Made by a program: the position numbers and the translations under genes. A DNA stretch of 50,062 nt from contig VAWK01000056.1 in NCBI GenBank assembly GCA_005885515.1, positions 13,627-63,688 on the forward strand. The letters run 5' to 3'. The notes beneath the pieces were generated by a model that was given only the letters and a program-made list of their open reading frames with translations, made no database searches and was not told where the DNA came from. Each line of letters starts with the position of its first letter. The first letter of the stretch is position 1. Origin of the DNA: Actinomycetota bacterium. GTDB lineage: Bacteria > Actinomycetota > Thermoleophilia > Solirubrobacterales > Solirubrobacteraceae. This document shows, one piece after another, positions 1 to 50,062 of this stretch.

Positions 1-403
1 CAGATCCGCTGGGCCCGATCACGTTGGGCTCCCAGTCATAGAAGTACAGCTGCGCCGTCCTGCCGACCTCCTTTTCGGCGCGCGCCGCATTGCTCACGTC
101 AGGCAGCGCGACCAGGATTTCGGCGGCGCCCGAGCGCTGGATTTCGGGCTGCGCGACGCCGAGCTGGTCAACCCGTTTGCGCATGATGTCGATCGCGCGT
201 TCGAGCGATTCGGTGTCCACCTTGGACCGCGCGGTGGGCTTGGCCTCATAGACGAGCTCCACGCCGCCCTTCAGGTCGAGCCCCAGGCGGGTCTTTTTCG
301 CCTTCACCGCGCCCGGGACGCCGACGACCGCGAACAGCAGCGAGACGATGATCAGCCCCGCGACGATCAGCAGGATCAGGGCGTTGCGGCGGCGGTCTGA
401 CAT
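1..403 (-). CDS. secD: Protein translocase subunit SecD (N-terminal part, cut by window edge)
   Basis: SecD is a membrane subunit of the SecDF complex, which uses proton-motive force to help pull secreted proteins out of the SecYEG channel. The visible 134 residues start MSDRRRNALILL, giving one N-terminal membrane helix (about residues 8-30). This is followed by the SecD signature LGLDLKGGVELVY and the start of the first periplasmic domain (IDIMRKRVDQLGVAQPEI, then TAQLYFYDWEPNVIGP). The gene runs off position 1. I chose the ATG at 403; an in-frame ATG at 433 would add ten residues and is the alternative. It follows ruvCAB on the same strand, a common actinobacterial order, but the yajC gene often found between ruvB and secD is not here. 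The upstream PAS reading frame overlaps its 5' end. Confidence 0.93.
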   Translation of the reverse strand, partial: MSDRRRNALILLIVAGLIIVSLLFAVVGVPGAVKAKKTRLGLDLKGGVELVYEAKPTARSKVDTESLERAIDIMRKRVDQLGVAQPEIQRSGAAEILVALPDVSNAARAEKEVGRTAQLYFYDWEPNVIGPSGS

Positions 404-836
404 CGAGTGGCGAGCGCCCGCCGTCGTCGTCATAAGCCGGGAACAGGTCCGCCTTGGCGCTCGCGGCGATGTCCCGTTCCCCGCTCACCTGAACCGGCAC
501 CTCGAGCGCGCGGACCCCCCACTCGAGCACCGTCTTTACCGGGTCATCGCCATTTTCGAACTGCAGGCCCAGCACCTGCTCGACGCGCTGGCCGATCACG
601 TTTTCCTCCTCGAGCCCAGTGAAGGCGAACGAGTTCTTGCCGCACCCGATCACCCTTCCCTCGCCGTCGCACACGAAGAACGCCGCGTCCGGCGCGGGGT
701 AGTAATCGTCGAGCAGTTCGAACAGAAACGCGAACCCGCACTTCGCGCAGCCCTTGCGGCTGCGGGTGAAGCCCAGGTTGCGGTCGAGCTCGCTCGTGCG
801 ATGGCCGCAGTTCGGGCAGATGAACGGGTGCGCCAT
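246..836 (-). CDS. Zinc-ribbon plus PAS-domain protein, 3' end running into secD
   Basis: The first 140 or so residues look like a real protein. It starts MAHPFICPNCGHRTSE and has two CxxC pairs (CPNCGH near residue 8, CAKCGF near residue 30) that could bind zinc. A PAS-like region follows (about residues 45-110: PDAAFFVCDGEGRVIGCGKNSF in pieces, then ENVIGQRVEQVLGL). After DLFPAYDDDGG (about residue 140) the frame continues into low-complexity Arg/Pro-rich sequence. That tail is simply secD read in another frame, and it stops at 246. The true C-terminus is therefore doubtful: either a natural 158-bp overlap or a small deletion that removed the original stop. It lies between ruvB and secD on the same strand, where yajC often sits. 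The function is unknown; a small redox or ligand sensor is possible. Confidence 0.65.
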   Translation of the reverse strand: MAHPFICPNCGHRTSELDRNLGFTRSRKGCAKCGFAFLFELLDDYYPAPDAAFFVCDGEGRVIGCGKNSFAFTGLEEENVIGQRVEQVLGLQFENGDDPVKTVLEWGVRALEVPVQVSGERDIAASAKADLFPAYDDDGGRSPLDVRPPPQRPDPADRRGADHRLAAVRGRRRPGRGEGEKDPPGARPEGRRGARL

Positions 837-955
837 AGTCCTACAGACTACGAAAGCCGCGCCGTGAGCGGGACCGCTCGCGCGGACGCCGCCCGAGCCA
901 CCGGCGCTTTCGGCGTGGAGCGAGCGCCGGCCCGCCCGCGCTGGCGCAGGCTCGC

Positions 956-1981
956 TCAGAACAGCGATGGACCACCCGATGGCGGCGCCTCCAGGCCGAG
1001 GTGGGCGAACGCCGCCGGGGTGGCGGCGCGCCCGCGCGGCGTGCGCTTGATCAGCCCCTCGGTCAGCAGGTAGGGCTCGTACACGTCCTCGAGTGTGTCG
1101 GGCTCCTCGCCCACGGCGATCGCCAGCGTCGACAGTCCCACCGGGCCGCCGTCGAACTTCTCGCAGATCGTGCGCAGGATCTCCCGGTCGAGCCTGTCCA
1201 GCCCGCGCTCATCGACCTCCAGCATCTCGAGCGCGCGCTCCGCCGCGGCCGCCGTGAGAACACCCTCGAGGCGCACCTCCGCGAAATCGCGCACGCGCCG
1301 CAGCAGCCGATTGGCAACGCGCGGCGTTCCCCTGCTGCGCGCGGCGATCGTCTGCGCGCCCTGCTCCTCCAGCTCGACCGCGAGGATGCCCGCGGAGCGG
1401 CGCGCGATGACCGCGAGCTCCGCCACCGAGTAGGGCTCCAGGCGGGCCTGGATCCCGAAGCGATCGCGCAGCGGCGTGGTCAGCAGCCCCGTGCGGGTGG
1501 TGGCGCCGATCAGCGTGAACGGCGGCAGCTCCAGCGTGACCACGCGCGCCCCGGCTCCCTGGCCGATCGTGATCGGCAGGCGCTGATCCTCCATGGCCGG
1601 ATAGAACGTCTCCTCGAGCGCGCGCGGCAGGCGGTGGATCTCGTCCACGAAGAACACGCTGCGTGGCTCCAGCGCCGTCAGGAACGCGGCGACGTCGCCC
1701 TTGCGCTCGAGCGCCGGGCCGGCGGTGTGCACGAACGGCACCTCGAGCTCGGCTGCCACGATGTGAGCAAGCGATGTCTTGCCCAGGCCCGGGGGCCCGG
1801 CGAGCAGGAGGTGGTCGAGCGCGTCCCCGCGCGCGGCGCATGCCTCGATCGCCACCGCGAGTTGCTCTCGCAGGGAGTCCTGGCCGACGAACTCGGCCAG
1901 GCGTCGCGGCCGCAGCGAGCGGTCGAGCTCGTCCTCGGCGACGAGATACGGGGTCTGGATGCGGGCCGCCTCGGGCGTCAT
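956..1981 (-). CDS. ruvB: Holliday junction branch migration ATPase RuvB
   Basis: RuvB is the hexameric AAA+ motor that, with RuvA, drives Holliday junction branch migration during recombinational repair. The 341-residue protein is full length. It shows the Walker A motif GPPGLGKT (62-69), Walker B/DEIH box (113-116), sensor 1 in [10 protein letters not shown] (about 157-165) and the arginine-finger segment LRDRFG (171-176). A C-terminal winged-helix domain follows ([18 protein letters not shown], about 275-295). The start ATG overlaps the ruvA stop by 4 bp (ATGA), so the two are probably translationally coupled. It is the last gene of the ruvCAB set. Confidence 0.98.
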
Positions 1982-2589
1982 GACTCCGCCCGAGCAAGAC
2001 GCAGCGCGTCGGCGATCAGCGCCTCGGCGCTGTCTCCGTCGGCACCGCTCAACAGCTGCTCGGCCTCGAGCGGCGCGTAGCCCAGCTCGAGCAGACCTGC
2101 GCGTGCGAGCTCGCGCGGGCTCGACGGCGACCCGTCCTCACCGCGGCGGGCGGCGATCGGGCCGTCCGGCTCCTGGACCCCGCCCGCGACCGCAACCTTC
2201 TCGCGCAGCTCGACGATGATCCGCTCGGCCGTGCGCTTGCCGATCCCGGGCACGGCCTGGAAGCGAGCCGCTTCGCCGGCCGCGATCGCCGCGGTCAGGT
2301 CCCGGGGTGTGCCGCCCGAGAGGATCGCGAGGGCCACCTTGGGACCGATCGCCTGCACGGACAGCAGCAGCTGGAACAGGTCGCGCTCCTGCTCGGTGTG
2401 AAAACCGTATAGCGACAGCGCGTCGTCGCGCGCGATCAGGTGCGCGTGCAGCGTGACGCGCTCGCCCACCTGCGGCACGTGGCGCAGCGTCTCAGCCGAG
2501 ACGGCGGCGCGGTAGCCGACGCCCCCGCACAGGATCACGACGTGATCCGCACGCCTGGTTGCGACCTCGCCCCGCAGCAGCGCGATCAT
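1978..2589 (-). CDS. ruvA: Holliday junction branch migration complex subunit RuvA
   Basis: RuvA binds the four-way junction as a tetramer and loads RuvB. The 203-residue product has the N-terminal OB-fold ([19 protein letters not shown], with CGGVGYRA) and two helix-hairpin-helix motifs ([15 protein letters not shown] and [19 protein letters not shown]). A C-terminal domain that contacts RuvB follows ([19 protein letters not shown]). The start at 2589 is fixed by homology to the family N-terminus and by the 4-bp overlap with the ruvC stop. A longer upstream extension in frame is only ruvC read in another frame. The 3' end overlaps the ruvB start by 4 bp. Confidence 0.97.
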
Positions 2590-3101
2590 CGCAGCGCACC
2601 CGCGGACGCCCGCGAGGAGGGCATGCGATTGGCGTGGCACACGGCGACCGCGAGCGCATCCGTGGCGTGGTCGCTGGGCGGACCCTGGGCCAGCCCGAGC
2701 AGCATCGTGACCATGCGGGCGACCTGCTCCTTGCCGGCGCGCCCGCTGCCGCACACCGCGCTCTTGACCTGCTGCGGGGTGTAGCTGGCGCACGGCACGC
2801 GCCGCTGCCCGGCCGCGAGCATCGCGGCGCCGCGCCCCTGGCCGACGGCGAACGCGGTGCGCGCGTTCTGCCCGAAGTAGAGCTCCTCGAGCGCCACCGC
2901 ATCGGGCTGGTGCGCGAGCAGCAGCGCATCGATCCCAGCGTGGATCTCGGCCAGGCGGGCCTCGGCCGACATGCTCGCGCTTGTCTCGATCACGCCTCCG
3001 TCGAGCGCCAGCAGCCGCTCCTCGCCGCTCGCGGTGCGCTCGCGCGCGATCACGCCGTAGCCCGTGCTGGCGAGGCCCGGATCGATGCCCAGGACGATCA
3101 T
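2586..3101 (-). CDS. ruvC: Holliday junction resolvase RuvC
   Basis: RuvC is the dimeric, Mg2+-dependent endonuclease that cuts Holliday junctions. The 171-residue protein begins MIVLGIDPGLASTGYGVI, carrying the first catalytic aspartate (D7). The acidic residues of the RNase H-like fold follow in ALEELYFGQNARTA and near the C-terminus (SDHATDALAVAVCHAN, which contains the conserved HxxD). The ATG at 3101 was chosen because the family starts at this point; the open frame extends far upstream without homology. It is the first gene of the ruvCAB block, and an adenylate cyclase gene lies head-to-head with it 56 bp away. Confidence 0.97.
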   Translation of the reverse strand: MIVLGIDPGLASTGYGVIARERTASGEERLLALDGGVIETSASMSAEARLAEIHAGIDALLLAHQPDAVALEELYFGQNARTAFAVGQGRGAAMLAAGQRRVPCASYTPQQVKSAVCGSGRAGKEQVARMVTMLLGLAQGPPSDHATDALAVAVCHANRMPSSRASAGALR

Positions 3102-3157
3102 TGCCTGTGATTCTGCGCCGGCCGCCGGACGCCTGCCTGCCTTACGCTGCGCTGGCC

Positions 3158-4297
3158 ATGCCATCGCCGCAGATCGACTTCGCGGGGGAGGGACTGCTCG
3201 ACGGGCTCGAGGGCGAGCAGCGTGCGGACCGCCTGGTGCTGCTCGAACGGCTGGCCGCCGAAGGCGTGACGGTCGCCGAGCTGCGCCGCGCCACCGCCTC
3301 GGGCACGCTGATGTTCCTGCCCGCCGAGCGCGTGATCGGCGGGCATCTGCGCTACACCGCCGGCGAAGCTGCCGAGCGCACCGGCCTGGAGCCCGACGTG
3401 CTGCGCGCGATGCGCGGCGCGATGGGCTTGCCGATGCCCGCGGAGGAGGAGGCGATCTACACCGAAGAAGACCTCGAGGCGATACGCACCGGCAACATCG
3501 CAAGGCAGGCGGGAATCCCTGACGAGGAGATCCTCGAGCTGATTCGCACGCTCGGCCGCGGCCTTGCGCCGGCCGCGGAGGTGATGCGCTCGCTCGCGCT
3601 GAGGCTCGTGATCGCGCCGGGCATGAGCGAGTACGAGCTGGCGCGCCGCTACGCCGACACGGTCGCGCAGCTGTCGCCGACGATCGGCCCGCTCGTCACG
3701 AACCTGCTCACCGTCCAGCTGCGCCAGATGGCCCAGAGCGAGGTCATCACCGCCGCCGAGCGCAGCGGCGGCAGGTTGCCCGGTTCGCGCGAGATCGCCG
3801 TGTGCTTCGCGGACCTGGTCGGCTTCACGCGCCTGGGCGAGACGGTGCCGCCGGAGGAACTCGGGAGCCTGGCGGTGCGCCTGGAGGCGATGACCACGAG
3901 CGTCGTGCAGGCGCCGGTGCGCCTGGTGAAGACCATCGGCGACGCGGTGATGCTGGCGAGCACCGAGCCCGCTCCGCTGCTCGACGCAGGCCTCTCGCTG
4001 CTGGACGCCGCCGACGCGGAGGGAGAGGACTTCCCCCAGCTGCGCGTCGGATCGGCGCTCGGGCCGGCGCTAAGCCGCGCCGGCGACTGGTTCGGACGGC
4101 CCGTCAACCTGGCCAGCCGCATCACGCAGATCGCCCGTCCCGGCAGCCTGCTGGCGGAGCGCGAGGTGCGCGAGTCCGTGCCCGACGCCTACCGCTGGTC
4201 CTACGCGGGGGAACGCAGGCTGCGCGGCGTGCGCGAGCCGGTGCCGCTGTTTCGCGCCCGACGGCTCGATGACCGCGGCGCGCAGTCGCCCGCTTGA
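3158..4297 (+). CDS. Class III adenylate cyclase with Rv1264-like N-terminal regulatory domain
   Basis: It is predicted to make cAMP from ATP. The 379-residue protein has an all-helical N-terminal region (about 1-205) resembling the autoinhibitory regulatory domain of mycobacterial Rv1264, whose activity is pH-dependent. A catalytic class III domain follows (about 210-370). Metal-binding aspartates are visible at D219 (VCFADLVGFT) and D262 (KTIGDAVML). The transition-state pair N317/R321 lies in VNLASRI. Everything needed for catalysis by a homodimer seems present. No membrane segment is seen, so it should be cytoplasmic. The ATG at 3158 is the first plausible start. It is transcribed divergently from ruvC and convergently towards yebC, splitting a yebC-ruvC neighbourhood that is normally contiguous. 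Activation by pH is inferred from the family only. Confidence 0.9.
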   Translation: MPSPQIDFAGEGLLDGLEGEQRADRLVLLERLAAEGVTVAELRRATASGTLMFLPAERVIGGHLRYTAGEAAERTGLEPDVLRAMRGAMGLPMPAEEEAIYTEEDLEAIRTGNIARQAGIPDEEILELIRTLGRGLAPAAEVMRSLALRLVIAPGMSEYELARRYADTVAQLSPTIGPLVTNLLTVQLRQMAQSEVITAAERSGGRLPGSREIAVCFADLVGFTRLGETVPPEELGSLAVRLEAMTTSVVQAPVRLVKTIGDAVMLASTEPAPLLDAGLSLLDAADAEGEDFPQLRVGSALGPALSRAGDWFGRPVNLASRITQIARPGSLLAEREVRESVPDAYRWSYAGERRLRGVREPVPLFRARRLDDRGAQSPA

Positions 4298-4360
4298 GGC
4301 GCCAGGACGCGGCGCGCTCCCGCGCGCGTGCTGGTTCGCCGCGGCGAGCGACCGGTGGGT

Positions 4361-5119
4361 CTACGCCGCCGAGCTGGCCACGCGCTCCAGCACCTCGCTG
4401 GGCACGTCGAAGTTGGCGTGCACGGCGCCCACGTCGTCTAGGTCTTCCAACGCCTCGATCAGCCGCATGAGCCTCGCCGCGTGGCTCTCGTCGATCGCTG
4501 CCAGCATCGACGGGCGGTAGGTCAGCTCCGCGCTCTCCATCTCCACCCCGGCCTGCTCCAGCGCCATCCTCACCGCCGCGAAGTCGGCCTGCTCGCAGAT
4601 CACTTCGAACACGTCTTCATCGATCGCGACGTCCTCCGCCCCCGCGTCGACCGCGACCATCAGCTCGTCTTCGGAGTAACGCGTGGCGTCGATCACGATC
4701 GTGCCCTTCTTCGCGAACAGGTACGCCACCGAGCCGGGCTCCCCCATGCTGCCGCCGAACTTGGAGAAGGCGTGCCTGATGTCAGCGCCGGTGCGGTTGC
4801 GGTTGTCGGTGATCGCCTCGATCAGCAGCGCCACGCCGCCGGAGCCGTACCCCTCGTAGATGACGGCTTCGATCGCGTCGGCCTCGCCGCCCTCCCCCGT
4901 GCCCTTGGCGATTGCGCGCTCGATGGTGTCCTTCGGCATCGACGCTTCCCTGGCCTTTCGCACCGCGTTCTCGAGCGTCGCGTTGGCCGCGGGGTCGCCG
5001 CCGCCTTCGCGCGCGGCGACCGTGATCGCGCGCGTCAGCTTCGAGAACTGCGCCCCCCGGCGGGAGTCAACGACGGCCTTCTTGTGCTTGATGCTGGCCC
5101 ACTTGGAGTGCCCCGACAT
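4361..5119 (-). CDS. yebC: YebC/PmpR family protein (probable TACO1-like translation factor)
   Basis: The 252-residue protein has the invariant family start MSGHSKWASIKHKK and the three-domain YebC arrangement, including GYGSGGVALLIEAITDNRNRT in pieces (about 90-110) and MGEPGSVAYLF (about 125-135). Members have been described both as DNA-binding regulators and as ribosome-associated factors that ease translation of proline stretches; the sequence cannot decide between them. Length is normal. In actinobacteria yebC usually sits directly upstream of ruvC in one operon. Here the cyclase gene on the other strand lies between them, so ruvC presumably needs its own promoter. Confidence 0.96.
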   Translation of the reverse strand: MSGHSKWASIKHKKAVVDSRRGAQFSKLTRAITVAAREGGGDPAANATLENAVRKAREASMPKDTIERAIAKGTGEGGEADAIEAVIYEGYGSGGVALLIEAITDNRNRTGADIRHAFSKFGGSMGEPGSVAYLFAKKGTIVIDATRYSEDELMVAVDAGAEDVAIDEDVFEVICEQADFAAVRMALEQAGVEMESAELTYRPSMLAAIDESHAARLMRLIEALEDLDDVGAVHANFDVPSEVLERVASSAA

Positions 5120-5200
5120 AGCCGGAAGTCTACGAATCCCCGCCCGCGCCTACGCGGCGCGAGGACCCACCGCGTGGCGTTGCCGCCCACCTGCCAGCAC

Positions 5201-5235
5201 GGCGGCGGCGGCGATCATTTCAAGCCGCCGCCGCC
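5201..5235. promoter_or_regulatory. Perfect 11-bp stem hairpin in the yebC/manB divergent gap
   Basis: Positions 5201-5211 (GGCGGCGGCGG) pair perfectly with 5225-5235, leaving a 13-nt loop. The hairpin ends 18 nt before the GTG start of the phosphomannomutase gene, so it could lie in that gene's leader. On the other strand it lies upstream of yebC. There is no T-run, so it is not a classical terminator. A role in leader structure is an inference, and simple GC-rich repetition could also produce it. Confidence 0.4.
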
Positions 5236-5253
5236 ACATAGGATTCATCGCCC

Positions 5254-6654
5254 GTGCGCCGCCTCGACCCCGACATCTTCAAGGCGTATGACATCAGGGG
5301 CATCTACGGCGAGCAGATCGATGGCGACGCGGCCGAGCAGATCGCGCGCGCCTTCGCGCACGTGCTCTGCGGCCTCGCCGGCAAGCCCGTCGGCGATTTG
5401 CGCGTCGGCCTGGGGCGGGACATGCGCCTCAGCGCCCCCGAGCTCGCGTCCCGCTACCGCGAGGGACTGCTCGACGCGGGCGTGCACGTGCTTGACGCCG
5501 GAGAGGTGGGCAGCGAGATGCTCTACTTCCTCGTCGGCTCGCGCGACCTGGACGGCGGCCTGATGTGCACCGCTTCGCACAATCCCAAGGCCTACACCGG
5601 CGCCAAGCTCGTGCGCGAGGGGGCGCTCGCGCTGTCGGGCGACGCGGGCATCCAGGATGTCCGGCGCGCGATCGAGGCGGGGATCCCGAACCGCGCCGGT
5701 GCCAGCGGCGATCGCGGCACGCTGCAGGAGCTCGACCTGTACGAGGAGTTCCAGGCCGACGTGCTGGGCTTCATCGACCCCGCCGCCGTGCAGGCCGCCG
5801 CCGGCGGCCTGAAGCTCGTGGTGGACGGCGCCAACGGGATGGCGGGTCCGATGGTCGGCCCGCTGCTGCGGCGCCTCGGCCTCGAACCGGTCGAGCTGTA
5901 CTGGCGCCCCGACGGCAACTTCCCCGATCACGAACCGAACCCGCTGCTGCCCGAGAATCGCCGCCTGATCGTCGATCAGGTCACAGCCGCCGGCGCGGAT
6001 CTGGGCATCGCCTGGGATGGCGACGCCGACCGCTGCTTCTTCATCGACGAGCAGGGCGCATTCGTCGATGGCGACTTCCTCACCGCGCTGCTGGCCCGCT
6101 CGCTGCTGGGCAAGGCCACCGCTCCTGGGGAGGCGATCCTGTATGACGTGCGCGCTTCACGCGCGGTGCCCGACAGCGTTACAGACGCTGGCGGCGTCCC
6201 GTACGTCAACCGCGTCGGCCACGCCTTCTTCAAGACGCGCATGCGCGCGGAGGGCTCTCTGTTCGGAGGCGAGGTCTCCGGGCACTATTACTTCCGCGAC
6301 TTCTACTGCGCGGATTCGGGCACGATTCCCGCGCTGCTGATCCTGGAGCTGCTCGCCAGCGAGCGGCGGAGCCTGTCGGCGCTGCTGGCGCCCTACCGCG
6401 AGCGCTACTTCATCTCCGGCGAGATCAACTCCGAGGTCTCCGACCAGCAGGCCAAGATCGAGCAGATCGCGGACCGCTACGCCGACGCCGAGCAGAGCCG
6501 GCTCGACGGGATCTCCATCGACTATCCCGATTGGCACTTCAACGTCCGCCCCTCGAACACCGAGCCACTGCTGCGCCTGTGCCTGGAGTCGCTGATCTCC
6601 GTCGAGGACATGCGCCGCCGTCGCGACGAGGTGCTGGCGCTGATTCGGTCATGA
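5254..6654 (+). CDS. manB: Phosphomannomutase/phosphoglucomutase
   Basis: It is predicted to interconvert hexose 6-phosphates and 1-phosphates, feeding GDP-mannose or UDP-glucose synthesis for cell-wall glycans. The 466-residue protein has the four-domain alpha-D-phosphohexomutase layout. The catalytic phosphoserine is S108 in TASHNPK, the Mg2+ loop is DGDADR (255-260), the sugar-binding loop is GEVSGH (339-344), and the C-terminal phosphate-binding loop is RPSNTEPLLRL (about 435-445). The start is GTG at 5254 (MRRLDPDIFKAYDIRG), where the family begins. The stop overlaps the ATG of the following hydrolase gene by 4 bp, implying co-translation. Whether mannose or glucose phosphate is preferred cannot be read from the sequence. 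Confidence 0.94.
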   Translation: MRRLDPDIFKAYDIRGIYGEQIDGDAAEQIARAFAHVLCGLAGKPVGDLRVGLGRDMRLSAPELASRYREGLLDAGVHVLDAGEVGSEMLYFLVGSRDLDGGLMCTASHNPKAYTGAKLVREGALALSGDAGIQDVRRAIEAGIPNRAGASGDRGTLQELDLYEEFQADVLGFIDPAAVQAAAGGLKLVVDGANGMAGPMVGPLLRRLGLEPVELYWRPDGNFPDHEPNPLLPENRRLIVDQVTAAGADLGIAWDGDADRCFFIDEQGAFVDGDFLTALLARSLLGKATAPGEAILYDVRASRAVPDSVTDAGGVPYVNRVGHAFFKTRMRAEGSLFGGEVSGHYYFRDFYCADSGTIPALLILELLASERRSLSALLAPYRERYFISGEINSEVSDQQAKIEQIADRYADAEQSRLDGISIDYPDWHFNVRPSNTEPLLRLCLESLISVEDMRRRRDEVLALIRS

Positions 6655-7697
6655 GCGAGCAGGCGGAGCGCGAGCAGGCCGAGCAGGCGCTGGCTGCCGC
6701 CGCCCGGGCTGGCATCCACCGGCTGGCCATTCCCACGCCGTTCCAGGTCGGGCGCGTGAACGCGTACCTGATCGAGGACTCGCCGCTGACGCTGCTGGAC
6801 TCCGGCCCCAACTCGGCCAAGGCGATGGACGAGCTCGAGCAGGCGCTGGCCGCGCGCGGGCACGCCGTCGAGGACCTCGAGCTGCTGATCGTCACCCATC
6901 AGCACATCGACCACTTCGGGCTGGCGAGCATCCTCGCGCGCCGCTCGGGCGCCGAGGTGGCCGCGCTGGACCTGCTGGCGCCATACCTGGCGCGCTTCGG
7001 CCAGGAGGCGGAGTCCGACGACCGCTTCGCCGAGGCGATCATGCTCCGTCACGGGATCCCGGCGGACGTGGTTACGGCGCTGCGCGCCGTGTCGGGCAGC
7101 TTCCGCGCCTGGGGCGCGGCCGTGGAGGTCAGCCGGCCGCTCGCCCACGGCGCCGAGCTGCCGCTTCGCGACCGCACGCTGGAAGTGCTGCACCGGCCCG
7201 GCCACAGCCCTTCGGACACCGTGTTTCTCGATCGGTCTCGCTCGATCCTGCTCGCCGCCGACCATCTCATCAAGCACATCTCCTCGAACCCGCTGCTCGC
7301 GCGGCCGCTGGCGAGGAGCGCGGAACCCGTCGACGCGCCGCCGCCGGCGGACGAACGTCCCCGCGCCCTGCTCACGTACCTGGCTTCGCTGGAGCAGACC
7401 CGCGCCATGGAGCTGTCGCTCGTGCTGCCCGGACACGGCCAGCCGATCGTCGACCACGCCGCCCTGATCGACGAGCGCTTCCGCCTGCATCGCCGCCGCG
7501 CCGAGAAGATTCGGGCGCTGATCGCCACACGGGCCGCGACCGCCCACGAGATCGCGCACGAGCTGTGGGGAAACGTCGCCGTGACGCAGGCTTACCTGAC
7601 GCTCTCGGAGGTGCTCGGTCACCTCGACATGCTGCTCGCCGAGGGTCGCGCAGTCGAACGCGAGAGCGGCGGCGTGGTGCGCTTCGAGGCCGCCTAG
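6651..7697 (+). CDS. MBL-fold metallo-hydrolase, LACTB2/glyoxalase II-like
   Basis: This is a 348-residue zinc-dependent hydrolase of the metallo-beta-lactamase fold. The metal-binding motif HQHIDH lies at 83-88, with further ligands in RPGHSPSDTVFL and the late PGHGQPI. The C-terminal about 60 residues (ATAHEIAHELWGN, LGHLDMLLAEG) look like the winged-helix tail found in LACTB2-type members. The substrate is unknown: thioesters, lactones or nucleic acid are all possible in this superfamily. It starts at an ATG overlapping the manB stop (ATGA). Its 3' end overlaps the rpiB-like gene tail-to-tail by 4 bp, both stops using the palindrome CTAG. Confidence 0.88.
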   Translation: MSEQAEREQAEQALAAAARAGIHRLAIPTPFQVGRVNAYLIEDSPLTLLDSGPNSAKAMDELEQALAARGHAVEDLELLIVTHQHIDHFGLASILARRSGAEVAALDLLAPYLARFGQEAESDDRFAEAIMLRHGIPADVVTALRAVSGSFRAWGAAVEVSRPLAHGAELPLRDRTLEVLHRPGHSPSDTVFLDRSRSILLAADHLIKHISSNPLLARPLARSAEPVDAPPPADERPRALLTYLASLEQTRAMELSLVLPGHGQPIVDHAALIDERFRLHRRRAEKIRALIATRAATAHEIAHELWGNVAVTQAYLTLSEVLGHLDMLLAEGRAVERESGGVVRFEAA

Positions 7698-8140
7698 CGC
7701 TCCTGCTCGATCTCGGCGATGTGCCCGACGTTGGCGCGGTCGTCGTGCTCGCGGCTGGCCTCGGTGTCGAACCATGCGTCGAGGATCTCCTCGAGCTCCG
7801 CCGCCGAGGTCGAGCGCAGGCTGAGCGCGAGCACGTTGGCGTCGTTCCAGCGCCTGGCGCCCGCGGCGGTGGCGGCGTCGGAGCACAGCGCGGCGCGGAC
7901 CCCGGGCAGCTTGTTGGCGGCGATCGACGCCCCGGTACCCGTCCAGCAGCAGACGACCGCCTGCTCGGCGAGTCCGTCCACAACCTCGCGGGCCGCGGCC
8001 TCCGAAGCCCACGCCCAGTCCTCGCGCTGGTGCTCGGCCAGCGCCCCGTGCAGCGCGACCTCGTGGCCGCGCTGGCGCAGGCTGGCAGCAATCGTCATGG
8101 CGATGCCCGTGCGCTCGTCGGCGGCCACTGCGATTCGCAT
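7694..8140 (-). CDS. RpiB/LacAB-family sugar-phosphate isomerase-like protein
   Basis: This 148-residue protein has the RpiB fold signature CWTGTGASIAANK (65-77), aligning with the active-site CGTG-x-G-x-SIAANK of type B ribose-5-phosphate isomerases, and ARRWNDANVLALSLR (about 95-109). C65 matches the catalytic cysteine. Two usual features differ: the glycine after the cysteine is tryptophan, and the N-terminal DHAG motif, whose histidine is implicated in ring opening, reads DERTG (D8-E9). It may act on another substrate or have lost activity. The start is the ATG at 8140. Calling it rpiB would overstate the case, so no symbol is given. Confidence 0.8.
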   Translation of the reverse strand: MRIAVAADERTGIAMTIAASLRQRGHEVALHGALAEHQREDWAWASEAAAREVVDGLAEQAVVCCWTGTGASIAANKLPGVRAALCSDAATAAGARRWNDANVLALSLRSTSAAELEEILDAWFDTEASREHDDRANVGHIAEIEQER

Positions 8141-8233
8141 GAGCGCAGTATGGCCCGATGAGGCGCGTGCGACCTCGCTTGCAGCGCAGCATCGCGCTGC
8201 CCGGCCGGGACGCGCTGACGCTACGGTTGGCCG

Positions 8234-9067
8234 ATGGCCGGGCCTCCGGGCACGCAACCGCCGCGACGGTGGCGCCCGCGACTGCATTGGGAGCTGTTGC
8301 TGTGCGGCGTGCGCGGCCATCGCATCGTGGGCACCGACGCTGCCGCGATTCGGCCGGCGGACGCGCCGCTGGTGCGCGAGGACGCCCATGGCACGCGCTG
8401 GCACCGCTGCCTGCGCTGCGACAGCTGGCTGCCGCTGCCGCCGCCCGCGCATCCGACGCGTCCGTCTCCCCCCGAGCGCTCGGAAATCGAGCTGCCGCTT
8501 CGCGGCCGGGCGCTGCGCGACAAGATCGTGCTGCGCCTGATCGCCGTCGATCGCGGCTTTCACGTGGTGGTGCTCGGCGCGCTGGGCGCGCTCGTGCTCG
8601 TGTTCTCGGCCGACCGGGCCACGCTGCGGCAGACGTTCTACAAGGTCGTCGCCGACCTCCAGGGAGGCACCGTCGCGGGCGAGCCGCACGCCCGCCACGG
8701 GCTGCTGCACGAGCTCGACACGCTGTTCACGACCTCCTCGTCGCACCTGCACCTGCTGGCCGCGGTGCTGCTCATCTACGCCGCCGTCGAGGGCATCGAG
8801 GCGGTGGGCCTGTGGTATCAGCGCCGCTGGGCCGAGTACCTCACGTTCGTGGTCACCGCATCGCTGCTGCCATTCGAGCTCTACGAGATCGCCAACCGGA
8901 CGACCGTGTTCAAGGTCCTGGCGTTCATCGTCAACGTGGCCGTGGTCGTGTATCTGCTGCTGGCAAAGCGCCTGTTCGGCCTGCGCGGCGGCGCGGCCGC
9001 CGATGCCGCAGAGCGGGAGCGCGACTACGGCTGGGAGGCGCTCGAGCGCGCGGCGCCGGCAGCGTAG
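8234..9067 (+). CDS. DUF2127-like integral membrane protein
   Basis: The 277-residue protein begins with a soluble region holding HRCLRCDSWLPL (about 57-68), a possible single zinc knuckle. It then has three or four predicted membrane segments: FHVVVLGALGALVLVF (about 108-125), LHLLAAVLLIYAAVEG (about 170-187), YLTFVVTASLLPFELY (about 200-217) and VLAFIVNVAVVVYLLL (about 228-244). This matches my memory of the uncharacterised DUF2127 membrane family. No function is known. Start: ATG at 8234, no strong ribosome-binding site. Its last 43 bp overlap the 3' end of pdxT on the opposite strand. Confidence 0.75.
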   Translation: MAGPPGTQPPRRWRPRLHWELLLCGVRGHRIVGTDAAAIRPADAPLVREDAHGTRWHRCLRCDSWLPLPPPAHPTRPSPPERSEIELPLRGRALRDKIVLRLIAVDRGFHVVVLGALGALVLVFSADRATLRQTFYKVVADLQGGTVAGEPHARHGLLHELDTLFTTSSSHLHLLAAVLLIYAAVEGIEAVGLWYQRRWAEYLTFVVTASLLPFELYEIANRTTVFKVLAFIVNVAVVVYLLLAKRLFGLRGGAAADAAERERDYGWEALERAAPAA

Positions 9068-9636
9068 TCGCCGACATCGTTCAAGAACATGCGGTGCACG
9101 CGGTCGTCATCGCCCAGCTCGCTGTGGAACGCCACCGCGAGCATCCGGCCCTGGCGCGCGGCGACGCCATGCCCGCCCACATGCGCGAGGATCGCCACTG
9201 CGGGACCGTGCCCGGCGATCCACGGGGCGCGGATGAAGATCCCGCGCACCGGGCCATCGGACAGTCCGGCCAGCTCGATGTCGGCCTCGAAGCTCGAGAC
9301 CTGGCGGCCGAACGCGTTGCGTCGGGCCACGATGTCCATCACGCCGAGATGGTCGCGGTCGAGCACGATCAGCCCGGCGCACGATCCCAGCACGGGAAGG
9401 CCGTCAAGCGCGCGCTCGCGCAGCGGCTCGATCAAGCCCTCGCGCTCGAGGCCCAAACAGATCGTCGTGGACTCGCCGCCCGGGATCACGAGCCCCTGCA
9501 GCCCATCGAGGTCGGCCGGAACGCGCACCTCGCGCGCCTCTGCACCAAGCCGCGCCAGCACACGCTCGTGTGCCTGGAAGCCGCCCTGCAGCGCGAGCAC
9601 GCCGACCAACAGCTTCCCCGTCGGTCCGGGGGGCAC
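9025..9636 (-). CDS. pdxT: Pyridoxal 5'-phosphate synthase glutaminase subunit PdxT
   Basis: PdxT is the class I glutaminase that releases ammonia from glutamine and passes it to PdxS. The 203-residue protein shows GVLALQGGFQAHE at the N-terminus, the GGEST motif (53-57), catalytic cysteine C86 in GSCAGLI, and the His-Glu pair H171/E173 in AFHSEL. The triad is complete. It starts two bases after the pdxS stop on the same strand, so the pair is surely co-transcribed. The last 43 bp overlap the convergent DUF2127-like gene; the residues encoded there (after GDYAAGA) are poorly conserved C-terminal tail. Confidence 0.97.
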   Translation of the reverse strand: MPPGPTGKLLVGVLALQGGFQAHERVLARLGAEAREVRVPADLDGLQGLVIPGGESTTICLGLEREGLIEPLRERALDGLPVLGSCAGLIVLDRDHLGVMDIVARRNAFGRQVSSFEADIELAGLSDGPVRGIFIRAPWIAGHGPAVAILAHVGGHGVAARQGRMLAVAFHSELGDDDRVHRMFLNDVGDYAAGAARSSASQP

Positions 9637-9638
9637 GG

Positions 9639-10523
9639 CTACCAGCCGCGATGCGCCAGCAGCTGCTCGTGCTCGAGCTTGGAGCTCTCGAGACTCGTCA
9701 TCGCGCCGCCGAGGCCGCGCGAGGCCGCGGCCACGCGCTCGGGGCGCTGCCAGTGCGTCGTGGCTTCCACGATCGCGCGAGCGCGCGCCGGCGGATCCTC
9801 GGACTTGAAGATGCCAGAGCCCACGAATACGCCTTCCGCGCCCAGCGACATCATCAGCGCGGCGTCGGCGGGCGTGGCGATGCCCCCGGCGCAGAACAGC
9901 ACGACCGGCAGGCGGCCCTGACGGGCCACCTCGCGCACCAGCTCCAGGGGCGCGCCCAGCTCCTTCGCCGCCGTCGGCAGCTCCTCCTCTGAAAGCGCCT
10001 GCAGCCGGCGGATCTCGCCGACGATCAGACGCATATGCCGCACTGCCTCGACGATGTCGCCCGTGCCGGCCTCACCCTTGGAGCGGATCATCGCCGCGCC
10101 CTCGCCGATGCGCCGCAGCGCCTCTCCGAGATTCGTGGCGCCGCACACGAACGGCACCTTGAAGGCCCACTTGTCGATGTGGTGGCTCTCATCCGCCGGC
10201 GTCAGCACCTCCGACTCGTCCACGTAGTCGACCTCCAGCGCCTCCAGCACCTGGGCCTCCACGAAGTGCCCGATCCGCGCCTTGGCCATGACGGGGATGC
10301 TGACCGCCTCCTGGATGCCCACGATCATCTCGGGGTCAGACATCCGCGCCACGCCGCCGTCGCGGCGGATGTCGGCCGGCACCCGCTCCAGGGCCATCAC
10401 CGCCGCCGCGCCCGCGTCCTCGGCGACCGTCGCCTGGGCCGGCGTGACCACGTCCATGATCACCCCGCCCTTCAGCATCTCGGCCAGGCCGGACTTGACG
10501 CGGAACGTGGACTCCTCGCGCAT
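9639..10523 (-). CDS. pdxS: Pyridoxal 5'-phosphate synthase lyase subunit PdxS
   Basis: PdxS forms a dodecamer that builds PLP directly from ribose 5-phosphate, glyceraldehyde 3-phosphate and PdxT-supplied ammonia. The 294-residue sequence keeps the catalytic lysines K81 (MAKARIGH) and K149 (RSKGEAGTG), the phosphate loop [15 protein letters not shown], and the typical start [19 protein letters not shown] in pieces. The ATG at 10523 is supported by family length. It is the first gene of the pdxST pair. The 180 bp before it contain a remarkable array of palindromes (10587-10680), which may affect its expression. Confidence 0.98.
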
Positions 10524-10586
10524 AGCAGGAGTCTAGCCGCGGGTCCTGCGGGCCAAGCGGTCAATCCTCCCGACAGGATTGCTCCC

Positions 10587-10680
10587 GCCGGTACATGTAC
10601 CGGCCGGCGAGGCTGCACATGTGCAGCCTCGAAACCGGCCGCGCATGCGCGGCCGGGACCGCGCCACATGTGGCGCGGTC
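10587..10680. repeat. Array of four abutting perfect palindromes, each centred on CATG
   Basis: Four perfect inverted repeats lie end to end: 10587-10604 (18 bp), 10608-10631 (24 bp), 10635-10656 (22 bp) and 10657-10680 (24 bp). Every one is centred on CATG, but the arms differ: GCCGGTA, CGAGGCTGCA, CCGGCCGCG and GACCGCGCCA. Spacers are 3, 3 and 0 bp, and centres are 24, 26 and 23 bp apart. Each could fold in RNA or single-stranded DNA as a 7-10 bp stem closed by a self-complementary CAUG loop. The array lies 23 bp past the rpiR-like stop and 63 bp before the pdxS start. Two weaker hairpins (AATCCT/AGGATT at 10563-10580, GCAGGA/TCCTGC around 10525-10550) flank it on the pdxS side. No T-tract follows on either strand. 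Confidence 0.9.
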
Positions 10681-10703
10681 ATAAAGGTCTTAGCCGAAGA
10701 GGC

Positions 10704-11687
10704 TCACTTCAGCCGAAAGGCCTTGATGCGGTCGTCGTACTGGGCACTGTCCTGCGCGTACACGCCGTACGCGATGGCCTGGATCAGGCTGAGCAGAGCG
10801 GTGTGCGAGCGCACGTATGCGGGGCTGTTGGACGAGTAGTAGAGCTTGATCTGCGCCAGCTTCGCGACCTCCGAGAGGGTCGCATCGGTGATCGCCGCCG
10901 CGCTCGCTTTGCGGTGACGCGCGAGCTTCATCGCGCGAACCACGAGCGGGTGCGGCCGTCCTGCCGAGAGCCCGATGACGAGCGTGCGATCATCGATCCG
11001 TCCAAGCCGGCTGAGCGCCTCCTGCGACGGGCTCGCCACGACGTCGACGCGCAGGTCCAGCAGCATCAGCAGGTGGCGTAGGTAGCTGGCGAAGAACGCC
11101 ATCTGATCGGTGCCCGCGACGAGCACCTTGTCGGCCGCCGCGATCGCTTCGATCAGCGACTCGACAGAGCTGCGCGAGACCTTGCGGACGGTCTCCTCGA
11201 GGTTGAGGTGGTCGGCGGCGAGGGCGGTCTCGGACTCGTTCTGGTCGAGTGAGAACAGCGGCCCCCCCGCCTCGACCGTCCCGTTGGCGGGGCCCTGGGC
11301 GTGCACGCGACGGTATTCCTCGCGCGCCGCCGCCTGCAGCTCGGGGAATCCCTCGAAGCCGAGCGCTTGCGAGAAGCGCACGACCGTCGAGCTCGAGGTG
11401 TTGGCGCGCCGCGCAAGCTCCTCGGCGGTCTGGAAGGCGGCCTCGTCGAGATGGTCGACGATGTACTGCGCCACGTCCTTCTGCGAGCGAGAGCACTCGT
11501 CGAAGCGGGCGCGGATGTACTTGGAGAGGGTCAGGTGCTCGCTGACGCTCGCAGCCTGCCCCCCACCCGCGGCGGCGGTAGAGCCGCGAGCCTGCGCGCG
11601 CGGCTGTTCTGGCCTGACCCTGCGTGCGCCGCGTCCGCGTGCGCCTGCGGGTCGCCGGTCGGTCGTGGGGGCCGCGACGCGCTTCAT
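10704..11687 (-). CDS. MurR/RpiR-family transcriptional regulator (HTH + SIS domain)
   Basis: RpiR-type regulators bind DNA through an N-terminal helix-turn-helix and sense phosphosugars with a C-terminal SIS domain. Here the HTH_6 region runs from about LTLSKYIRARFDECSRSQ through TAEELARRANTSSSTVVRFSQALGF in pieces. The SIS domain includes KVLVAGTDQMAFFASYL and TLVIGLSAGRPHPLVV. In many members the latter segment reads GxSxSG; here it is GLSAGR, which may change ligand binding. The chosen ATG at 11687 gives 327 residues; a GTG at 11741 is possible but reaches the divergent gene. The first 50 or so residues are Arg/Pro-rich and unlike the family. The target could be the divergent acyl-CoA dehydrogenase gene or pdxST downstream. 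Confidence 0.9.
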   Translation of the reverse strand: MKRVAAPTTDRRPAGARGRGARRVRPEQPRAQARGSTAAAGGGQAASVSEHLTLSKYIRARFDECSRSQKDVAQYIVDHLDEAAFQTAEELARRANTSSSTVVRFSQALGFEGFPELQAAAREEYRRVHAQGPANGTVEAGGPLFSLDQNESETALAADHLNLEETVRKVSRSSVESLIEAIAAADKVLVAGTDQMAFFASYLRHLLMLLDLRVDVVASPSQEALSRLGRIDDRTLVIGLSAGRPHPLVVRAMKLARHRKASAAAITDATLSEVAKLAQIKLYYSSNSPAYVRSHTALLSLIQAIAYGVYAQDSAQYDDRIKAFRLK

Positions 11688-11746
11688 CGGCGGTTGTGTT
11701 CGACGTGTGCGCCTTGCACTCCTGCCCGGCGCTAGGGTCACTCCTC

Positions 11747-12904
11747 ATGCGGAGGACCCTGTTCGAGGACGTGCACGAGGACTTCCGATCGAGCTTTCGC
11801 ACCTTCCTCGAGCGCGAGGTGCTGGGCGAGGAGAACCGCTACGGCGACTGGGAGCGCGCCGGCATTGTGCCGCGCGAGGTGTTCGCCCGCGCCGGCGCGG
11901 GCGGATTTCTCGGCATGTCCATCCCCGAGCGCTATGGCGGCGCGGGGGCGGACGACTTCCGCTTCAACCTGATCATCGGCGAAGAGACCCAGCGGGCGGG
12001 CGTGAGCAGCTTCGGCCTGGGCATCACGCTGCAGAACGACATCTGCCTGCCCTACTTCCTGACCTACTGCTCAGAGCAGCAGCACGAGCGCTGGCTGCCC
12101 GGCATCGCCTCCGGCGAGCTGATCACGGCGATCGCGATGAGCGAGCCGGGGATGGGCTCGGACCTCGCCGCGATCGCCACACGCGCGCGGCGTCAGGCGG
12201 ACCACTACGTCGTCGATGGCGCCAAGACCTTCATCACCAACGGCATCAACGCCGACCTCGTGATCGTCGCGGCCAAGACCGATCCCGATGAGCGCCACCG
12301 AGGGATCAGCCTGCTCGTGGTGGAACGCGGCATGCACGGCTTCACCCGTGGGCGCAACCTCCAGAAGATCGGCCAGCACGGCCAGGACACGGCCGAGCTG
12401 TACTTCGCCGGCGTGTGCGTGCCCGCCGAGAACATGCTCGGTGAGGAGAACGAGGGCTTTCGCTACCTGGTGTCCAATCTGCCGCAGGAGCGCCTCTCGA
12501 TCGCCGCCTCGGCGGTCGCGGCCGCGGAGGCTGCGCTGTCATGGACGCTCGAGTACGTGCGCGAGCGTCGCGCGTTCGGCCAGCCGATCGGCTCCTTCCA
12601 GAGCTCGCGCTTCACGCTCGCGGAGGCGCGCACGGAACTCGACATCGCGCGCGCGTACATCGACCGCTGCGTGCAGGAGCTCGACGCAGGACAGCTGACC
12701 GCGGAGGACGCCGCGATGGCGAAGTGGTGGTGCACCGACCTGCAGGGCCGCGTCATCGATCGCTGCCTGCAGCTGCACGGCGGCTATGGATACATGCTCG
12801 AGTACCCGATCGCCCGCGCCTACGCGGATGCCCGGGTCACGCGCATCTACGGCGGCAGCAACGAGATCATGAAGGAGATCATCGGGCGCTCGCTGGGGCT
12901 CTGA
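11747..12904 (+). CDS. Acyl-CoA dehydrogenase (LCAD/isovaleryl-type active site)
   Basis: This FAD enzyme introduces a 2,3-double bond into acyl-CoAs and passes electrons to an electron-transfer flavoprotein. The 385-residue protein has the family motifs AIAMSEPGMGSDLA (about 129-141), FITNGINADLVIV (162-174) and the C-terminal LHGGYGYMLEYPIARAY. The MCAD catalytic glutamate position is glycine (RIYGGSNEIM), whereas a glutamate is present at E248 in PQERL. This is the arrangement of long-chain and isovaleryl-CoA dehydrogenases. The start ATG at 11747 was chosen by family length; the frame is open further upstream. It ends 6 bp before the convergent acetoacetyl-CoA synthetase gene and lies divergent from the rpiR-like gene, suggesting use in fatty acid or leucine catabolism. 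Confidence 0.95.
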   Translation: MRRTLFEDVHEDFRSSFRTFLEREVLGEENRYGDWERAGIVPREVFARAGAGGFLGMSIPERYGGAGADDFRFNLIIGEETQRAGVSSFGLGITLQNDICLPYFLTYCSEQQHERWLPGIASGELITAIAMSEPGMGSDLAAIATRARRQADHYVVDGAKTFITNGINADLVIVAAKTDPDERHRGISLLVVERGMHGFTRGRNLQKIGQHGQDTAELYFAGVCVPAENMLGEENEGFRYLVSNLPQERLSIAASAVAAAEAALSWTLEYVRERRAFGQPIGSFQSSRFTLAEARTELDIARAYIDRCVQELDAGQLTAEDAAMAKWWCTDLQGRVIDRCLQLHGGYGYMLEYPIARAYADARVTRIYGGSNEIMKEIIGRSLGL

Positions 12905-12910
12905 GCGCTT

Positions 12911-14974
12911 TTAGCGCGCGGCGGACGCGGCCGCGGGATCGGCGCTGAGGGTCCGCGCAAGCTGCACGAAGTACTGCAGCGAGGCCGGGTTCGCCAGCGA
13001 CTCGACGCTGGCGGCCTGTTGCGCGGGCACGCCCATCAGGATGCGCTTGACGGGCACCTCCAGCACCTTGCCCGAGAGCGTGCGCGGAACCTCTTCGATC
13101 TGCAGGATCTCGTCGGGCACGTGGCGGGGGGAGCAGTCCTGGCGGATCCGCGCCTTGATCTGGCGCTTGAGCTCCTCGTCCAGCTGCGTGCCGGCGCGCA
13201 GCACGACGAACAGCACCATCCACAGCTCGCCACCGCCGCCCGGCCGGGGCACGTCCACGACGAGCGCGTCGAGCACCTCGTCCACCGCCTCCGCCGCGCG
13301 GTAGATCTCGCTCGTGCCCATGCGCACCCCCTGGCGGTTGATCGTGGAGTCGGAGCGGCCGTAGATCACAGCGCCGCCGCGGGCCGTGATGCGAATCCAA
13401 TCGCCGTGGCGCCACACGCCGGGGTACATCGAGAAGTAGCTCTCGCGCAGCCGCTCGCCGACCTCGTCCTGCGCGCCGGGCCCGCCGTCGCCCCAGAAGA
13501 AGAGCGGCATCGAGGGCATCGGCTCGGTGATGACGAGCTCTCCGACCTCGTCGATGAGGCTGCGGCCCCGCTCGTCCCAGGCCTCCACCGCGCAGCCGAG
13601 CGCGCGACACTGCAGTTCGCCCTCGTACACCGGCAGCAGCGGGCAGCCGCCCACGAACGCGGTGCACACGTCGGTGCCGCCGCTGGTGGAGAACAGCCAC
13701 ACGTCGGAACCCACGTGCTCGTACACCCAGCGGAAGCTCTCCGGCGCCAGCGGTGAGCCGGTCGAGCCGATCGCGCGCAGGGCGCGCAGGTCGCGGTCGC
13801 GCGCCGGCTCGATGCCCGCCTTGTGCGCTGCCGCCAGCAGGCCCGCGCTCACGCCCAGGCAGGTGATGCCAACCCGCTCGGCGAGCTCGAACAGGACCTC
13901 GAGGCTCGGGTGTGCGGGACTGCCGTCATATAGAACGATGGCGGCGTCGCTGAGCAGGCAGCCGACCAGGAAGTTCCACATCATCCAGCCCGTGGTCGTG
14001 AACCAGAACATGCGATCACCGGCGCGCAGGTCCAGGTGGAGGCGCTTCTTGAGCTGCTCGAGCAGGATCCCGCCGTGGCCGTGGACGATCGCCTTGGGCA
14101 GGCCAGTGGTCCCCGAGGAGTAGAGCACCCACAGCGGGTGATCGAACGGGACCTGCTCGAAACGCGGCTCTGCGCCGCGGCCTCGGTGCAGCAGCTCCTG
14201 CCAGCCCAACGCGCCGCGCAGCGCCTCGCCGGCGCCAGCCTCGGGGTCGAGGTATGGCAGCAGCACGGCCTGCTCGACGGTGGGCAGCTCGGCCAGGATG
14301 TCGCGCACCACCTCGCGCCGGTCGAAGTCCCTTCCGCCGTGGCGGTAACCGTCCACGGCGAGCAGGACCTTGGGCTCGATCTGCGCGAAGCGGTCGATGA
14401 CGCTGCGCGCGCCGAACTCCGGTGCGGCGCTGGACCAGATCGCGCCGATACTGGCGGTCGCCAGGAAGGCGATCAGCGTCTCCGGGATGTTCGGCATGTA
14501 GGCCACCACGCGATCCCCGCGCCCCACCCCGAGCGCGCGCAGTCCGCCGGCCGCGCAGGCAACCTGCGCGCACAGCTCGCCCCAGGTCAGCTGCCCGTCC
14601 CGGCGCAGCTCCGAGGCGTGCACCACCGCGACCTCGCCGGAGCGGTCGCCCGCGCGCGCGGCGCTGGAGGCGCTGCCGCCGAGCAGGTTCTCCGCGTAGT
14701 TGAGCTCGGCCCCGCAGAACCACCGCGCGCCCGGCATGCGGCTCCCGTCCAGCACCTGGCTGTAGGGCCGCGACGCGCGCACGCCCGAGAACTCCCAGAT
14801 CTCAGACCAGAAGCGCTCCAGCTCGTCCACCGACCAGCGCCACAGCGCGCCGTAATCCGCGAACGGGCGCCCGCGACGCTCGCCGGCCCAGCGCATGAAG
14901 CGCGCCATCTCGGACCGCTGTAGCTGCTCGGTCGACGGCTCCCACAGCGGTGTCTGCTGGGCCGCGCTGCTCAT
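12911..14974 (-). CDS. Acetoacetyl-CoA synthetase (acetoacetate-CoA ligase)
   Basis: It is predicted to activate acetoacetate with ATP and CoA. The 687-residue protein has the long N-terminal region of this family (WSVDELERFWSEIWEF, about 48-62; RWFCGAELNYAENLL, about 84-98). The AMP-binding loop is LYSSGTTGLPKAIVHG (about 282-297). FSTSGGTDVCTAFVG and the motif WRHGDWIRITARGGAVIYGR follow, the last with the adenylate-binding aspartate. The catalytic lysine lies in RTLSGKVLEVPVKRIL (about 636). The start ATG at 14974 fits the family; further upstream sequence belongs to the divergent gene. Next to an acyl-CoA dehydrogenase, it suggests ketone-body, leucine or PHB-related carbon recovery. Confidence 0.94.
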   Translation of the reverse strand: MSSAAQQTPLWEPSTEQLQRSEMARFMRWAGERRGRPFADYGALWRWSVDELERFWSEIWEFSGVRASRPYSQVLDGSRMPGARWFCGAELNYAENLLGGSASSAARAGDRSGEVAVVHASELRRDGQLTWGELCAQVACAAGGLRALGVGRGDRVVAYMPNIPETLIAFLATASIGAIWSSAAPEFGARSVIDRFAQIEPKVLLAVDGYRHGGRDFDRREVVRDILAELPTVEQAVLLPYLDPEAGAGEALRGALGWQELLHRGRGAEPRFEQVPFDHPLWVLYSSGTTGLPKAIVHGHGGILLEQLKKRLHLDLRAGDRMFWFTTTGWMMWNFLVGCLLSDAAIVLYDGSPAHPSLEVLFELAERVGITCLGVSAGLLAAAHKAGIEPARDRDLRALRAIGSTGSPLAPESFRWVYEHVGSDVWLFSTSGGTDVCTAFVGGCPLLPVYEGELQCRALGCAVEAWDERGRSLIDEVGELVITEPMPSMPLFFWGDGGPGAQDEVGERLRESYFSMYPGVWRHGDWIRITARGGAVIYGRSDSTINRQGVRMGTSEIYRAAEAVDEVLDALVVDVPRPGGGGELWMVLFVVLRAGTQLDEELKRQIKARIRQDCSPRHVPDEILQIEEVPRTLSGKVLEVPVKRILMGVPAQQAASVESLANPASLQYFVQLARTLSADPAAASAAR

Positions 14975-14996
14975 CGGGGGGCTATTCTCGCGGACT

Positions 14997-16076
14997 GTGG
15001 ACTTCCCCGCGCTGCGCGCCGAGTTCCCCGTGCTCCGGCGTGTGGCGTATCTGAACGCGGGCACCGACGGGCCGCTCCCCGCGCGCGCGGTCGAGGCGGC
15101 CGCGCAGGAGCTCGAGCGCGAGGCGCAGGAGGGGCGCAGCAGCGCGCACTTCGGGCGTCGCAGCGAGCTCGGCCGTGACCTGCGCAGGGCGTATGCGGGT
15201 CTGCTCGGATGCGAGCCCGGCGACCTGGCGCTCACGAGCTGCACGAGCGAGGGCATCGCCGGCACCGTTGCCGGGCTTCCGCTGGGGCCCGGAGACGAGA
15301 TCCTGACCAGCGATGAGGAGCACCCGGGCCTGCTCGGGGCGCTGGTGGCCGCGCGCGAGCTGCGCGGCGTCTCGATCCGCGAAGTGCCGCTGGCGCGGAT
15401 CGCCGACGAGGTCGGCGCCCGCACTCGGTTGGTGGCCTGCGCGCACGTGGGCTGGGTCAGCGGCTCCACGGCGCCGGCGGAGCTCGCGGAGGTCGACGTG
15501 CCCGTGCTGCTCGACGGCGCGCAGGGCGTCGGCGCGATCGCCGTGGACGTGCACGCGCTGGGCTGCGACGCCTATGCCGGCGCCGGCCAGAAGTGGCTGT
15601 GCGGACCGGACGGCACCGGCATGCTCTACCTCAGCGCGAGCCTGCGCGAGCAGGTGCAGGTGAGCAGACGCTGCTTCGGCAACCTGCTCGACCCCGATGC
15701 CGGGCTGCAGGCGCGCCTGCAAGAGGACGCGCGCCGCTTCGACTCGCCGTCGCTCAGCGCCGAGACGCTCGCCTGCGCGCTGGCGGCACTCGGGCTGCTC
15801 GAGTCCGTCGGTTGGGCGGCCGCGCACCGTCGCGCGCGCGATCTTGCGGCCCGCCTGGCCGCGCTGCTGGCGGAGCGCGGGCGCGAGGTGGCTCCGCGGG
15901 CGGACACAACGCTGGTCTCGTTCGCGAGCCGCGAGCCCGAGCAGGAGCGCGCCCAGCTGGCCGAATCCGGCTGCATCGTGCGTAATATTCCTGGCCGCCC
16001 TTGGCTGCGAGCGTCGGTGGGGGCGTGGAACGACGAGGCAGACCTCGACCGGCTGCTGGCGACGCTCTCCCGATGA
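14997..16076 (+). CDS. Class V aminotransferase/cysteine-desulfurase-like PLP enzyme
   Basis: This 359-residue fold-type I PLP enzyme starts at a GTG (MDFPALRAEFPVL). The family marks are LNAGTDGPLP (about 19-28), the cofactor-binding LLDGAQGVGAIAVDV (171-185; D173, Q176), and the PLP lysine K199 in AGAGQKWLCGPDGTG. Overall it resembles isopenicillin-N epimerase/kynureninase-like members (short form) rather than SufS/IscS, because no conserved C-terminal active-site cysteine loop is obvious. The substrate is unknown. The gene starts 22 bp from the divergent acetoacetyl-CoA synthetase gene, so the two share a very short promoter region. Being PLP-dependent, it fits near pdxST only circumstantially. 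Confidence 0.85.
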   Translation: MDFPALRAEFPVLRRVAYLNAGTDGPLPARAVEAAAQELEREAQEGRSSAHFGRRSELGRDLRRAYAGLLGCEPGDLALTSCTSEGIAGTVAGLPLGPGDEILTSDEEHPGLLGALVAARELRGVSIREVPLARIADEVGARTRLVACAHVGWVSGSTAPAELAEVDVPVLLDGAQGVGAIAVDVHALGCDAYAGAGQKWLCGPDGTGMLYLSASLREQVQVSRRCFGNLLDPDAGLQARLQEDARRFDSPSLSAETLACALAALGLLESVGWAAAHRRARDLAARLAALLAERGREVAPRADTTLVSFASREPEQERAQLAESGCIVRNIPGRPWLRASVGAWNDEADLDRLLATLSR

Positions 16077-16143
16077 CAGCGCCTCGACAGACGGCGACGC
16101 TGGCGAGGTTGGGCACGACGGCCGTTACGCGAACACCAGCCAG

Positions 16144-18252
16144 ATGACCTCTTCGCAGCAGACCGACGCCGTCCGGACCGCGCCGCCCACGCTCGCGCAG
16201 CCGGTGCCGATCCCCGCGCGCCGGTACTCACGGGCGACGCTGCTCGCGCATCCCGCTCTGCGCCATCTCGCGCTGGCGCCCGTGCTCGTCGTGTCGGCGC
16301 TGCTCAACCTGCACCGGCTCTCTCAGAACGGCTACGCCAACATCTTCTACTCGGGCGGGGTGCGCTCGATGCTGCGCTCGCTGCACAACTTCGTCTTCGT
16401 GTCGTTCGACTCCGGCGGGCTGGTCATGGTGGACAAGCCGCCGCTGGGGCTGTGGCTGCAAGCCGCCAGCGCGAAGCTGTTCGGCTTCTCCCCGCTCAGC
16501 CTGCTGCTGCCGGAGGCAATCGCCGGGATTCTCACCGTGGCGCTGCTGTATTACCTGCTCGCCCGGCGCTTCGGCTTGATCGCGGGCCTCGCGGGGGCGC
16601 TCGCGCTGGCCGTGTTCCCCTCGTTCGTCGCCGTGTCGCGCGACAACGGCGTGGACCCCTTGCTGATCCTGCTGATGGCGCTGGCCTGCGCGGCGGGATT
16701 GTGGGCCGCGGAGAGCGGTCGCTGGCGAGCGCTGCTGTGCAGCGCGGTGCTGGTCGGGCTGGCGTTCAACACCAAGACGCTCGCCGCGTACCTCGTGGTG
16801 CCGGGGATCGCGCTCGCGTACGCCGTGTGTGCGCCGGGCTCAGCGTTGCGGCGCGTCGGCCAGCTTGCGGTGGCTGGGCTCGTGATGGCGGCCGTCTCCT
16901 TCTCGTGGATCACGTTTGTCGAACTCACGCCCGCCTCGGCGCGTCCGTACGTGGGCGGCTCGACCGACAACACCGAGCTGGGCCTGACCTTCGAATACAA
17001 CGGCTTCGGACGCGTGGGCGGCCAGGTGGGCGGACCGGGACGCGTGCAGGTCAAGCCGGGCGCGATCGTGCACACGCAACCGGTCCTGGCGACCTCCGGG
17101 CGGGGTGCGGCGCGGACGCGGGCGGCGCCGCGCTCGCACCGCGCCAGCGCCGAAGCGCGGCGGCTCGCGCGCGCGCGGCGAGGCCGCCGGGTGGCGGTCA
17201 TCAACAACAGCCAGAAAGTGATCCCCTTCGGCGGGCCCGCGGGGCCCCTGCGGCTGTTCGGCAACGGCCTCGGCGACCAGGGCGGCTGGATCCTGCCGTT
17301 CGCGCTGCTCGGTGCCGTCGCGATCGCCCTCTCGCTGCTGCGCGGGCGAACCGGCCCGCGGCCCGCTCGCGCGAGCAGGCGCGACCCGCGTCTGGCGGCG
17401 TTGCTCGTGCTCGGCGGCTGGTTCCTGGTCGAGGCGGCGCTGATCAGCCTCTCCAACGGCATCGTGCACCCGTACTACGTATCCGCCCTGGGACCCGGCG
17501 CGGCGGCGATGGCCGGGGCTGGAGCGGTCGCCTTCGGTCAGCTCGCCACGCGTGCGAGGACCGACTGGCGCCGCCTGCTGGCCCCCGTCGCGATCGCCGG
17601 CACGATCGTCGCCCAGGTCGTGCTGCTGCACCGCGAGCACTACATGCACTGGTTCGTTCCCGCGCTGCTGATCGGAGGCGCAATCGCGATCGGCGCGCTG
17701 CTGTGGTTGCGCCGCGCGACGGTGTGGGCGGCCGCGCTCACGCTCGGCCTGCTGCTGATCGCTCCTGCCGCCTACTCGACGACGACGTGGCGCGCTCCGG
17801 TCGAGGGGACCTTCCCCGCGGCCGGTCACCACGCAGCGGGCCGAGGCGGCGTGGGCGTGCCACGCAAGGACCTGGCACGCGAACTGCTGCTGATGAACTA
17901 CGTGCGCAGCCACGGCGCCGGCACGCGCTGGGCGGTGCTGACCGACGCCGCCAACACGGCCGCGCCGCTGATCCTGCTCGGCTTGGACGCCGGGGCGCTC
18001 GCCGGCTACAGCGGCACCGACCCCGTGCTGGACGGCCGCGGTCTCGCGCGACTGGTGGCGCGGCGAGAGGCGCGCTACGTGGTCCTCGGCGGCGAGTTCT
18101 CCACGCGCGGCGGCAACCGCGCCACCGCCGCCACCATCCGGGCGTGCCGCGAGCTGCCGGCGGAGGCGTGGCAGAACGATCTGCCGATCTACTTGCACAG
18201 CCTGGTCCTGTTCGACTGCGCCGGTCGCGAACGCGAGCTGGCGGCCGAATAG
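16144..18252 (+). CDS. Membrane glycosyltransferase, GT39/ArnT-like (YkcB type)
   Basis: This 702-residue polytopic protein is probably a polyprenyl-phosphate-sugar-dependent transferase acting on the outer face of the membrane. The first periplasmic loop (QNGYANIFYSGGVRSMLRS in pieces, then MVDKPPLGLWLQAASAKLFGFS in pieces, about 57-118) is typical of the YkcB/PMT-2 group. Another typical element is SRDNGVDPLLILLM (about 165-178). Eleven or so hydrophobic segments follow. Two extracytoplasmic stretches stand out: a Gly-rich loop near 290-310 and a basic Arg/Ala-rich loop near 330-360. A soluble C-terminal region follows. The ATG at 16144 was chosen; the frame is open upstream into the aminotransferase. 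The acceptor (lipid or cell-wall polymer) is not known. Confidence 0.87.
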   Translation: MTSSQQTDAVRTAPPTLAQPVPIPARRYSRATLLAHPALRHLALAPVLVVSALLNLHRLSQNGYANIFYSGGVRSMLRSLHNFVFVSFDSGGLVMVDKPPLGLWLQAASAKLFGFSPLSLLLPEAIAGILTVALLYYLLARRFGLIAGLAGALALAVFPSFVAVSRDNGVDPLLILLMALACAAGLWAAESGRWRALLCSAVLVGLAFNTKTLAAYLVVPGIALAYAVCAPGSALRRVGQLAVAGLVMAAVSFSWITFVELTPASARPYVGGSTDNTELGLTFEYNGFGRVGGQVGGPGRVQVKPGAIVHTQPVLATSGRGAARTRAAPRSHRASAEARRLARARRGRRVAVINNSQKVIPFGGPAGPLRLFGNGLGDQGGWILPFALLGAVAIALSLLRGRTGPRPARASRRDPRLAALLVLGGWFLVEAALISLSNGIVHPYYVSALGPGAAAMAGAGAVAFGQLATRARTDWRRLLAPVAIAGTIVAQVVLLHREHYMHWFVPALLIGGAIAIGALLWLRRATVWAAALTLGLLLIAPAAYSTTTWRAPVEGTFPAAGHHAAGRGGVGVPRKDLARELLLMNYVRSHGAGTRWAVLTDAANTAAPLILLGLDAGALAGYSGTDPVLDGRGLARLVARREARYVVLGGEFSTRGGNRATAATIRACRELPAEAWQNDLPIYLHSLVLFDCAGRERELAAE

Positions 18253-18315
18253 CGCCAGCGCCTTCGCTGCGCACGCCGCGGAGCTCTACGAACGCGAGCT
18301 GGCGGCCGAACAGCG
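18228..18315. repeat. 27-bp direct repeat duplicating the glycosyltransferase 3' end
   Basis: The 27 bp at 18228-18254, which include the gene's TAG stop, recur at 18289-18315 with one change that turns the stop TAG into CAG. The period is 61 bp. A shorter repeat, GAGCTCTACG, occurs at 18281-18290 and 18331-18340. The second copy lies between the gene's stop and the convergent ppx gene. It looks like a local duplication of the coding end and has no evident function. Confidence 0.85.
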
Positions 18316-18335
18316 TCGCCGCGCCCCACCGAGCT

Positions 18336-19880
18336 CTACGCCGCCACCGACAACCCGCGGGCGAAGGCGCGGTTGAACAGCTCGGCCTCGCGGCTTGCCG
18401 CCCAGCGCGGGACGATCGACTCCCCGTCGGCGATCAGGCGCAGCTCGACCTCGCCGTCGTTCAGGCTGAGACTCGTGCGCCGCACCAGCTGGTCGCGCGA
18501 GCGCTCCAGGTCCTCGGCCAGGCGCAGCAGCACGGCGCAGCGATCGAGTCGTTCCGCATCGCCCTCACCGAACAGCGCACCCAGCGGCCCCGGCTCGGGC
18601 AGGCCCTTGCGGTGATAGCGGGCCGCCTGCGCGATGATCGCCACCTCGATTGGCGTGAACCCTGGCAGGCCGGCGCTGAGGATCAGGTAGCGGGAGTGCT
18701 TGTGGTGGTCGTCGTAGTCGACGGACATGCCGATGTCGTGCAGCATGCTGGCCGCCCACAGCAGCTCGCGCTCGCGCGGATCGCCGCGGTGCAGGCCGAG
18801 GCGGGCGAGCTCGTCGAACATGCCTAGCGCGAGCGCGGCGACGTGCCGCGTGTGAGCGGGGTCGGCCTGGTAGAAGGCGGCCAGGTTCAACACGCTGGCG
18901 CGTCGCACGTCCTCGAACAGCGGTGGCTCGCGCCCCTTGAGCAGGCGCTCGAAGAACACGCCCTCGCGCAGCCCGGCCTCGGTCGCCTCCAGGCCCTCGA
19001 ACCCGCCGGCGTCCAGCACGACCTGGATGACGACAGCGCCTGCCAGGATCAGGTCCGCGCGCGCCGGCTTGATGCCCGGGACGCTCGCCCGCTCGGCGGC
19101 CGGCAGCGCCGCGAGCCGCTCGACCAGCTCATCAACCGCCTCGCGGGTGATGACCATCCCCTGGACACCGTTCGAGGGCAGCCCCGCGGCGCGCTGGGCA
19201 GCAGCAGCGAGGTTGCGCACGGTCCCGCCGATCCCGACCAGCCGCCTCGCGCCGCCTGCGCTGCCGGCGCTGGCCGCCGCGAGCCACGGCGCGCCGCGCA
19301 GCTCGCCAGCGAGGTGCTCGCGCAGCTCCTGCAGCTGCTTGCGCTTGGCCCGGCCGCGGCCGGGCAGGAACCGCTCGCTCATGCGCACGGTGCCCACCGG
19401 CCAGCTGGCCGAGTGACGCGCGATCCGGGCCGAGACGGCCACCAGCTGCAGCGATCCTCCGCCGAGGTCCAGGACGTAGCCGTCGCTCAGGGTGGTCGAG
19501 TTGACGGCGGCGAGATACCCGTAGCGGGCCTCCTGCTCGCGCGTGAGCACGCGGATCGGCAGGCCCGAGCGCTCGCGCGCGCGTTGCAGGAACGCCTGCG
19601 CGTTGGCAGCTTCTCGGATCGCGCTGGTCGCGACCGCGTCGAGCGCGTCGGAGCCGAGGCCGCTGGCGGCGGCGAAGTGGGCGAACACGTCAAGCGTGGA
19701 CAGCGCCCGCTGCATCGGCTTCTGGCCCAGCTTGCCGCTCCGCGCCAGCCCCTGCCCGATGCGCACCGGCTCATAGATCTCATCGGTGCGCTTCCACCAG
19801 CTCGCGCCCGCCAGGAACACGACCATGCGGAAGGAGTTGGACCCGAGATCGATCACCGCGAGCCGCTGGTTCGGCTTCAT
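18336..19880 (-). CDS. ppx: Exopolyphosphatase/pppGpp phosphatase family protein with HD domain
   Basis: Ppx/GppA enzymes remove phosphate from polyphosphate or pppGpp and so affect the stringent response. The 514-residue protein starts MKPNQRLAVIDLGSNSFRM, giving the first phosphate-binding loop (DLGSNS, 11-16). The second is in YVLDLGGGSLQLVA (about 135-148), and VGIGGTVRNLAAA is a further ASKHA-fold element. A C-terminal HD-type helical domain has MLHDIGMSVDYDDHHKHSRYL in pieces (about 378-400). The protein is thus the long, two-module form. It lies 58 bp downstream of the STAS gene on the same strand and may share its transcript, which would tie polyphosphate metabolism to stress signalling. 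Confidence 0.93.
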   Translation of the reverse strand: MKPNQRLAVIDLGSNSFRMVVFLAGASWWKRTDEIYEPVRIGQGLARSGKLGQKPMQRALSTLDVFAHFAAASGLGSDALDAVATSAIREAANAQAFLQRARERSGLPIRVLTREQEARYGYLAAVNSTTLSDGYVLDLGGGSLQLVAVSARIARHSASWPVGTVRMSERFLPGRGRAKRKQLQELREHLAGELRGAPWLAAASAGSAGGARRLVGIGGTVRNLAAAAQRAAGLPSNGVQGMVITREAVDELVERLAALPAAERASVPGIKPARADLILAGAVVIQVVLDAGGFEGLEATEAGLREGVFFERLLKGREPPLFEDVRRASVLNLAAFYQADPAHTRHVAALALGMFDELARLGLHRGDPRERELLWAASMLHDIGMSVDYDDHHKHSRYLILSAGLPGFTPIEVAIIAQAARYHRKGLPEPGPLGALFGEGDAERLDRCAVLLRLAEDLERSRDQLVRRTSLSLNDGEVELRLIADGESIVPRWAASREAELFNRAFARGLSVAA

Positions 19881-19938
19881 CCTGCTCCAGCGTATTTGGC
19901 CGCCAGGCGGCGAGTCCGGGCAGCTGCGCCCCGTCTAA

Positions 19939-20283
19939 CTAGGGGGCCAGCTCCTCAGGCGCGTCGATGATCCGTAGGTGCTCGCCGATACGGGTGATGG
20001 CGAGCAGGCGCTGCACCTGCTCCGGGCCGCGCGTGACGGCGAACTCCTGGCCCCGCTCGCGCGCGTGCGTATGCGCGGTGACGATCATGCGAAGTCCGGC
20101 CGAATCGACGAACTGCAGGTCACGCAGGTCGAGCACGACCCTGGCCGCGCCGGCCACCTCGGCGCGCTGGAGCTCGCTCTCGAACACCGGCGCGCTCGCC
20201 AGGTCGAGTTCGCCGTCCAGATGCACCACGGCCGTATCCGCATGGTTGCGCACGCCGACGCGCAGATGTTCCCCGACGGACAT
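19939..20283 (-). CDS. STAS-domain anti-sigma factor antagonist
   Basis: This 114-residue single-domain protein resembles SpoIIAA/RsbV. The phosphorylatable serine is S61 in LQFVDSAGLRMI, and the N-terminal strand AVVHLDGELDLASAP is typical. When unphosphorylated, such proteins bind an anti-sigma kinase and free its sigma factor. It begins 9 bp after the stop of the SpoIIE-type phosphatase gene, an arrangement that suggests the phosphatase dephosphorylates this antagonist. The cognate anti-sigma kinase and SigB-type sigma factor may be those encoded at 47.6-49.4 kb, but the pairing is an inference. Confidence 0.94.
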   Translation of the reverse strand: MSVGEHLRVGVRNHADTAVVHLDGELDLASAPVFESELQRAEVAGAARVVLDLRDLQFVDSAGLRMIVTAHTHARERGQEFAVTRGPEQVQRLLAITRIGEHLRIIDAPEELAP

Positions 20284-20292
20284 TGAGCCATG

Positions 20293-22530
20293 CTATCGCT
20301 CGCGTGCCGGGTCCGGCGTCAGGAGCCGCAGCGCCAGCAGCGCGATGTCGTCGTGCAGGCTTCCCCCCGCGCGCTCCACGGCCGACCGCTCGATGTGCTC
20401 GAGCAGGCCCTGCAGGCTCAGCCGCGGGGCCTCGCGACACAGCCTGCGCAGCCCGCTGGAGCCCAGCGACCGGTCCGGCTTGCCCGCCTCTGTCACGCCG
20501 TCGGTGAACAGCAGCAGGGTCTGGCCGGGGTGCAGCTCGGCATCGGTCTCGTTGATGCGGATCGGATCGATCACGCCGAGCAGCGTGCCGGGCCGGCCGA
20601 GCTGGGTCGTTTCGCCCCGCGCATCGATCAGCAGCGGAGGCTCGTGCCCGGCGAGCGCGACCTTCAGCTGCGCGTGGCCGTTCGCCTGGCGCATCGTCAC
20701 CAGGCACACCGTGCACAGATCAGCGCCGCGCGGCTGTCGATTCAGCGCCCGGTGCAGCGTGGCCAGCATCGCCGTCGGTGACTGGCCACTGATCGCGGCG
20801 GCGCGCAGCGTGTGGCGCGCGAGCGCGGTGACGCCCGCAGCGCGCGGTCCCTTGCCGACGACATCGCCCACGACCAGCATCCAGCAGTCGGCCTCGTAGT
20901 CGAACACGTCGTAGAAGTCCCCGCCGACCTCGTTCAGCGCGCCGGCCGCCGCATACACGGCGCGCACCTCGGCTGCCGGGATCTCCGGCAGCGATTCCGG
21001 CAGCAGGGAGCGCTGCAGGATGTGCGCGATGCGGGCGCGCTCGGTGTATATGCGGGCGCGTTCCACGGCCGTCCCGGCGCGCCGCCCGAGCCTCACCGCG
21101 ACGCCCATGTCCGCCCGCGTGAGCCGGCGCGGAGACTCGCCCGACGCGAGCGTGATGGTGCCGATCGCGCCCCTGGTAGCGCCCTGCATCGGCACCACGA
21201 TCACGGAGTTCGAGCCCAGCTCGCGCAGCAGCCTCACGTGCTCGGGGTCGCGCGCGTAGCCTTCGACCGCGGGCGGCTTGATGTCGGTGTAGATGCGCGC
21301 CTGGCCGGAGCGCAGCACCTCGGCGATCCCCACCGGCTCATCGAGGCGCGGCCGGTAGCGGCGATCGAGTTGCTCGAGCAGCCGCAGCTTGTCCAGGTTG
21401 ACGTGATGCACGGCCACGCGTTCGAGCTCGTCGTCCTCGGTCAGCACGTCGATCGCGCACCAGTCGCCGAGCAGCGGCACGGCAAGCCGCGCCACGCGCC
21501 CCAGCGTGCTCGTGTAGTCCGTCGAGGACGCCAGCACGCGGCTGGCCTCGGCCATGAACGATTCCGTCAGTTCCGCGCGCTTGATGCCGGTGATGTCCTC
21601 GAACACGTTCACGGCGTAGGCGACGCGCTTGGTCCCGGGGTCCATGACCAGCGATGAGCGCACGACCAGCCAGCGCTCCTCGCCGGTGGCGCGGACGACG
21701 CTGCGCACCAGCAGGGGCTCCGGGTGCTCGCCTGCGAACAGCCGAGGCCCGGGCATGTCCTCGAGCCCTAGCTCCTTTCCCTGCTCGTCCAGGATCAGAA
21801 AGCGCCCCATCAGAGCGCCCGGCGGCGCGCTCGTGACCGCCTCCGGCGCCTCCACACCGAGCAGATCGGCCGCCGCCTGGTTTGCGAACACCGTTTGCCC
21901 GTGCTCGTCCTCCATCGTGATCGCCTCGGCGAGGTTCCCCAGGACGGCCTGCAGGCGCTGCTCGGCATCCTGCAGCTCGGAGAACAGCCGCGCATTGTCG
22001 ATCGCCAGCGCCGCCCGCCGCGCCAGCTCGACTACCAGCGCGAGATCCTCCTCGCCGTACGGCGGCCCGTCCCCGAGGCGTATCACCGAAACCGCACCCT
22101 GCGTGCGCCCGCGCGCAGGCAGCGGAGCCACGACCGCCGAGCGGTAGTTGCGCTCGATCATGAAGCGGGCGTGCTCGGCGCCCTGGGCGAACGAGCGCAG
22201 CAGCGAGCTCGACATCTCAGGCAATAGCATCGCCTGTCCGCTGCGGATCACGGCAGCAACCGGATGCTCGCTGCCGGGATCGATCGGGAAGCGTTCGCGC
22301 AGGTCCTCGAGGTCGCGGGCAAGCTGCTGGTCGGCGGCGGCAACGGCCACTTCCCTGATCGAGCCGTCCGGCGCCTGCAGGTCGATCACGCACAGGTCGC
22401 CCAGTCGCGGCACCGTCAGCCGTGCGACCTGGCTCATCGTCGTCGGCAGGTCGAGCGATGTCACCAGCACGCCGCCGGCCTCCACCAGCAGGTCAGTCCC
22501 CACGCCGCTGACGCCCACTCCCGCGCCCAT
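20293..22530 (-). CDS. GAF-PAS-GAF-SpoIIE (PP2C) sensor phosphatase
   Basis: The 745-residue protein is a multi-domain stress sensor with four parts: GAF 1 (about 15-185), a PAS domain (about 186-320, with ANQAAADLLGVEAPE and VAYAVNVFEDITGIKRAE), GAF 2 (about 322-495), and a C-terminal PP2C/SpoIIE phosphatase (about 500-740). Phosphatase metal-binding residues are visible in NEVGGDFYDV (533-542), GDVVGKG (555-561) and LFTDGVTEA. The final GGSLHDDIALLALRL keeps the conserved DD pair. RsbU-like proteins of this type dephosphorylate STAS antagonists. The chosen ATG at 22530 precedes the first recognisable domain; the frame remains open to 22749 with non-conserved sequence. It is probably co-transcribed with the STAS gene. 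Confidence 0.9.
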   Translation of the reverse strand: MGAGVGVSGVGTDLLVEAGGVLVTSLDLPTTMSQVARLTVPRLGDLCVIDLQAPDGSIREVAVAAADQQLARDLEDLRERFPIDPGSEHPVAAVIRSGQAMLLPEMSSSLLRSFAQGAEHARFMIERNYRSAVVAPLPARGRTQGAVSVIRLGDGPPYGEEDLALVVELARRAALAIDNARLFSELQDAEQRLQAVLGNLAEAITMEDEHGQTVFANQAAADLLGVEAPEAVTSAPPGALMGRFLILDEQGKELGLEDMPGPRLFAGEHPEPLLVRSVVRATGEERWLVVRSSLVMDPGTKRVAYAVNVFEDITGIKRAELTESFMAEASRVLASSTDYTSTLGRVARLAVPLLGDWCAIDVLTEDDELERVAVHHVNLDKLRLLEQLDRRYRPRLDEPVGIAEVLRSGQARIYTDIKPPAVEGYARDPEHVRLLRELGSNSVIVVPMQGATRGAIGTITLASGESPRRLTRADMGVAVRLGRRAGTAVERARIYTERARIAHILQRSLLPESLPEIPAAEVRAVYAAAGALNEVGGDFYDVFDYEADCWMLVVGDVVGKGPRAAGVTALARHTLRAAAISGQSPTAMLATLHRALNRQPRGADLCTVCLVTMRQANGHAQLKVALAGHEPPLLIDARGETTQLGRPGTLLGVIDPIRINETDAELHPGQTLLLFTDGVTEAGKPDRSLGSSGLRRLCREAPRLSLQGLLEHIERSAVERAGGSLHDDIALLALRLLTPDPARER

Positions 22531-22859
22531 CGCTACCGCCTGTGATCCTGGAGTCGCATGGCTCGCATCTGCGCGAGGTCCCCTACGGCGCACGAGATGC
22601 AAGACGACGAGTATCGCAGGGCTCAGCCGGCGAGGCCCGGCGAGCATCCGCCCTCGCCGCGGACCCGGCGTTGCCGCCGCGAGCAACCCGCCCGTGCACG
22701 CCGTGCGAGACGCCCGCAGGGCAGCCGACGCGTCCGACGCCCGCGTCAAGCTGGGCGGCGACCGTGAGCAGGCGGCGCGAGAGCAGAGGCCACAGGCGCG
22801 GCGGTGCCCGGCGAGGGAGAGCGGCCGCGCGCGGGCCCGTGGGCGGGCGTCCTCCCGCC
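22531..22859. other. Divergent gap between the SpoIIE phosphatase gene and the Mrp operon
   Basis: These 329 bp separate two divergent transcription units and should hold both promoters. The phosphatase frame stays open through much of it on the minus strand and the mnhE frame stays open on the plus strand. The encoded residues are Arg/Ala/Pro-rich, as expected for unselected GC-rich DNA. I see no RNA gene, strong hairpin or recognisable promoter motif here. Confidence 0.5.
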
Positions 22860-23354
22860 GTGAGCCGTGCGAGCAGGCTGCTGTTCTGGTGCCTGGGCTT
22901 CGTTCTCGCCGGGTCCTTCTATCTGCTGCTCATCGACACCACCGACTCGCCCGAGCTTTACGCGGGGACCGGAGCGGTCGCGCTCGCGGCGCTGGGATTC
23001 GAGGCAGTCCGCGAGCAGGGATTCGCCGAGGTTGGCTTCTCCCCCCGCTGGCTGGCGCGGGCCTGGCGATTGCTCGCGCGCATTCCCGCGGACGCGATGT
23101 GGGTGTCGCTGACGGCGCTGCAGCAGCTCGTGGCGCCCCGCCCCCGGCGCGGCGTGCTGCGCGCGTTCAAATTCGAGCACGGCGCGGCCCAAGGGCCACT
23201 CGACGCGGGCCGCCGCGCTCTGGCGGAGTCCGCCGGCTCGCTTGCTCCGAACACGATCGTGATCGGGATAGACCCCGAACGCGACCTCATCCTCGCCCAC
23301 CAGCTGCGCTGCCGCGGAGGGGTCGACGACGTCGACGTGTTGGGCCTGCGGTGA
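22860..23354 (+). CDS. mnhE: Mrp-type Na+/H+ antiporter subunit E (MnhE/MrpE)
   Basis: This 164-residue protein is the first gene of the antiporter operon. It has one or two N-terminal membrane helices (LLFWCLGFVLAGSFYLLLI) and then the MnhE cytoplasmic region, ending PNTIVIGIDPERDLILAHQL, which resembles the conserved C-terminal motif of the family (TPGT...L.VHxL). The start is GTG at 22860 (MSRASRLLF). The stop overlaps the mnhF GTG by 4 bp. In Mrp complexes subunit E is needed for assembly and antiport rather than forming the proton channel. Confidence 0.85.
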   Translation: MSRASRLLFWCLGFVLAGSFYLLLIDTTDSPELYAGTGAVALAALGFEAVREQGFAEVGFSPRWLARAWRLLARIPADAMWVSLTALQQLVAPRPRRGVLRAFKFEHGAAQGPLDAGRRALAESAGSLAPNTIVIGIDPERDLILAHQLRCRGGVDDVDVLGLR

Positions 23355-23602
23355 ACCAGTGGGAGCTCGTCGCGACCGTGCTCGGTGCGGGCCTGATCCC
23401 CTGCCTGCTCGTGTGCGCGCTGGCGAGCATCGCCGACGGCCTCATCGCCCTTGAGGTGGCGAGCACGCTGCTCAGCACGATCATGATCGCCCTGTCGGAG
23501 GGACTGCAGCGGCAGCCTTTCATCGACCTGGCGCTGACGTTCGCGCTGCTGTCGCTGCTCGGAGCGCTGGCCTTCGCGCGCTTGCTGGAGCGGGACCTGT
23601 GA
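23351..23602 (+). CDS. mnhF: Mrp-type antiporter subunit F (MnhF/MrpF)
   Basis: This 83-residue hydrophobic protein starts at GTG (MNQWELVATVLGAG) and has three predicted membrane helices: about 5-25, 30-50 (ALEVASTLLSTIMIALSEG) and 55-77 (FIDLALTFALLSLLGALAFA). The last segment carries the typical FxDxALxxALLxFxG-like pattern of MrpF. The stop and start codons overlap both neighbours by 4 bp, so translation of E, F and G is likely coupled. Confidence 0.87.
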   Translation: MNQWELVATVLGAGLIPCLLVCALASIADGLIALEVASTLLSTIMIALSEGLQRQPFIDLALTFALLSLLGALAFARLLERDL

Positions 23603-23925
23603 GTGCGCGGCATGTGGCGGCGACGGCACTGCTCGCGGCGGGAGCTTCGATCGAGGTGCTGGCCGTGATCGGGCTGGCGGCGCTGCGCGACACGTTCGAC
23701 CGTCTGCACGTCGTCGGTCTGGCGACATTCGGGGCCCTGCTCGTCGGGGTGGCGGTCGCGGTGCGCGAGTCCTTCTCGCTAATCGGCCACAAGGCCCTTG
23801 CGACCGGCGTGCTGCTGGTCGTGTTCGGCCCGGTGCTCGTGCACACGACGGCGCGCAGCCTGCGCACACGCGAGCGCGGCGACTGGCGCGCCGACATCGA
23901 ACAGCATCGCGAGGAGGACTCGTGA
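23599..23925 (+). CDS. mnhG: Mrp-type antiporter subunit G (MnhG/MrpG)
   Basis: The 108-residue protein has three membrane helices and the family motif LRDTFDRLHVVGLATFGALL (about 29-48), matching the P-D-x-x-x-R-L-H-A pattern of MrpG. A short charged C-terminal tail follows (TRERGDWRADIEQHREEDS). It starts at GTG overlapping the mnhF stop by 4 bp and ends overlapping the next start by 4 bp. Confidence 0.9.
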   Translation: MSARHVAATALLAAGASIEVLAVIGLAALRDTFDRLHVVGLATFGALLVGVAVAVRESFSLIGHKALATGVLLVVFGPVLVHTTARSLRTRERGDWRADIEQHREEDS

Positions 23926-24188
23926 CGGTGGTGCAGATCATGGCGCTGGCCGTCGTGGCGCTGGGCGGCGGCGCGGTCGTCGCCGTATCCGATCCGCTGC
24001 GCCAGGTGTTGCTGTTGAGCATCTACGGCGTCGCGCTGGCGCTGCTGTTCTTCGCCTTTCAGGCCCCCGACGTCGCCCTCTCGGAGATCGTCGTGAGCGC
24101 GCTGGGGCTGCCGCTGATCATCCTCGCGGCGCTGCGCAAGATACGCCAGCACGAGCGCTCACAGGACGAGGATTCCGGGGCGAGGTGA
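23922..24188 (+). CDS. MbhD/DUF4040-like antiporter subunit
   Basis: This small 88-residue protein has three hydrophobic helices and the motif FQAPDVALSEIVVSALGLPL (about 46-65). That motif is characteristic of the DUF4040/MbhD part that forms the C-terminal extension of MrpA in other bacteria and a separate subunit (MbhD) in archaeal hydrogenases. Here it is a free-standing gene between mnhG and the mnhB-like gene, overlapping both by 4 bp. It probably provides part of the ion path normally given by the end of MrpA. Confidence 0.85.
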   Translation: MTVVQIMALAVVALGGGAVVAVSDPLRQVLLLSIYGVALALLFFAFQAPDVALSEIVVSALGLPLIILAALRKIRQHERSQDEDSGAR

Positions 24189-24949
24189 GCCGGCGCGCGC
24201 GGCTCGGGCTGTTCGCTTGCGCAGGCCCGGCGCTGGCCGTCGTGCTCGTGCTCGGGTTTCGTGGCCTGCCTGCGTTCGGCCACTACCACGGCGTATATGG
24301 ACTCGTGGTCAACGGCGTGGAGTTGTCCCTGCGGCACGCCACGGACATGGTGACAGCGCTGAACTTTGACCTGCGCGCGTTTGACACGCTGGGCGAGGAG
24401 TTCATCCTGTTCGCTGCCGTCACCGGTGTCGCTCTGCTGCTGCGCGAGTTGCGCGATGAGTCCCAGCGCGGATCAGCCGCCGACGACGGCGCGCACAGCT
24501 TCTCGGGTGCGAGCGATGGGCTGCGCGGCGCCTCGCTGTTGCTCGTGCCGCTGATCGTGGCACTCGGTGTCTACATCGTCCTGCACGGCGCGCTCACCCC
24601 CGGAGGGGGGTTCCAGGGCGGCCTCGTGCTCGCCGCCGGGCCGCTCGCTGCGCTGCTCGCAGGGCGCTACCTGGCGCTCAAGCGGCTCGCTCCGCACGCC
24701 GCCCTGGAGGTGCTCGACGCGCTCGGGGCGGCCGCCTATGCGCTGCTCGGGCTGGGCGGCCTGGTGTTCGCCTCGATCTACGTGAAGAACTTCCTGCCGC
24801 TCGGGATCCCCGGCCACCTGCTGTCAGGCGGCTTCATGGCACTGAACAGCATCGCCGTGGGGCTGGAGGTGACCGGCGCGTTCCTGCTCACGTGGACGGA
24901 GTTCCTCGACCAGGCGCTGCTCATACGCCGGCGAAGCGAGAGATCCTGA
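24185..24949 (+). CDS. Fused MbhE-like/MnhB antiporter subunit
   Basis: The 254-residue protein appears to join two modules. The N-terminal about 90 residues (GLPAFGHYHGVYGLVVNGVE in pieces, DLRAFDTLGEEFILFAAVTG) resemble MbhE, another part of the MrpA C-terminal extension. Residues about 105-250 are the MnhB/MrpB domain, with LHGALTPGGGFQGGLVLAAG (about 137-156), a strongly conserved MrpB motif. Hydrophobic segments run through both. It starts at GTG overlapping the previous stop by 4 bp. A 46-bp gap separates it from mnhC. Confidence 0.85.
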   Translation: MSRRARLGLFACAGPALAVVLVLGFRGLPAFGHYHGVYGLVVNGVELSLRHATDMVTALNFDLRAFDTLGEEFILFAAVTGVALLLRELRDESQRGSAADDGAHSFSGASDGLRGASLLLVPLIVALGVYIVLHGALTPGGGFQGGLVLAAGPLAALLAGRYLALKRLAPHAALEVLDALGAAAYALLGLGGLVFASIYVKNFLPLGIPGHLLSGGFMALNSIAVGLEVTGAFLLTWTEFLDQALLIRRRSERS

Positions 24950-24995
24950 TCGGCCGAGCGGCGATCGAGCCGGTCCGCACACGGCGCGCCCGCGG

Positions 24996-25340
24996 ATGAG
25001 CTTTCTGCCCTACGCCGTCGCGGTGTGGCTGTTCGTGGCCGGCCTATGGGGCGTGGTGGCAAGCCGCAACCTCGTCCGCACAGTGCTGTGCCTGAGCGTG
25101 GTGCAGTCGTCCACCTACGTGCTGCTGCTCGGCGTGGGCTACCGCTCCGCTGGTCGTGCTCCGATCGTGGCCGACGTCCCGGTCGTGAGCAAGCTGGTCG
25201 ACCCGACGGTTCAGGTGCTGGTGCTCACTGACATCGTGATCGAGGCCACGGTCATCGCGCTGCTGCTCGCGCTCGTGGTCCAGGCGCACAAGCGCTTCGG
25301 CAGTGTCGACCCTGCCGATCTGCGCCCGCTGCGCGACTGA
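24996..25340 (+). CDS. mnhC: Mrp-type antiporter subunit C (NuoK-like)
   Basis: This 114-residue protein with three membrane helices is homologous to complex I subunit NuoK. It shows AGLWGVVASRNLVRTVLCLSVVQSS in pieces (about 15-40) and DPTVQVLVLTDIVIEATVIALLLAL in pieces (about 69-93), with the membrane-buried glutamate of the second helix in IEATVIA. It is placed directly before mnhD (7 bp), the usual C-D order. The ATG at 24996 is clear. Confidence 0.91.
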   Translation: MSFLPYAVAVWLFVAGLWGVVASRNLVRTVLCLSVVQSSTYVLLLGVGYRSAGRAPIVADVPVVSKLVDPTVQVLVLTDIVIEATVIALLLALVVQAHKRFGSVDPADLRPLRD

Positions 25341-25347
25341 GCTTTAG

Positions 25348-27174
25348 ATGCCGCACGTGAGCGCCCTGCCGATCGTGACCCCTTTCGTGGCGGCCACCGC
25401 GCTGGTCGCGATCCGGCCGCTGGCGCGTCATTGGCTCGACGATTTGATCGCCGTTGCCGTCGCGGCGGCCGTGATCGCCCTGTGCGCGGTGCTGCTGTAC
25501 CGCTCGGGATCGCAGCCAGTCACCTACTGGATGGGCGGCTGGCGCCCGAGCCACGGCGTGACGATCGGCATCTCGCTGTCGATCGACCCGCTCGGCGCCG
25601 GGCTGGCGGCATTCTCGGCCGTGCTGGTGCTGGCGGCGCTGATCTACTCGCTGCGCTACTTCGACGCCGCCGGAGGCCTCTACCACGCGCTCGTGCTGCT
25701 GTTCGGCGGGGCGATGGCGGGCTTCTGCCTGACGGGTGATTTGTTCAACCTGGTCGTCTTCTTCGAGCTGATGGGCACCGTCGCCTACGCGCTCACCGCC
25801 CACCGCATCGAGGAACGCGCACCGATCCAGGGGGCGATCAACTTCGCGGTCACCAACAGCATCGCCGGCTACGCGATGTTCATCGGCGTCGCGCTGCTGT
25901 ACGCGCGCACCGGCGCTCTCAACATGGCCCAGATCGGCGCGGCGCTCGACGCGCACCGCGCCGACCCGCTCGTCGTGGTCGCGATGGCCGTGCTGTTCGC
26001 GGGGTTTCTCACCAAGGCGGCTGCGGTTCCGCTTCACTTCTGGCTCGCCGACGCCCACGCGGTCGCGCCGACGCCCGTGTGCGTGCTGTTCTCGGGCGTG
26101 ATGATCGAGCTCGGCGTCTACGCCGTGGCCCGCTTGTACTGGGTGATGTTTGCCGGACCGATGCACCCGCACCTGATCGCGCTGCGGGCGATCCTGGTGG
26201 CGATCGGGGTGACGACGGCGCTGACGGGGGCCGTGATGTGCTTCTTGCAGCGCCACGTCAAGCGGCTGCTCGCCTTCTCGAGCATAAGCCACGTGGGCGT
26301 CTTCATCTGCGGCCTCGGCCTGCTCGGACACCGCGCGCTCGCCGGCGTCGCCGTGTACGTGATCGGTCACGGCCTGACCAAGGCCGCGCTGTTCCTTTGC
26401 GCCGGCGTGCTGTTGCACCGGTTCGCCACGATCGACGAGTTCGAGCTGCACGGGCGCGGCCGTGAGCTGCGGGCGGTGGGCATCGCGTTCGCGCTCGGCG
26501 GCGTGCTGCTGGCGGGCGCGCCGCCGTTCACGCTGTTCGCGGGCAAGTCGCTGATCGAGGCGGCCGCGAGCGGCAGCGGATACGGGTGGCTGATCGCCGT
26601 CTTCACCGTCGTCTCCGCGCTGACCGCGGGGGCGGTGCTGCGCGTCGCTGGCCGGGTGTTCCTGGGCTGGGGTCCGGCCAGCGGCCCGGATCCCCAGCAG
26701 GCGCGCGCCGCGCGCGAGCGGGTCGATGAGCTGCGCGATGCGCGCGAGCACACGCCGCGGACGATGGTCGCCGTCCCGGTGGCGCTGCTGGCGGCGGCGA
26801 TCGCGGTCGCGCTAATCCCCGGGGCGGTGCCGGCGATCGAGCGTGCGGCGGCACGGTTCACCGATCACGGCGCCTACGCGGCCTGGGTGCTGCGCGGCGC
26901 CGGCGTGCACTGGCCGGCGATCGCACCGAGCCATGTCTCGTTCGACGACGTGCTCTACGGCCTGCTGTCGAGCGGCGGAGCGCTGGCGCTCGCCGCGCTC
27001 GCCCTGTTCGGGGCGCCGCTGCGCGCGTCGCTGCCCGGCTCGCTGCGCGCCGGGCTCGCCACGGCGGTGGCCGGCTTGCGCGGCCTGCACTCGGGACACG
27101 TCGGCGACTACGTGGCGTGGTGGACGGCCGGCGCCAGCGCGCTCGGAGCGGTATGCCTGCTGGCGCTCGGGTAG
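25348..27174 (+). CDS. mnhD: Mrp-type antiporter subunit D (NuoN/NuoM-like proton channel)
   Basis: The 608-residue, about 14-helix protein is homologous to the proton-pumping subunits of complex I. Diagnostic stretches are GDLFNLVVFFELMGTVAYAL in pieces (about 130-150, with the key glutamate), FAGFLTKAAAVPLHFWLADAH in pieces (about 212-233, with the key lysine), and KRLLAFSSISHVGVFICGLG (about 306-325). It is the only large antiporter-like subunit in this operon; an MrpA-type NuoL homologue is absent from the window. Near residue 450 it has a charged loop (PDPQQARAARERVDEL). The last 22 bp overlap a lipoprotein gene. Confidence 0.92.
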   Translation: MPHVSALPIVTPFVAATALVAIRPLARHWLDDLIAVAVAAAVIALCAVLLYRSGSQPVTYWMGGWRPSHGVTIGISLSIDPLGAGLAAFSAVLVLAALIYSLRYFDAAGGLYHALVLLFGGAMAGFCLTGDLFNLVVFFELMGTVAYALTAHRIEERAPIQGAINFAVTNSIAGYAMFIGVALLYARTGALNMAQIGAALDAHRADPLVVVAMAVLFAGFLTKAAAVPLHFWLADAHAVAPTPVCVLFSGVMIELGVYAVARLYWVMFAGPMHPHLIALRAILVAIGVTTALTGAVMCFLQRHVKRLLAFSSISHVGVFICGLGLLGHRALAGVAVYVIGHGLTKAALFLCAGVLLHRFATIDEFELHGRGRELRAVGIAFALGGVLLAGAPPFTLFAGKSLIEAAASGSGYGWLIAVFTVVSALTAGAVLRVAGRVFLGWGPASGPDPQQARAARERVDELRDAREHTPRTMVAVPVALLAAAIAVALIPGAVPAIERAAARFTDHGAYAAWVLRGAGVHWPAIAPSHVSFDDVLYGLLSSGGALALAALALFGAPLRASLPGSLRAGLATAVAGLRGLHSGHVGDYVAWWTAGASALGAVCLLALG

Positions 27175-27551
27175 CGCGACGCGTGGCCGGCGCGCTCGCG
27201 CTCGGCGCCGCGCTCGGCGCGTGCGGGGCGCCGCCGCCACAGGTCCCGGTGGCTGAGGCCAACCGCGTAGCCTCCGCCCTGGCCGGGATCGCCGCGGCGT
27301 GTGGCGAGTCCTACCAGCAGCACGCATTCTCCGCCCGACCAGCGGGACTGGCGCGTCTGGAGGTAGCCGCGCGCAGCCGCGTCGAGGAGCTGGCCCGCGT
27401 GTACGTGCAGAACCCCGACTGGATCTATCAGGGAGAGACCCTGCGCCAGGTCGTCGCGCTGTCGGTCAGCTACCTGCGCCAGTGCCGGCTGCCGCAGGCC
27501 GCCACCGCGCTCGTGACGCGCACCGCCCCGCCGCGCGTCTCGGCCGGTTGA
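27153..27551 (+). CDS. Putative small lipoprotein of unknown function
   Basis: This 132-residue product starts at the ATG at 27153, inside the end of mnhD (22-bp overlap). It has a lipoprotein signal: basic N-terminus, hydrophobic ALALGAALGAC with a lipobox LGAC and lipidated cysteine at residue 24. The rest is helical (AEANRVASALAGIAAACGES, LEVAARSRVEELARVYVQN, LRQVVALSVSYLRQC) with four more cysteines. I do not recognise a family. It may be an accessory of the antiporter complex because of the overlap, but that is an inference. Confidence 0.7.
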   Translation: MPAGARVARRVAGALALGAALGACGAPPPQVPVAEANRVASALAGIAAACGESYQQHAFSARPAGLARLEVAARSRVEELARVYVQNPDWIYQGETLRQVVALSVSYLRQCRLPQAATALVTRTAPPRVSAG

Positions 27552-27724
27552 GGCCTTGCCGGCCGGGTAGTCCTAGCGCGATGCGGTACGCGCGCGAGAT
27601 CCTGTCGCGCTACAGCCGCGCGCAGACGTCACCCGCCGGCACGAGACCGGCACCCGGCGCCCGCGGAGGACGGCAGGGAGTCGAGCGGAGTGGGCGCGGA
27701 GAGCTGAACGCAGAACTGACCAAT

Positions 27725-27730
27725 GGAGGT
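27725..27730 (+). promoter_or_regulatory. Strong ribosome-binding site GGAGGT
   Basis: A consensus Shine-Dalgarno GGAGGT lies 9 bp before the ATG at 27740. It decides the start of the following small basic protein over several upstream in-frame starts (for example the ATG at 27581). Such strong sites are rare in this window, where most genes are translationally coupled or lack an obvious site. Confidence 0.75.
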
Positions 27731-27739
27731 GTTTTGGAC

Positions 27740-28084
27740 ATGCCACCCCGAGGCATCAAGAAGGGAACCAAGCGCGCACGCCAGTACGAGCACATCAAGG
27801 GCAGCCAGCGCGAGCGCGGCGTGCCCGAGGCCCGGGCCGAGGAGATAGCCGCGCGCACCGTCAACAAGGGACGGGCACGCAGCGGCGAGAGCCGCACGCG
27901 ATCGCGCGCGTCGACCGCCGATATCTCATCTGGTCGCCGCGGCGGGCTGCGCTCCGGCAAGCCCGGCCCTCGCGGACGCACGCGCGAGCAGCTCTATGAA
28001 GAGGCGCGCAAGCTGGGCGTCGAGGGGCGCTCGCGCATGGACAAGCGCCAGCTGCAGCGCGCGGTCGACGCAAAGAAGCGCTAG
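27740..28084 (+). CDS. Small basic protein with Rho N-terminal-like (SAP-type) C-terminus
   Basis: This 114-residue, very basic protein is of the kind often labelled plasmid-stabilisation or Rho-N domain protein. The N-terminal half (KKGTKRARQYEHIKGSQRER in pieces, then GVPEARAEEIAARTVNK) resembles short stress-related proteins in which a KxxR-x-YEHI-x-x-S-x-x-x-RG pattern is followed by AARTVNK. The C-terminal half, TREQLYEEARKLGVEGRSRM (about 84-103) and KRQLQRAV, resembles the Rho N-terminal fold that binds nucleic acid. The middle is rich in Arg/Ser/Gly. A nucleic-acid-binding role is likely; the exact function is unknown. Confidence 0.82.
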   Translation: MPPRGIKKGTKRARQYEHIKGSQRERGVPEARAEEIAARTVNKGRARSGESRTRSRASTADISSGRRGGLRSGKPGPRGRTREQLYEEARKLGVEGRSRMDKRQLQRAVDAKKR

Positions 28085-28139
28085 GCGCGCAGCGGGCAGG
28101 GCCGTCACGGCGCGTCGCCGCCGCAGCGCCGCGCCGCGC

Positions 28140-29524
28140 TCAGGGCTCGACGCGCTCGAAGCCGCCACGCTGGTTGCGCGCGACGAGCGCGCCGCTCCAG
28201 CCTCGCAGCGGATGCTCGTGCGCGCGAGCGAGTGCCGTGCAGACGCGTTTGGTGATCACGAACACCACGACCGGCACGAGCAGGAAGGCTCCGCGGAAGA
28301 ACCAGACCGCGCCTTCATAGCCGAACCCGAACTGGAAGAACAGCCGGTCGGCCGACCCCGCCGCGAACACGATCACGACCGCCGCCAGCACCGCCGCCCC
28401 GAGCGCGCTGCGGCGAGGATTGTCGCGCGGGCGCTCGAGCAGGTGATGCGCGCGGTAGTCGCGGCTGATGAAGCGCCGGTCAAGCCACGGCAGCGCGTAC
28501 AGCAGCGCAAACACCAGCGTCGGAAACAACGCGCCGCCGAAGAACGGGTTGGGCACCAGCGTGTGCCCGAAGGCGTGGATCTCGAGGTTGGGCATCAGCC
28601 TCAGGCCTCCGATCAACCAGCCCAGGTACCAGTCCGGCTGCGCGCCGTTGGTGCTGACGTAGGGGTGATACGGACCCCACAACCACACCGGGTTGATCTG
28701 GACCAGGCCGCCCATCAGCACCAGCACGCAGCAAACGGCCGCGAACAGCCCCAGCGAGCGCAGCGCGTAGCCCGGCCACAGTGGCGTGCCGACGACGTTC
28801 TGCTCCCGCCGCCCGGGCCCGGGGAACTGGGAGTGGCGCTGCAGCGCGATAATCGTCAGGTGCACGGCGATGAGCGCTGCCAGCAGCGCCGGCAGCACGA
28901 ACACGTGCGCGATGAACAGACGCGACTCGAACACCGTCGTGCCCGGGAAACGTCCCCCCCACAGCGCCGTGGCCAGAGGGCCGCCGATCAGCGGCAGCGA
29001 CATCGCCACCGCCCAGGCGATCGCCAGGCCGATCCCCGACAACAGGTCATCCGGCAGCGAGTATCCGGCGAATCCCTCGAGGATCGCGAGCGCGAGCAGC
29101 GTCACCCCCACGAAGTAATTGATGTCGCGGGGCTTGCGGAACGCGCCCGTGAACACGATCCGGAACAGGTGCAGCGTGATCGCCGCCACGAACACCAGCG
29201 CTGCCCAGTGGTGGGTCTGGCGCGCGAGCAGCCCACCCGAGACGGCGAAGGACATGCGCAGCGTCGAGTCGTAGGCCTGCGACACCGCCAGCCCCTGCAG
29301 CGGCCCGTACCTGCCGTGGTAGGGAGGTCGGGGCTGAAGAACAGCGCCAGGAACGTGCCGGTGAGCACCAGCACGATGAACGAGTACAACGCGACCTCCC
29401 CGAGCATGAAGCTCCAGTGGTCGGGAAACACGTAGTCGAGCACGAAGCGCAGCCCGCGCGCCGCGCCCAGCCGCTCATCGACGAAGCGCAGCGGGTCCGC
29501 CAGCGGGTCGCGGCGGCGGCTCAT
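28140..29524 (-). CDS. qcrB: Cytochrome bc complex cytochrome b subunit, with apparent 1-base deletion
   Basis: QcrB is the membrane subunit of menaquinol:cytochrome c reductase and holds two b hemes. The N-terminal 68 residues ([20 protein letters not shown] in pieces to LFFSPDLP) are in one frame. The rest, from [20 protein letters not shown] onward in pieces, is in the next frame. A single C missing from the C-run at about 29322-29326 explains the shift; restoring it gives a 461-residue protein. Heme-ligand helices are intact ([39 protein letters not shown] in pieces), as is [14 protein letters not shown]. Because the remainder is undamaged, a sequencing error or a very recent mutation is more likely than an old pseudogene. 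It is the last gene of the respiratory operon. Confidence 0.88.
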
Positions 29525-29526
29525 GG

Positions 29527-29623
29527 CGAAACCAGCCTCATCGCGAAACCAGCCTCATCGCGAAACCAGCCTCATCGCGAGGCCCGCCTCATCGCGAACC
29601 TCATCGCGAGGCCCGCCTCATCG
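29527..29623 (-). repeat. Tandem 17-bp repeat forming ATGA-coupled micro-ORFs between qcrA and qcrB
   Basis: The 97 bp consist of five 17-bp units and one shortened 12-bp unit: 29527-29543, 29544-29560, 29561-29577, 29578-29594, 29595-29606 (short) and 29607-29623. On the minus strand each begins CGATGAGG. The first unit contains the qcrA stop overlapping an ATG. Each ATG opens a 6-codon ORF whose TGA overlaps the next ATG: MRRASR from 29621, MRFAMRRASR from 29604, MRLVSR from 29575, MRLVSR from 29558 and MRLVSP from 29541. The last stop overlaps the qcrB start at 29524. Translation could thus be passed along from qcrA to qcrB without a gap. Confidence 0.92.
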
Positions 29624-30607
29624 CCGATCGCCCCACCACGCCGGCCCCACCGCGTCGGACAGCGAGCCGGCGGCGCGCAGCACGCCGGCCGCGTCGATCG
29701 CCAGCGGCAGTTGCGGAAGCGGGCGCCCGGCAGGCCCGAACTCGACCCTGCCGGCCTCCAGCACGTCGAAGGTGGAGAAGTGGCACGGGCACACCAGCGC
29801 CGGCCCGCGCGACTCGGTCGAGGGGTTCAGCGGCGAGCGGTATAGCGAGATCGCGCACGCGGCGTGGGTGCAGATCTTCGAGTAGGCGAGGATCCCCTCC
29901 GGCGCCCAGCCCGCGCGCGGGGCGGGCAGGCGCAGCATCGCAGGGTCGACCCGTACGACGACCACCGCTGCGCCGAGGTCGTCCTGCTGGGCGCCTTCGG
30001 GAAAGGCGGTCAGGAAGCTGCCCGTGCGGACCTCGAGGGCGGCCACGGGCGTGCCCCCCTCATCCACGAGCCGGCGTCCCGCACGCCACGGCGTACGCGA
30101 GAGCTGGTCGGTGATGCCCGGCCCCAGCGCAGCCACCGGGATCGCCGCCGCCGCTGCGATGCCCGCGCCCGCGGCGCCGGCGGCGGCACCGAGCAGGCGC
30201 CTTCGCGTGATCCCCTCCGCGCCAGCGCGCAGCTGCTCGGCCGCCGGCGCGAGCTGGTCGGGGCGAGCCAGCGCCGGGCGCTCCTCGACCTTGGTCTCCT
30301 GCGGCACCAACCGCCGCCCGGCGACGATCAGCGCTGCGGCGAGCGCGCCCAGCGCCAGACCCAGCGCGAGCCCCAGCAGCTGCGTGTCGGGCTCCAGCAC
30401 GAACAGGGCCGCGAAGCACGCCGCCAGCAGCGCCGTCGCGAGCAACAGCACGACGACCGCCAGGTCGGCGCCGCGCGCGGCCCCCGCGTGCCGCTCCGAG
30501 GGGTCTACTTCGCCCGGCAACGGCCGGCCGCGGCGGCGCAGCGCGCCCGAGCGCAGCAGCACGATCGCCACCAGCCACCGCCACAGCGCGCGCGCCGCGC
30601 CCCTCAT
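29618..30607 (-). CDS. qcrA: Rieske iron-sulfur subunit of the cytochrome bc complex
   Basis: This is the 329-residue actinobacterial-type Rieske protein with extra N-terminal membrane helices. Two hydrophobic segments lie at about 48-68 (DLAVVVLLLATALLAACFAAL in pieces) and 75-95. A third, Tat-like segment follows a twin-arginine stretch (ITRRRLLGAAAGAAGAG, about 137-153). The 2Fe-2S ligands lie in CTHAAC and CPCHFSTFD near residues 258-285. The usual CTHxGC glycine is alanine here. It starts at an ATG overlapping the qcrC stop by 4 bp. Its stop lies inside the 17-bp repeat array that leads to qcrB. Confidence 0.94.
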   Translation of the reverse strand: MRGAARALWRWLVAIVLLRSGALRRRGRPLPGEVDPSERHAGAARGADLAVVVLLLATALLAACFAALFVLEPDTQLLGLALGLALGALAAALIVAGRRLVPQETKVEERPALARPDQLAPAAEQLRAGAEGITRRRLLGAAAGAAGAGIAAAAAIPVAALGPGITDQLSRTPWRAGRRLVDEGGTPVAALEVRTGSFLTAFPEGAQQDDLGAAVVVVRVDPAMLRLPAPRAGWAPEGILAYSKICTHAACAISLYRSPLNPSTESRGPALVCPCHFSTFDVLEAGRVEFGPAGRPLPQLPLAIDAAGVLRAAGSLSDAVGPAWWGDRR

Positions 30608-31383
30608 GGGCCCGCTCGCTCGCCGATCAGGCGCACGATCAACAGCAACGCGAATATCGCCAGCAGCCATGCGACCATGCCCTCCGGGATCGGGCCGATG
30701 CGGCCGATGCCCCAGCCGCCGCGGTCTTCGGGGTGATTGGTGCTCTGCACGTAGCGCGCGATCGAGTCCACGTCGGAGTCGGACAGCTCCCCGCTCGAGA
30801 ACCGCGGCATCACGTAAGGGCCAATGCGGATCGCCTCCGCCAGCTGCGTAGGGGTCGCCGGGCCCAGCGACGGAGCGATCGCGCCCGTCACGATCCCGCC
30901 CTGCCCCTGGATCGTGTGGCAGCCGGCGCAGTCCAGCGCGAACAGCTGCTGCCCGCGCGCCAGCGATCCGCGGCGCGGCTGCACGACGGGGACCGGAGGC
31001 CCGCCCAGTGAGGCGACGTAGGCGACCAGCGCACGGATCTGCGCCTGAGGCAGCGCGGGCGTCGCGCGGAGCGGCTGCGCGCGCGGCGAGGGCAGCGGCA
31101 TGCGGCCGGTCTGCAGGTAGAAGTCGGCGGCCAGGGCGCCAACGCCGTGGAGGTCCGGCCCGCGCCCGTAGATCCCGTTCGCGTCGAGCCCGTGGCAGGC
31201 GGCGCAGGAGGAGACGAACAGCGCATGACCCGCGGCTGCTTCGGACGAGGTCGCGCTCGCGGCGGCGCCCGCCCGGGCGGGGCTCCCGCCGCGCGGCGGG
31301 CTGCCTTCTCCCGCGCCTGCGAACTGCAGCAGCGCCAGCGTGGCGCACGCCGCAGCCGCCAGCGCAAGTAGCGGGGACCTCAC
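30604..31383 (-). CDS. qcrC: Diheme cytochrome c subunit of the bc complex
   Basis: This 259-residue protein replaces soluble cytochrome c by wiring the bc complex directly to the oxidase, as in actinobacterial supercomplexes. It has an N-terminal signal or anchor (SPLLALAAAACATLALLQFAG in pieces) and two heme-binding motifs, CAACH (near 60) and CAGCH (near 155). Methionine ligands are likely in TGRMPLP and PYVMPRFS. A C-terminal membrane helix follows (MVAWLLAIFALLLIVRLIG). The start is GTG at 31383, overlapping the ctaG stop by 4 bp; its stop overlaps qcrA likewise. Confidence 0.94.
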   Translation of the reverse strand: MRSPLLALAAAACATLALLQFAGAGEGSPPRGGSPARAGAAASATSSEAAAGHALFVSSCAACHGLDANGIYGRGPDLHGVGALAADFYLQTGRMPLPSPRAQPLRATPALPQAQIRALVAYVASLGGPPVPVVQPRRGSLARGQQLFALDCAGCHTIQGQGGIVTGAIAPSLGPATPTQLAEAIRIGPYVMPRFSSGELSDSDVDSIARYVQSTNHPEDRGGWGIGRIGPIPEGMVAWLLAIFALLLIVRLIGERAGP

Positions 31384-32240
31384 GCGCCCGCCGCCTGCGT
31401 GGTGTGGCGCTCGCGCCGGCGCTGGCGCCGCTCTTCGGCGATCATCGCGCGCATCGCCACGCCGAGCGCCAGCGCGAACATCGCGCACCCTCCGCCGATC
31501 CACATGATCACGCCGGCGAGATGCTGATCGCCGAGCGCCGAGGCGCCGAGCGCGCGCGCCGGGGCCAGGTAGAACCGATAGCGCACGTCGGGGGAGAACG
31601 TGAGCAGCGCTCCGGGAACGGCCATCACGATCATCGCCGCCGAGAGCCAGCCAAAGCGCACGATCGCGCCGGGAGGCCGCGGCAGCGGATCGGAGCCGAC
31701 CAGCGGCGCGAGCAGCAGCAGGCCCGCTGCCAGGTAGCCGGCGTGCTCGAGCGCGTGCACCGCCGGGTGGCGCAGGGCCACCTCGAACACGCCGCTCGCG
31801 TGCGAGCCGAGCACGATCACAGCGAACGCGCCGAAGCCAACCGCAGGTCGAGAGGCGAGGCGCGTGGCCCGGCTCGCGAGCATGCGCCCCAGCACATGAC
31901 GTCCGCGCGGGGGGAGCGCGCGCAGGCCGAGCCGTATCGGCGCCGCCCACAACAGCAGCACCGGCGCCAGCAGCAGCAGCATCAGGTGCTGGAGCATGTG
32001 CACCGACAGCCAGCGTTGCGCGTCCGCGTCGACCCCTGACAGCAGGGCCACCGCGAGCGCGAGCAGGCCGCCGGCGAATGACAGCGCTCGCCAGCTCGGC
32101 CAGTCGCGTCCGCGCCCCGAGCGCGCTCGCGCCAGGCCGGCCAGGTACAGCCCGGCGGCCGTCACGAGCAGGCCGACGATCGGCGGGTCGAGCGCCCAGG
32201 ATCCAAGCAGGCGACCGGCGCTGGGTGCCACCGTGCTCAC
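31380..32240 (-). CDS. ctaG: CtaG-family (caa3-type) cytochrome oxidase assembly membrane protein
   Basis: The 286-residue protein has about seven membrane helices and the pattern of the caa3_CtaG family: LSVHMLQHLMLLLLAPVLLL in pieces (about 75-95), then HALEHAGYLAAGLLLLAPLV (about 165-185) and DQHLAGVIMWIGGGCAMFAL (about 240-260). Conserved histidines in MLQH, EHAGY and DQHLAG may bind copper. It is presumed to help insert copper into the oxidase. It starts at GTG and overlaps both neighbouring genes by 4 bp. Confidence 0.9.
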   Translation of the reverse strand: MSTVAPSAGRLLGSWALDPPIVGLLVTAAGLYLAGLARARSGRGRDWPSWRALSFAGGLLALAVALLSGVDADAQRWLSVHMLQHLMLLLLAPVLLLWAAPIRLGLRALPPRGRHVLGRMLASRATRLASRPAVGFGAFAVIVLGSHASGVFEVALRHPAVHALEHAGYLAAGLLLLAPLVGSDPLPRPPGAIVRFGWLSAAMIVMAVPGALLTFSPDVRYRFYLAPARALGASALGDQHLAGVIMWIGGGCAMFALALGVAMRAMIAEERRQRRRERHTTQAAGA

Positions 32241-32659
32241 CTGTCGCTCCCGGATTGCAACGTGCTGGCGCTCCGCGGCGGCTGCGCGCCGGCGCTCCTT
32301 GATTGCAGCGCGCGCCTGCGCGCGCGTCCCTCGCGCACGAGCCCGCCACATCCGAGCGCGGCGATGCCCGCGCCGATGAGGATCAGCCACAGGCCGAAGC
32401 CGGCCCCGAGCAGGGCCAGCGAGAGGCCCACGGCGAGCGTCGCGCTCGCCACGGAGCTGTCGCTGATCGCCCGCCAGCGCTGCCGTCGCCGGCGCCTGGA
32501 ATCGAAGGCCCAGAGCACAAGCCCCGCCACGAGGGTCGCCGCGGCGGCTCCTCCGAGCAGACCGTACTCGATCACGCGCGGGTGAAAGGGCGCCTGGACC
32601 GCGGCCGCCACACCGAGCCATGCCCCCCAGGCGAGAAGCACGACCGCCGCGCGTCTCAT
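32237..32659 (-). CDS. Small membrane protein of the oxidase operon, unknown family
   Basis: This 140-residue protein has four predicted helices: about 3-22 (AAVVLLAWGAWLGVAAAVQA in pieces), 30-49 (EYGLLGGAAAATLVAGLVLW), 71-85 (ATLAVGLSLALLGAG) and 85-102. A basic loop, SRRRRRQRW (about 53-61), follows the second helix, and a charged Ser-rich tail ends the protein. Its place right after coxA suggests a minor oxidase subunit (for example a subunit IV-like protein) or an assembly factor. I do not recognise a family. No separate subunit III gene exists in the operon. Start: ATG at 32659, overlapping the coxA stop by 4 bp. Confidence 0.72.
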   Translation of the reverse strand: MRRAAVVLLAWGAWLGVAAAVQAPFHPRVIEYGLLGGAAAATLVAGLVLWAFDSRRRRRQRWRAISDSSVASATLAVGLSLALLGAGFGLWLILIGAGIAALGCGGLVREGRARRRALQSRSAGAQPPRSASTLQSGSDR

Positions 32660-34257
32660 GACGCGACCGCCTCGCGGGACTCGCGCAGGTCGAGCAACGG
32701 CGCGTAAGACCGGATCGCGGGCAGCGCGGCGAAGTTGTAACGCGGCGGCGGCGAGCTGGTTGCCCACTCCAGCGTGTGCCCCTGCCAGGGGTCGTCGCCG
32801 GCGGGGCGGCGACGCCTCAGGGACACGACGACGTTGATCAGGAACACGAGCGCCGACAGCGCGATCAGGAACGCACCGGCCGTCTCCAGCTCGTTGAGGC
32901 CCTGCCAGCCCATGCTCGGCGGATACGCGGCGATACGCCTGGTCATGCCTTGCGCGCCGAGGATGAACATCGGGAAGAAGGTCATGTTCGTCCCCAGCAC
33001 CATCAGTCCGAGATGCAGCTTGCCCAGGCCCTCACGCAGCAGCGCGCCGGTGACCTTGCCGAACCAGTAGTACACGCCCGCGAACAGGCCGAACGCGCTG
33101 CCGGCGAAGATCGTGTAGTGAAAGTGCCCCACGATGAAGTAGGACATGTTCAGGTCGTAGTTCAGCGGCGGCGAGGCCAAGATCACGCCGGTGAGCCCGC
33201 CTACCAGGAACTGCAGGACGAACGCGATCGCGAACAGGAACGCGCAGGTGAAGCGCAGGCGACCGCGCCACACGGTCGCGAGAAAGTCGAAGTACTCGAT
33301 CCCGGCGGGAACCACGAGCGCGGTCGAGGTGAGCGCGAAGTACTTGTTGGTGACCTGCCCGATCGTGAACATGTGATGCGCCCACACGGTCATCGAAAGA
33401 CCGGAGAAGGCGAGCACCGCGACGATGAAGGCGCTGTAGCCGAAGAAGCGCTTGCTGGAGAAGGTGGCGAGGACCTCTCCCACCATTCCCACGAAGGGAA
33501 AGAACATCACGTACACGACCGGGTGCCCGTAGAACCAGAACAACTGCTGGTAGTCGACGGCCCCGAGGTCGCCCACGAGCACGCCGCCAAAGTGGCGCTG
33601 CGCCCACAGCAGCGCGAGCGCGACGATCAGCGCCGGGAACGCGAACAGCGTCAGCAGACAGGTCGCCACCATCGTCCAGGTGAACACCGGCATGCGCATC
33701 AGCGTCATTCCCGGCGCGCGCCGCCGCAGCGCCGTCAAGAGCACGCACCCCGCCCACAGCAGCTGCCCGACGGTGACGAGGAGCACGCCGAAGATCCACA
33801 GTTCCATCCCGCTGCCAGGCGAGTGGCTGGCGTCCGAGAGCGGGTCGAACCCCCACCACGACGCGGCGGCAGCGCCGCCGCTCGTGAGGAAACCCGACCA
33901 CATCGTGATGCCTCCGCACGCGAACAGCACGAGTCCGGCGAGCGCCACTCGCGGCGCGACGAGCTCCGCCGCGCCGACCTGCAACGGCACGAGATACAGG
34001 CCGACGGCGAGCGAGATGGGGACGACGAACAGGTAGATCATCGTCGAACCGTGCATCGTGAACAGCTGGTCGTAGACACCCTGGGAGACGACGCCCCCGT
34101 CAGCCGCCAGCTGGGTGCGCATGATCAGCGCGAGAACGCCGCCGGCGATGAAGAATCCGAGCGACAGCACGCCGGCGCTGGCCGCTATGCGCTTGTGGTC
34201 GGTCGAGGCCAGCGTCGCACGCTGGACGCCCGCACCGGGAACCGCGATCGTGCTCAC
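32656..34257 (-). CDS. coxA: Cytochrome c oxidase subunit I (heme-copper oxidase), GHPVVY variant
   Basis: This is the catalytic subunit that reduces O2 to water. The 533-residue protein has twelve or so helices and all metal ligands: H69 (FTMHG), CuB histidines H245 (FYGHP), H294 and H295 (WAHH), and heme ligands H378 and H380 (IVGHFHY). Y249, the position of the His-Tyr crosslink, is present. The proton-gate glutamate of A-type enzymes (GHPEVY) is replaced by V247. The helix after WAHHMF reads TIGQVTNKYFALTSTALVVP, differing from standard aa3 K-pathway sequences. It starts at GTG 34257 overlapping the coxB stop by 4 bp. It is probably part of a bc-oxidase supercomplex with qcrCAB. Confidence 0.95.
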   Translation of the reverse strand: MSTIAVPGAGVQRATLASTDHKRIAASAGVLSLGFFIAGGVLALIMRTQLAADGGVVSQGVYDQLFTMHGSTMIYLFVVPISLAVGLYLVPLQVGAAELVAPRVALAGLVLFACGGITMWSGFLTSGGAAAASWWGFDPLSDASHSPGSGMELWIFGVLLVTVGQLLWAGCVLLTALRRRAPGMTLMRMPVFTWTMVATCLLTLFAFPALIVALALLWAQRHFGGVLVGDLGAVDYQQLFWFYGHPVVYVMFFPFVGMVGEVLATFSSKRFFGYSAFIVAVLAFSGLSMTVWAHHMFTIGQVTNKYFALTSTALVVPAGIEYFDFLATVWRGRLRFTCAFLFAIAFVLQFLVGGLTGVILASPPLNYDLNMSYFIVGHFHYTIFAGSAFGLFAGVYYWFGKVTGALLREGLGKLHLGLMVLGTNMTFFPMFILGAQGMTRRIAAYPPSMGWQGLNELETAGAFLIALSALVFLINVVVSLRRRRPAGDDPWQGHTLEWATSSPPPRYNFAALPAIRSYAPLLDLRESREAVAS

Positions 34258-34877
34258 GCGCTGCTCCCCCCGCTGGCCAGCCAGCGCTCGAACTGCACCG
34301 CCGGCACGGCCTGCAAGGCAAAGTGCATCTCGGTGTGCTGCTCGCCGCAGAAGACCGAGCACGTCCCCATGTAGGTGCCCGGCGCGTGAAAGATGAGGTC
34401 GAAGCGACTCACGTGGCCAGGCAGCAGCTGGCGCATGAAGGACAGCTGCGGCACCCAGAAGCCGTGGATGACGTCGCGCGAGACGCCGGCGAATTCGATC
34501 TCGACGCCCGTGGGAACCAGTGCAGGTCGGGGATGCCAGGTCGACACCGCCGCGACGGCGACGCCGCCGGGGTATTCAAAGCGCCAGCTCCACTGTGCGG
34601 CGATGACCCTCACCCGCAGCGCGGGGTGGGCGACGGTGCGGTCGAGCGGCGTCTCCGTGCGGAAGGTGATCACGACCAGGAACGCCGCCACGCACGCCAG
34701 CACCGCCGCGTTGGCCAGCTCGAGCCGGAGTGCGTTGCTGCGCCGCCCAGGACGGTCGCGGCCCGCCCCGCGCACGAGCAGGATCAGCACGGCACCCACC
34801 ACGAGCGTGAATACGACGATCGCGATCGGCAGGTAGACGGCTTTGACGTGCTCGAAGGCGTGATGGGTGTCCGGCAT
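34254..34877 (-). CDS. coxB: Cytochrome c oxidase subunit II (CuA)
   Basis: This 207-residue protein has two N-terminal helices (IAIVVFTLVVGAVLILLV and AAVLACVAAFLVVIT) and a cupredoxin domain. The binuclear CuA ligands are visible in HGFWVPQLSF (first His) and CSVFCGEQHTEMHF (two Cys, Glu backbone, His, Met). QWSWRFEYPGG matches the electron-entry aromatic stretch. No C-terminal cytochrome c domain is fused, so electrons are presumably delivered by QcrC. The start ATG at 34877 shares one base with the stop of the upstream enolase-superfamily gene (TGATG). Confidence 0.95.
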   Translation of the reverse strand: MPDTHHAFEHVKAVYLPIAIVVFTLVVGAVLILLVRGAGRDRPGRRSNALRLELANAAVLACVAAFLVVITFRTETPLDRTVAHPALRVRVIAAQWSWRFEYPGGVAVAAVSTWHPRPALVPTGVEIEFAGVSRDVIHGFWVPQLSFMRQLLPGHVSRFDLIFHAPGTYMGTCSVFCGEQHTEMHFALQAVPAVQFERWLASGGSSA

Positions 34878-36010
34878 CAGCGCTGGAACCGCTCCACGTC
34901 GGACTCGCGCAGCTCCATGCCGTGGCCAGGCCTGCCCGCGTCGGGCCGCAGAGCGCCTTCCTGCAGCTCGGGCAGACCGTCGAAGAACAGCGCCTCGATG
35001 CGCGCGTGGTCGTGGAAGTACTCCACGTGCACCAGCGGGCCCAGCGCGGTCCCCACGTGCGCGTGAATCGCCGGGCTGGTGTGCGCCGACAGCGGCACGC
35101 CGGCGGAGGCGCACAGAGCCGCCACCGCCACCAGCTGGGTGATTCCCCCGCAGCGGGTGACGTCTGCCTGCACGACGTCGACCGCGCCCGCCTGCAGCAT
35201 GCGCCTGAAGTAGAAGAGGTCGTAGCCGTACTCCCCGGCGGCGATCTCCATGCCGGCCGGCGCCCTGTCGCGCAGCAACCGCAGGCCCTCCAGGTCATCG
35301 GAGGAGACCGGCTCCTCGAACCAGCTGACGGCGCTCTCGCCGGCGAACACCTCGGCCAGCCGAAGCGCCTGCTTGCGCGTGTATGCCCCGTTGGCGTCGA
35401 CGAACAGCTCGGCCGCCGCACCGATCGCCGCGCGCGCGACTCGCACCCGCTCGGGATCCCGCGCGGGCTCGCTGCCGACCTTCATCTTCACGCGCCCGAT
35501 ACCACGCTCGACCCACTCCGCCAGCTGGCGCTCCAGGCGCGCATCGCTGTAGGAGGTGAAGCCGCCGCTCCCGTACACCGGCACGAGCTCGCGCACGCGA
35601 CCCAGCAGGTCCGCGAGCGACACGCCCAGCAGGCGGCCCTTGAGGTCCCAGAGCGCGACGTCCACGGCGGAGATCGCGCTGGCCGCGACCCCCGGGTAGC
35701 CGATATTGCGCACGCTCGCGCGCATGCGCTGCCACGCCGCAGGCGGGGACAGCGCATCGCAGCCGACCAGGGCCCCGGCCAGCAGCTCCTCGATCAGCCC
35801 CGCGGCGGCACCCGCCGCGTAGCTGTATCCGAGCCCGGTGCAGCCGCCCGCGCTCGCCCGCGCCAGCACGATCGTGGTCGAGTCCCAGCGCAGGGTGCCG
35901 TCGGCCTCCGGCGCATCGGTGGGAACCACGAAGGCGCGCGCCGAGAGCTCCTCAATGCGGGGCTCGTGCGCCTGCGCTCCTCCCACCCCTGTGCGGCTTG
36001 CGCCTGTCAC
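34877..36010 (-). CDS. Mandelate racemase/muconate lactonizing enzyme family protein
   Basis: This 377-residue enolase-superfamily enzyme abstracts a proton next to a carboxylate. The catalytic KxK is K175/K177 (VKMKVG). Metal ligands are D205 (VDANGAY), E232 (FEEPVS) and E260 (AGEYGY). D283 lies in QADVTRCGGIT, and the base H310 in LSAHTSPAIHAHVG. The set looks complete. The substrate could be an acid sugar or dipeptide; it cannot be read off. It is oddly placed as the first gene directly fused by stop/start overlap to the cytochrome oxidase operon. Start: ATG at 36010. Confidence 0.91.
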   Translation of the reverse strand: MTGASRTGVGGAQAHEPRIEELSARAFVVPTDAPEADGTLRWDSTTIVLARASAGGCTGLGYSYAAGAAAGLIEELLAGALVGCDALSPPAAWQRMRASVRNIGYPGVAASAISAVDVALWDLKGRLLGVSLADLLGRVRELVPVYGSGGFTSYSDARLERQLAEWVERGIGRVKMKVGSEPARDPERVRVARAAIGAAAELFVDANGAYTRKQALRLAEVFAGESAVSWFEEPVSSDDLEGLRLLRDRAPAGMEIAAGEYGYDLFYFRRMLQAGAVDVVQADVTRCGGITQLVAVAALCASAGVPLSAHTSPAIHAHVGTALGPLVHVEYFHDHARIEALFFDGLPELQEGALRPDAGRPGHGMELRESDVERFQR

Positions 36011-36043
36011 CGCGCCCCCACGCCGACCTGCTCGCCGGCCGGC

Positions 36044-36265
36044 TCAGCGGTGCGGTACGAATCGCGTCCGCTGCTCGCCGCTCACGCGCACGTGCTCGGG
36101 CCGGTGCCCGTCCGCGCCGCGCCGCTCTCCGGTGCCCTCCACCTTGTCCCCGGCAGGGTGCAGCTTGCCACGGCGCAGCGCCGAGGCGATGCCCAGCACC
36201 AGCGCGGCGATGACGGCCACAACGATCGCGAAGATCACGAGGATGAAGATCCCTCCAAATTCCAT
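36044..36265 (-). CDS. Small single-helix membrane protein, hypothetical
   Basis: This 73-residue protein starts MEFGGIFILVIFAIVVAVIA and has one membrane helix (about 5-28). A basic turn (SALRRGKLHPAG) and a hydrophilic, probably cytoplasmic tail ending EQRTRFVPHR follow. It lies 33 bp upstream of the enolase-superfamily gene on the same strand and may be the real first gene of the respiratory operon. The codon pattern and ATG support a true gene. The function is unknown. Confidence 0.65.
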   Translation of the reverse strand: MEFGGIFILVIFAIVVAVIAALVLGIASALRRGKLHPAGDKVEGTGERRGADGHRPEHVRVSGEQRTRFVPHR

Positions 36266-36288
36266 CGCCGGGGGCTTACCCGCTGGCT

Positions 36289-38124
36289 TCAGCGGTCAAT
36301 CCCGCTCGGCTGGTGCTCGCCGGCGGGACCGTCGCGCAGCGCGACGGCCGCCGCGATATGGGACAGGTGGCTCAGCGCCTGCGGGTAGTTCCCGAGCAGC
36401 TCGCCCGCGTCAGGGTCGATCTGCTCGGAGAACAGCCCGACGGGATTCGCCGCGGTCATGGCCGCGTCGAAGGCCTCGCGCGCCTCCTCGGCGCGTCCCT
36501 GGCGCGCGTAGCAGGCCGCCAGCCAGAATGAGCAGGGCACGAACGCGCCCTCCTTCCCCGGCAGCCCGTCCCGGCGCCGGTAGCGGCGCAGGAAAGCACC
36601 TTCGGAGAGCTCCTCGCGCACGGCGTCGGCGGTGCGAAACATCCGGTCGTCGTCGTATGCGATGAAGCCCATCAGCGGCAGCAGCAGCAGCGCGCCATCG
36701 AGCGCGCGCTCGTCGAAGCACTGCACGAACACGCCGCGATCGCGGTCATAGCCGCGCGATTCGATCGCCGCCCGGATCTCTTCGCGCGCTTTGCGCCAGC
36801 GACGCACAGGCGCCTTGCGGGCACAGTCCTCGGCGAGGCTCAAGCCGCGATCGACGGCGACGCAGCAGGCTGCCTTGGAGTGCACGAAGTGTCGAGGCTT
36901 TCCCTGCCACTCCCAGATGCCGCGATCGGGCTCCTGCCAGCGCTCGATCGCGGCCTCGACCAACTCGACGAAGAAGCGCCACTCGTCGTCGTCGGGCGAG
37001 TGACCGCGCAGGTGCCAGCGCCATCCGAGGTTGAGGATCTCCCCGAAGGCGTCGAGCTGCAGCTGGCGCGCGGCGTCGTTGCCCACGCGCACCGGACGCG
37101 AGCCGCGGTATCCGGCGAGCTCGAGCTCCTGCGCGGACACGCGCCGCTCGCCGCCGATGCCGAACAGGACCTGCAGGTCGTCGGCGTGGCCGGCCGAGCT
37201 GCGCACGATGAAATGGCGGAACTCCGACGCCTCGCGTTCGCAGCCCATCTCGGCGAGCGCGTAGGCGGCGATCGTCGAGTCGCGGATCCAGCTGAAGCGG
37301 TAGTCCCAGTTGCGCACGCCGCCGAGCGTCTCGGGCAGTGACGTGCTTGGGGCGGCCACGATCGCCCCCGTCGGCGCATAGGTGAGCGCCTTCAGCGTCA
37401 GCGCCGAGCGCACCGCGCCGCCCAGCTCGGACCCCTCGGCGGGCAGTTTCTTGCGCCACCGCCGCCACCACGACAGCGTCTCCTGCAGGCGGGCGTCCAC
37501 CTCGGCGGCGTCGGGCGCCGCCAGCCGCACCCCTTGCAGCAGATGCGGGCGCACGAACCGCAGCAGCAGCCGCGAGCGCTCCCCGGGCGTGAGCTTGACG
37601 CGTGCGAGCAGCGAGTCGCCGTCGATCGCCAGCTCCGACTCGCTCCACACCAGCAGCCCGTCGTCGCCGCCAATCGCGGTGAACGACTCGGTTCCCGCTC
37701 GCCGCAACCAGGGCCGCACGGCGCCGTAGTCGAAGCGCGGCGCGATCTCGAGGCTCACGTCGGCGATGCCGCGTGAGCACTCGACGATCCGCACCAGCTC
37801 GCGGCCGGAAACGCGCGCTCGACGCGCGCGCATCGCGAAAAAGTCCCACACGCAGATCTCTGCCTGATCGCTCGCGAGCGTGGTCAGCAGCACGAGCGTG
37901 TCGTTCACGTAGCAGCTTCGGCGCGATTGCAGCTTTGAGCGCAGCGACACCGAGCAGAAGCCCCCTCGCTGCCAGTCCAGCAGCCGACCGAAGCAGCTGC
38001 CGCTGTCCAGCCGCGGCAGGCAGCACCAGTCGATCGACGCCTCGCGCGAGACCAGCGCCGAGCCGTGGCAGTCGCCGATCAGCGCGTAGTCGCCGATCGC
38101 CGGCACCTGATCGCGATCGCTCAT
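36289..38124 (-). CDS. Glycoside hydrolase family 15 (glucoamylase/trehalase-like)
   Basis: This 611-residue protein has an N-terminal beta-sandwich (YALIGDCHGSALVSREASIDW in pieces, about 12-33) and an (alpha/alpha)6 barrel. Substrate-binding motif: RNWDYRFSWIRDS (about 270-282). The general acid glutamate lies in GIWEWQGKPRHFVHSK (near 404) and the general base in LFSEQIDPDAGELLGNYPQA in pieces (near 565). No signal peptide is seen, so it should be cytoplasmic. Actinobacterial members of this layout often hydrolyse trehalose; glucoamylase activity is the alternative. The ATG at 38124 overlaps the SDR stop by 4 bp. Trehalose turnover would fit the stress-signalling neighbours. Confidence 0.93.
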   Translation of the reverse strand: MSDRDQVPAIGDYALIGDCHGSALVSREASIDWCCLPRLDSGSCFGRLLDWQRGGFCSVSLRSKLQSRRSCYVNDTLVLLTTLASDQAEICVWDFFAMRARRARVSGRELVRIVECSRGIADVSLEIAPRFDYGAVRPWLRRAGTESFTAIGGDDGLLVWSESELAIDGDSLLARVKLTPGERSRLLLRFVRPHLLQGVRLAAPDAAEVDARLQETLSWWRRWRKKLPAEGSELGGAVRSALTLKALTYAPTGAIVAAPSTSLPETLGGVRNWDYRFSWIRDSTIAAYALAEMGCEREASEFRHFIVRSSAGHADDLQVLFGIGGERRVSAQELELAGYRGSRPVRVGNDAARQLQLDAFGEILNLGWRWHLRGHSPDDDEWRFFVELVEAAIERWQEPDRGIWEWQGKPRHFVHSKAACCVAVDRGLSLAEDCARKAPVRRWRKAREEIRAAIESRGYDRDRGVFVQCFDERALDGALLLLPLMGFIAYDDDRMFRTADAVREELSEGAFLRRYRRRDGLPGKEGAFVPCSFWLAACYARQGRAEEAREAFDAAMTAANPVGLFSEQIDPDAGELLGNYPQALSHLSHIAAAVALRDGPAGEHQPSGIDR

Positions 38125-39128
38125 ACGGCTCGGCGGCGGGCGCGCCAGGCGAGCGCGGAGCCGGCTCCCAGGCCCAGCGCAAGCACGCGGCGATGGCGCG
38201 TGAGCCCCCACTGGAAGCTGCGCGCGTGCGCGCTCGCGTCGAAGTCACCGTGCGCACCATGATCTCCCGGCACGGGATCCAGCAGGTTGTCGGCCCGTCC
38301 GGGCGGCACCATTTCGTCGGTTTGCTGCGCGTCAAAGCCGGTACGCGCGAGATAGCGGTCGCCCACGCCCGGAACCAGCGCATTGCCGATCAGCGTGAGC
38401 GCCGTCGAGGCGCCCACCCACCACTCCCGCCGTGCGGGGTGCCGCGCAGCGGCCACGATCGCGCGAGCGGCGACCTCGGGCTGATAGATCGGCGGCACCG
38501 GCTGGGGATGGCGCGGCAGGCGCGTGCGGACCACGTCGAACTGGGGCGTGTTGAGCGCAGGCAGCTGCACCATCGTCACCCGCACGGCGCTGCCCTCGTG
38601 CATCAGCTCACAGCGCAGCGACTCGGTGAATCCCTGGATCGCGTGCTTGGCGGCGCAGTAGGCGCTCTGCAGCGGTATGCCCCTGTAGGCCAGCGCCGAG
38701 CCGACCTGCACGATCACGCCGCGATCGCGATCGCGCATGCGCTCGAGCGCGAAGATCGTCCCGTGCACCACGCCGAGGTAGGTGACCTCGGTGACGCGCC
38801 GGTACTCCTCCGCGGTGATCTCGCGCACAGGCGCGAACACCGACACCATCGCGTTGTTGACCCACACGTCGATCGGCCCGAGCTCGCGCTCGATCGCGGC
38901 GGCTCCGGAGCGCACGCTGTCGGGATCGGACACGTCGGCCTGGAGGCACAGCGTGCGAGCGCCGTCGCGCTCGAGCTCGGCGGCCGTGGCCGCCAGGCCG
39001 TCTGCGCCCCGCGCCATGATCGCCACCGCCGCCCCCTGGCGCGCGAACGCCCTGGCCGAGGCGCGGCCGACACCCGAGGTCGCGCCAGTGATCGCGACCA
39101 CCCCTGGCGCGTGGTGCGCGCTCGTCAT
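38121..39128 (-). CDS. Short-chain dehydrogenase/reductase with C-terminal extension
   Basis: This is a 335-residue NAD(P)-dependent oxidoreductase. The cofactor loop TGATSGVG (14-21), NNA (91-93) and catalytic S144-Y157-K161 (SAYCAAK) are all present. After the Rossmann core (about 250 residues) there is an extension with PGVGDRYLARTGFDAQQTDE (about 255-275) and a C-terminal hydrophobic/basic stretch (HRRVLALGLGAGSALAWRAR in pieces) that could anchor it to the membrane. The substrate is unknown. It follows the MEDS gene by 7 bp and overlaps the GH15 gene by 4 bp, so the three form an operon. Confidence 0.93.
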   Translation of the reverse strand: MTSAHHAPGVVAITGATSGVGRASARAFARQGAAVAIMARGADGLAATAAELERDGARTLCLQADVSDPDSVRSGAAAIERELGPIDVWVNNAMVSVFAPVREITAEEYRRVTEVTYLGVVHGTIFALERMRDRDRGVIVQVGSALAYRGIPLQSAYCAAKHAIQGFTESLRCELMHEGSAVRVTMVQLPALNTPQFDVVRTRLPRHPQPVPPIYQPEVAARAIVAAARHPARREWWVGASTALTLIGNALVPGVGDRYLARTGFDAQQTDEMVPPGRADNLLDPVPGDHGAHGDFDASAHARSFQWGLTRHRRVLALGLGAGSALAWRARRRAV

Positions 39129-39135
39129 CCGCGCG

Positions 39136-40146
39136 TCAATCTGAGCGGGTCAAATCCATGTGCAGCCGCACGGCCGTGCCGGCGGAGCCCGAACGGATCT
39201 GCACGAGATCGCATAGCTGGTTTACCAGCCACAGGCCCCGGCCGGTGAGCTGCTCGGGGCGTGGCCTGATGCGACCGGCCAGCGGCGCGTCGATCTGGCC
39301 GGAATCGAGCACCTCGCACAGGAGCGTCCCGTCCTCCCGCCACATCCGCAGCCGGCCGCTGCCGCCGCCGTAGCGCACGCTGTTGCTCGCCAGCTCGCTT
39401 ATCGCGAGCACGAGCTGCTGGCGGCGTTCCTCGGCCAGAAGCGCAGCGGCCGCCTGTGCGGCGACGGCACGTCGGGCCGCTCCCAGCTGCTCGCGCGAGA
39501 AGCCGATTTCTTCGGCGAACGGCGGAGGCTCGGGCAGGGTACCCTCAAATGCCCCCACCGGCCAGTCCGCGGGGCGGTATGAGCCGTTCCTCGCGCTCGC
39601 CCCGCCCGTGCCCACGAACGGGTGGTTGCGCTGGGCTGCCTCGATGACGTGGTCGTCCAGGCCATCGAGGTCATACGGACACACCAAGCGCCACGGCTGG
39701 CCGCCCGCAAAGGCCAGGTTCAGCAGCGACTCGTGGCGCTCGCACTCGGTCAGCTCCGCGTCGCTGCGGCCGGGCCAGATCGGTTCCCCGATGCCCAGAA
39801 CAGGATCACCCAGGGGGTCCCGCTCCTCCAAGAACTGCTGCCAGGCAGGAATGATGCAGGCCGGGTTGCGCCCCAGCGCATGCATGTCCACGAAGTCCAC
39901 CCAGCCGGCGCGCGCGCCCAGCGCCTCCCGCAGCAGGGAGATCCTGACCGGCGCTACCGCGGCCAGCACCGGTTGCTCGAGCGCGAGCGCCTCGTCGATC
40001 AGCGGCAGCGTGCCTTCCAGGAACTCGTCCTCGCCGGCGTAGAACAGGGACTGATGCTCGAAGCCCTGCGGACCGGCGCCCGTGGGGGCGCGCCCGTCAG
40101 GCGCCTCAATCGCGATTCCAAGCTCGGTGGCGACCGTTGGTGCCAT
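39136..40146 (-). CDS. MEDS sensor plus anti-sigma-type HATPase domain protein
   Basis: The 336-residue protein combines two modules. The N-terminal MEDS/DcmR-like sensory domain (about 28-190) contains HQSLFYAGEDEFLEGTLPLI in pieces and WVDFVDMHALGRNPACII. The C-terminal HATPase (about 215-335) has an N-box in VLAISELASNSVRYGGG and a G-box in LTGRGLWLVNQLCDLVQI, resembling RsbW-like anti-sigma kinases. Such proteins are common in actinobacteria and probably regulate stress sigma factors in response to an unknown ligand. ATG at 40146 is preferred; in-frame ATGs at 40173 and 40203 exist. First gene of a MEDS-SDR-GH15 operon. Confidence 0.88.
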   Translation of the reverse strand: MAPTVATELGIAIEAPDGRAPTGAGPQGFEHQSLFYAGEDEFLEGTLPLIDEALALEQPVLAAVAPVRISLLREALGARAGWVDFVDMHALGRNPACIIPAWQQFLEERDPLGDPVLGIGEPIWPGRSDAELTECERHESLLNLAFAGGQPWRLVCPYDLDGLDDHVIEAAQRNHPFVGTGGASARNGSYRPADWPVGAFEGTLPEPPPFAEEIGFSREQLGAARRAVAAQAAAALLAEERRQQLVLAISELASNSVRYGGGSGRLRMWREDGTLLCEVLDSGQIDAPLAGRIRPRPEQLTGRGLWLVNQLCDLVQIRSGSAGTAVRLHMDLTRSD

Positions 40147-40381
40147 CTCGCACAATCCGCTCGTTCGACACATCGTCAAGGGCCCACCGCAGGCGGGAAG
40201 CACAGCCGTGCTGAGGAGGGACGATCCATGCTTGCCTTTAAAAATCGGGGCGCGCGGGGCGCGCTATCAGCGCCCTACCAGCGACGCCTACCTTTCTGTA
40301 CCCCGCTGGCGAGGAAGTCAATCAGGCGCCCCACCCGGGCAGCGGTTGCCCGTCTGCGGCGCCGACCTGCGTTCGTCGCCC

Positions 40382-40405
40382 GTTTCCGTTGCCACGGCTG
40401 GGGTA
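40382..40405 (+). promoter_or_regulatory. Candidate SigB/SigF-type promoter of the DJ-1 gene
   Basis: GTTT at 40382-40385 and GGGTA at 40401-40405 are separated by 15 bp, an exact match to the core consensus of SigB/SigF-dependent promoters (GTTT-N14-16-GGGTA). Transcription would start near 40413, giving a leader of about 30 nt with the ribosome-binding site AGGAGGT at 40434-40440 ahead of the ATG at 40446. A SigB-type factor is encoded at 48600-49415. Confidence 0.7.
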
Positions 40406-40445
40406 AACGCGAAACGAGGGAAACGACACGCCAGGAGGTGTCCAC

Positions 40446-41036
40446 ATGGCCGGGAACTTGGGCGGAAAAAAGATCGCCTTCGTCGTTGCCAATGAGGGCG
40501 TGGAGGAGGTGGAGCTGACCGAGCCGTGGGCAGCCGTCGAGCAGGCCGGAGGCCGGCCCGAGCTGATCGCCCCCGAAGGCGGGGAGGTCCAAGCCTTCAA
40601 CCACCTCGACAAGGGGGACACGTTCGCGGTCGACAAGCGCATCGAGCAGGCGCGGCCGGAGGAATATGACGGCTTGGTGCTGCCCGGGGGCGTCGCCAAC
40701 CCCGATCAGCTGCGCACCGTCCCGCGGGCGGTGGAGTTCCTCCGGGAGTTCTTCTCCGAAGGCAAGCCGGTCGGGGTGATCTGCCATGGCCCCTGGACGC
40801 TCGTCGAGGCAGATCTGGTGCGCGATCGGACGCTGACCTCGTGGCCGTCGCTGCGGTCCGATATTCGCAACGCGGGCGGCAACTGGGTCGACGAGGAGGT
40901 CGTCGTTGACCATGGCCTCGTGTCGAGCCGCAAGCCCGACGATCTGCCCGCATTCTGCGCCAAGATCCTCGAGGAGTTCGCCGAGGCTCGCCACGAGGTC
41001 GCACCCGCCGGCGCCACGGCCGGCACGCGCGGGTGA
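40446..41036 (+). CDS. DJ-1/PfpI family protein (general stress, deglycase/chaperone-like)
   Basis: This 196-residue protein has the DJ-1/PfpI fold. The nucleophile cysteine C113 is followed by H114 in VICHGPW, and the conserved glutamate E17 lies in VANEGVEE. LVLPGGVANPDQLR (about 77-90) is typical of the PfpI/YhbO/YraA subgroup, linked to general stress resistance in other bacteria. Protease, deglycase and glyoxalase activities have all been claimed for members. A strong ribosome-binding site and a SigB-like promoter precede it. The 3' end runs into the first copy of a 27-bp tandem repeat, which encodes its last residues. Confidence 0.93.
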   Translation: MAGNLGGKKIAFVVANEGVEEVELTEPWAAVEQAGGRPELIAPEGGEVQAFNHLDKGDTFAVDKRIEQARPEEYDGLVLPGGVANPDQLRTVPRAVEFLREFFSEGKPVGVICHGPWTLVEADLVRDRTLTSWPSLRSDIRNAGGNWVDEEVVVDHGLVSSRKPDDLPAFCAKILEEFAEARHEVAPAGATAGTRG

Positions 41037-41113
41037 GCGATGCACGGCCGGCACGGCACGCGCGGGTAGCGATGCGCGGCGGCGGGCGGCACGCGCGGAT
41101 GAGCGATGCACGG
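41021..41113. repeat. Three imperfect 27-bp repeats with 33-bp period after the DJ-1 gene
   Basis: Copies lie at 41021-41047, 41054-41079 (one base shorter) and 41087-41113, each close to CGGCACGCGCGGGTGAGCGA followed by TGCACGG. The first copy contains the DJ-1 stop codon TGA; the second has lost one base there. The units carry no start codon with a ribosome-binding site. They look like slippage duplications of the gene end. They are followed by a 12-bp palindrome (ATGCGCGCGCAT) and a hairpin. Confidence 0.85.
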
Positions 41114-41139
41114 CAATGACGCGATGCGCGCGCATTAGG

Positions 41140-41164
41140 CCCAGCCGCCTTCATGGCGGCTGGG
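41140..41164. terminator. 10-bp perfect stem-loop, possible terminator of the DJ-1 transcript
   Basis: CCCAGCCGCC (41140-41149) pairs with GGCGGCTGGG (41155-41164) around a 5-nt loop. A second hairpin, CCCGTGG/CCACGGG with a 3-nt loop, lies at 41213-41229. There is no T-run after the first, so intrinsic termination would be of the GC-stem type sometimes proposed in actinobacteria. Either could also sit in the leader of the next operon. Confidence 0.5.
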
Positions 41165-41242
41165 GCTGATCTACATACCGGTCCTCAGCAAGGCCAATCG
41201 GGCCCGTTTTGGCCCGTGGCTGCCACGGGTAACTGTGAGCTC

Positions 41243-41455
41243 GTGGCAGATTTGGACGGACAGGCGAGCGGGCTCCTTCGCCGCATAACCGGCGAGAGCG
41301 AGGCGCGCACCACGCTCGAGCGAGTCGCTCGCGAGCTGCGCCACCGCCGTGACGACCTCCGTCAGCGCCGCCGGCGCCAGCGCGCGGCCGAGATCGCCGC
41401 GGAGAACCCCCGCCGAGGCGTGCATCGAAGGCCACCGGAAAAGGAAGCGGATTGA
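41243..41455 (+). CDS. Small charged protein upstream of the ThDP enzyme, hypothetical
   Basis: This 70-residue ORF starts at GTG 41243 (MADLDGQASGLLRRITGESE). It is predicted to be mostly helical and very basic, with TTLERVARELRHRRDDLRQR and a C-terminal RPPEKEAD. Its TGA shares one base with the ATG of the ThDP enzyme (TGATG), as at other real junctions here. No family is recognised. It could instead be untranslated leader; an ATG at 41153 would extend it through the hairpins, which is less likely. Confidence 0.4.
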   Translation: MADLDGQASGLLRRITGESEARTTLERVARELRHRRDDLRQRRRRQRAAEIAAENPRRGVHRRPPEKEAD

Positions 41456-43245
41456 TGAGTCAGAGCGTCAGTGATCACCTGCTCGAGCGCCTCGCTCGCG
41501 AGTGGCGCGTGAAGCGCATCTACGGCTACCCCGGCGACGGGATCAACGGGATCATCGGCGCGTTCGCGCACGATGGGCCGCGACCGGAGTTCGTGCAGGT
41601 GCGCCACGAGGAGATGGCCGCGTTCATGGCCTGCGCGCACGCCAAGTTCACGGGCGAGGTGGGCGTCTGCCTGGCGACCTCGGGGCCCGGCGCGATTCAT
41701 CTGCTCAACGGCCTGTATGACGCCAAGCTCGACCACCAGCCGGTGCTCGCGGTTGTGGGCCAGCAGGCCCGTCTCGGGCTGGGCGGCAACTACCAGCAGG
41801 AGGTCGACCTGCAGACGCTGTTCAAGGACGTCGCCCACGAGTTCGTGCAGATGGCCACCGAGGCGGGGCAGGTCCGGCACCTCATCGACCGCGCCATGCG
41901 GATCGCGTTGGCCGAGCGCACGGTGACTTGCGTAATCGTCCCCAATGACCTGCAGATGGAAGACGCCGTGCCGGTCCCCCCGCATGCGCATGGCACGGTC
42001 CACTCGGGGCCGGGCTACGACCGGCCGCGAGTCGTGCCGACCGACTCCGAGGTGCAGAGGGCGGCTGGCATCCTCAACGAGGGCCAGCGCGTTGCGATGC
42101 TGGTCGGCGCGGGCGCGCTGCACGCCACGCAGGAGGTCATCGAGGCCGCCGACATGCTCGGCGCGGGCGTGGCCAAGGCGCTGCTGGGCAAGGCCGCGGT
42201 CCCGGACGAGCTTCCGTTCGTCACCGGCTCGATCGGCCTGCTGGGGACGAAGCCCAGCTGGGAGCTGATGCAGCGCTGCGACACGCTGCTGATGGTGGGC
42301 TCGAGCTTCCCCTACTCGGAGTTCCTCCCGGAGGAGGGCCACGCCCGCGGCGTGCAGATCGATCTCGACGGGCGCATGGTCGGCATCCGCTATCCGATGG
42401 AGGTCAACCTCGTCGGCGACAGCGCCGAGACGCTGCGGGCGCTGCTGCCGCGCCTGGAGCGCAAGCAGGATCGCTCCTGGCAGGATCGCATCGCCGGCGA
42501 AGTCCGCGACTGGTGGCAGGTGCTGGAGGCTCGCGCGATGGCCAAGGCCGAGCCGGTGAACCCGCAGCTGGTGTTCCACGAGCTCTCCAAGCGACTGCCC
42601 GACGGGGCCATCGTCACGTCTGATTCCGGCTCGGCGGCCAACTGGTTCGCGCGGGACCTGCGCCTGCGCCACGGCATGATGGCATCGCTGTCGGGCACCC
42701 TCGCGACGATGGGCGCCGGGGTCCCCTACGCGATCGCCGCCAAGTTCGCCCATCCGCAACGCCCCGTGATCGCGCTGGTCGGAGATGGCGCGATGCAGAT
42801 GAACGGCCTGGCCGAGCTGATAACGATCGCCAAGTACCGCGAGCGCTGGAGCGACCAGCGGCTGGTGGTGCTCGTGCTGAACAACCGCGACCTCAACCAG
42901 GTCACCTGGGAGCAGCGGGCCATGTCAGGGGATCCCAAGTTCACCGGCTCGCAGGACCTTCCCGACGTGCCCTACGCACGCTGGGCAGAGATGCTCGGAC
43001 TCGCTGGCATCCGCAGCGAAGACCCGTCGGAGATCGGCGAGTGCTGGGAGCGCGCGCTCGCCAGCGAGCGGCCGGTGGTGTTCGAGGTGGTGACCGACCC
43101 CGAGGTACCGCCGCTGCCCCCGCACATCACGCTCGATGAGGCGCGCGCGTTCGCCTCGGCCGTGCTGCACGGAGATCCGGGGCGCAAGAGGATGATCAGC
43201 CAGTCCATCCGGCAGAAGCTGCCCGAGGTCCTGCACCGACGATGA
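41455..43245 (+). CDS. Thiamine pyrophosphate-dependent enzyme, pyruvate oxidase/acetolactate synthase-like
   Basis: The 596-residue protein has the three domains of the POX/ALS group: the N-terminal PYR domain with the cofactor-activating glutamate (HEEMAAFMACAHAKF, near E52), a middle domain (about 190-330), and the C-terminal PP domain with GDGAMQMN (443-450). The asparagine of the ThDP/Mg motif lies in VLNNRDLNQVTWEQR. It is closest in appearance to PoxB-like pyruvate dehydrogenases (quinone), but I see no membrane-binding C-terminal peptide. The ATG at 41455 is preferred over the TTG at 41452; GGAAAAGGAAG precedes it. It overlaps the next gene by 4 bp, starting a four-gene redox operon. 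Confidence 0.9.
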   Translation: MSQSVSDHLLERLAREWRVKRIYGYPGDGINGIIGAFAHDGPRPEFVQVRHEEMAAFMACAHAKFTGEVGVCLATSGPGAIHLLNGLYDAKLDHQPVLAVVGQQARLGLGGNYQQEVDLQTLFKDVAHEFVQMATEAGQVRHLIDRAMRIALAERTVTCVIVPNDLQMEDAVPVPPHAHGTVHSGPGYDRPRVVPTDSEVQRAAGILNEGQRVAMLVGAGALHATQEVIEAADMLGAGVAKALLGKAAVPDELPFVTGSIGLLGTKPSWELMQRCDTLLMVGSSFPYSEFLPEEGHARGVQIDLDGRMVGIRYPMEVNLVGDSAETLRALLPRLERKQDRSWQDRIAGEVRDWWQVLEARAMAKAEPVNPQLVFHELSKRLPDGAIVTSDSGSAANWFARDLRLRHGMMASLSGTLATMGAGVPYAIAAKFAHPQRPVIALVGDGAMQMNGLAELITIAKYRERWSDQRLVVLVLNNRDLNQVTWEQRAMSGDPKFTGSQDLPDVPYARWAEMLGLAGIRSEDPSEIGECWERALASERPVVFEVVTDPEVPPLPPHITLDEARAFASAVLHGDPGRKRMISQSIRQKLPEVLHRR

Positions 43246-43739
43246 TCGGAGCCTCGCTGGGACGGCGGGGAGCGCGGCGACGGGGCTGGCTGGCGCGGCG
43301 ACGGGGCTGGCGGGATCAGCTGGCGACCGGCGTGCGCGACCTGCGGCGGGCGCGGCTTCAGCGGGTCCTCGCCGGCGCCACCGCCTTCAGCGCGATGCCG
43401 CTGGGCCTGGAGATCTACTTCGAGCATTTCCGGGGCTCGTTCGGCGACAAGTGGATGTGGACGCCGGTGGTGCTCTCGCCGTTGCTCACGGCCGCCGGCG
43501 TGGCCGCGGTGCGCTCGCCACGTGCCGCGACGACGGTGCTCCCCGCGGTCTCGGCGCTGTACTGCCTGGACGGGCTCATCGGCCTCTACACCCACGTTCA
43601 AGGCGTGCGCAAGCGCCCGGGCGGATTTGGCGAGCCGCTTTACAACATCGTGATGGGGCCGCCGCTGCTGGCTCCGGGCTCGCTCGCGATGGTTGGCGGC
43701 ATGGGCCTTGCATCGGCCCTGGCCGCGCGCGAGCGCTGA
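43242..43739 (+). CDS. Small membrane protein in the ThDP enzyme/GMC operon
   Basis: This 165-residue protein starts with a very basic stretch (GRRGARRRGWLARRRGWRDQ), followed by three or four hydrophobic segments: VLAGATAFSAMPLGLEIY (about 42-60), WMWTPVVLSPLLTAAGVAAV (about 70-90), TTVLPAVSALYCLDGLIGLY (about 96-115) and PLLAPGSLAMVGGMGLASAL (about 140-160). GGFGEPLYNIVMGPPLLAPG in between looks conserved. No family name is known to me. It may anchor the soluble redox subunits encoded next. Start overlaps the ThDP enzyme stop (ATGA). Confidence 0.78.
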   Translation: MIGASLGRRGARRRGWLARRRGWRDQLATGVRDLRRARLQRVLAGATAFSAMPLGLEIYFEHFRGSFGDKWMWTPVVLSPLLTAAGVAAVRSPRAATTVLPAVSALYCLDGLIGLYTHVQGVRKRPGGFGEPLYNIVMGPPLLAPGSLAMVGGMGLASALAARER

Positions 43740-43740
43740 G

Positions 43741-44466
43741 ATGCCGCCGGTCAGGAGCAGCGCCGAGCACCTGCCTCAGCGGCGCGCGGACAGTGGTTTG
43801 CCGGGGCCGCCTCCGGAGCTGCCGCGGCAGCGCCGCGGCGTGACGCCGCAGATGCGCGGCCGCTACCCCGACTACGACGTCCTGTCCGAGGCCCAGCATT
43901 GGGACTCGGTCACGCGCGAGCTGGTCCTGGACCGGGTGAGGAAGGTCCCGCCGATCCGCTTCTTCGACGACGCCGAGGCCGCCGCGCTGCGCGCCTTCTG
44001 CGACGTGGTGACGGCCCAGGACTCCGAGCCGCGGATTCCGGTGCTCGAGATGGTCGACGCCAAGTTCCATGCCGGCAAGCTCGACGGCTTCCGCTACGAG
44101 GACCTGCCCGAGGATCCGCAGACGTGGCGCGCCGTGGCGGCGAGCTTGGACCGGACCGCCGAGCGTGCCGGCCACTCGAGCTTCGCCGAGGCGCCCGTGG
44201 AGGAGCGCCGCGCGATCGTCGCGCGCTTCGCGCGCGGCGAGCTCGACTGGGAGATCCCGGTGCAGCGCGCCTGGACGGTCGTCATGCGCGCGGTGCTGTC
44301 CGCGTTCTACTCGCATCCCTGGGCCTGGAACGAGATCGGCTTCGGCGGCCCGGCCTATCCGCGCGGCTATGCGCGACTCGGGGCCGGTCAGCGCGAGCAG
44401 TGGGAGGCACCGCCGGAGTTCAGCCGCGACCCGGTCGGCGACGTGCGCGAGCGGGGGCTCGAGTGA
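43741..44466 (+). CDS. Gluconate 2-dehydrogenase subunit 3-like protein
   Basis: This 241-residue protein resembles the small helical subunit that partners GMC flavoproteins in membrane-bound sugar-acid dehydrogenases (RFFDDAEAAALRAFCDVVTA in pieces, about 71-90; IPVQRAWTVVMRAVLSAFYS in pieces; FGGPAYPRGYARLG). Typical partners carry a Tat signal; this one has no signal peptide, only a Pro/Arg-rich N-terminal 50 residues. The ATG at 43741 lies one base past the previous stop. The stop overlaps the GMC gene start by 4 bp, which supports a complex. Confidence 0.82.
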   Translation: MPPVRSSAEHLPQRRADSGLPGPPPELPRQRRGVTPQMRGRYPDYDVLSEAQHWDSVTRELVLDRVRKVPPIRFFDDAEAAALRAFCDVVTAQDSEPRIPVLEMVDAKFHAGKLDGFRYEDLPEDPQTWRAVAASLDRTAERAGHSSFAEAPVEERRAIVARFARGELDWEIPVQRAWTVVMRAVLSAFYSHPWAWNEIGFGGPAYPRGYARLGAGQREQWEAPPEFSRDPVGDVRERGLE

Positions 44467-46166
44467 GCCGGCGCACGCGCGTTGCGCTCAAGGGGGCCGT
44501 GCGTCCGCCGGAGAACGAGTCCGCGTTCCTGCTCGATCCCCATCGCCGCGGCCTGCCCGGTCGCGAGCGCATGCGGCGCTACGGCGACTCCGAGCCGGTG
44601 GACATGGTGATCGTCGGCGCCGGCGCCGGCGGCGCGACGCTCGCGCAGAGGCTGGCGCGTCGAGGGTGGCGCATCGTCGTGCTCGAGGCGGGCCCGTTCT
44701 GGGACCCCGACAGCGACTGGGTCTCCGACGAGGCGGGGGCGCACGACCTGTACTGGACCGAGCCGCGCGTGATCGGCGGCGAGGACCCCGTGGAGCTGGG
44801 CAAGAACAACTGCGGGCGCGGCGTGGGTGGATCGATGGTGCACTACGCCGGCTACACGCCGCGTTTCCACCCGTCGGACTTCGAGGTTCTCAGCCGCGAC
44901 GGGGTCGGCGCGGACTGGCCGATCGCCTACGCGCAGCTGCGGCCCCACTACGAGCGCCTGGAGCGCGAGCTGCCGGTGGCCGGCGAGTGGTGGCCCTGGG
45001 GTGACCCGCACGGCTACCCCCATGCTCCCCACCCGGTCGGAGGCGGAGCGCTCAGCGCCATGGAGGGCGCCCGGCGCTGCGGGATCCGCATGCGCGTTGG
45101 CCCGGTGGGGATAACCAACGGCTCCTTCGGCAACCGTCCGCACTGCATCTATCGCGGGCTGTGCCTGCAGGGCTGCAAGGTCGGAGCGAAGGCCTCACCC
45201 CTCGTGACACACATCCCCGACGCGCTCGAGCACGGCGTGGAGATCCGCTCGGGCTGCATGGTCACCCGGATCGAGATCGATGCGGGCGGGCGCTGCACCG
45301 GCGTCAGCTATCGCCACGAGGAGCGCGAGCGCTTCCAGCGCGCCGACACGGTCGCGGTCGCCGGCTACTCGATCGAGACCCCTCGCCTGCTGCTGCACTC
45401 GACCAGCGCGCGCTTTCCCGCGGGATTGGGCAACGACAACGACCTGGTCGGTCGGGGCATCATGGTCCAGGGAGCGCCGCAGGTGGCTGGTCGCTTCGAG
45501 CAGGAGATGCGCATGTACAAGGCGCCACCGCCGGAGATCAGCAGCGAGCAGTTCTACGAGACCGATCCCGAGCGAGATTTCGCCAGGGGCTTCTCGATCC
45601 AGACCGTGGGGCCGCTGCCGATCGGATGGGCCGAGCACGTCCTGGCGGACGGGCACTGGGGACAGGCGCTGCGCGAGTACGTGCGCGACTACAACCACTG
45701 GTACACGCTGGGCGTCCTGTGCGAGCTGCTGCCGCGTCCCGAGAACCGCGTGACGCTCGCCGAAGAGCGCGATCGCCACGGGATGCCGGTGGCGCGGCTG
45801 GACTACACGCAGTGCGATAACGATCGCGCCAACATCGCCTATGCAAAGCGCAAGCTGAGTGAGATCATCAGCGCGGCCGGTGCCCAGGACGTGCTCGCGA
45901 TCGACCGCTACGCGCACCTCGTCGGCGGCTGCGCGATGTCCGACTCGCCCGACAGCGGCGTGGTCGACTCCGATCATCGCGCCTGGGGTGTGCCCAACCT
46001 GTTCGTTGCCGACGGCAGCGTGATGCCCACGCAGGGTTCCGCCAACCCGGCGCTCACGATCATGGCGCTGTCCTCGCGCCTGGCCGAACGCCTGGGCGCC
46101 AAGCGCGTGCATACCAGCAGGCGTCCTGCGCGCCCGCTCGCGAGCTCCGCGCCGGCGCCCGCTTAG
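44463..46166 (+). CDS. GMC-family FAD oxidoreductase (gluconate/sugar dehydrogenase-like)
   Basis: This is a 567-residue flavoprotein of the glucose-methanol-choline group. The FAD-binding GxGxxG lies in VIVGAGAGGATLAQRL (G52, G54, G57). NCGRGVGGSMVHYAGYTPRF (about 118-137) is the ADP-ring loop. The active-site histidine is in RYAHLVGGCAMSDSP (near 485), and QGSANPALTIMALS closes the active site. It contains a CIYRGLCLQGCKVGAK stretch (near 228) typical of membrane-bound gluconate dehydrogenase large subunits. No signal peptide is seen and no cytochrome c subunit gene follows. The acceptor is therefore uncertain. The GTG start overlaps the subunit 3 stop; its TAG overlaps the convergent gene's stop. 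Confidence 0.91.
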   Translation: MSRRTRVALKGAVRPPENESAFLLDPHRRGLPGRERMRRYGDSEPVDMVIVGAGAGGATLAQRLARRGWRIVVLEAGPFWDPDSDWVSDEAGAHDLYWTEPRVIGGEDPVELGKNNCGRGVGGSMVHYAGYTPRFHPSDFEVLSRDGVGADWPIAYAQLRPHYERLERELPVAGEWWPWGDPHGYPHAPHPVGGGALSAMEGARRCGIRMRVGPVGITNGSFGNRPHCIYRGLCLQGCKVGAKASPLVTHIPDALEHGVEIRSGCMVTRIEIDAGGRCTGVSYRHEERERFQRADTVAVAGYSIETPRLLLHSTSARFPAGLGNDNDLVGRGIMVQGAPQVAGRFEQEMRMYKAPPPEISSEQFYETDPERDFARGFSIQTVGPLPIGWAEHVLADGHWGQALREYVRDYNHWYTLGVLCELLPRPENRVTLAEERDRHGMPVARLDYTQCDNDRANIAYAKRKLSEIISAAGAQDVLAIDRYAHLVGGCAMSDSPDSGVVDSDHRAWGVPNLFVADGSVMPTQGSANPALTIMALSSRLAERLGAKRVHTSRRPARPLASSAPAPA

Positions 46167-47257
46167 GACACCGGCGCGAGTCGCTCGCTCGACCACGGCG
46201 CACGCCCGGCCTTCGCGCACGGCCGCCCGTCGACGATCACGACATCGGCGGTGAAGTCGGTCTGCCCGCGCAGCAGCGCCGAGCCCACCCCATAGGCGTC
46301 GACGGGCACGCCCTCGGCCTCGAAGCGGGCGATGCGCTCGTGATCGAAGCCGCCCGAGACCACGATCTTCACGTCCGCGAAGCCCGCTTCGTCAAGCCGC
46401 GCGCGAACGCGGCGAACGAGGCTCGGGTTCACCCCTGCCAGCTCATCGGGCGGCGCCTGCACGTCGGCGAGGGAGCGGTCTACGAGCGTCTCGCTGGTGT
46501 CCAGGCGGACGCCCCACAGACGGGGCCCGAGCGCGCGCGCCACCGCGATCGCCGTGTTTGCCGAATAGTTCTCGAAGTCCACCAGCACCGTCACGTTCAT
46601 CGAGCCGTGGTAGCGCTCTGCAAACGCGGTGGCCGCAGCCACCGTGTCGCCGCCGTAGGCTGCGATCAGCGAGTGCGGCACCGTGCCGACCCCGCGCCCT
46701 CCCCACCAGGATGCCTGGGCGTCGGTCGACACTCCGATCGCGCCGGCCACATGGGCCGCCCAGCCGTCGCCCGTCTGCACGAGCCAGTGGTCGTGACGGG
46801 CGGGGAAGAAGAAGATCGGCTTTCCGGCGGCGGCCGCGACAGTGCGACGGACATTGGTCATCACCCGCGTGCGCCTGGCCAGGCATCCGAGGTACACGGT
46901 CTCGAGGTGTGCGAACAGCGTGTAATCGCCCTCGATCGTGAGCACGACCTCGCGCGCGGCGATCTCGTCGCCCTCATACAGCGCACGCACGTTCAGCTCG
47001 CTCCAGCCGTGCTGCCAGGATCCGTCGGCGCGCCTGCGCCCGGAGCACTGCCTGAGAATCGCGATCGCCTCGTCGATCCCCCCGAGCACCGCGCCATCAC
47101 GCTTCTGGAACACCTGCATCCTCACCCTGGGATGGCGCTCCTGTGCTTCCAGCAGCGCCCTGGCGTGGTTGAAGTAGGCATCCGAGTAGTAGCCCGCGCG
47201 GATGCGCTCCACGGGCAGCCGGAACACCGACGCGGCCAGTCGCTCCCGGCCGCTCAT
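46163..47257 (-). CDS. Nicotinate phosphoribosyltransferase family protein
   Basis: This enzyme makes nicotinate mononucleotide for NAD salvage. The 364-residue protein shows YYSDAYFNHARALLE (about 22-36), MQVFQKRDGAVLGGIDEAI (about 46-64) and WWGGRGVGTVPHSLIAAYGG in pieces (about 187-206, with the phosphorylatable-histidine position). VDFENYSANTAIAVARALG and the C-terminal VDAYGVGSALL close the phosphate site. The family start is best met by the ATG at 47257; a longer open frame upstream is low-complexity. Convergent with the GMC gene, the stops overlapping by 4 bp. Confidence 0.92.
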   Translation of the reverse strand: MSGRERLAASVFRLPVERIRAGYYSDAYFNHARALLEAQERHPRVRMQVFQKRDGAVLGGIDEAIAILRQCSGRRRADGSWQHGWSELNVRALYEGDEIAAREVVLTIEGDYTLFAHLETVYLGCLARRTRVMTNVRRTVAAAAGKPIFFFPARHDHWLVQTGDGWAAHVAGAIGVSTDAQASWWGGRGVGTVPHSLIAAYGGDTVAAATAFAERYHGSMNVTVLVDFENYSANTAIAVARALGPRLWGVRLDTSETLVDRSLADVQAPPDELAGVNPSLVRRVRARLDEAGFADVKIVVSGGFDHERIARFEAEGVPVDAYGVGSALLRGQTDFTADVVIVDGRPCAKAGRAPWSSERLAPVS

Positions 47258-47320
47258 CTGCCAGGCATCAACGCGCCGTGGCGGGAAGGCAGGCGCCGTT
47301 GCATCCACTGCAACAGTACG

Positions 47321-47382
47321 TGCGCGAGCCGCCCCTCGCACGAGCGCGCTCCTTGCGCGAGCGGCCCCTCGCACGAGCGCGC
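47321..47382. repeat. Two 29-bp direct repeats upstream of the nicotinate phosphoribosyltransferase gene
   Basis: 47321-47349 and 47354-47382 are identical except for one base (C/G at the tenth position), with a 33-bp period. A small hairpin, GTTGCA/TGCAAC with a 5-nt loop (47299-47315), lies next to them on the gene side. The block is 64-125 bp before the gene's start and so could include its promoter; no other role is evident. Confidence 0.8.
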
Positions 47383-47502
47383 CCGCGGTGATGTTTAGAA
47401 CTTCGACTAAGGGGGCATAACGGGCCTGGAGTTGTCCTCCCTCGGGCGGTGGCCGCGCCCCCCGGCGGCCACCGCCCATTCGCCTTTCTGCGACGGGTCG
47501 AG

Positions 47503-47628
47503 ATGCCGTGGACTCCACCGCAGCCAGTGCCGCCGGGACCGCAGCCGCCGCCGCCGGATCCGAAGCCACCGAGCCCGGGCCCAAATCCGAGTCCGATTCC
47601 ACCGGACCCGAAACCGCCGAGCATCTGA
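47503..47628 (+). CDS. Proline-rich micro-ORF (41 residues)
   Basis: ATG at 47503, TGA at 47626. The product begins MPWTPPQPVPPGPQ and is more than half proline, with an internal repeat PPDPKPPS (residues 17-24 and 33-40). Such a regular pattern with mixed codons suggests selection on the plus-strand peptide. The reverse strand is also open (a Gly-rich ORF from 47624). Only a weak ribosome-binding site (GAG) is present. It lies in a 389-bp gap between the nicotinate phosphoribosyltransferase and anti-sigma genes, opposite in strand to both. The function is unknown. Confidence 0.4.
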   Translation: MPWTPPQPVPPGPQPPPPDPKPPSPGPNPSPIPPDPKPPSI

Positions 47629-47646
47629 GCCGAGCGGCCGGCGGGA

Positions 47647-48495
47647 CTACTCGCGATCCACCAGTTGCAGCGCGAGCACCTCGGATGAGCCGACCGCGGC
47701 GACGCGGCGATCGTCGGTCAGCTTCTCGATCACCGGCCCCAGGCCATCGACGTCGGAGTCCAAGATCAGCCTGTCCGCGCGGCCGGCTCCGAGCGGCCCC
47801 ACGCACAGCTCCAGGTTGCGTGCCTTGACGCTCACCGTGAGGCTGAGCCGGTCCGACCCGAGCGAGCTGGGCGCGTGCGCCGCGAGCGAGTCCGCCACGA
47901 GCTGGGCATCGGAGATGCGGTCGGTAGAGAAGTCCGCGCGCGCGGCCAGAACGCTGAGCACACGCGGCAGCACCGTGCGCGCGAGGCTGGCCGGCGCGAT
48001 CGTCAGCGCGGTCGTGGAGACCAGGTCCTCGTCCGCCGGGGATGGGACGTCGCCGTCCTCCTGCAGCGGCTCAAACGCGCAGCGCGATGGCGCGAGGAAG
48101 CGCATCCGAAGTTCGGTGCCGCGGCCATCCGCGTCGGTGAACTCCACGCTGTGCACGAGCGCCTGTATCAGCGGCAAGCCGATGCCCAGCGCGGCCTCAT
48201 TGGGCGCGCGGATCCTTGGCCGGATCCCGACGCCGTAATCGCGCACCACCACCTCGATCGCGTCTGCGGACGCGCTGATGTCCACCTCCAAAGGGCCTTC
48301 CTGGCCCTCGTAGGCGTGCAGCACGACGTTGTTACAGGCCTCGGTGACGGCGGTGCGAATGTCGTACAGGTCGCTGCTGTCGAGCTCGATGGTCTCGGCC
48401 ACCCCGGTCAGCACCTCCCGCACGAGCAATACGTTCTCGGAGCGGTTGGAGATCTTCAGACGAACGTTGGGAGGCTCAGCCATAAGATGCGCCAT
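47647..48495 (-). CDS. Anti-sigma factor-like HATPase, double length (RsbW/SpoIIAB family)
   Basis: The first 140 residues form a serine-kinase anti-sigma domain: N-box with E52 and N55/N56 (TEACNNVVLHAYEG), G1 box DYGVGI (86-91) and G2 box LGIGLPLIQAL (103-113). Residues about 155-282 form a second, unlabelled region (LARTVLPRVLSVLAARADFS in pieces, LVADSLAAHAPSS, LSLTVSVKARNLELCVGPL in pieces). It looks like a degenerate second HATPase fold lacking N- and G-boxes. The protein is thus about twice the usual length. ATG at 48495; MAEPP at 48483 is an alternative. It lies 104 bp downstream of the SigB-type gene and is probably its regulator. Confidence 0.87.
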   Translation of the reverse strand: MAHLMAEPPNVRLKISNRSENVLLVREVLTGVAETIELDSSDLYDIRTAVTEACNNVVLHAYEGQEGPLEVDISASADAIEVVVRDYGVGIRPRIRAPNEAALGIGLPLIQALVHSVEFTDADGRGTELRMRFLAPSRCAFEPLQEDGDVPSPADEDLVSTTALTIAPASLARTVLPRVLSVLAARADFSTDRISDAQLVADSLAAHAPSSLGSDRLSLTVSVKARNLELCVGPLGAGRADRLILDSDVDGLGPVIEKLTDDRRVAAVGSSEVLALQLVDRE

Positions 48496-48599
48496 CGATT
48501 ATCGACGACCGGACCGGCGGGTGTCGACTGACTCGCATTCGTCTCCTTGACGGTTCTGTCGCCTAACTGCATCGGCCGACCCGCGTGTTTACAGCAGCG

Positions 48600-49415
48600 C
48601 TATAGCGCCTCCTTCCGCTGCCCCAACGGCGTTCTCGCCTCCTGCGTGAGCGCCCGCAGCTGATCGAGCGAGCGTCGCAGCAGGCGGGAGACCTGCATCT
48701 GAGAGATGCCGACCCGCGCCGCGATCTCGGTCTGGGTGAGGTCCTCCACGAAGCGCATCCGCAGAATCAGGCGCTCGCGCGGAGGAATGTGCTCCAGCAC
48801 CGCCGTGATCGTGGCGTCCAGCTCGACCAGCTCGAAGCGCTCATCGTCGCGGCCCATCGCGTCGCCGTAGGCCATCACGTCGTCATCGGCGCCGGGGCGC
48901 GGAGCGTCCAGCGACAGCGCTTCGTAGGCCTGGATCGCCTGCAGCGCGTCGATGATGTCCTCGATGTCGAGCTCCAGATACTCGGCCAGCTGGTTCACCG
49001 TCGGGGCGCGCCCGCGCTCGTTCGCGATGCGCTCTTGCGCGTCGCGCACCCGTAGGGCCCGCTCCTGCGCGCCTCGCGGAACGTGAACGGACCAGCCCGA
49101 GTCGCGGAAGTAGCGGCGCATCTCGCCGAGGATCGTCGGCACGGCAAATGACGGGAAGGTGTGCCCGAGGTCCGGGTCGAAGCGGTCGAGCGCCTTGAGC
49201 AGCCCCAGAGAGGCAACCTGTACCAGGTCGTCAAAGGGCTCCGATGAGCGGTCATAGCGCCGTGCGAGGCTGCGTGCGAGAGGCATGAACCGCGACACGA
49301 GCGCCTCGCGGGCTTCGTGATCTTCCTCCTGGTGCCAGCGCCGGAAGAGTTGCTCCTCGTCGCTTGGCGTACCCACGGCCGCTGACCGAGGGGTGACTGG
49401 CGCGGGTGAGGCCAT
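48600..49415 (-). CDS. SigB/SigF/SigG-family RNA polymerase sigma factor
   Basis: This 271-residue group 3 sigma factor has region 2 at about 60-112 (FDDLVQVASLGLLKALDRFD in pieces; FPSFAVPTILGEMRRYFRDS in pieces; GWSVHVPR), region 3 at about 115-180, and region 4 with the helix-turn-helix LTQTEIAARVGISQMQVSRL (226-245). It should direct a general-stress regulon. The ATG at 49415 has a good ribosome-binding site, GGAGGAG. A SigB-like promoter upstream suggests autoregulation. The anti-sigma gene follows on the same strand. STAS and PP2C partners lie 27 kb away in this window. Confidence 0.94.
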   Translation of the reverse strand: MASPAPVTPRSAAVGTPSDEEQLFRRWHQEEDHEAREALVSRFMPLARSLARRYDRSSEPFDDLVQVASLGLLKALDRFDPDLGHTFPSFAVPTILGEMRRYFRDSGWSVHVPRGAQERALRVRDAQERIANERGRAPTVNQLAEYLELDIEDIIDALQAIQAYEALSLDAPRPGADDDVMAYGDAMGRDDERFELVELDATITAVLEHIPPRERLILRMRFVEDLTQTEIAARVGISQMQVSRLLRRSLDQLRALTQEARTPLGQRKEAL

Positions 49416-49484
49416 GTCCGTCTCCTCCGTCTTTTCCGATCGACTGCTGCGATCCGCCGGAAAAAAGCCGGCTTCAGGGCAATC

Positions 49485-49507
49485 TACCCAGATCTGGGAC
49501 CTGTAAC
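49485..49507 (-). promoter_or_regulatory. Candidate SigB-type autoregulatory promoter of the sigma gene
   Basis: On the minus strand GTTA (49507-49504) and GGGTA (49489-49485) are 14 bp apart, one base off the SigB consensus in the -35 part. Transcription would start near 49478, giving a leader of about 63 nt. That leader contains a short GCCGG/CCGGC hairpin around an A-rich loop (about 49456-49472) and the ribosome-binding site of the sigma gene. Confidence 0.6.
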
Positions 49508-50062
49508 CCAGATCCGCGTCGCTGCCTTCCCTCACGCGTTCGTCTTTTCCGTCCCCGTAGCCGACTTCCTCGCTGCCCTCAGCCGGCCCGGGGGCCATCC
49601 CGGCGCCATCGCACGCAGCGGTGGCGTCTTCTCCCCCTTTCCGACGGGACGGGCTCCTGCGAGCCACTACTCGTCGGCCTCCGATGCCGTGAGGGAATTG
49701 CCCGCTGTGCAAGGCACGCCGCTCACCTCAAACCACCATCCTTATGCGTTTCTGTCTGCGACGGTCCGCCCGGTCGTCAGACGATCTGCCGACCGGGCCT
49801 CCCGTACGTGGAGGACGCCTGTCGGCCCCTCCCCAGGACACTAATGCGGGCAAGCTCGATGCTACCGCCTTTCGGCCAGCATGCAAGCTGCTTGGGCTGA
49901 ATGGGGGCGATTGCACGACAGCGCGGCAGCGCGTCTTGACAGTTGCCGCCCCGCCCCAAGACAATCCAGCCGAGGATGAGGGCACGGCAAAGCGAGGGGG
50001 ATGGCAGAGCCGCCCGGCGCGGCGCGCGGTTGCGCGCGTTCAAGAGCCTGGATCTACCCACG
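49508..50062. other. 555 bp without a recognisable gene; one strong hairpin
   Basis: Open frames here give Arg/Pro/Ser-rich translations with no recognisable domain. AT content and codon structure look non-coding compared with neighbours. A hairpin, GCCCGGTCG (49768-49776) with CGACCGGGC (49790-49798), has a 13-nt loop that can itself fold (CAGA/TCTG). It could be a terminator or an RNA element. The end of the window may cut a further gene. Confidence 0.45.

What the first reader, a model, noticed from the sequence alone, without database searches (positions are those of the whole stretch)
10587..10680. Four contiguous perfect palindromes sharing only a CATG centre
Seen directly: 18-, 24-, 22- and 24-bp perfect palindromes packed into 94 bp, each centred on CATG, with arms unrelated between units. 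A single operator repeated four times would conserve arm sequence; here only the fold and the centre are conserved. That is the mark of selection on hairpin structure (RNA or single-stranded DNA) with a fixed CAUG loop. Since CAUG is self-complementary, loop-loop contacts between hairpins or molecules are possible. The site separates an RpiR-type regulator from pdxS, so leader regulation of PLP synthesis, mRNA processing or a mobile hairpin element are all open. I cannot match it to a known REP, attC or riboswitch class.
Basis: seen in the sequence. Interest (0 to 1): 0.82.

Follow-up and report, generated by a model that had tools for sequence, protein, structure and literature searches.

The report
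Gene-end DNA palindrome arrays centred CATG
Behind genes in one family of bacteria sit short runs of DNA palindromes, usually 24 letters long, that share the letters CATG in the middle while their arms change freely yet nearly always stay matched, a REP-like repeat whose upkeep and purpose are not yet explained.

Summary
In detail: four perfect CATG-centred palindromes (18, 24, 22, 24 bp) fill 10587-10680 between rpiR and pdxS. They are not a pdxS device but one copy of a dispersed family of arrays. Its spacing pattern occurs in 32 of 146 genomes of the bacterial family (four genera; 31 verified as paired) and in 0 of 86 from other families of the order. Units are mostly exactly 24 bp, abut, and come three to six together. 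Taken by CATG spacing, 192 units pair at 96.9%. At this locus in six species, 33 cells changed on both sides, none on one side, with no G-U pair. Arrays recur at shared loci between species; 30 of 40 lie within 40 bp of a stop codon. They resemble REP elements but fail membership: no GTAG/CGTC tag, no fixed stem sequence, RAYT in 1 of 24 genomes. No T-run follows, and the array lies upstream of the probable pdxS -10 box, so terminator and PLP-leader readings are weaker. Best reading: a REP-like DNA-hairpin element whose apex (YRCATGYR) is recognised and whose arms are kept matched by structure, perhaps by fold-back template switching. Function and mobilising enzyme are inferred or unknown.

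The parts
10584..10680 (.). whole array of four abutting or nearly abutting palindromic units (94 bp as reported, 97 bp with the imperfect outer bases of the first unit)
10587..10604 (.). palindrome 1, GCCGGTA-CATG-TACCGGC, type C; perfect over 18 bp, 24-bp unit 10584-10607 with one C.C mismatch
10608..10631 (.). palindrome 2, perfect 24 bp, CGAGGCTGCA-CATG-TGCAGCCTCG
10635..10656 (.). palindrome 3, perfect 22 bp, CCGGCCGCG-CATG-CGCGGCCGG
10657..10680 (.). palindrome 4, perfect 24 bp, GACCGCGCCA-CATG-TGGCGCGGTC, type A, 23 bp from the rpiR stop codon
10704..11741 (-). rpiR-type regulator (HTH_6 + SIS); its 3' end is next to the array
9639..10523 (-). pdxS (SOR/SNZ), downstream gene in the same direction
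10530..10535 (-). TAGACT, probable -10 box of pdxS, 6 nt before its ATG; inferred from conservation in genus gaps (TARACT in 12 of 14, CAAACT in 2)
   Evidence: one search scores no sigma-70-type promoter here

Best explanation
A REP-like dispersed DNA-hairpin element. Shown: it is one member of a family of arrays of three to six abutting palindromes, mostly exactly 24 bp, found in one bacterial family only among the genomes tested; sequence is conserved mainly around the apex (CATG nearly fixed, consensus YRCATGYR), while the rest of each arm varies but stays paired; arrays lie mostly a few bases after stop codons and recur at the same loci in different species with fast change of arms and units. 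Inferred: the element acts as DNA, as hairpins on single-stranded (lagging-strand) DNA or as a cruciform. The CATG apex is the part a protein reads, much as group 3 REPs are read through loop and perfect stem. Arm identity is kept by structure rather than sequence, with fold-back template switching during replication a likely source of the two-sided changes. Its place behind stop codons reflects where such DNA is tolerated, or where it is useful as a boundary between transcription units. The enzyme is unknown; in most genomes it is not a RAYT of the known family.
For: Dispersed, lineage-restricted: the triple pattern occurs in 34 of 232 genomes of the order: 32 in genera g1 (19 of 24), g2 (3 of 4), g23 (1 of 17), g29 (9 of 28), two single matches elsewhere, and 0 of 86 genomes of the other families. 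Checked at one or more places per genome, 31 of the 32 have paired arms; G020's only match is weak (5, 6, 8 of 10). In 396 genomes across the phylum 15 match and by eye only the window's own is palindromic. Structure without sequence: in 55 regions taken from pattern matches, 192 units chained by RCATGY spacing, no pairing criterion, pair at 96.9% over 10 arm positions, 143 perfect; similarly spaced chains in viral contigs pair at 42.5% (149 units). At rpiR-pdxS (6 species, 180 cells) 178 are Watson-Crick, 33 changed on both sides, 0 on one, 2 unpaired; covariation 0.618 against 0.216 shuffled (these six arrays were found by their palindromes). Across ten loci (25 array pairs, not independent) 136 Watson-Crick two-sided and 7 other two-sided against 40 one-sided changes; independence predicts 43 and 240. 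Pairing falls from 85.5% at position 12 to 11.8% at 13 (units with 8 or more of 10 pairs). No wobble excess: GT 6 and AC 7 of 59 non-pairs in 1920. Gene ends: 30 of 40 arrays within 40 bp of a stop; random placement 14.5, maximum 27 in 2000 draws, as published for REPs (PMC3733652, abstract and one section). Loop and perfect-stem recognition is known for group 3 TnpAREP (PMC8266576, passages); two-sided change by template switching is published (PMC8794818, abstract and start of introduction).
Against: No mobilising enzyme was found; only RAYT (Y1_Tnp) was sought, present in 1 of 24 genomes. No target-site duplication or clean empty site was shown; at the two loci examined, empty relatives were compared only by eye. 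The same loci recur in different species, which fits inheritance or function better than free movement. The window's own genome (92% complete) shows only this array, so active spread there is not seen. Units in G003 are partly decayed (15 units, 84.7% paired), so pairing is not automatic and passive template switching alone does not explain it. In several locus pairs the arms differ less than the flanks (O4, O5, O10, most of O6). Absence of G-U also fits RNA use on both strands.
Confidence: 0.55

Rival explanations
1. Transcription-boundary element: clusters of RNA hairpins behind stop codons that end transcripts or protect their 3' ends, without a U-tract. Selection keeps the stems; CAUG is a favoured loop.
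For: Median distance to the stop codon 12.5 bp against 89 bp to start codons; 30 of 40 arrays within 40 bp. Convergent gaps are mildly enriched, 12 of 36 against 60 of 338, p 0.04. In G022 and G004 the array directly follows the sigma-gene stop where several relatives show a terminator-like hairpin (by eye). Hairpin clusters near stops, more frequent at high GC, are proposed as terminators (PMC8355165, abstract and one section). The window's array folds very stably.
Against: TTTT within 12 nt follows 0 of 37 sense-side array ends and no terminator-like site is scored at 9600-11800. In G014 and G002 the array lies beyond an apparent terminator (by eye). A terminator needs neither a palindromic apex nor YRCATGYR. 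No G-U excess on the sense strand (small numbers). At the two loci examined most genus members lack the array: 6 of 20 rpiR loci fetched have it and 4 of 24 sigma loci.
Confidence: 0.25
2. Protein operator arrays: a dimeric DNA-binding protein reads YRCATGYR and arrays at about 24-bp spacing load several dimers.
For: The apex carries most of the information: CATG 2 bits per position, then 1.05, 1.05, 1.02, 0.84, then 0.58 or less. Spacing is regular (75 of 111 at 24 bp).
Against: A dimer does not require the outer arm positions to pair while free in sequence, yet they do. Arrays sit behind unrelated genes, mostly nearer to stops than to starts.
Confidence: 0.08
3. RNA hairpins whose self-complementary CAUG (or RCAUGY) loops kiss, holding transcripts or hairpins together.
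For: The loop is self-complementary in 148 of 152 four-base-loop hairpins near arrays (145 CATG, 2 TATA, 1 GCGC), which a plain hairpin loop would not need.
Against: No sense-strand G-U signal; arrays occur in both polarities relative to transcription (by eye); the window's genome has a single array. A palindromic apex is equally expected if the DNA duplex or both strands are read.
Confidence: 0.05
4. Leader regulation of PLP synthesis in front of pdxS.
For: The array lies between rpiR and pdxS in six species and, by coordinates, behind rpiR in a seventh (G005).
Against: Arrays follow acyl-CoA dehydrogenase, UvrD, ribosomal S7, FtsH, RecR, a sigma factor and others; 14 of 20 genus loci fetched lack it here; it lies upstream of the probable pdxS -10 box; no relevant Rfam match.
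Confidence: 0.02

Closest known systems
REP elements / BIMEs (GTAG- and CGTC-tagged repetitive extragenic palindromes), especially group 3 REPs with perfect stems read through their loop
   Same: 20-40 bp palindromes, extragenic, clustered, dispersed, close behind stop codons; loop plus perfect stem is a known recognition mode (PMC3733652, PMC8266576)
   Different: No stem sequence conserved across species, no GTAG/CGTC tag, nearly fixed self-complementary CATG apex, mostly exact 24-bp units three or more together, few arrays per genome, no RAYT in 23 of 24 genomes
Hairpin-cluster (U-less) intrinsic terminators
   Same: Clustered stable hairpins within tens of bases of stop codons (PMC8355165)
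   Different: Fixed palindromic apex, regular unit length, patchy presence between species, sometimes beyond an apparent terminator
Stems kept perfect by template switching (quasipalindrome correction)
   Same: Two-sided changes in one step (PMC8794818)
   Different: There the stems belong to RNA genes; here the outer arms carry little sequence constraint and the apex is fixed
HIP1 octamer of cyanobacteria (recalled, no call)
   Same: A short palindromic core in high copy in one clade
   Different: As I recall it, HIP1 has no paired variable arms and no 24-bp arrays

Membership tests
REP/BIME with RAYT (REPtron) | short palindrome, extragenic, clustered, near gene 3' ends | tested here: met
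REP/BIME with RAYT (REPtron) | GTAG or CGTC motif at the foot of the hairpin | tested here: not met
   C-type array ends favour AAC (18 of 62); the base counts show no GTAG/CGTC consensus at array ends. Only array ends, not each unit's foot, were tabulated
REP/BIME with RAYT (REPtron) | conserved stem sequence within the family | tested here: not met
   outer arm positions 0.58 bit or less; arms differ at 26% of bases on average at shared loci
REP/BIME with RAYT (REPtron) | RAYT (Y1_Tnp, PF01797) in the genome | tested here: not met
   1 of 24 genomes of the genus
REP/BIME with RAYT (REPtron) | high copy number, usually over 100 per genome (abstract of PMC2817692 in the listing) | tested here: not met
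   0-31 overlapping pattern matches per genus genome, 10 arrays in G014, 5 in G004, 1 in the window's genome
Intrinsic terminator | GC-rich hairpin after the stop codon | tested here: met
Intrinsic terminator | T-run after the hairpin | tested here: not met
   TTTT within 12 nt at 0 of 37 sense-side array ends; none scored in the window stretch
Intrinsic terminator | transcripts end there | not testable with these tools
   no RNA data
Riboswitch or other Rfam family | match to a covariance model | tested here: not met
   window 9000-12500: one chance-level mir-598 match elsewhere (E 0.23, below its gathering score)
Structured element in general | two-sided change in orthologues beyond chance | tested here: met

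The most novel reading that the evidence does not exclude
A new class of bacterial hairpin element that carries little heritable sequence except its apex: units are recognised and copied or repaired as structures by an unknown, non-RAYT single-strand enzyme that reads the CATG loop, and each arm is rewritten from the other (fold-back copying), so stems change on average as fast as the DNA around them while hardly ever losing pairing.
Probability: 0.25. Interest if true: 0.82.

Novelty: new variant of a known kind. Interest (0 to 1): 0.62.

Why it matters
Stems that change on both sides at once are usually taken as proof of RNA function. Here is a natural series, many loci in several related genomes, in which two-sided change far outnumbers one-sided change, wobble pairs are not favoured and the apex is nearly fixed. 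That makes it possible to ask whether DNA-level fold-back correction can imitate covariation, and what reads the apex. It would also add a REP-like family in a group of high-GC bacteria that mostly lacks the known mobilising enzyme.

Tried and rejected
Rfam search of 9000-12500: nothing relevant. DNA similarity to plasmids: two short hits at E 9e-3, treated as chance. A GTAC-centred analogue, suggested by the reversed control pattern in G174 and in large genomes of genus g91: direct tandem repeats by eye, not palindromes (three g91 genomes looked at). Viral carriers: of 53 viral contigs with three GCATGC at the same spacing, 1 has a two-unit paired run, by eye a direct A/T-rich repeat; the pattern used misses ACATGT cores. 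RAYT as mobiliser. Regulon: genes before arrays look unrelated (20 of the 37 genes scanned, one without a Pfam match). Exchange of units between loci of one genome is only part of the story: nearest neighbours share the genome in 19.7% against 8.9% in label shuffles, and the window's genome shows no second array. Literature: searches found no paper; one search found one REP paper; some searches gave REP, template-switch and terminator papers, seen as listings except the four named ones. None of what I saw describes such arrays.

Limits. Regions were taken because pattern matches lie there, and I passed over some matches that looked unpaired (for instance G007:C48 and, those outside the 15 arrays), so density says nothing about genome averages. 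One search used a two-unit pattern; the 15 arrays fetched from it have three or more units or run off a contig end (L229, L239). Seven isolated CATG palindromes with 8 of 10 pairs and none better were seen in the 55 regions. Profiles and mismatch counts use units pre-selected for pairing (8 or 7 of 10). One search's 216 units include loci picked by their palindromes, so I quote one search's 192. Gene calls come from my own script; three arrays fell inside predicted genes, one at an edge. One search aligns only units with more than 9 of 20 equal arm letters, its pairs share genomes, one pair had no flank alignment, and of the rpiR-pdxS group only the five pairs with the window enter the total. 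Of the ten shared loci one (O10) matches on one flank only, because a contig ends, and in O8 and O9 the arrays lie some hundred bases apart within the matched region. In one search one inner unit was left out of each four-unit row (window, G012, G019). Which genome loci L122-L135 belong to was read from output order.

Full report
What is in the window. Four perfect palindromes, all centred CATG, occupy 10587-10680. The gap between the rpiR stop (10704) and the pdxS start (10523), both genes on the minus strand, is 180 bp and holds in addition a 7-bp hairpin at 10562-10581. Chance does not give this: ten simulated windows gave no palindrome over 20 bp.

It is a family. Three RCATGY cores at 22-26 bp centre spacing were sought in 232 genomes of the order. 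The pattern occurs in 34, all in the window's family: 19 of 24 in its genus, 3 of 4, 1 of 17 and 9 of 28 in three others, and two single matches in further genera, one unpaired (L136) and one not listed. None of 86 genomes in the other three families has it. Checked at one or more places each, 31 of the 32 genomes have paired arms; the single match of G020 is weak. In 396 genomes spread over the phylum 15 match, and by eye only the window's own has palindromic arms. Overlapping matches per genome range from 0 to 31 in the genus. The window's genome shows just this one: of 17 two-unit matches 3 are the array, the other 14 look unpaired, and the reversed control gives 16.

Anatomy. In 40 array regions (524 kb) 142 perfect palindromes of 16 bp or more are centred CATG, 107 of them exactly 24 bp; no other centre has more than 14. 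In units with at least 8 of 10 pairs, pairing is 95-100% at positions 3-11, 85.5% at 12 and 11.8% at 13; information is 2 bits per base in CATG, about 1 bit for the next three positions, 0.84, then 0.58 or less. Consensus apex YRCATGYR. Centre spacing is 24 bp in 75 of 111 cases, 25 in 20, 23 in 11. Without a pairing criterion, 192 units in 55 regions pair at 96.9% and 143 are perfect over ten positions; similarly spaced chains in viral contigs pair at 42.5%. Units of G003 pair at 84.7% (15 units) and look partly decayed. Four-base loops near arrays are CATG 145, CACG 3, TATA 2, GCGC 1, CGGC 1. Units fall into types by inner bases; the order A-B-C is frequent, and C-type array ends are followed by AAC in 18 of 62 cases.

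Evolution. Flank comparison shows arrays at the same place in different species at ten loci, nine by both flanks, one of them shared with another genus. At rpiR-pdxS 6 of the 20 genus loci fetched carry an array, all six with type A next to rpiR and C next to pdxS; a seventh, in G005, is inferred from coordinates. The distance from the stop codon varies from 0 to about 105 bp. At the sigma-factor locus 4 of 24 genus genomes have one, 19 have none in the 230 bp shown and one contig ends there. In six rpiR-pdxS orthologues, which were found by their palindromes, 98.9% of 180 cells pair, 21 of 30 pairs show a two-sided change, none a one-sided change, and sliding the partner by one to three columns destroys it. 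Over ten loci arms differ on average at 26% of bases where flanks are 76-91% identical, with a wide spread (3-42%): 136 Watson-Crick and 7 other two-sided changes, 40 one-sided; independence predicts 43 and 240. On average, then, arms change about as fast as their surroundings or faster while keeping their pairing, which compensatory selection through mismatched intermediates explains poorly. Replacement of whole units is part of it.

Context. By my own gene calls, 40 arrays lie in codirectional (19), convergent (12) and divergent (5) gaps, three inside predicted genes, one at an edge. Median distance to a stop codon is 12.5 bp, to a start codon 89 bp; 30 of 40 are within 40 bp of a stop, where random placement gives 14.5. 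Divergent gaps are not significantly avoided (p 0.15). Genes in front look unrelated. No TTTT follows within 12 nt (0 of 37 sense-side ends), and on the sense strand G-U is not favoured over A-C (2 against 4 in 740 cells; small numbers).

What it most likely is. The location matches REP elements, many of which sit within 20 bp of gene ends (PMC3733652, abstract and one section). Group 3 REPs have perfect stems and are read through specific loop bases (PMC8266576, passages). The present family works like that but does not qualify: tag, stem conservation, copy number and RAYT are not met. I therefore call it REP-like. Two-sided change by template switching is published for RNA stems (PMC8794818, abstract and start of introduction) and fits the lack of wobble pairs and the divergence of an array that is now alone in its genome, as in the window; decay in G003 says that something else, recognition or function, must also act. 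Hairpin-cluster terminators (PMC8355165, abstract and one section) remain the main rival.

The pdxS leader idea. A TARACT box lies about 6-10 nt before the pdxS start in 12 of 14 fully shown genus gaps, and CAAACT stands there in the other two (read by eye, start placed by alignment to the window's protein); in the window the distance is 6 nt. The only non-genus gap shown in full (L027) has neither, and the sigma-70-type scan scores no promoter here. The array ends about 48 nt upstream of the box. In G013 and G019 only two bases separate them. A leader role is therefore unlikely; an effect on the promoter is possible.

Noticed in passing
L011 (gap after rpiR), L015, L179 3638-3661, L182 4891-4914: A different, operator-like palindrome, about TGTATNACCATGGTNATACA, centred CCATGG, seen singly or repeated in several genus members.
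   Followed up: no
L171, L172, L173, L174 (genome G010): A separate repeated palindrome GATTCGTTCCGCGCGGAACGAATC (with variants) within a repeated stretch of about 100 bp.
   Followed up: no
window 10530-10535 and orthologous gaps: A TARACT box about 6-10 nt before the pdxS start in most genus members suggests a near-leaderless pdxS mRNA.
   Followed up: partly
L250 (G012), after the sigma-factor gene: TGTCATGCGGCCCGGCCAACATG looks by eye like the remnant of a lost array.
   Followed up: no
L333, L334, L336 (genome G003): Arrays with partly broken pairing, apparently decaying, in one species.
   Followed up: partly
G174:C3 459735-460532: A long 24-bp direct tandem repeat with GTAC at fixed spacing; not palindromic.
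   Followed up: partly
window 10562-10581: A 7-bp hairpin (CAATCCT/AGGATTG) between the array and pdxS; not checked in relatives.
   Followed up: no
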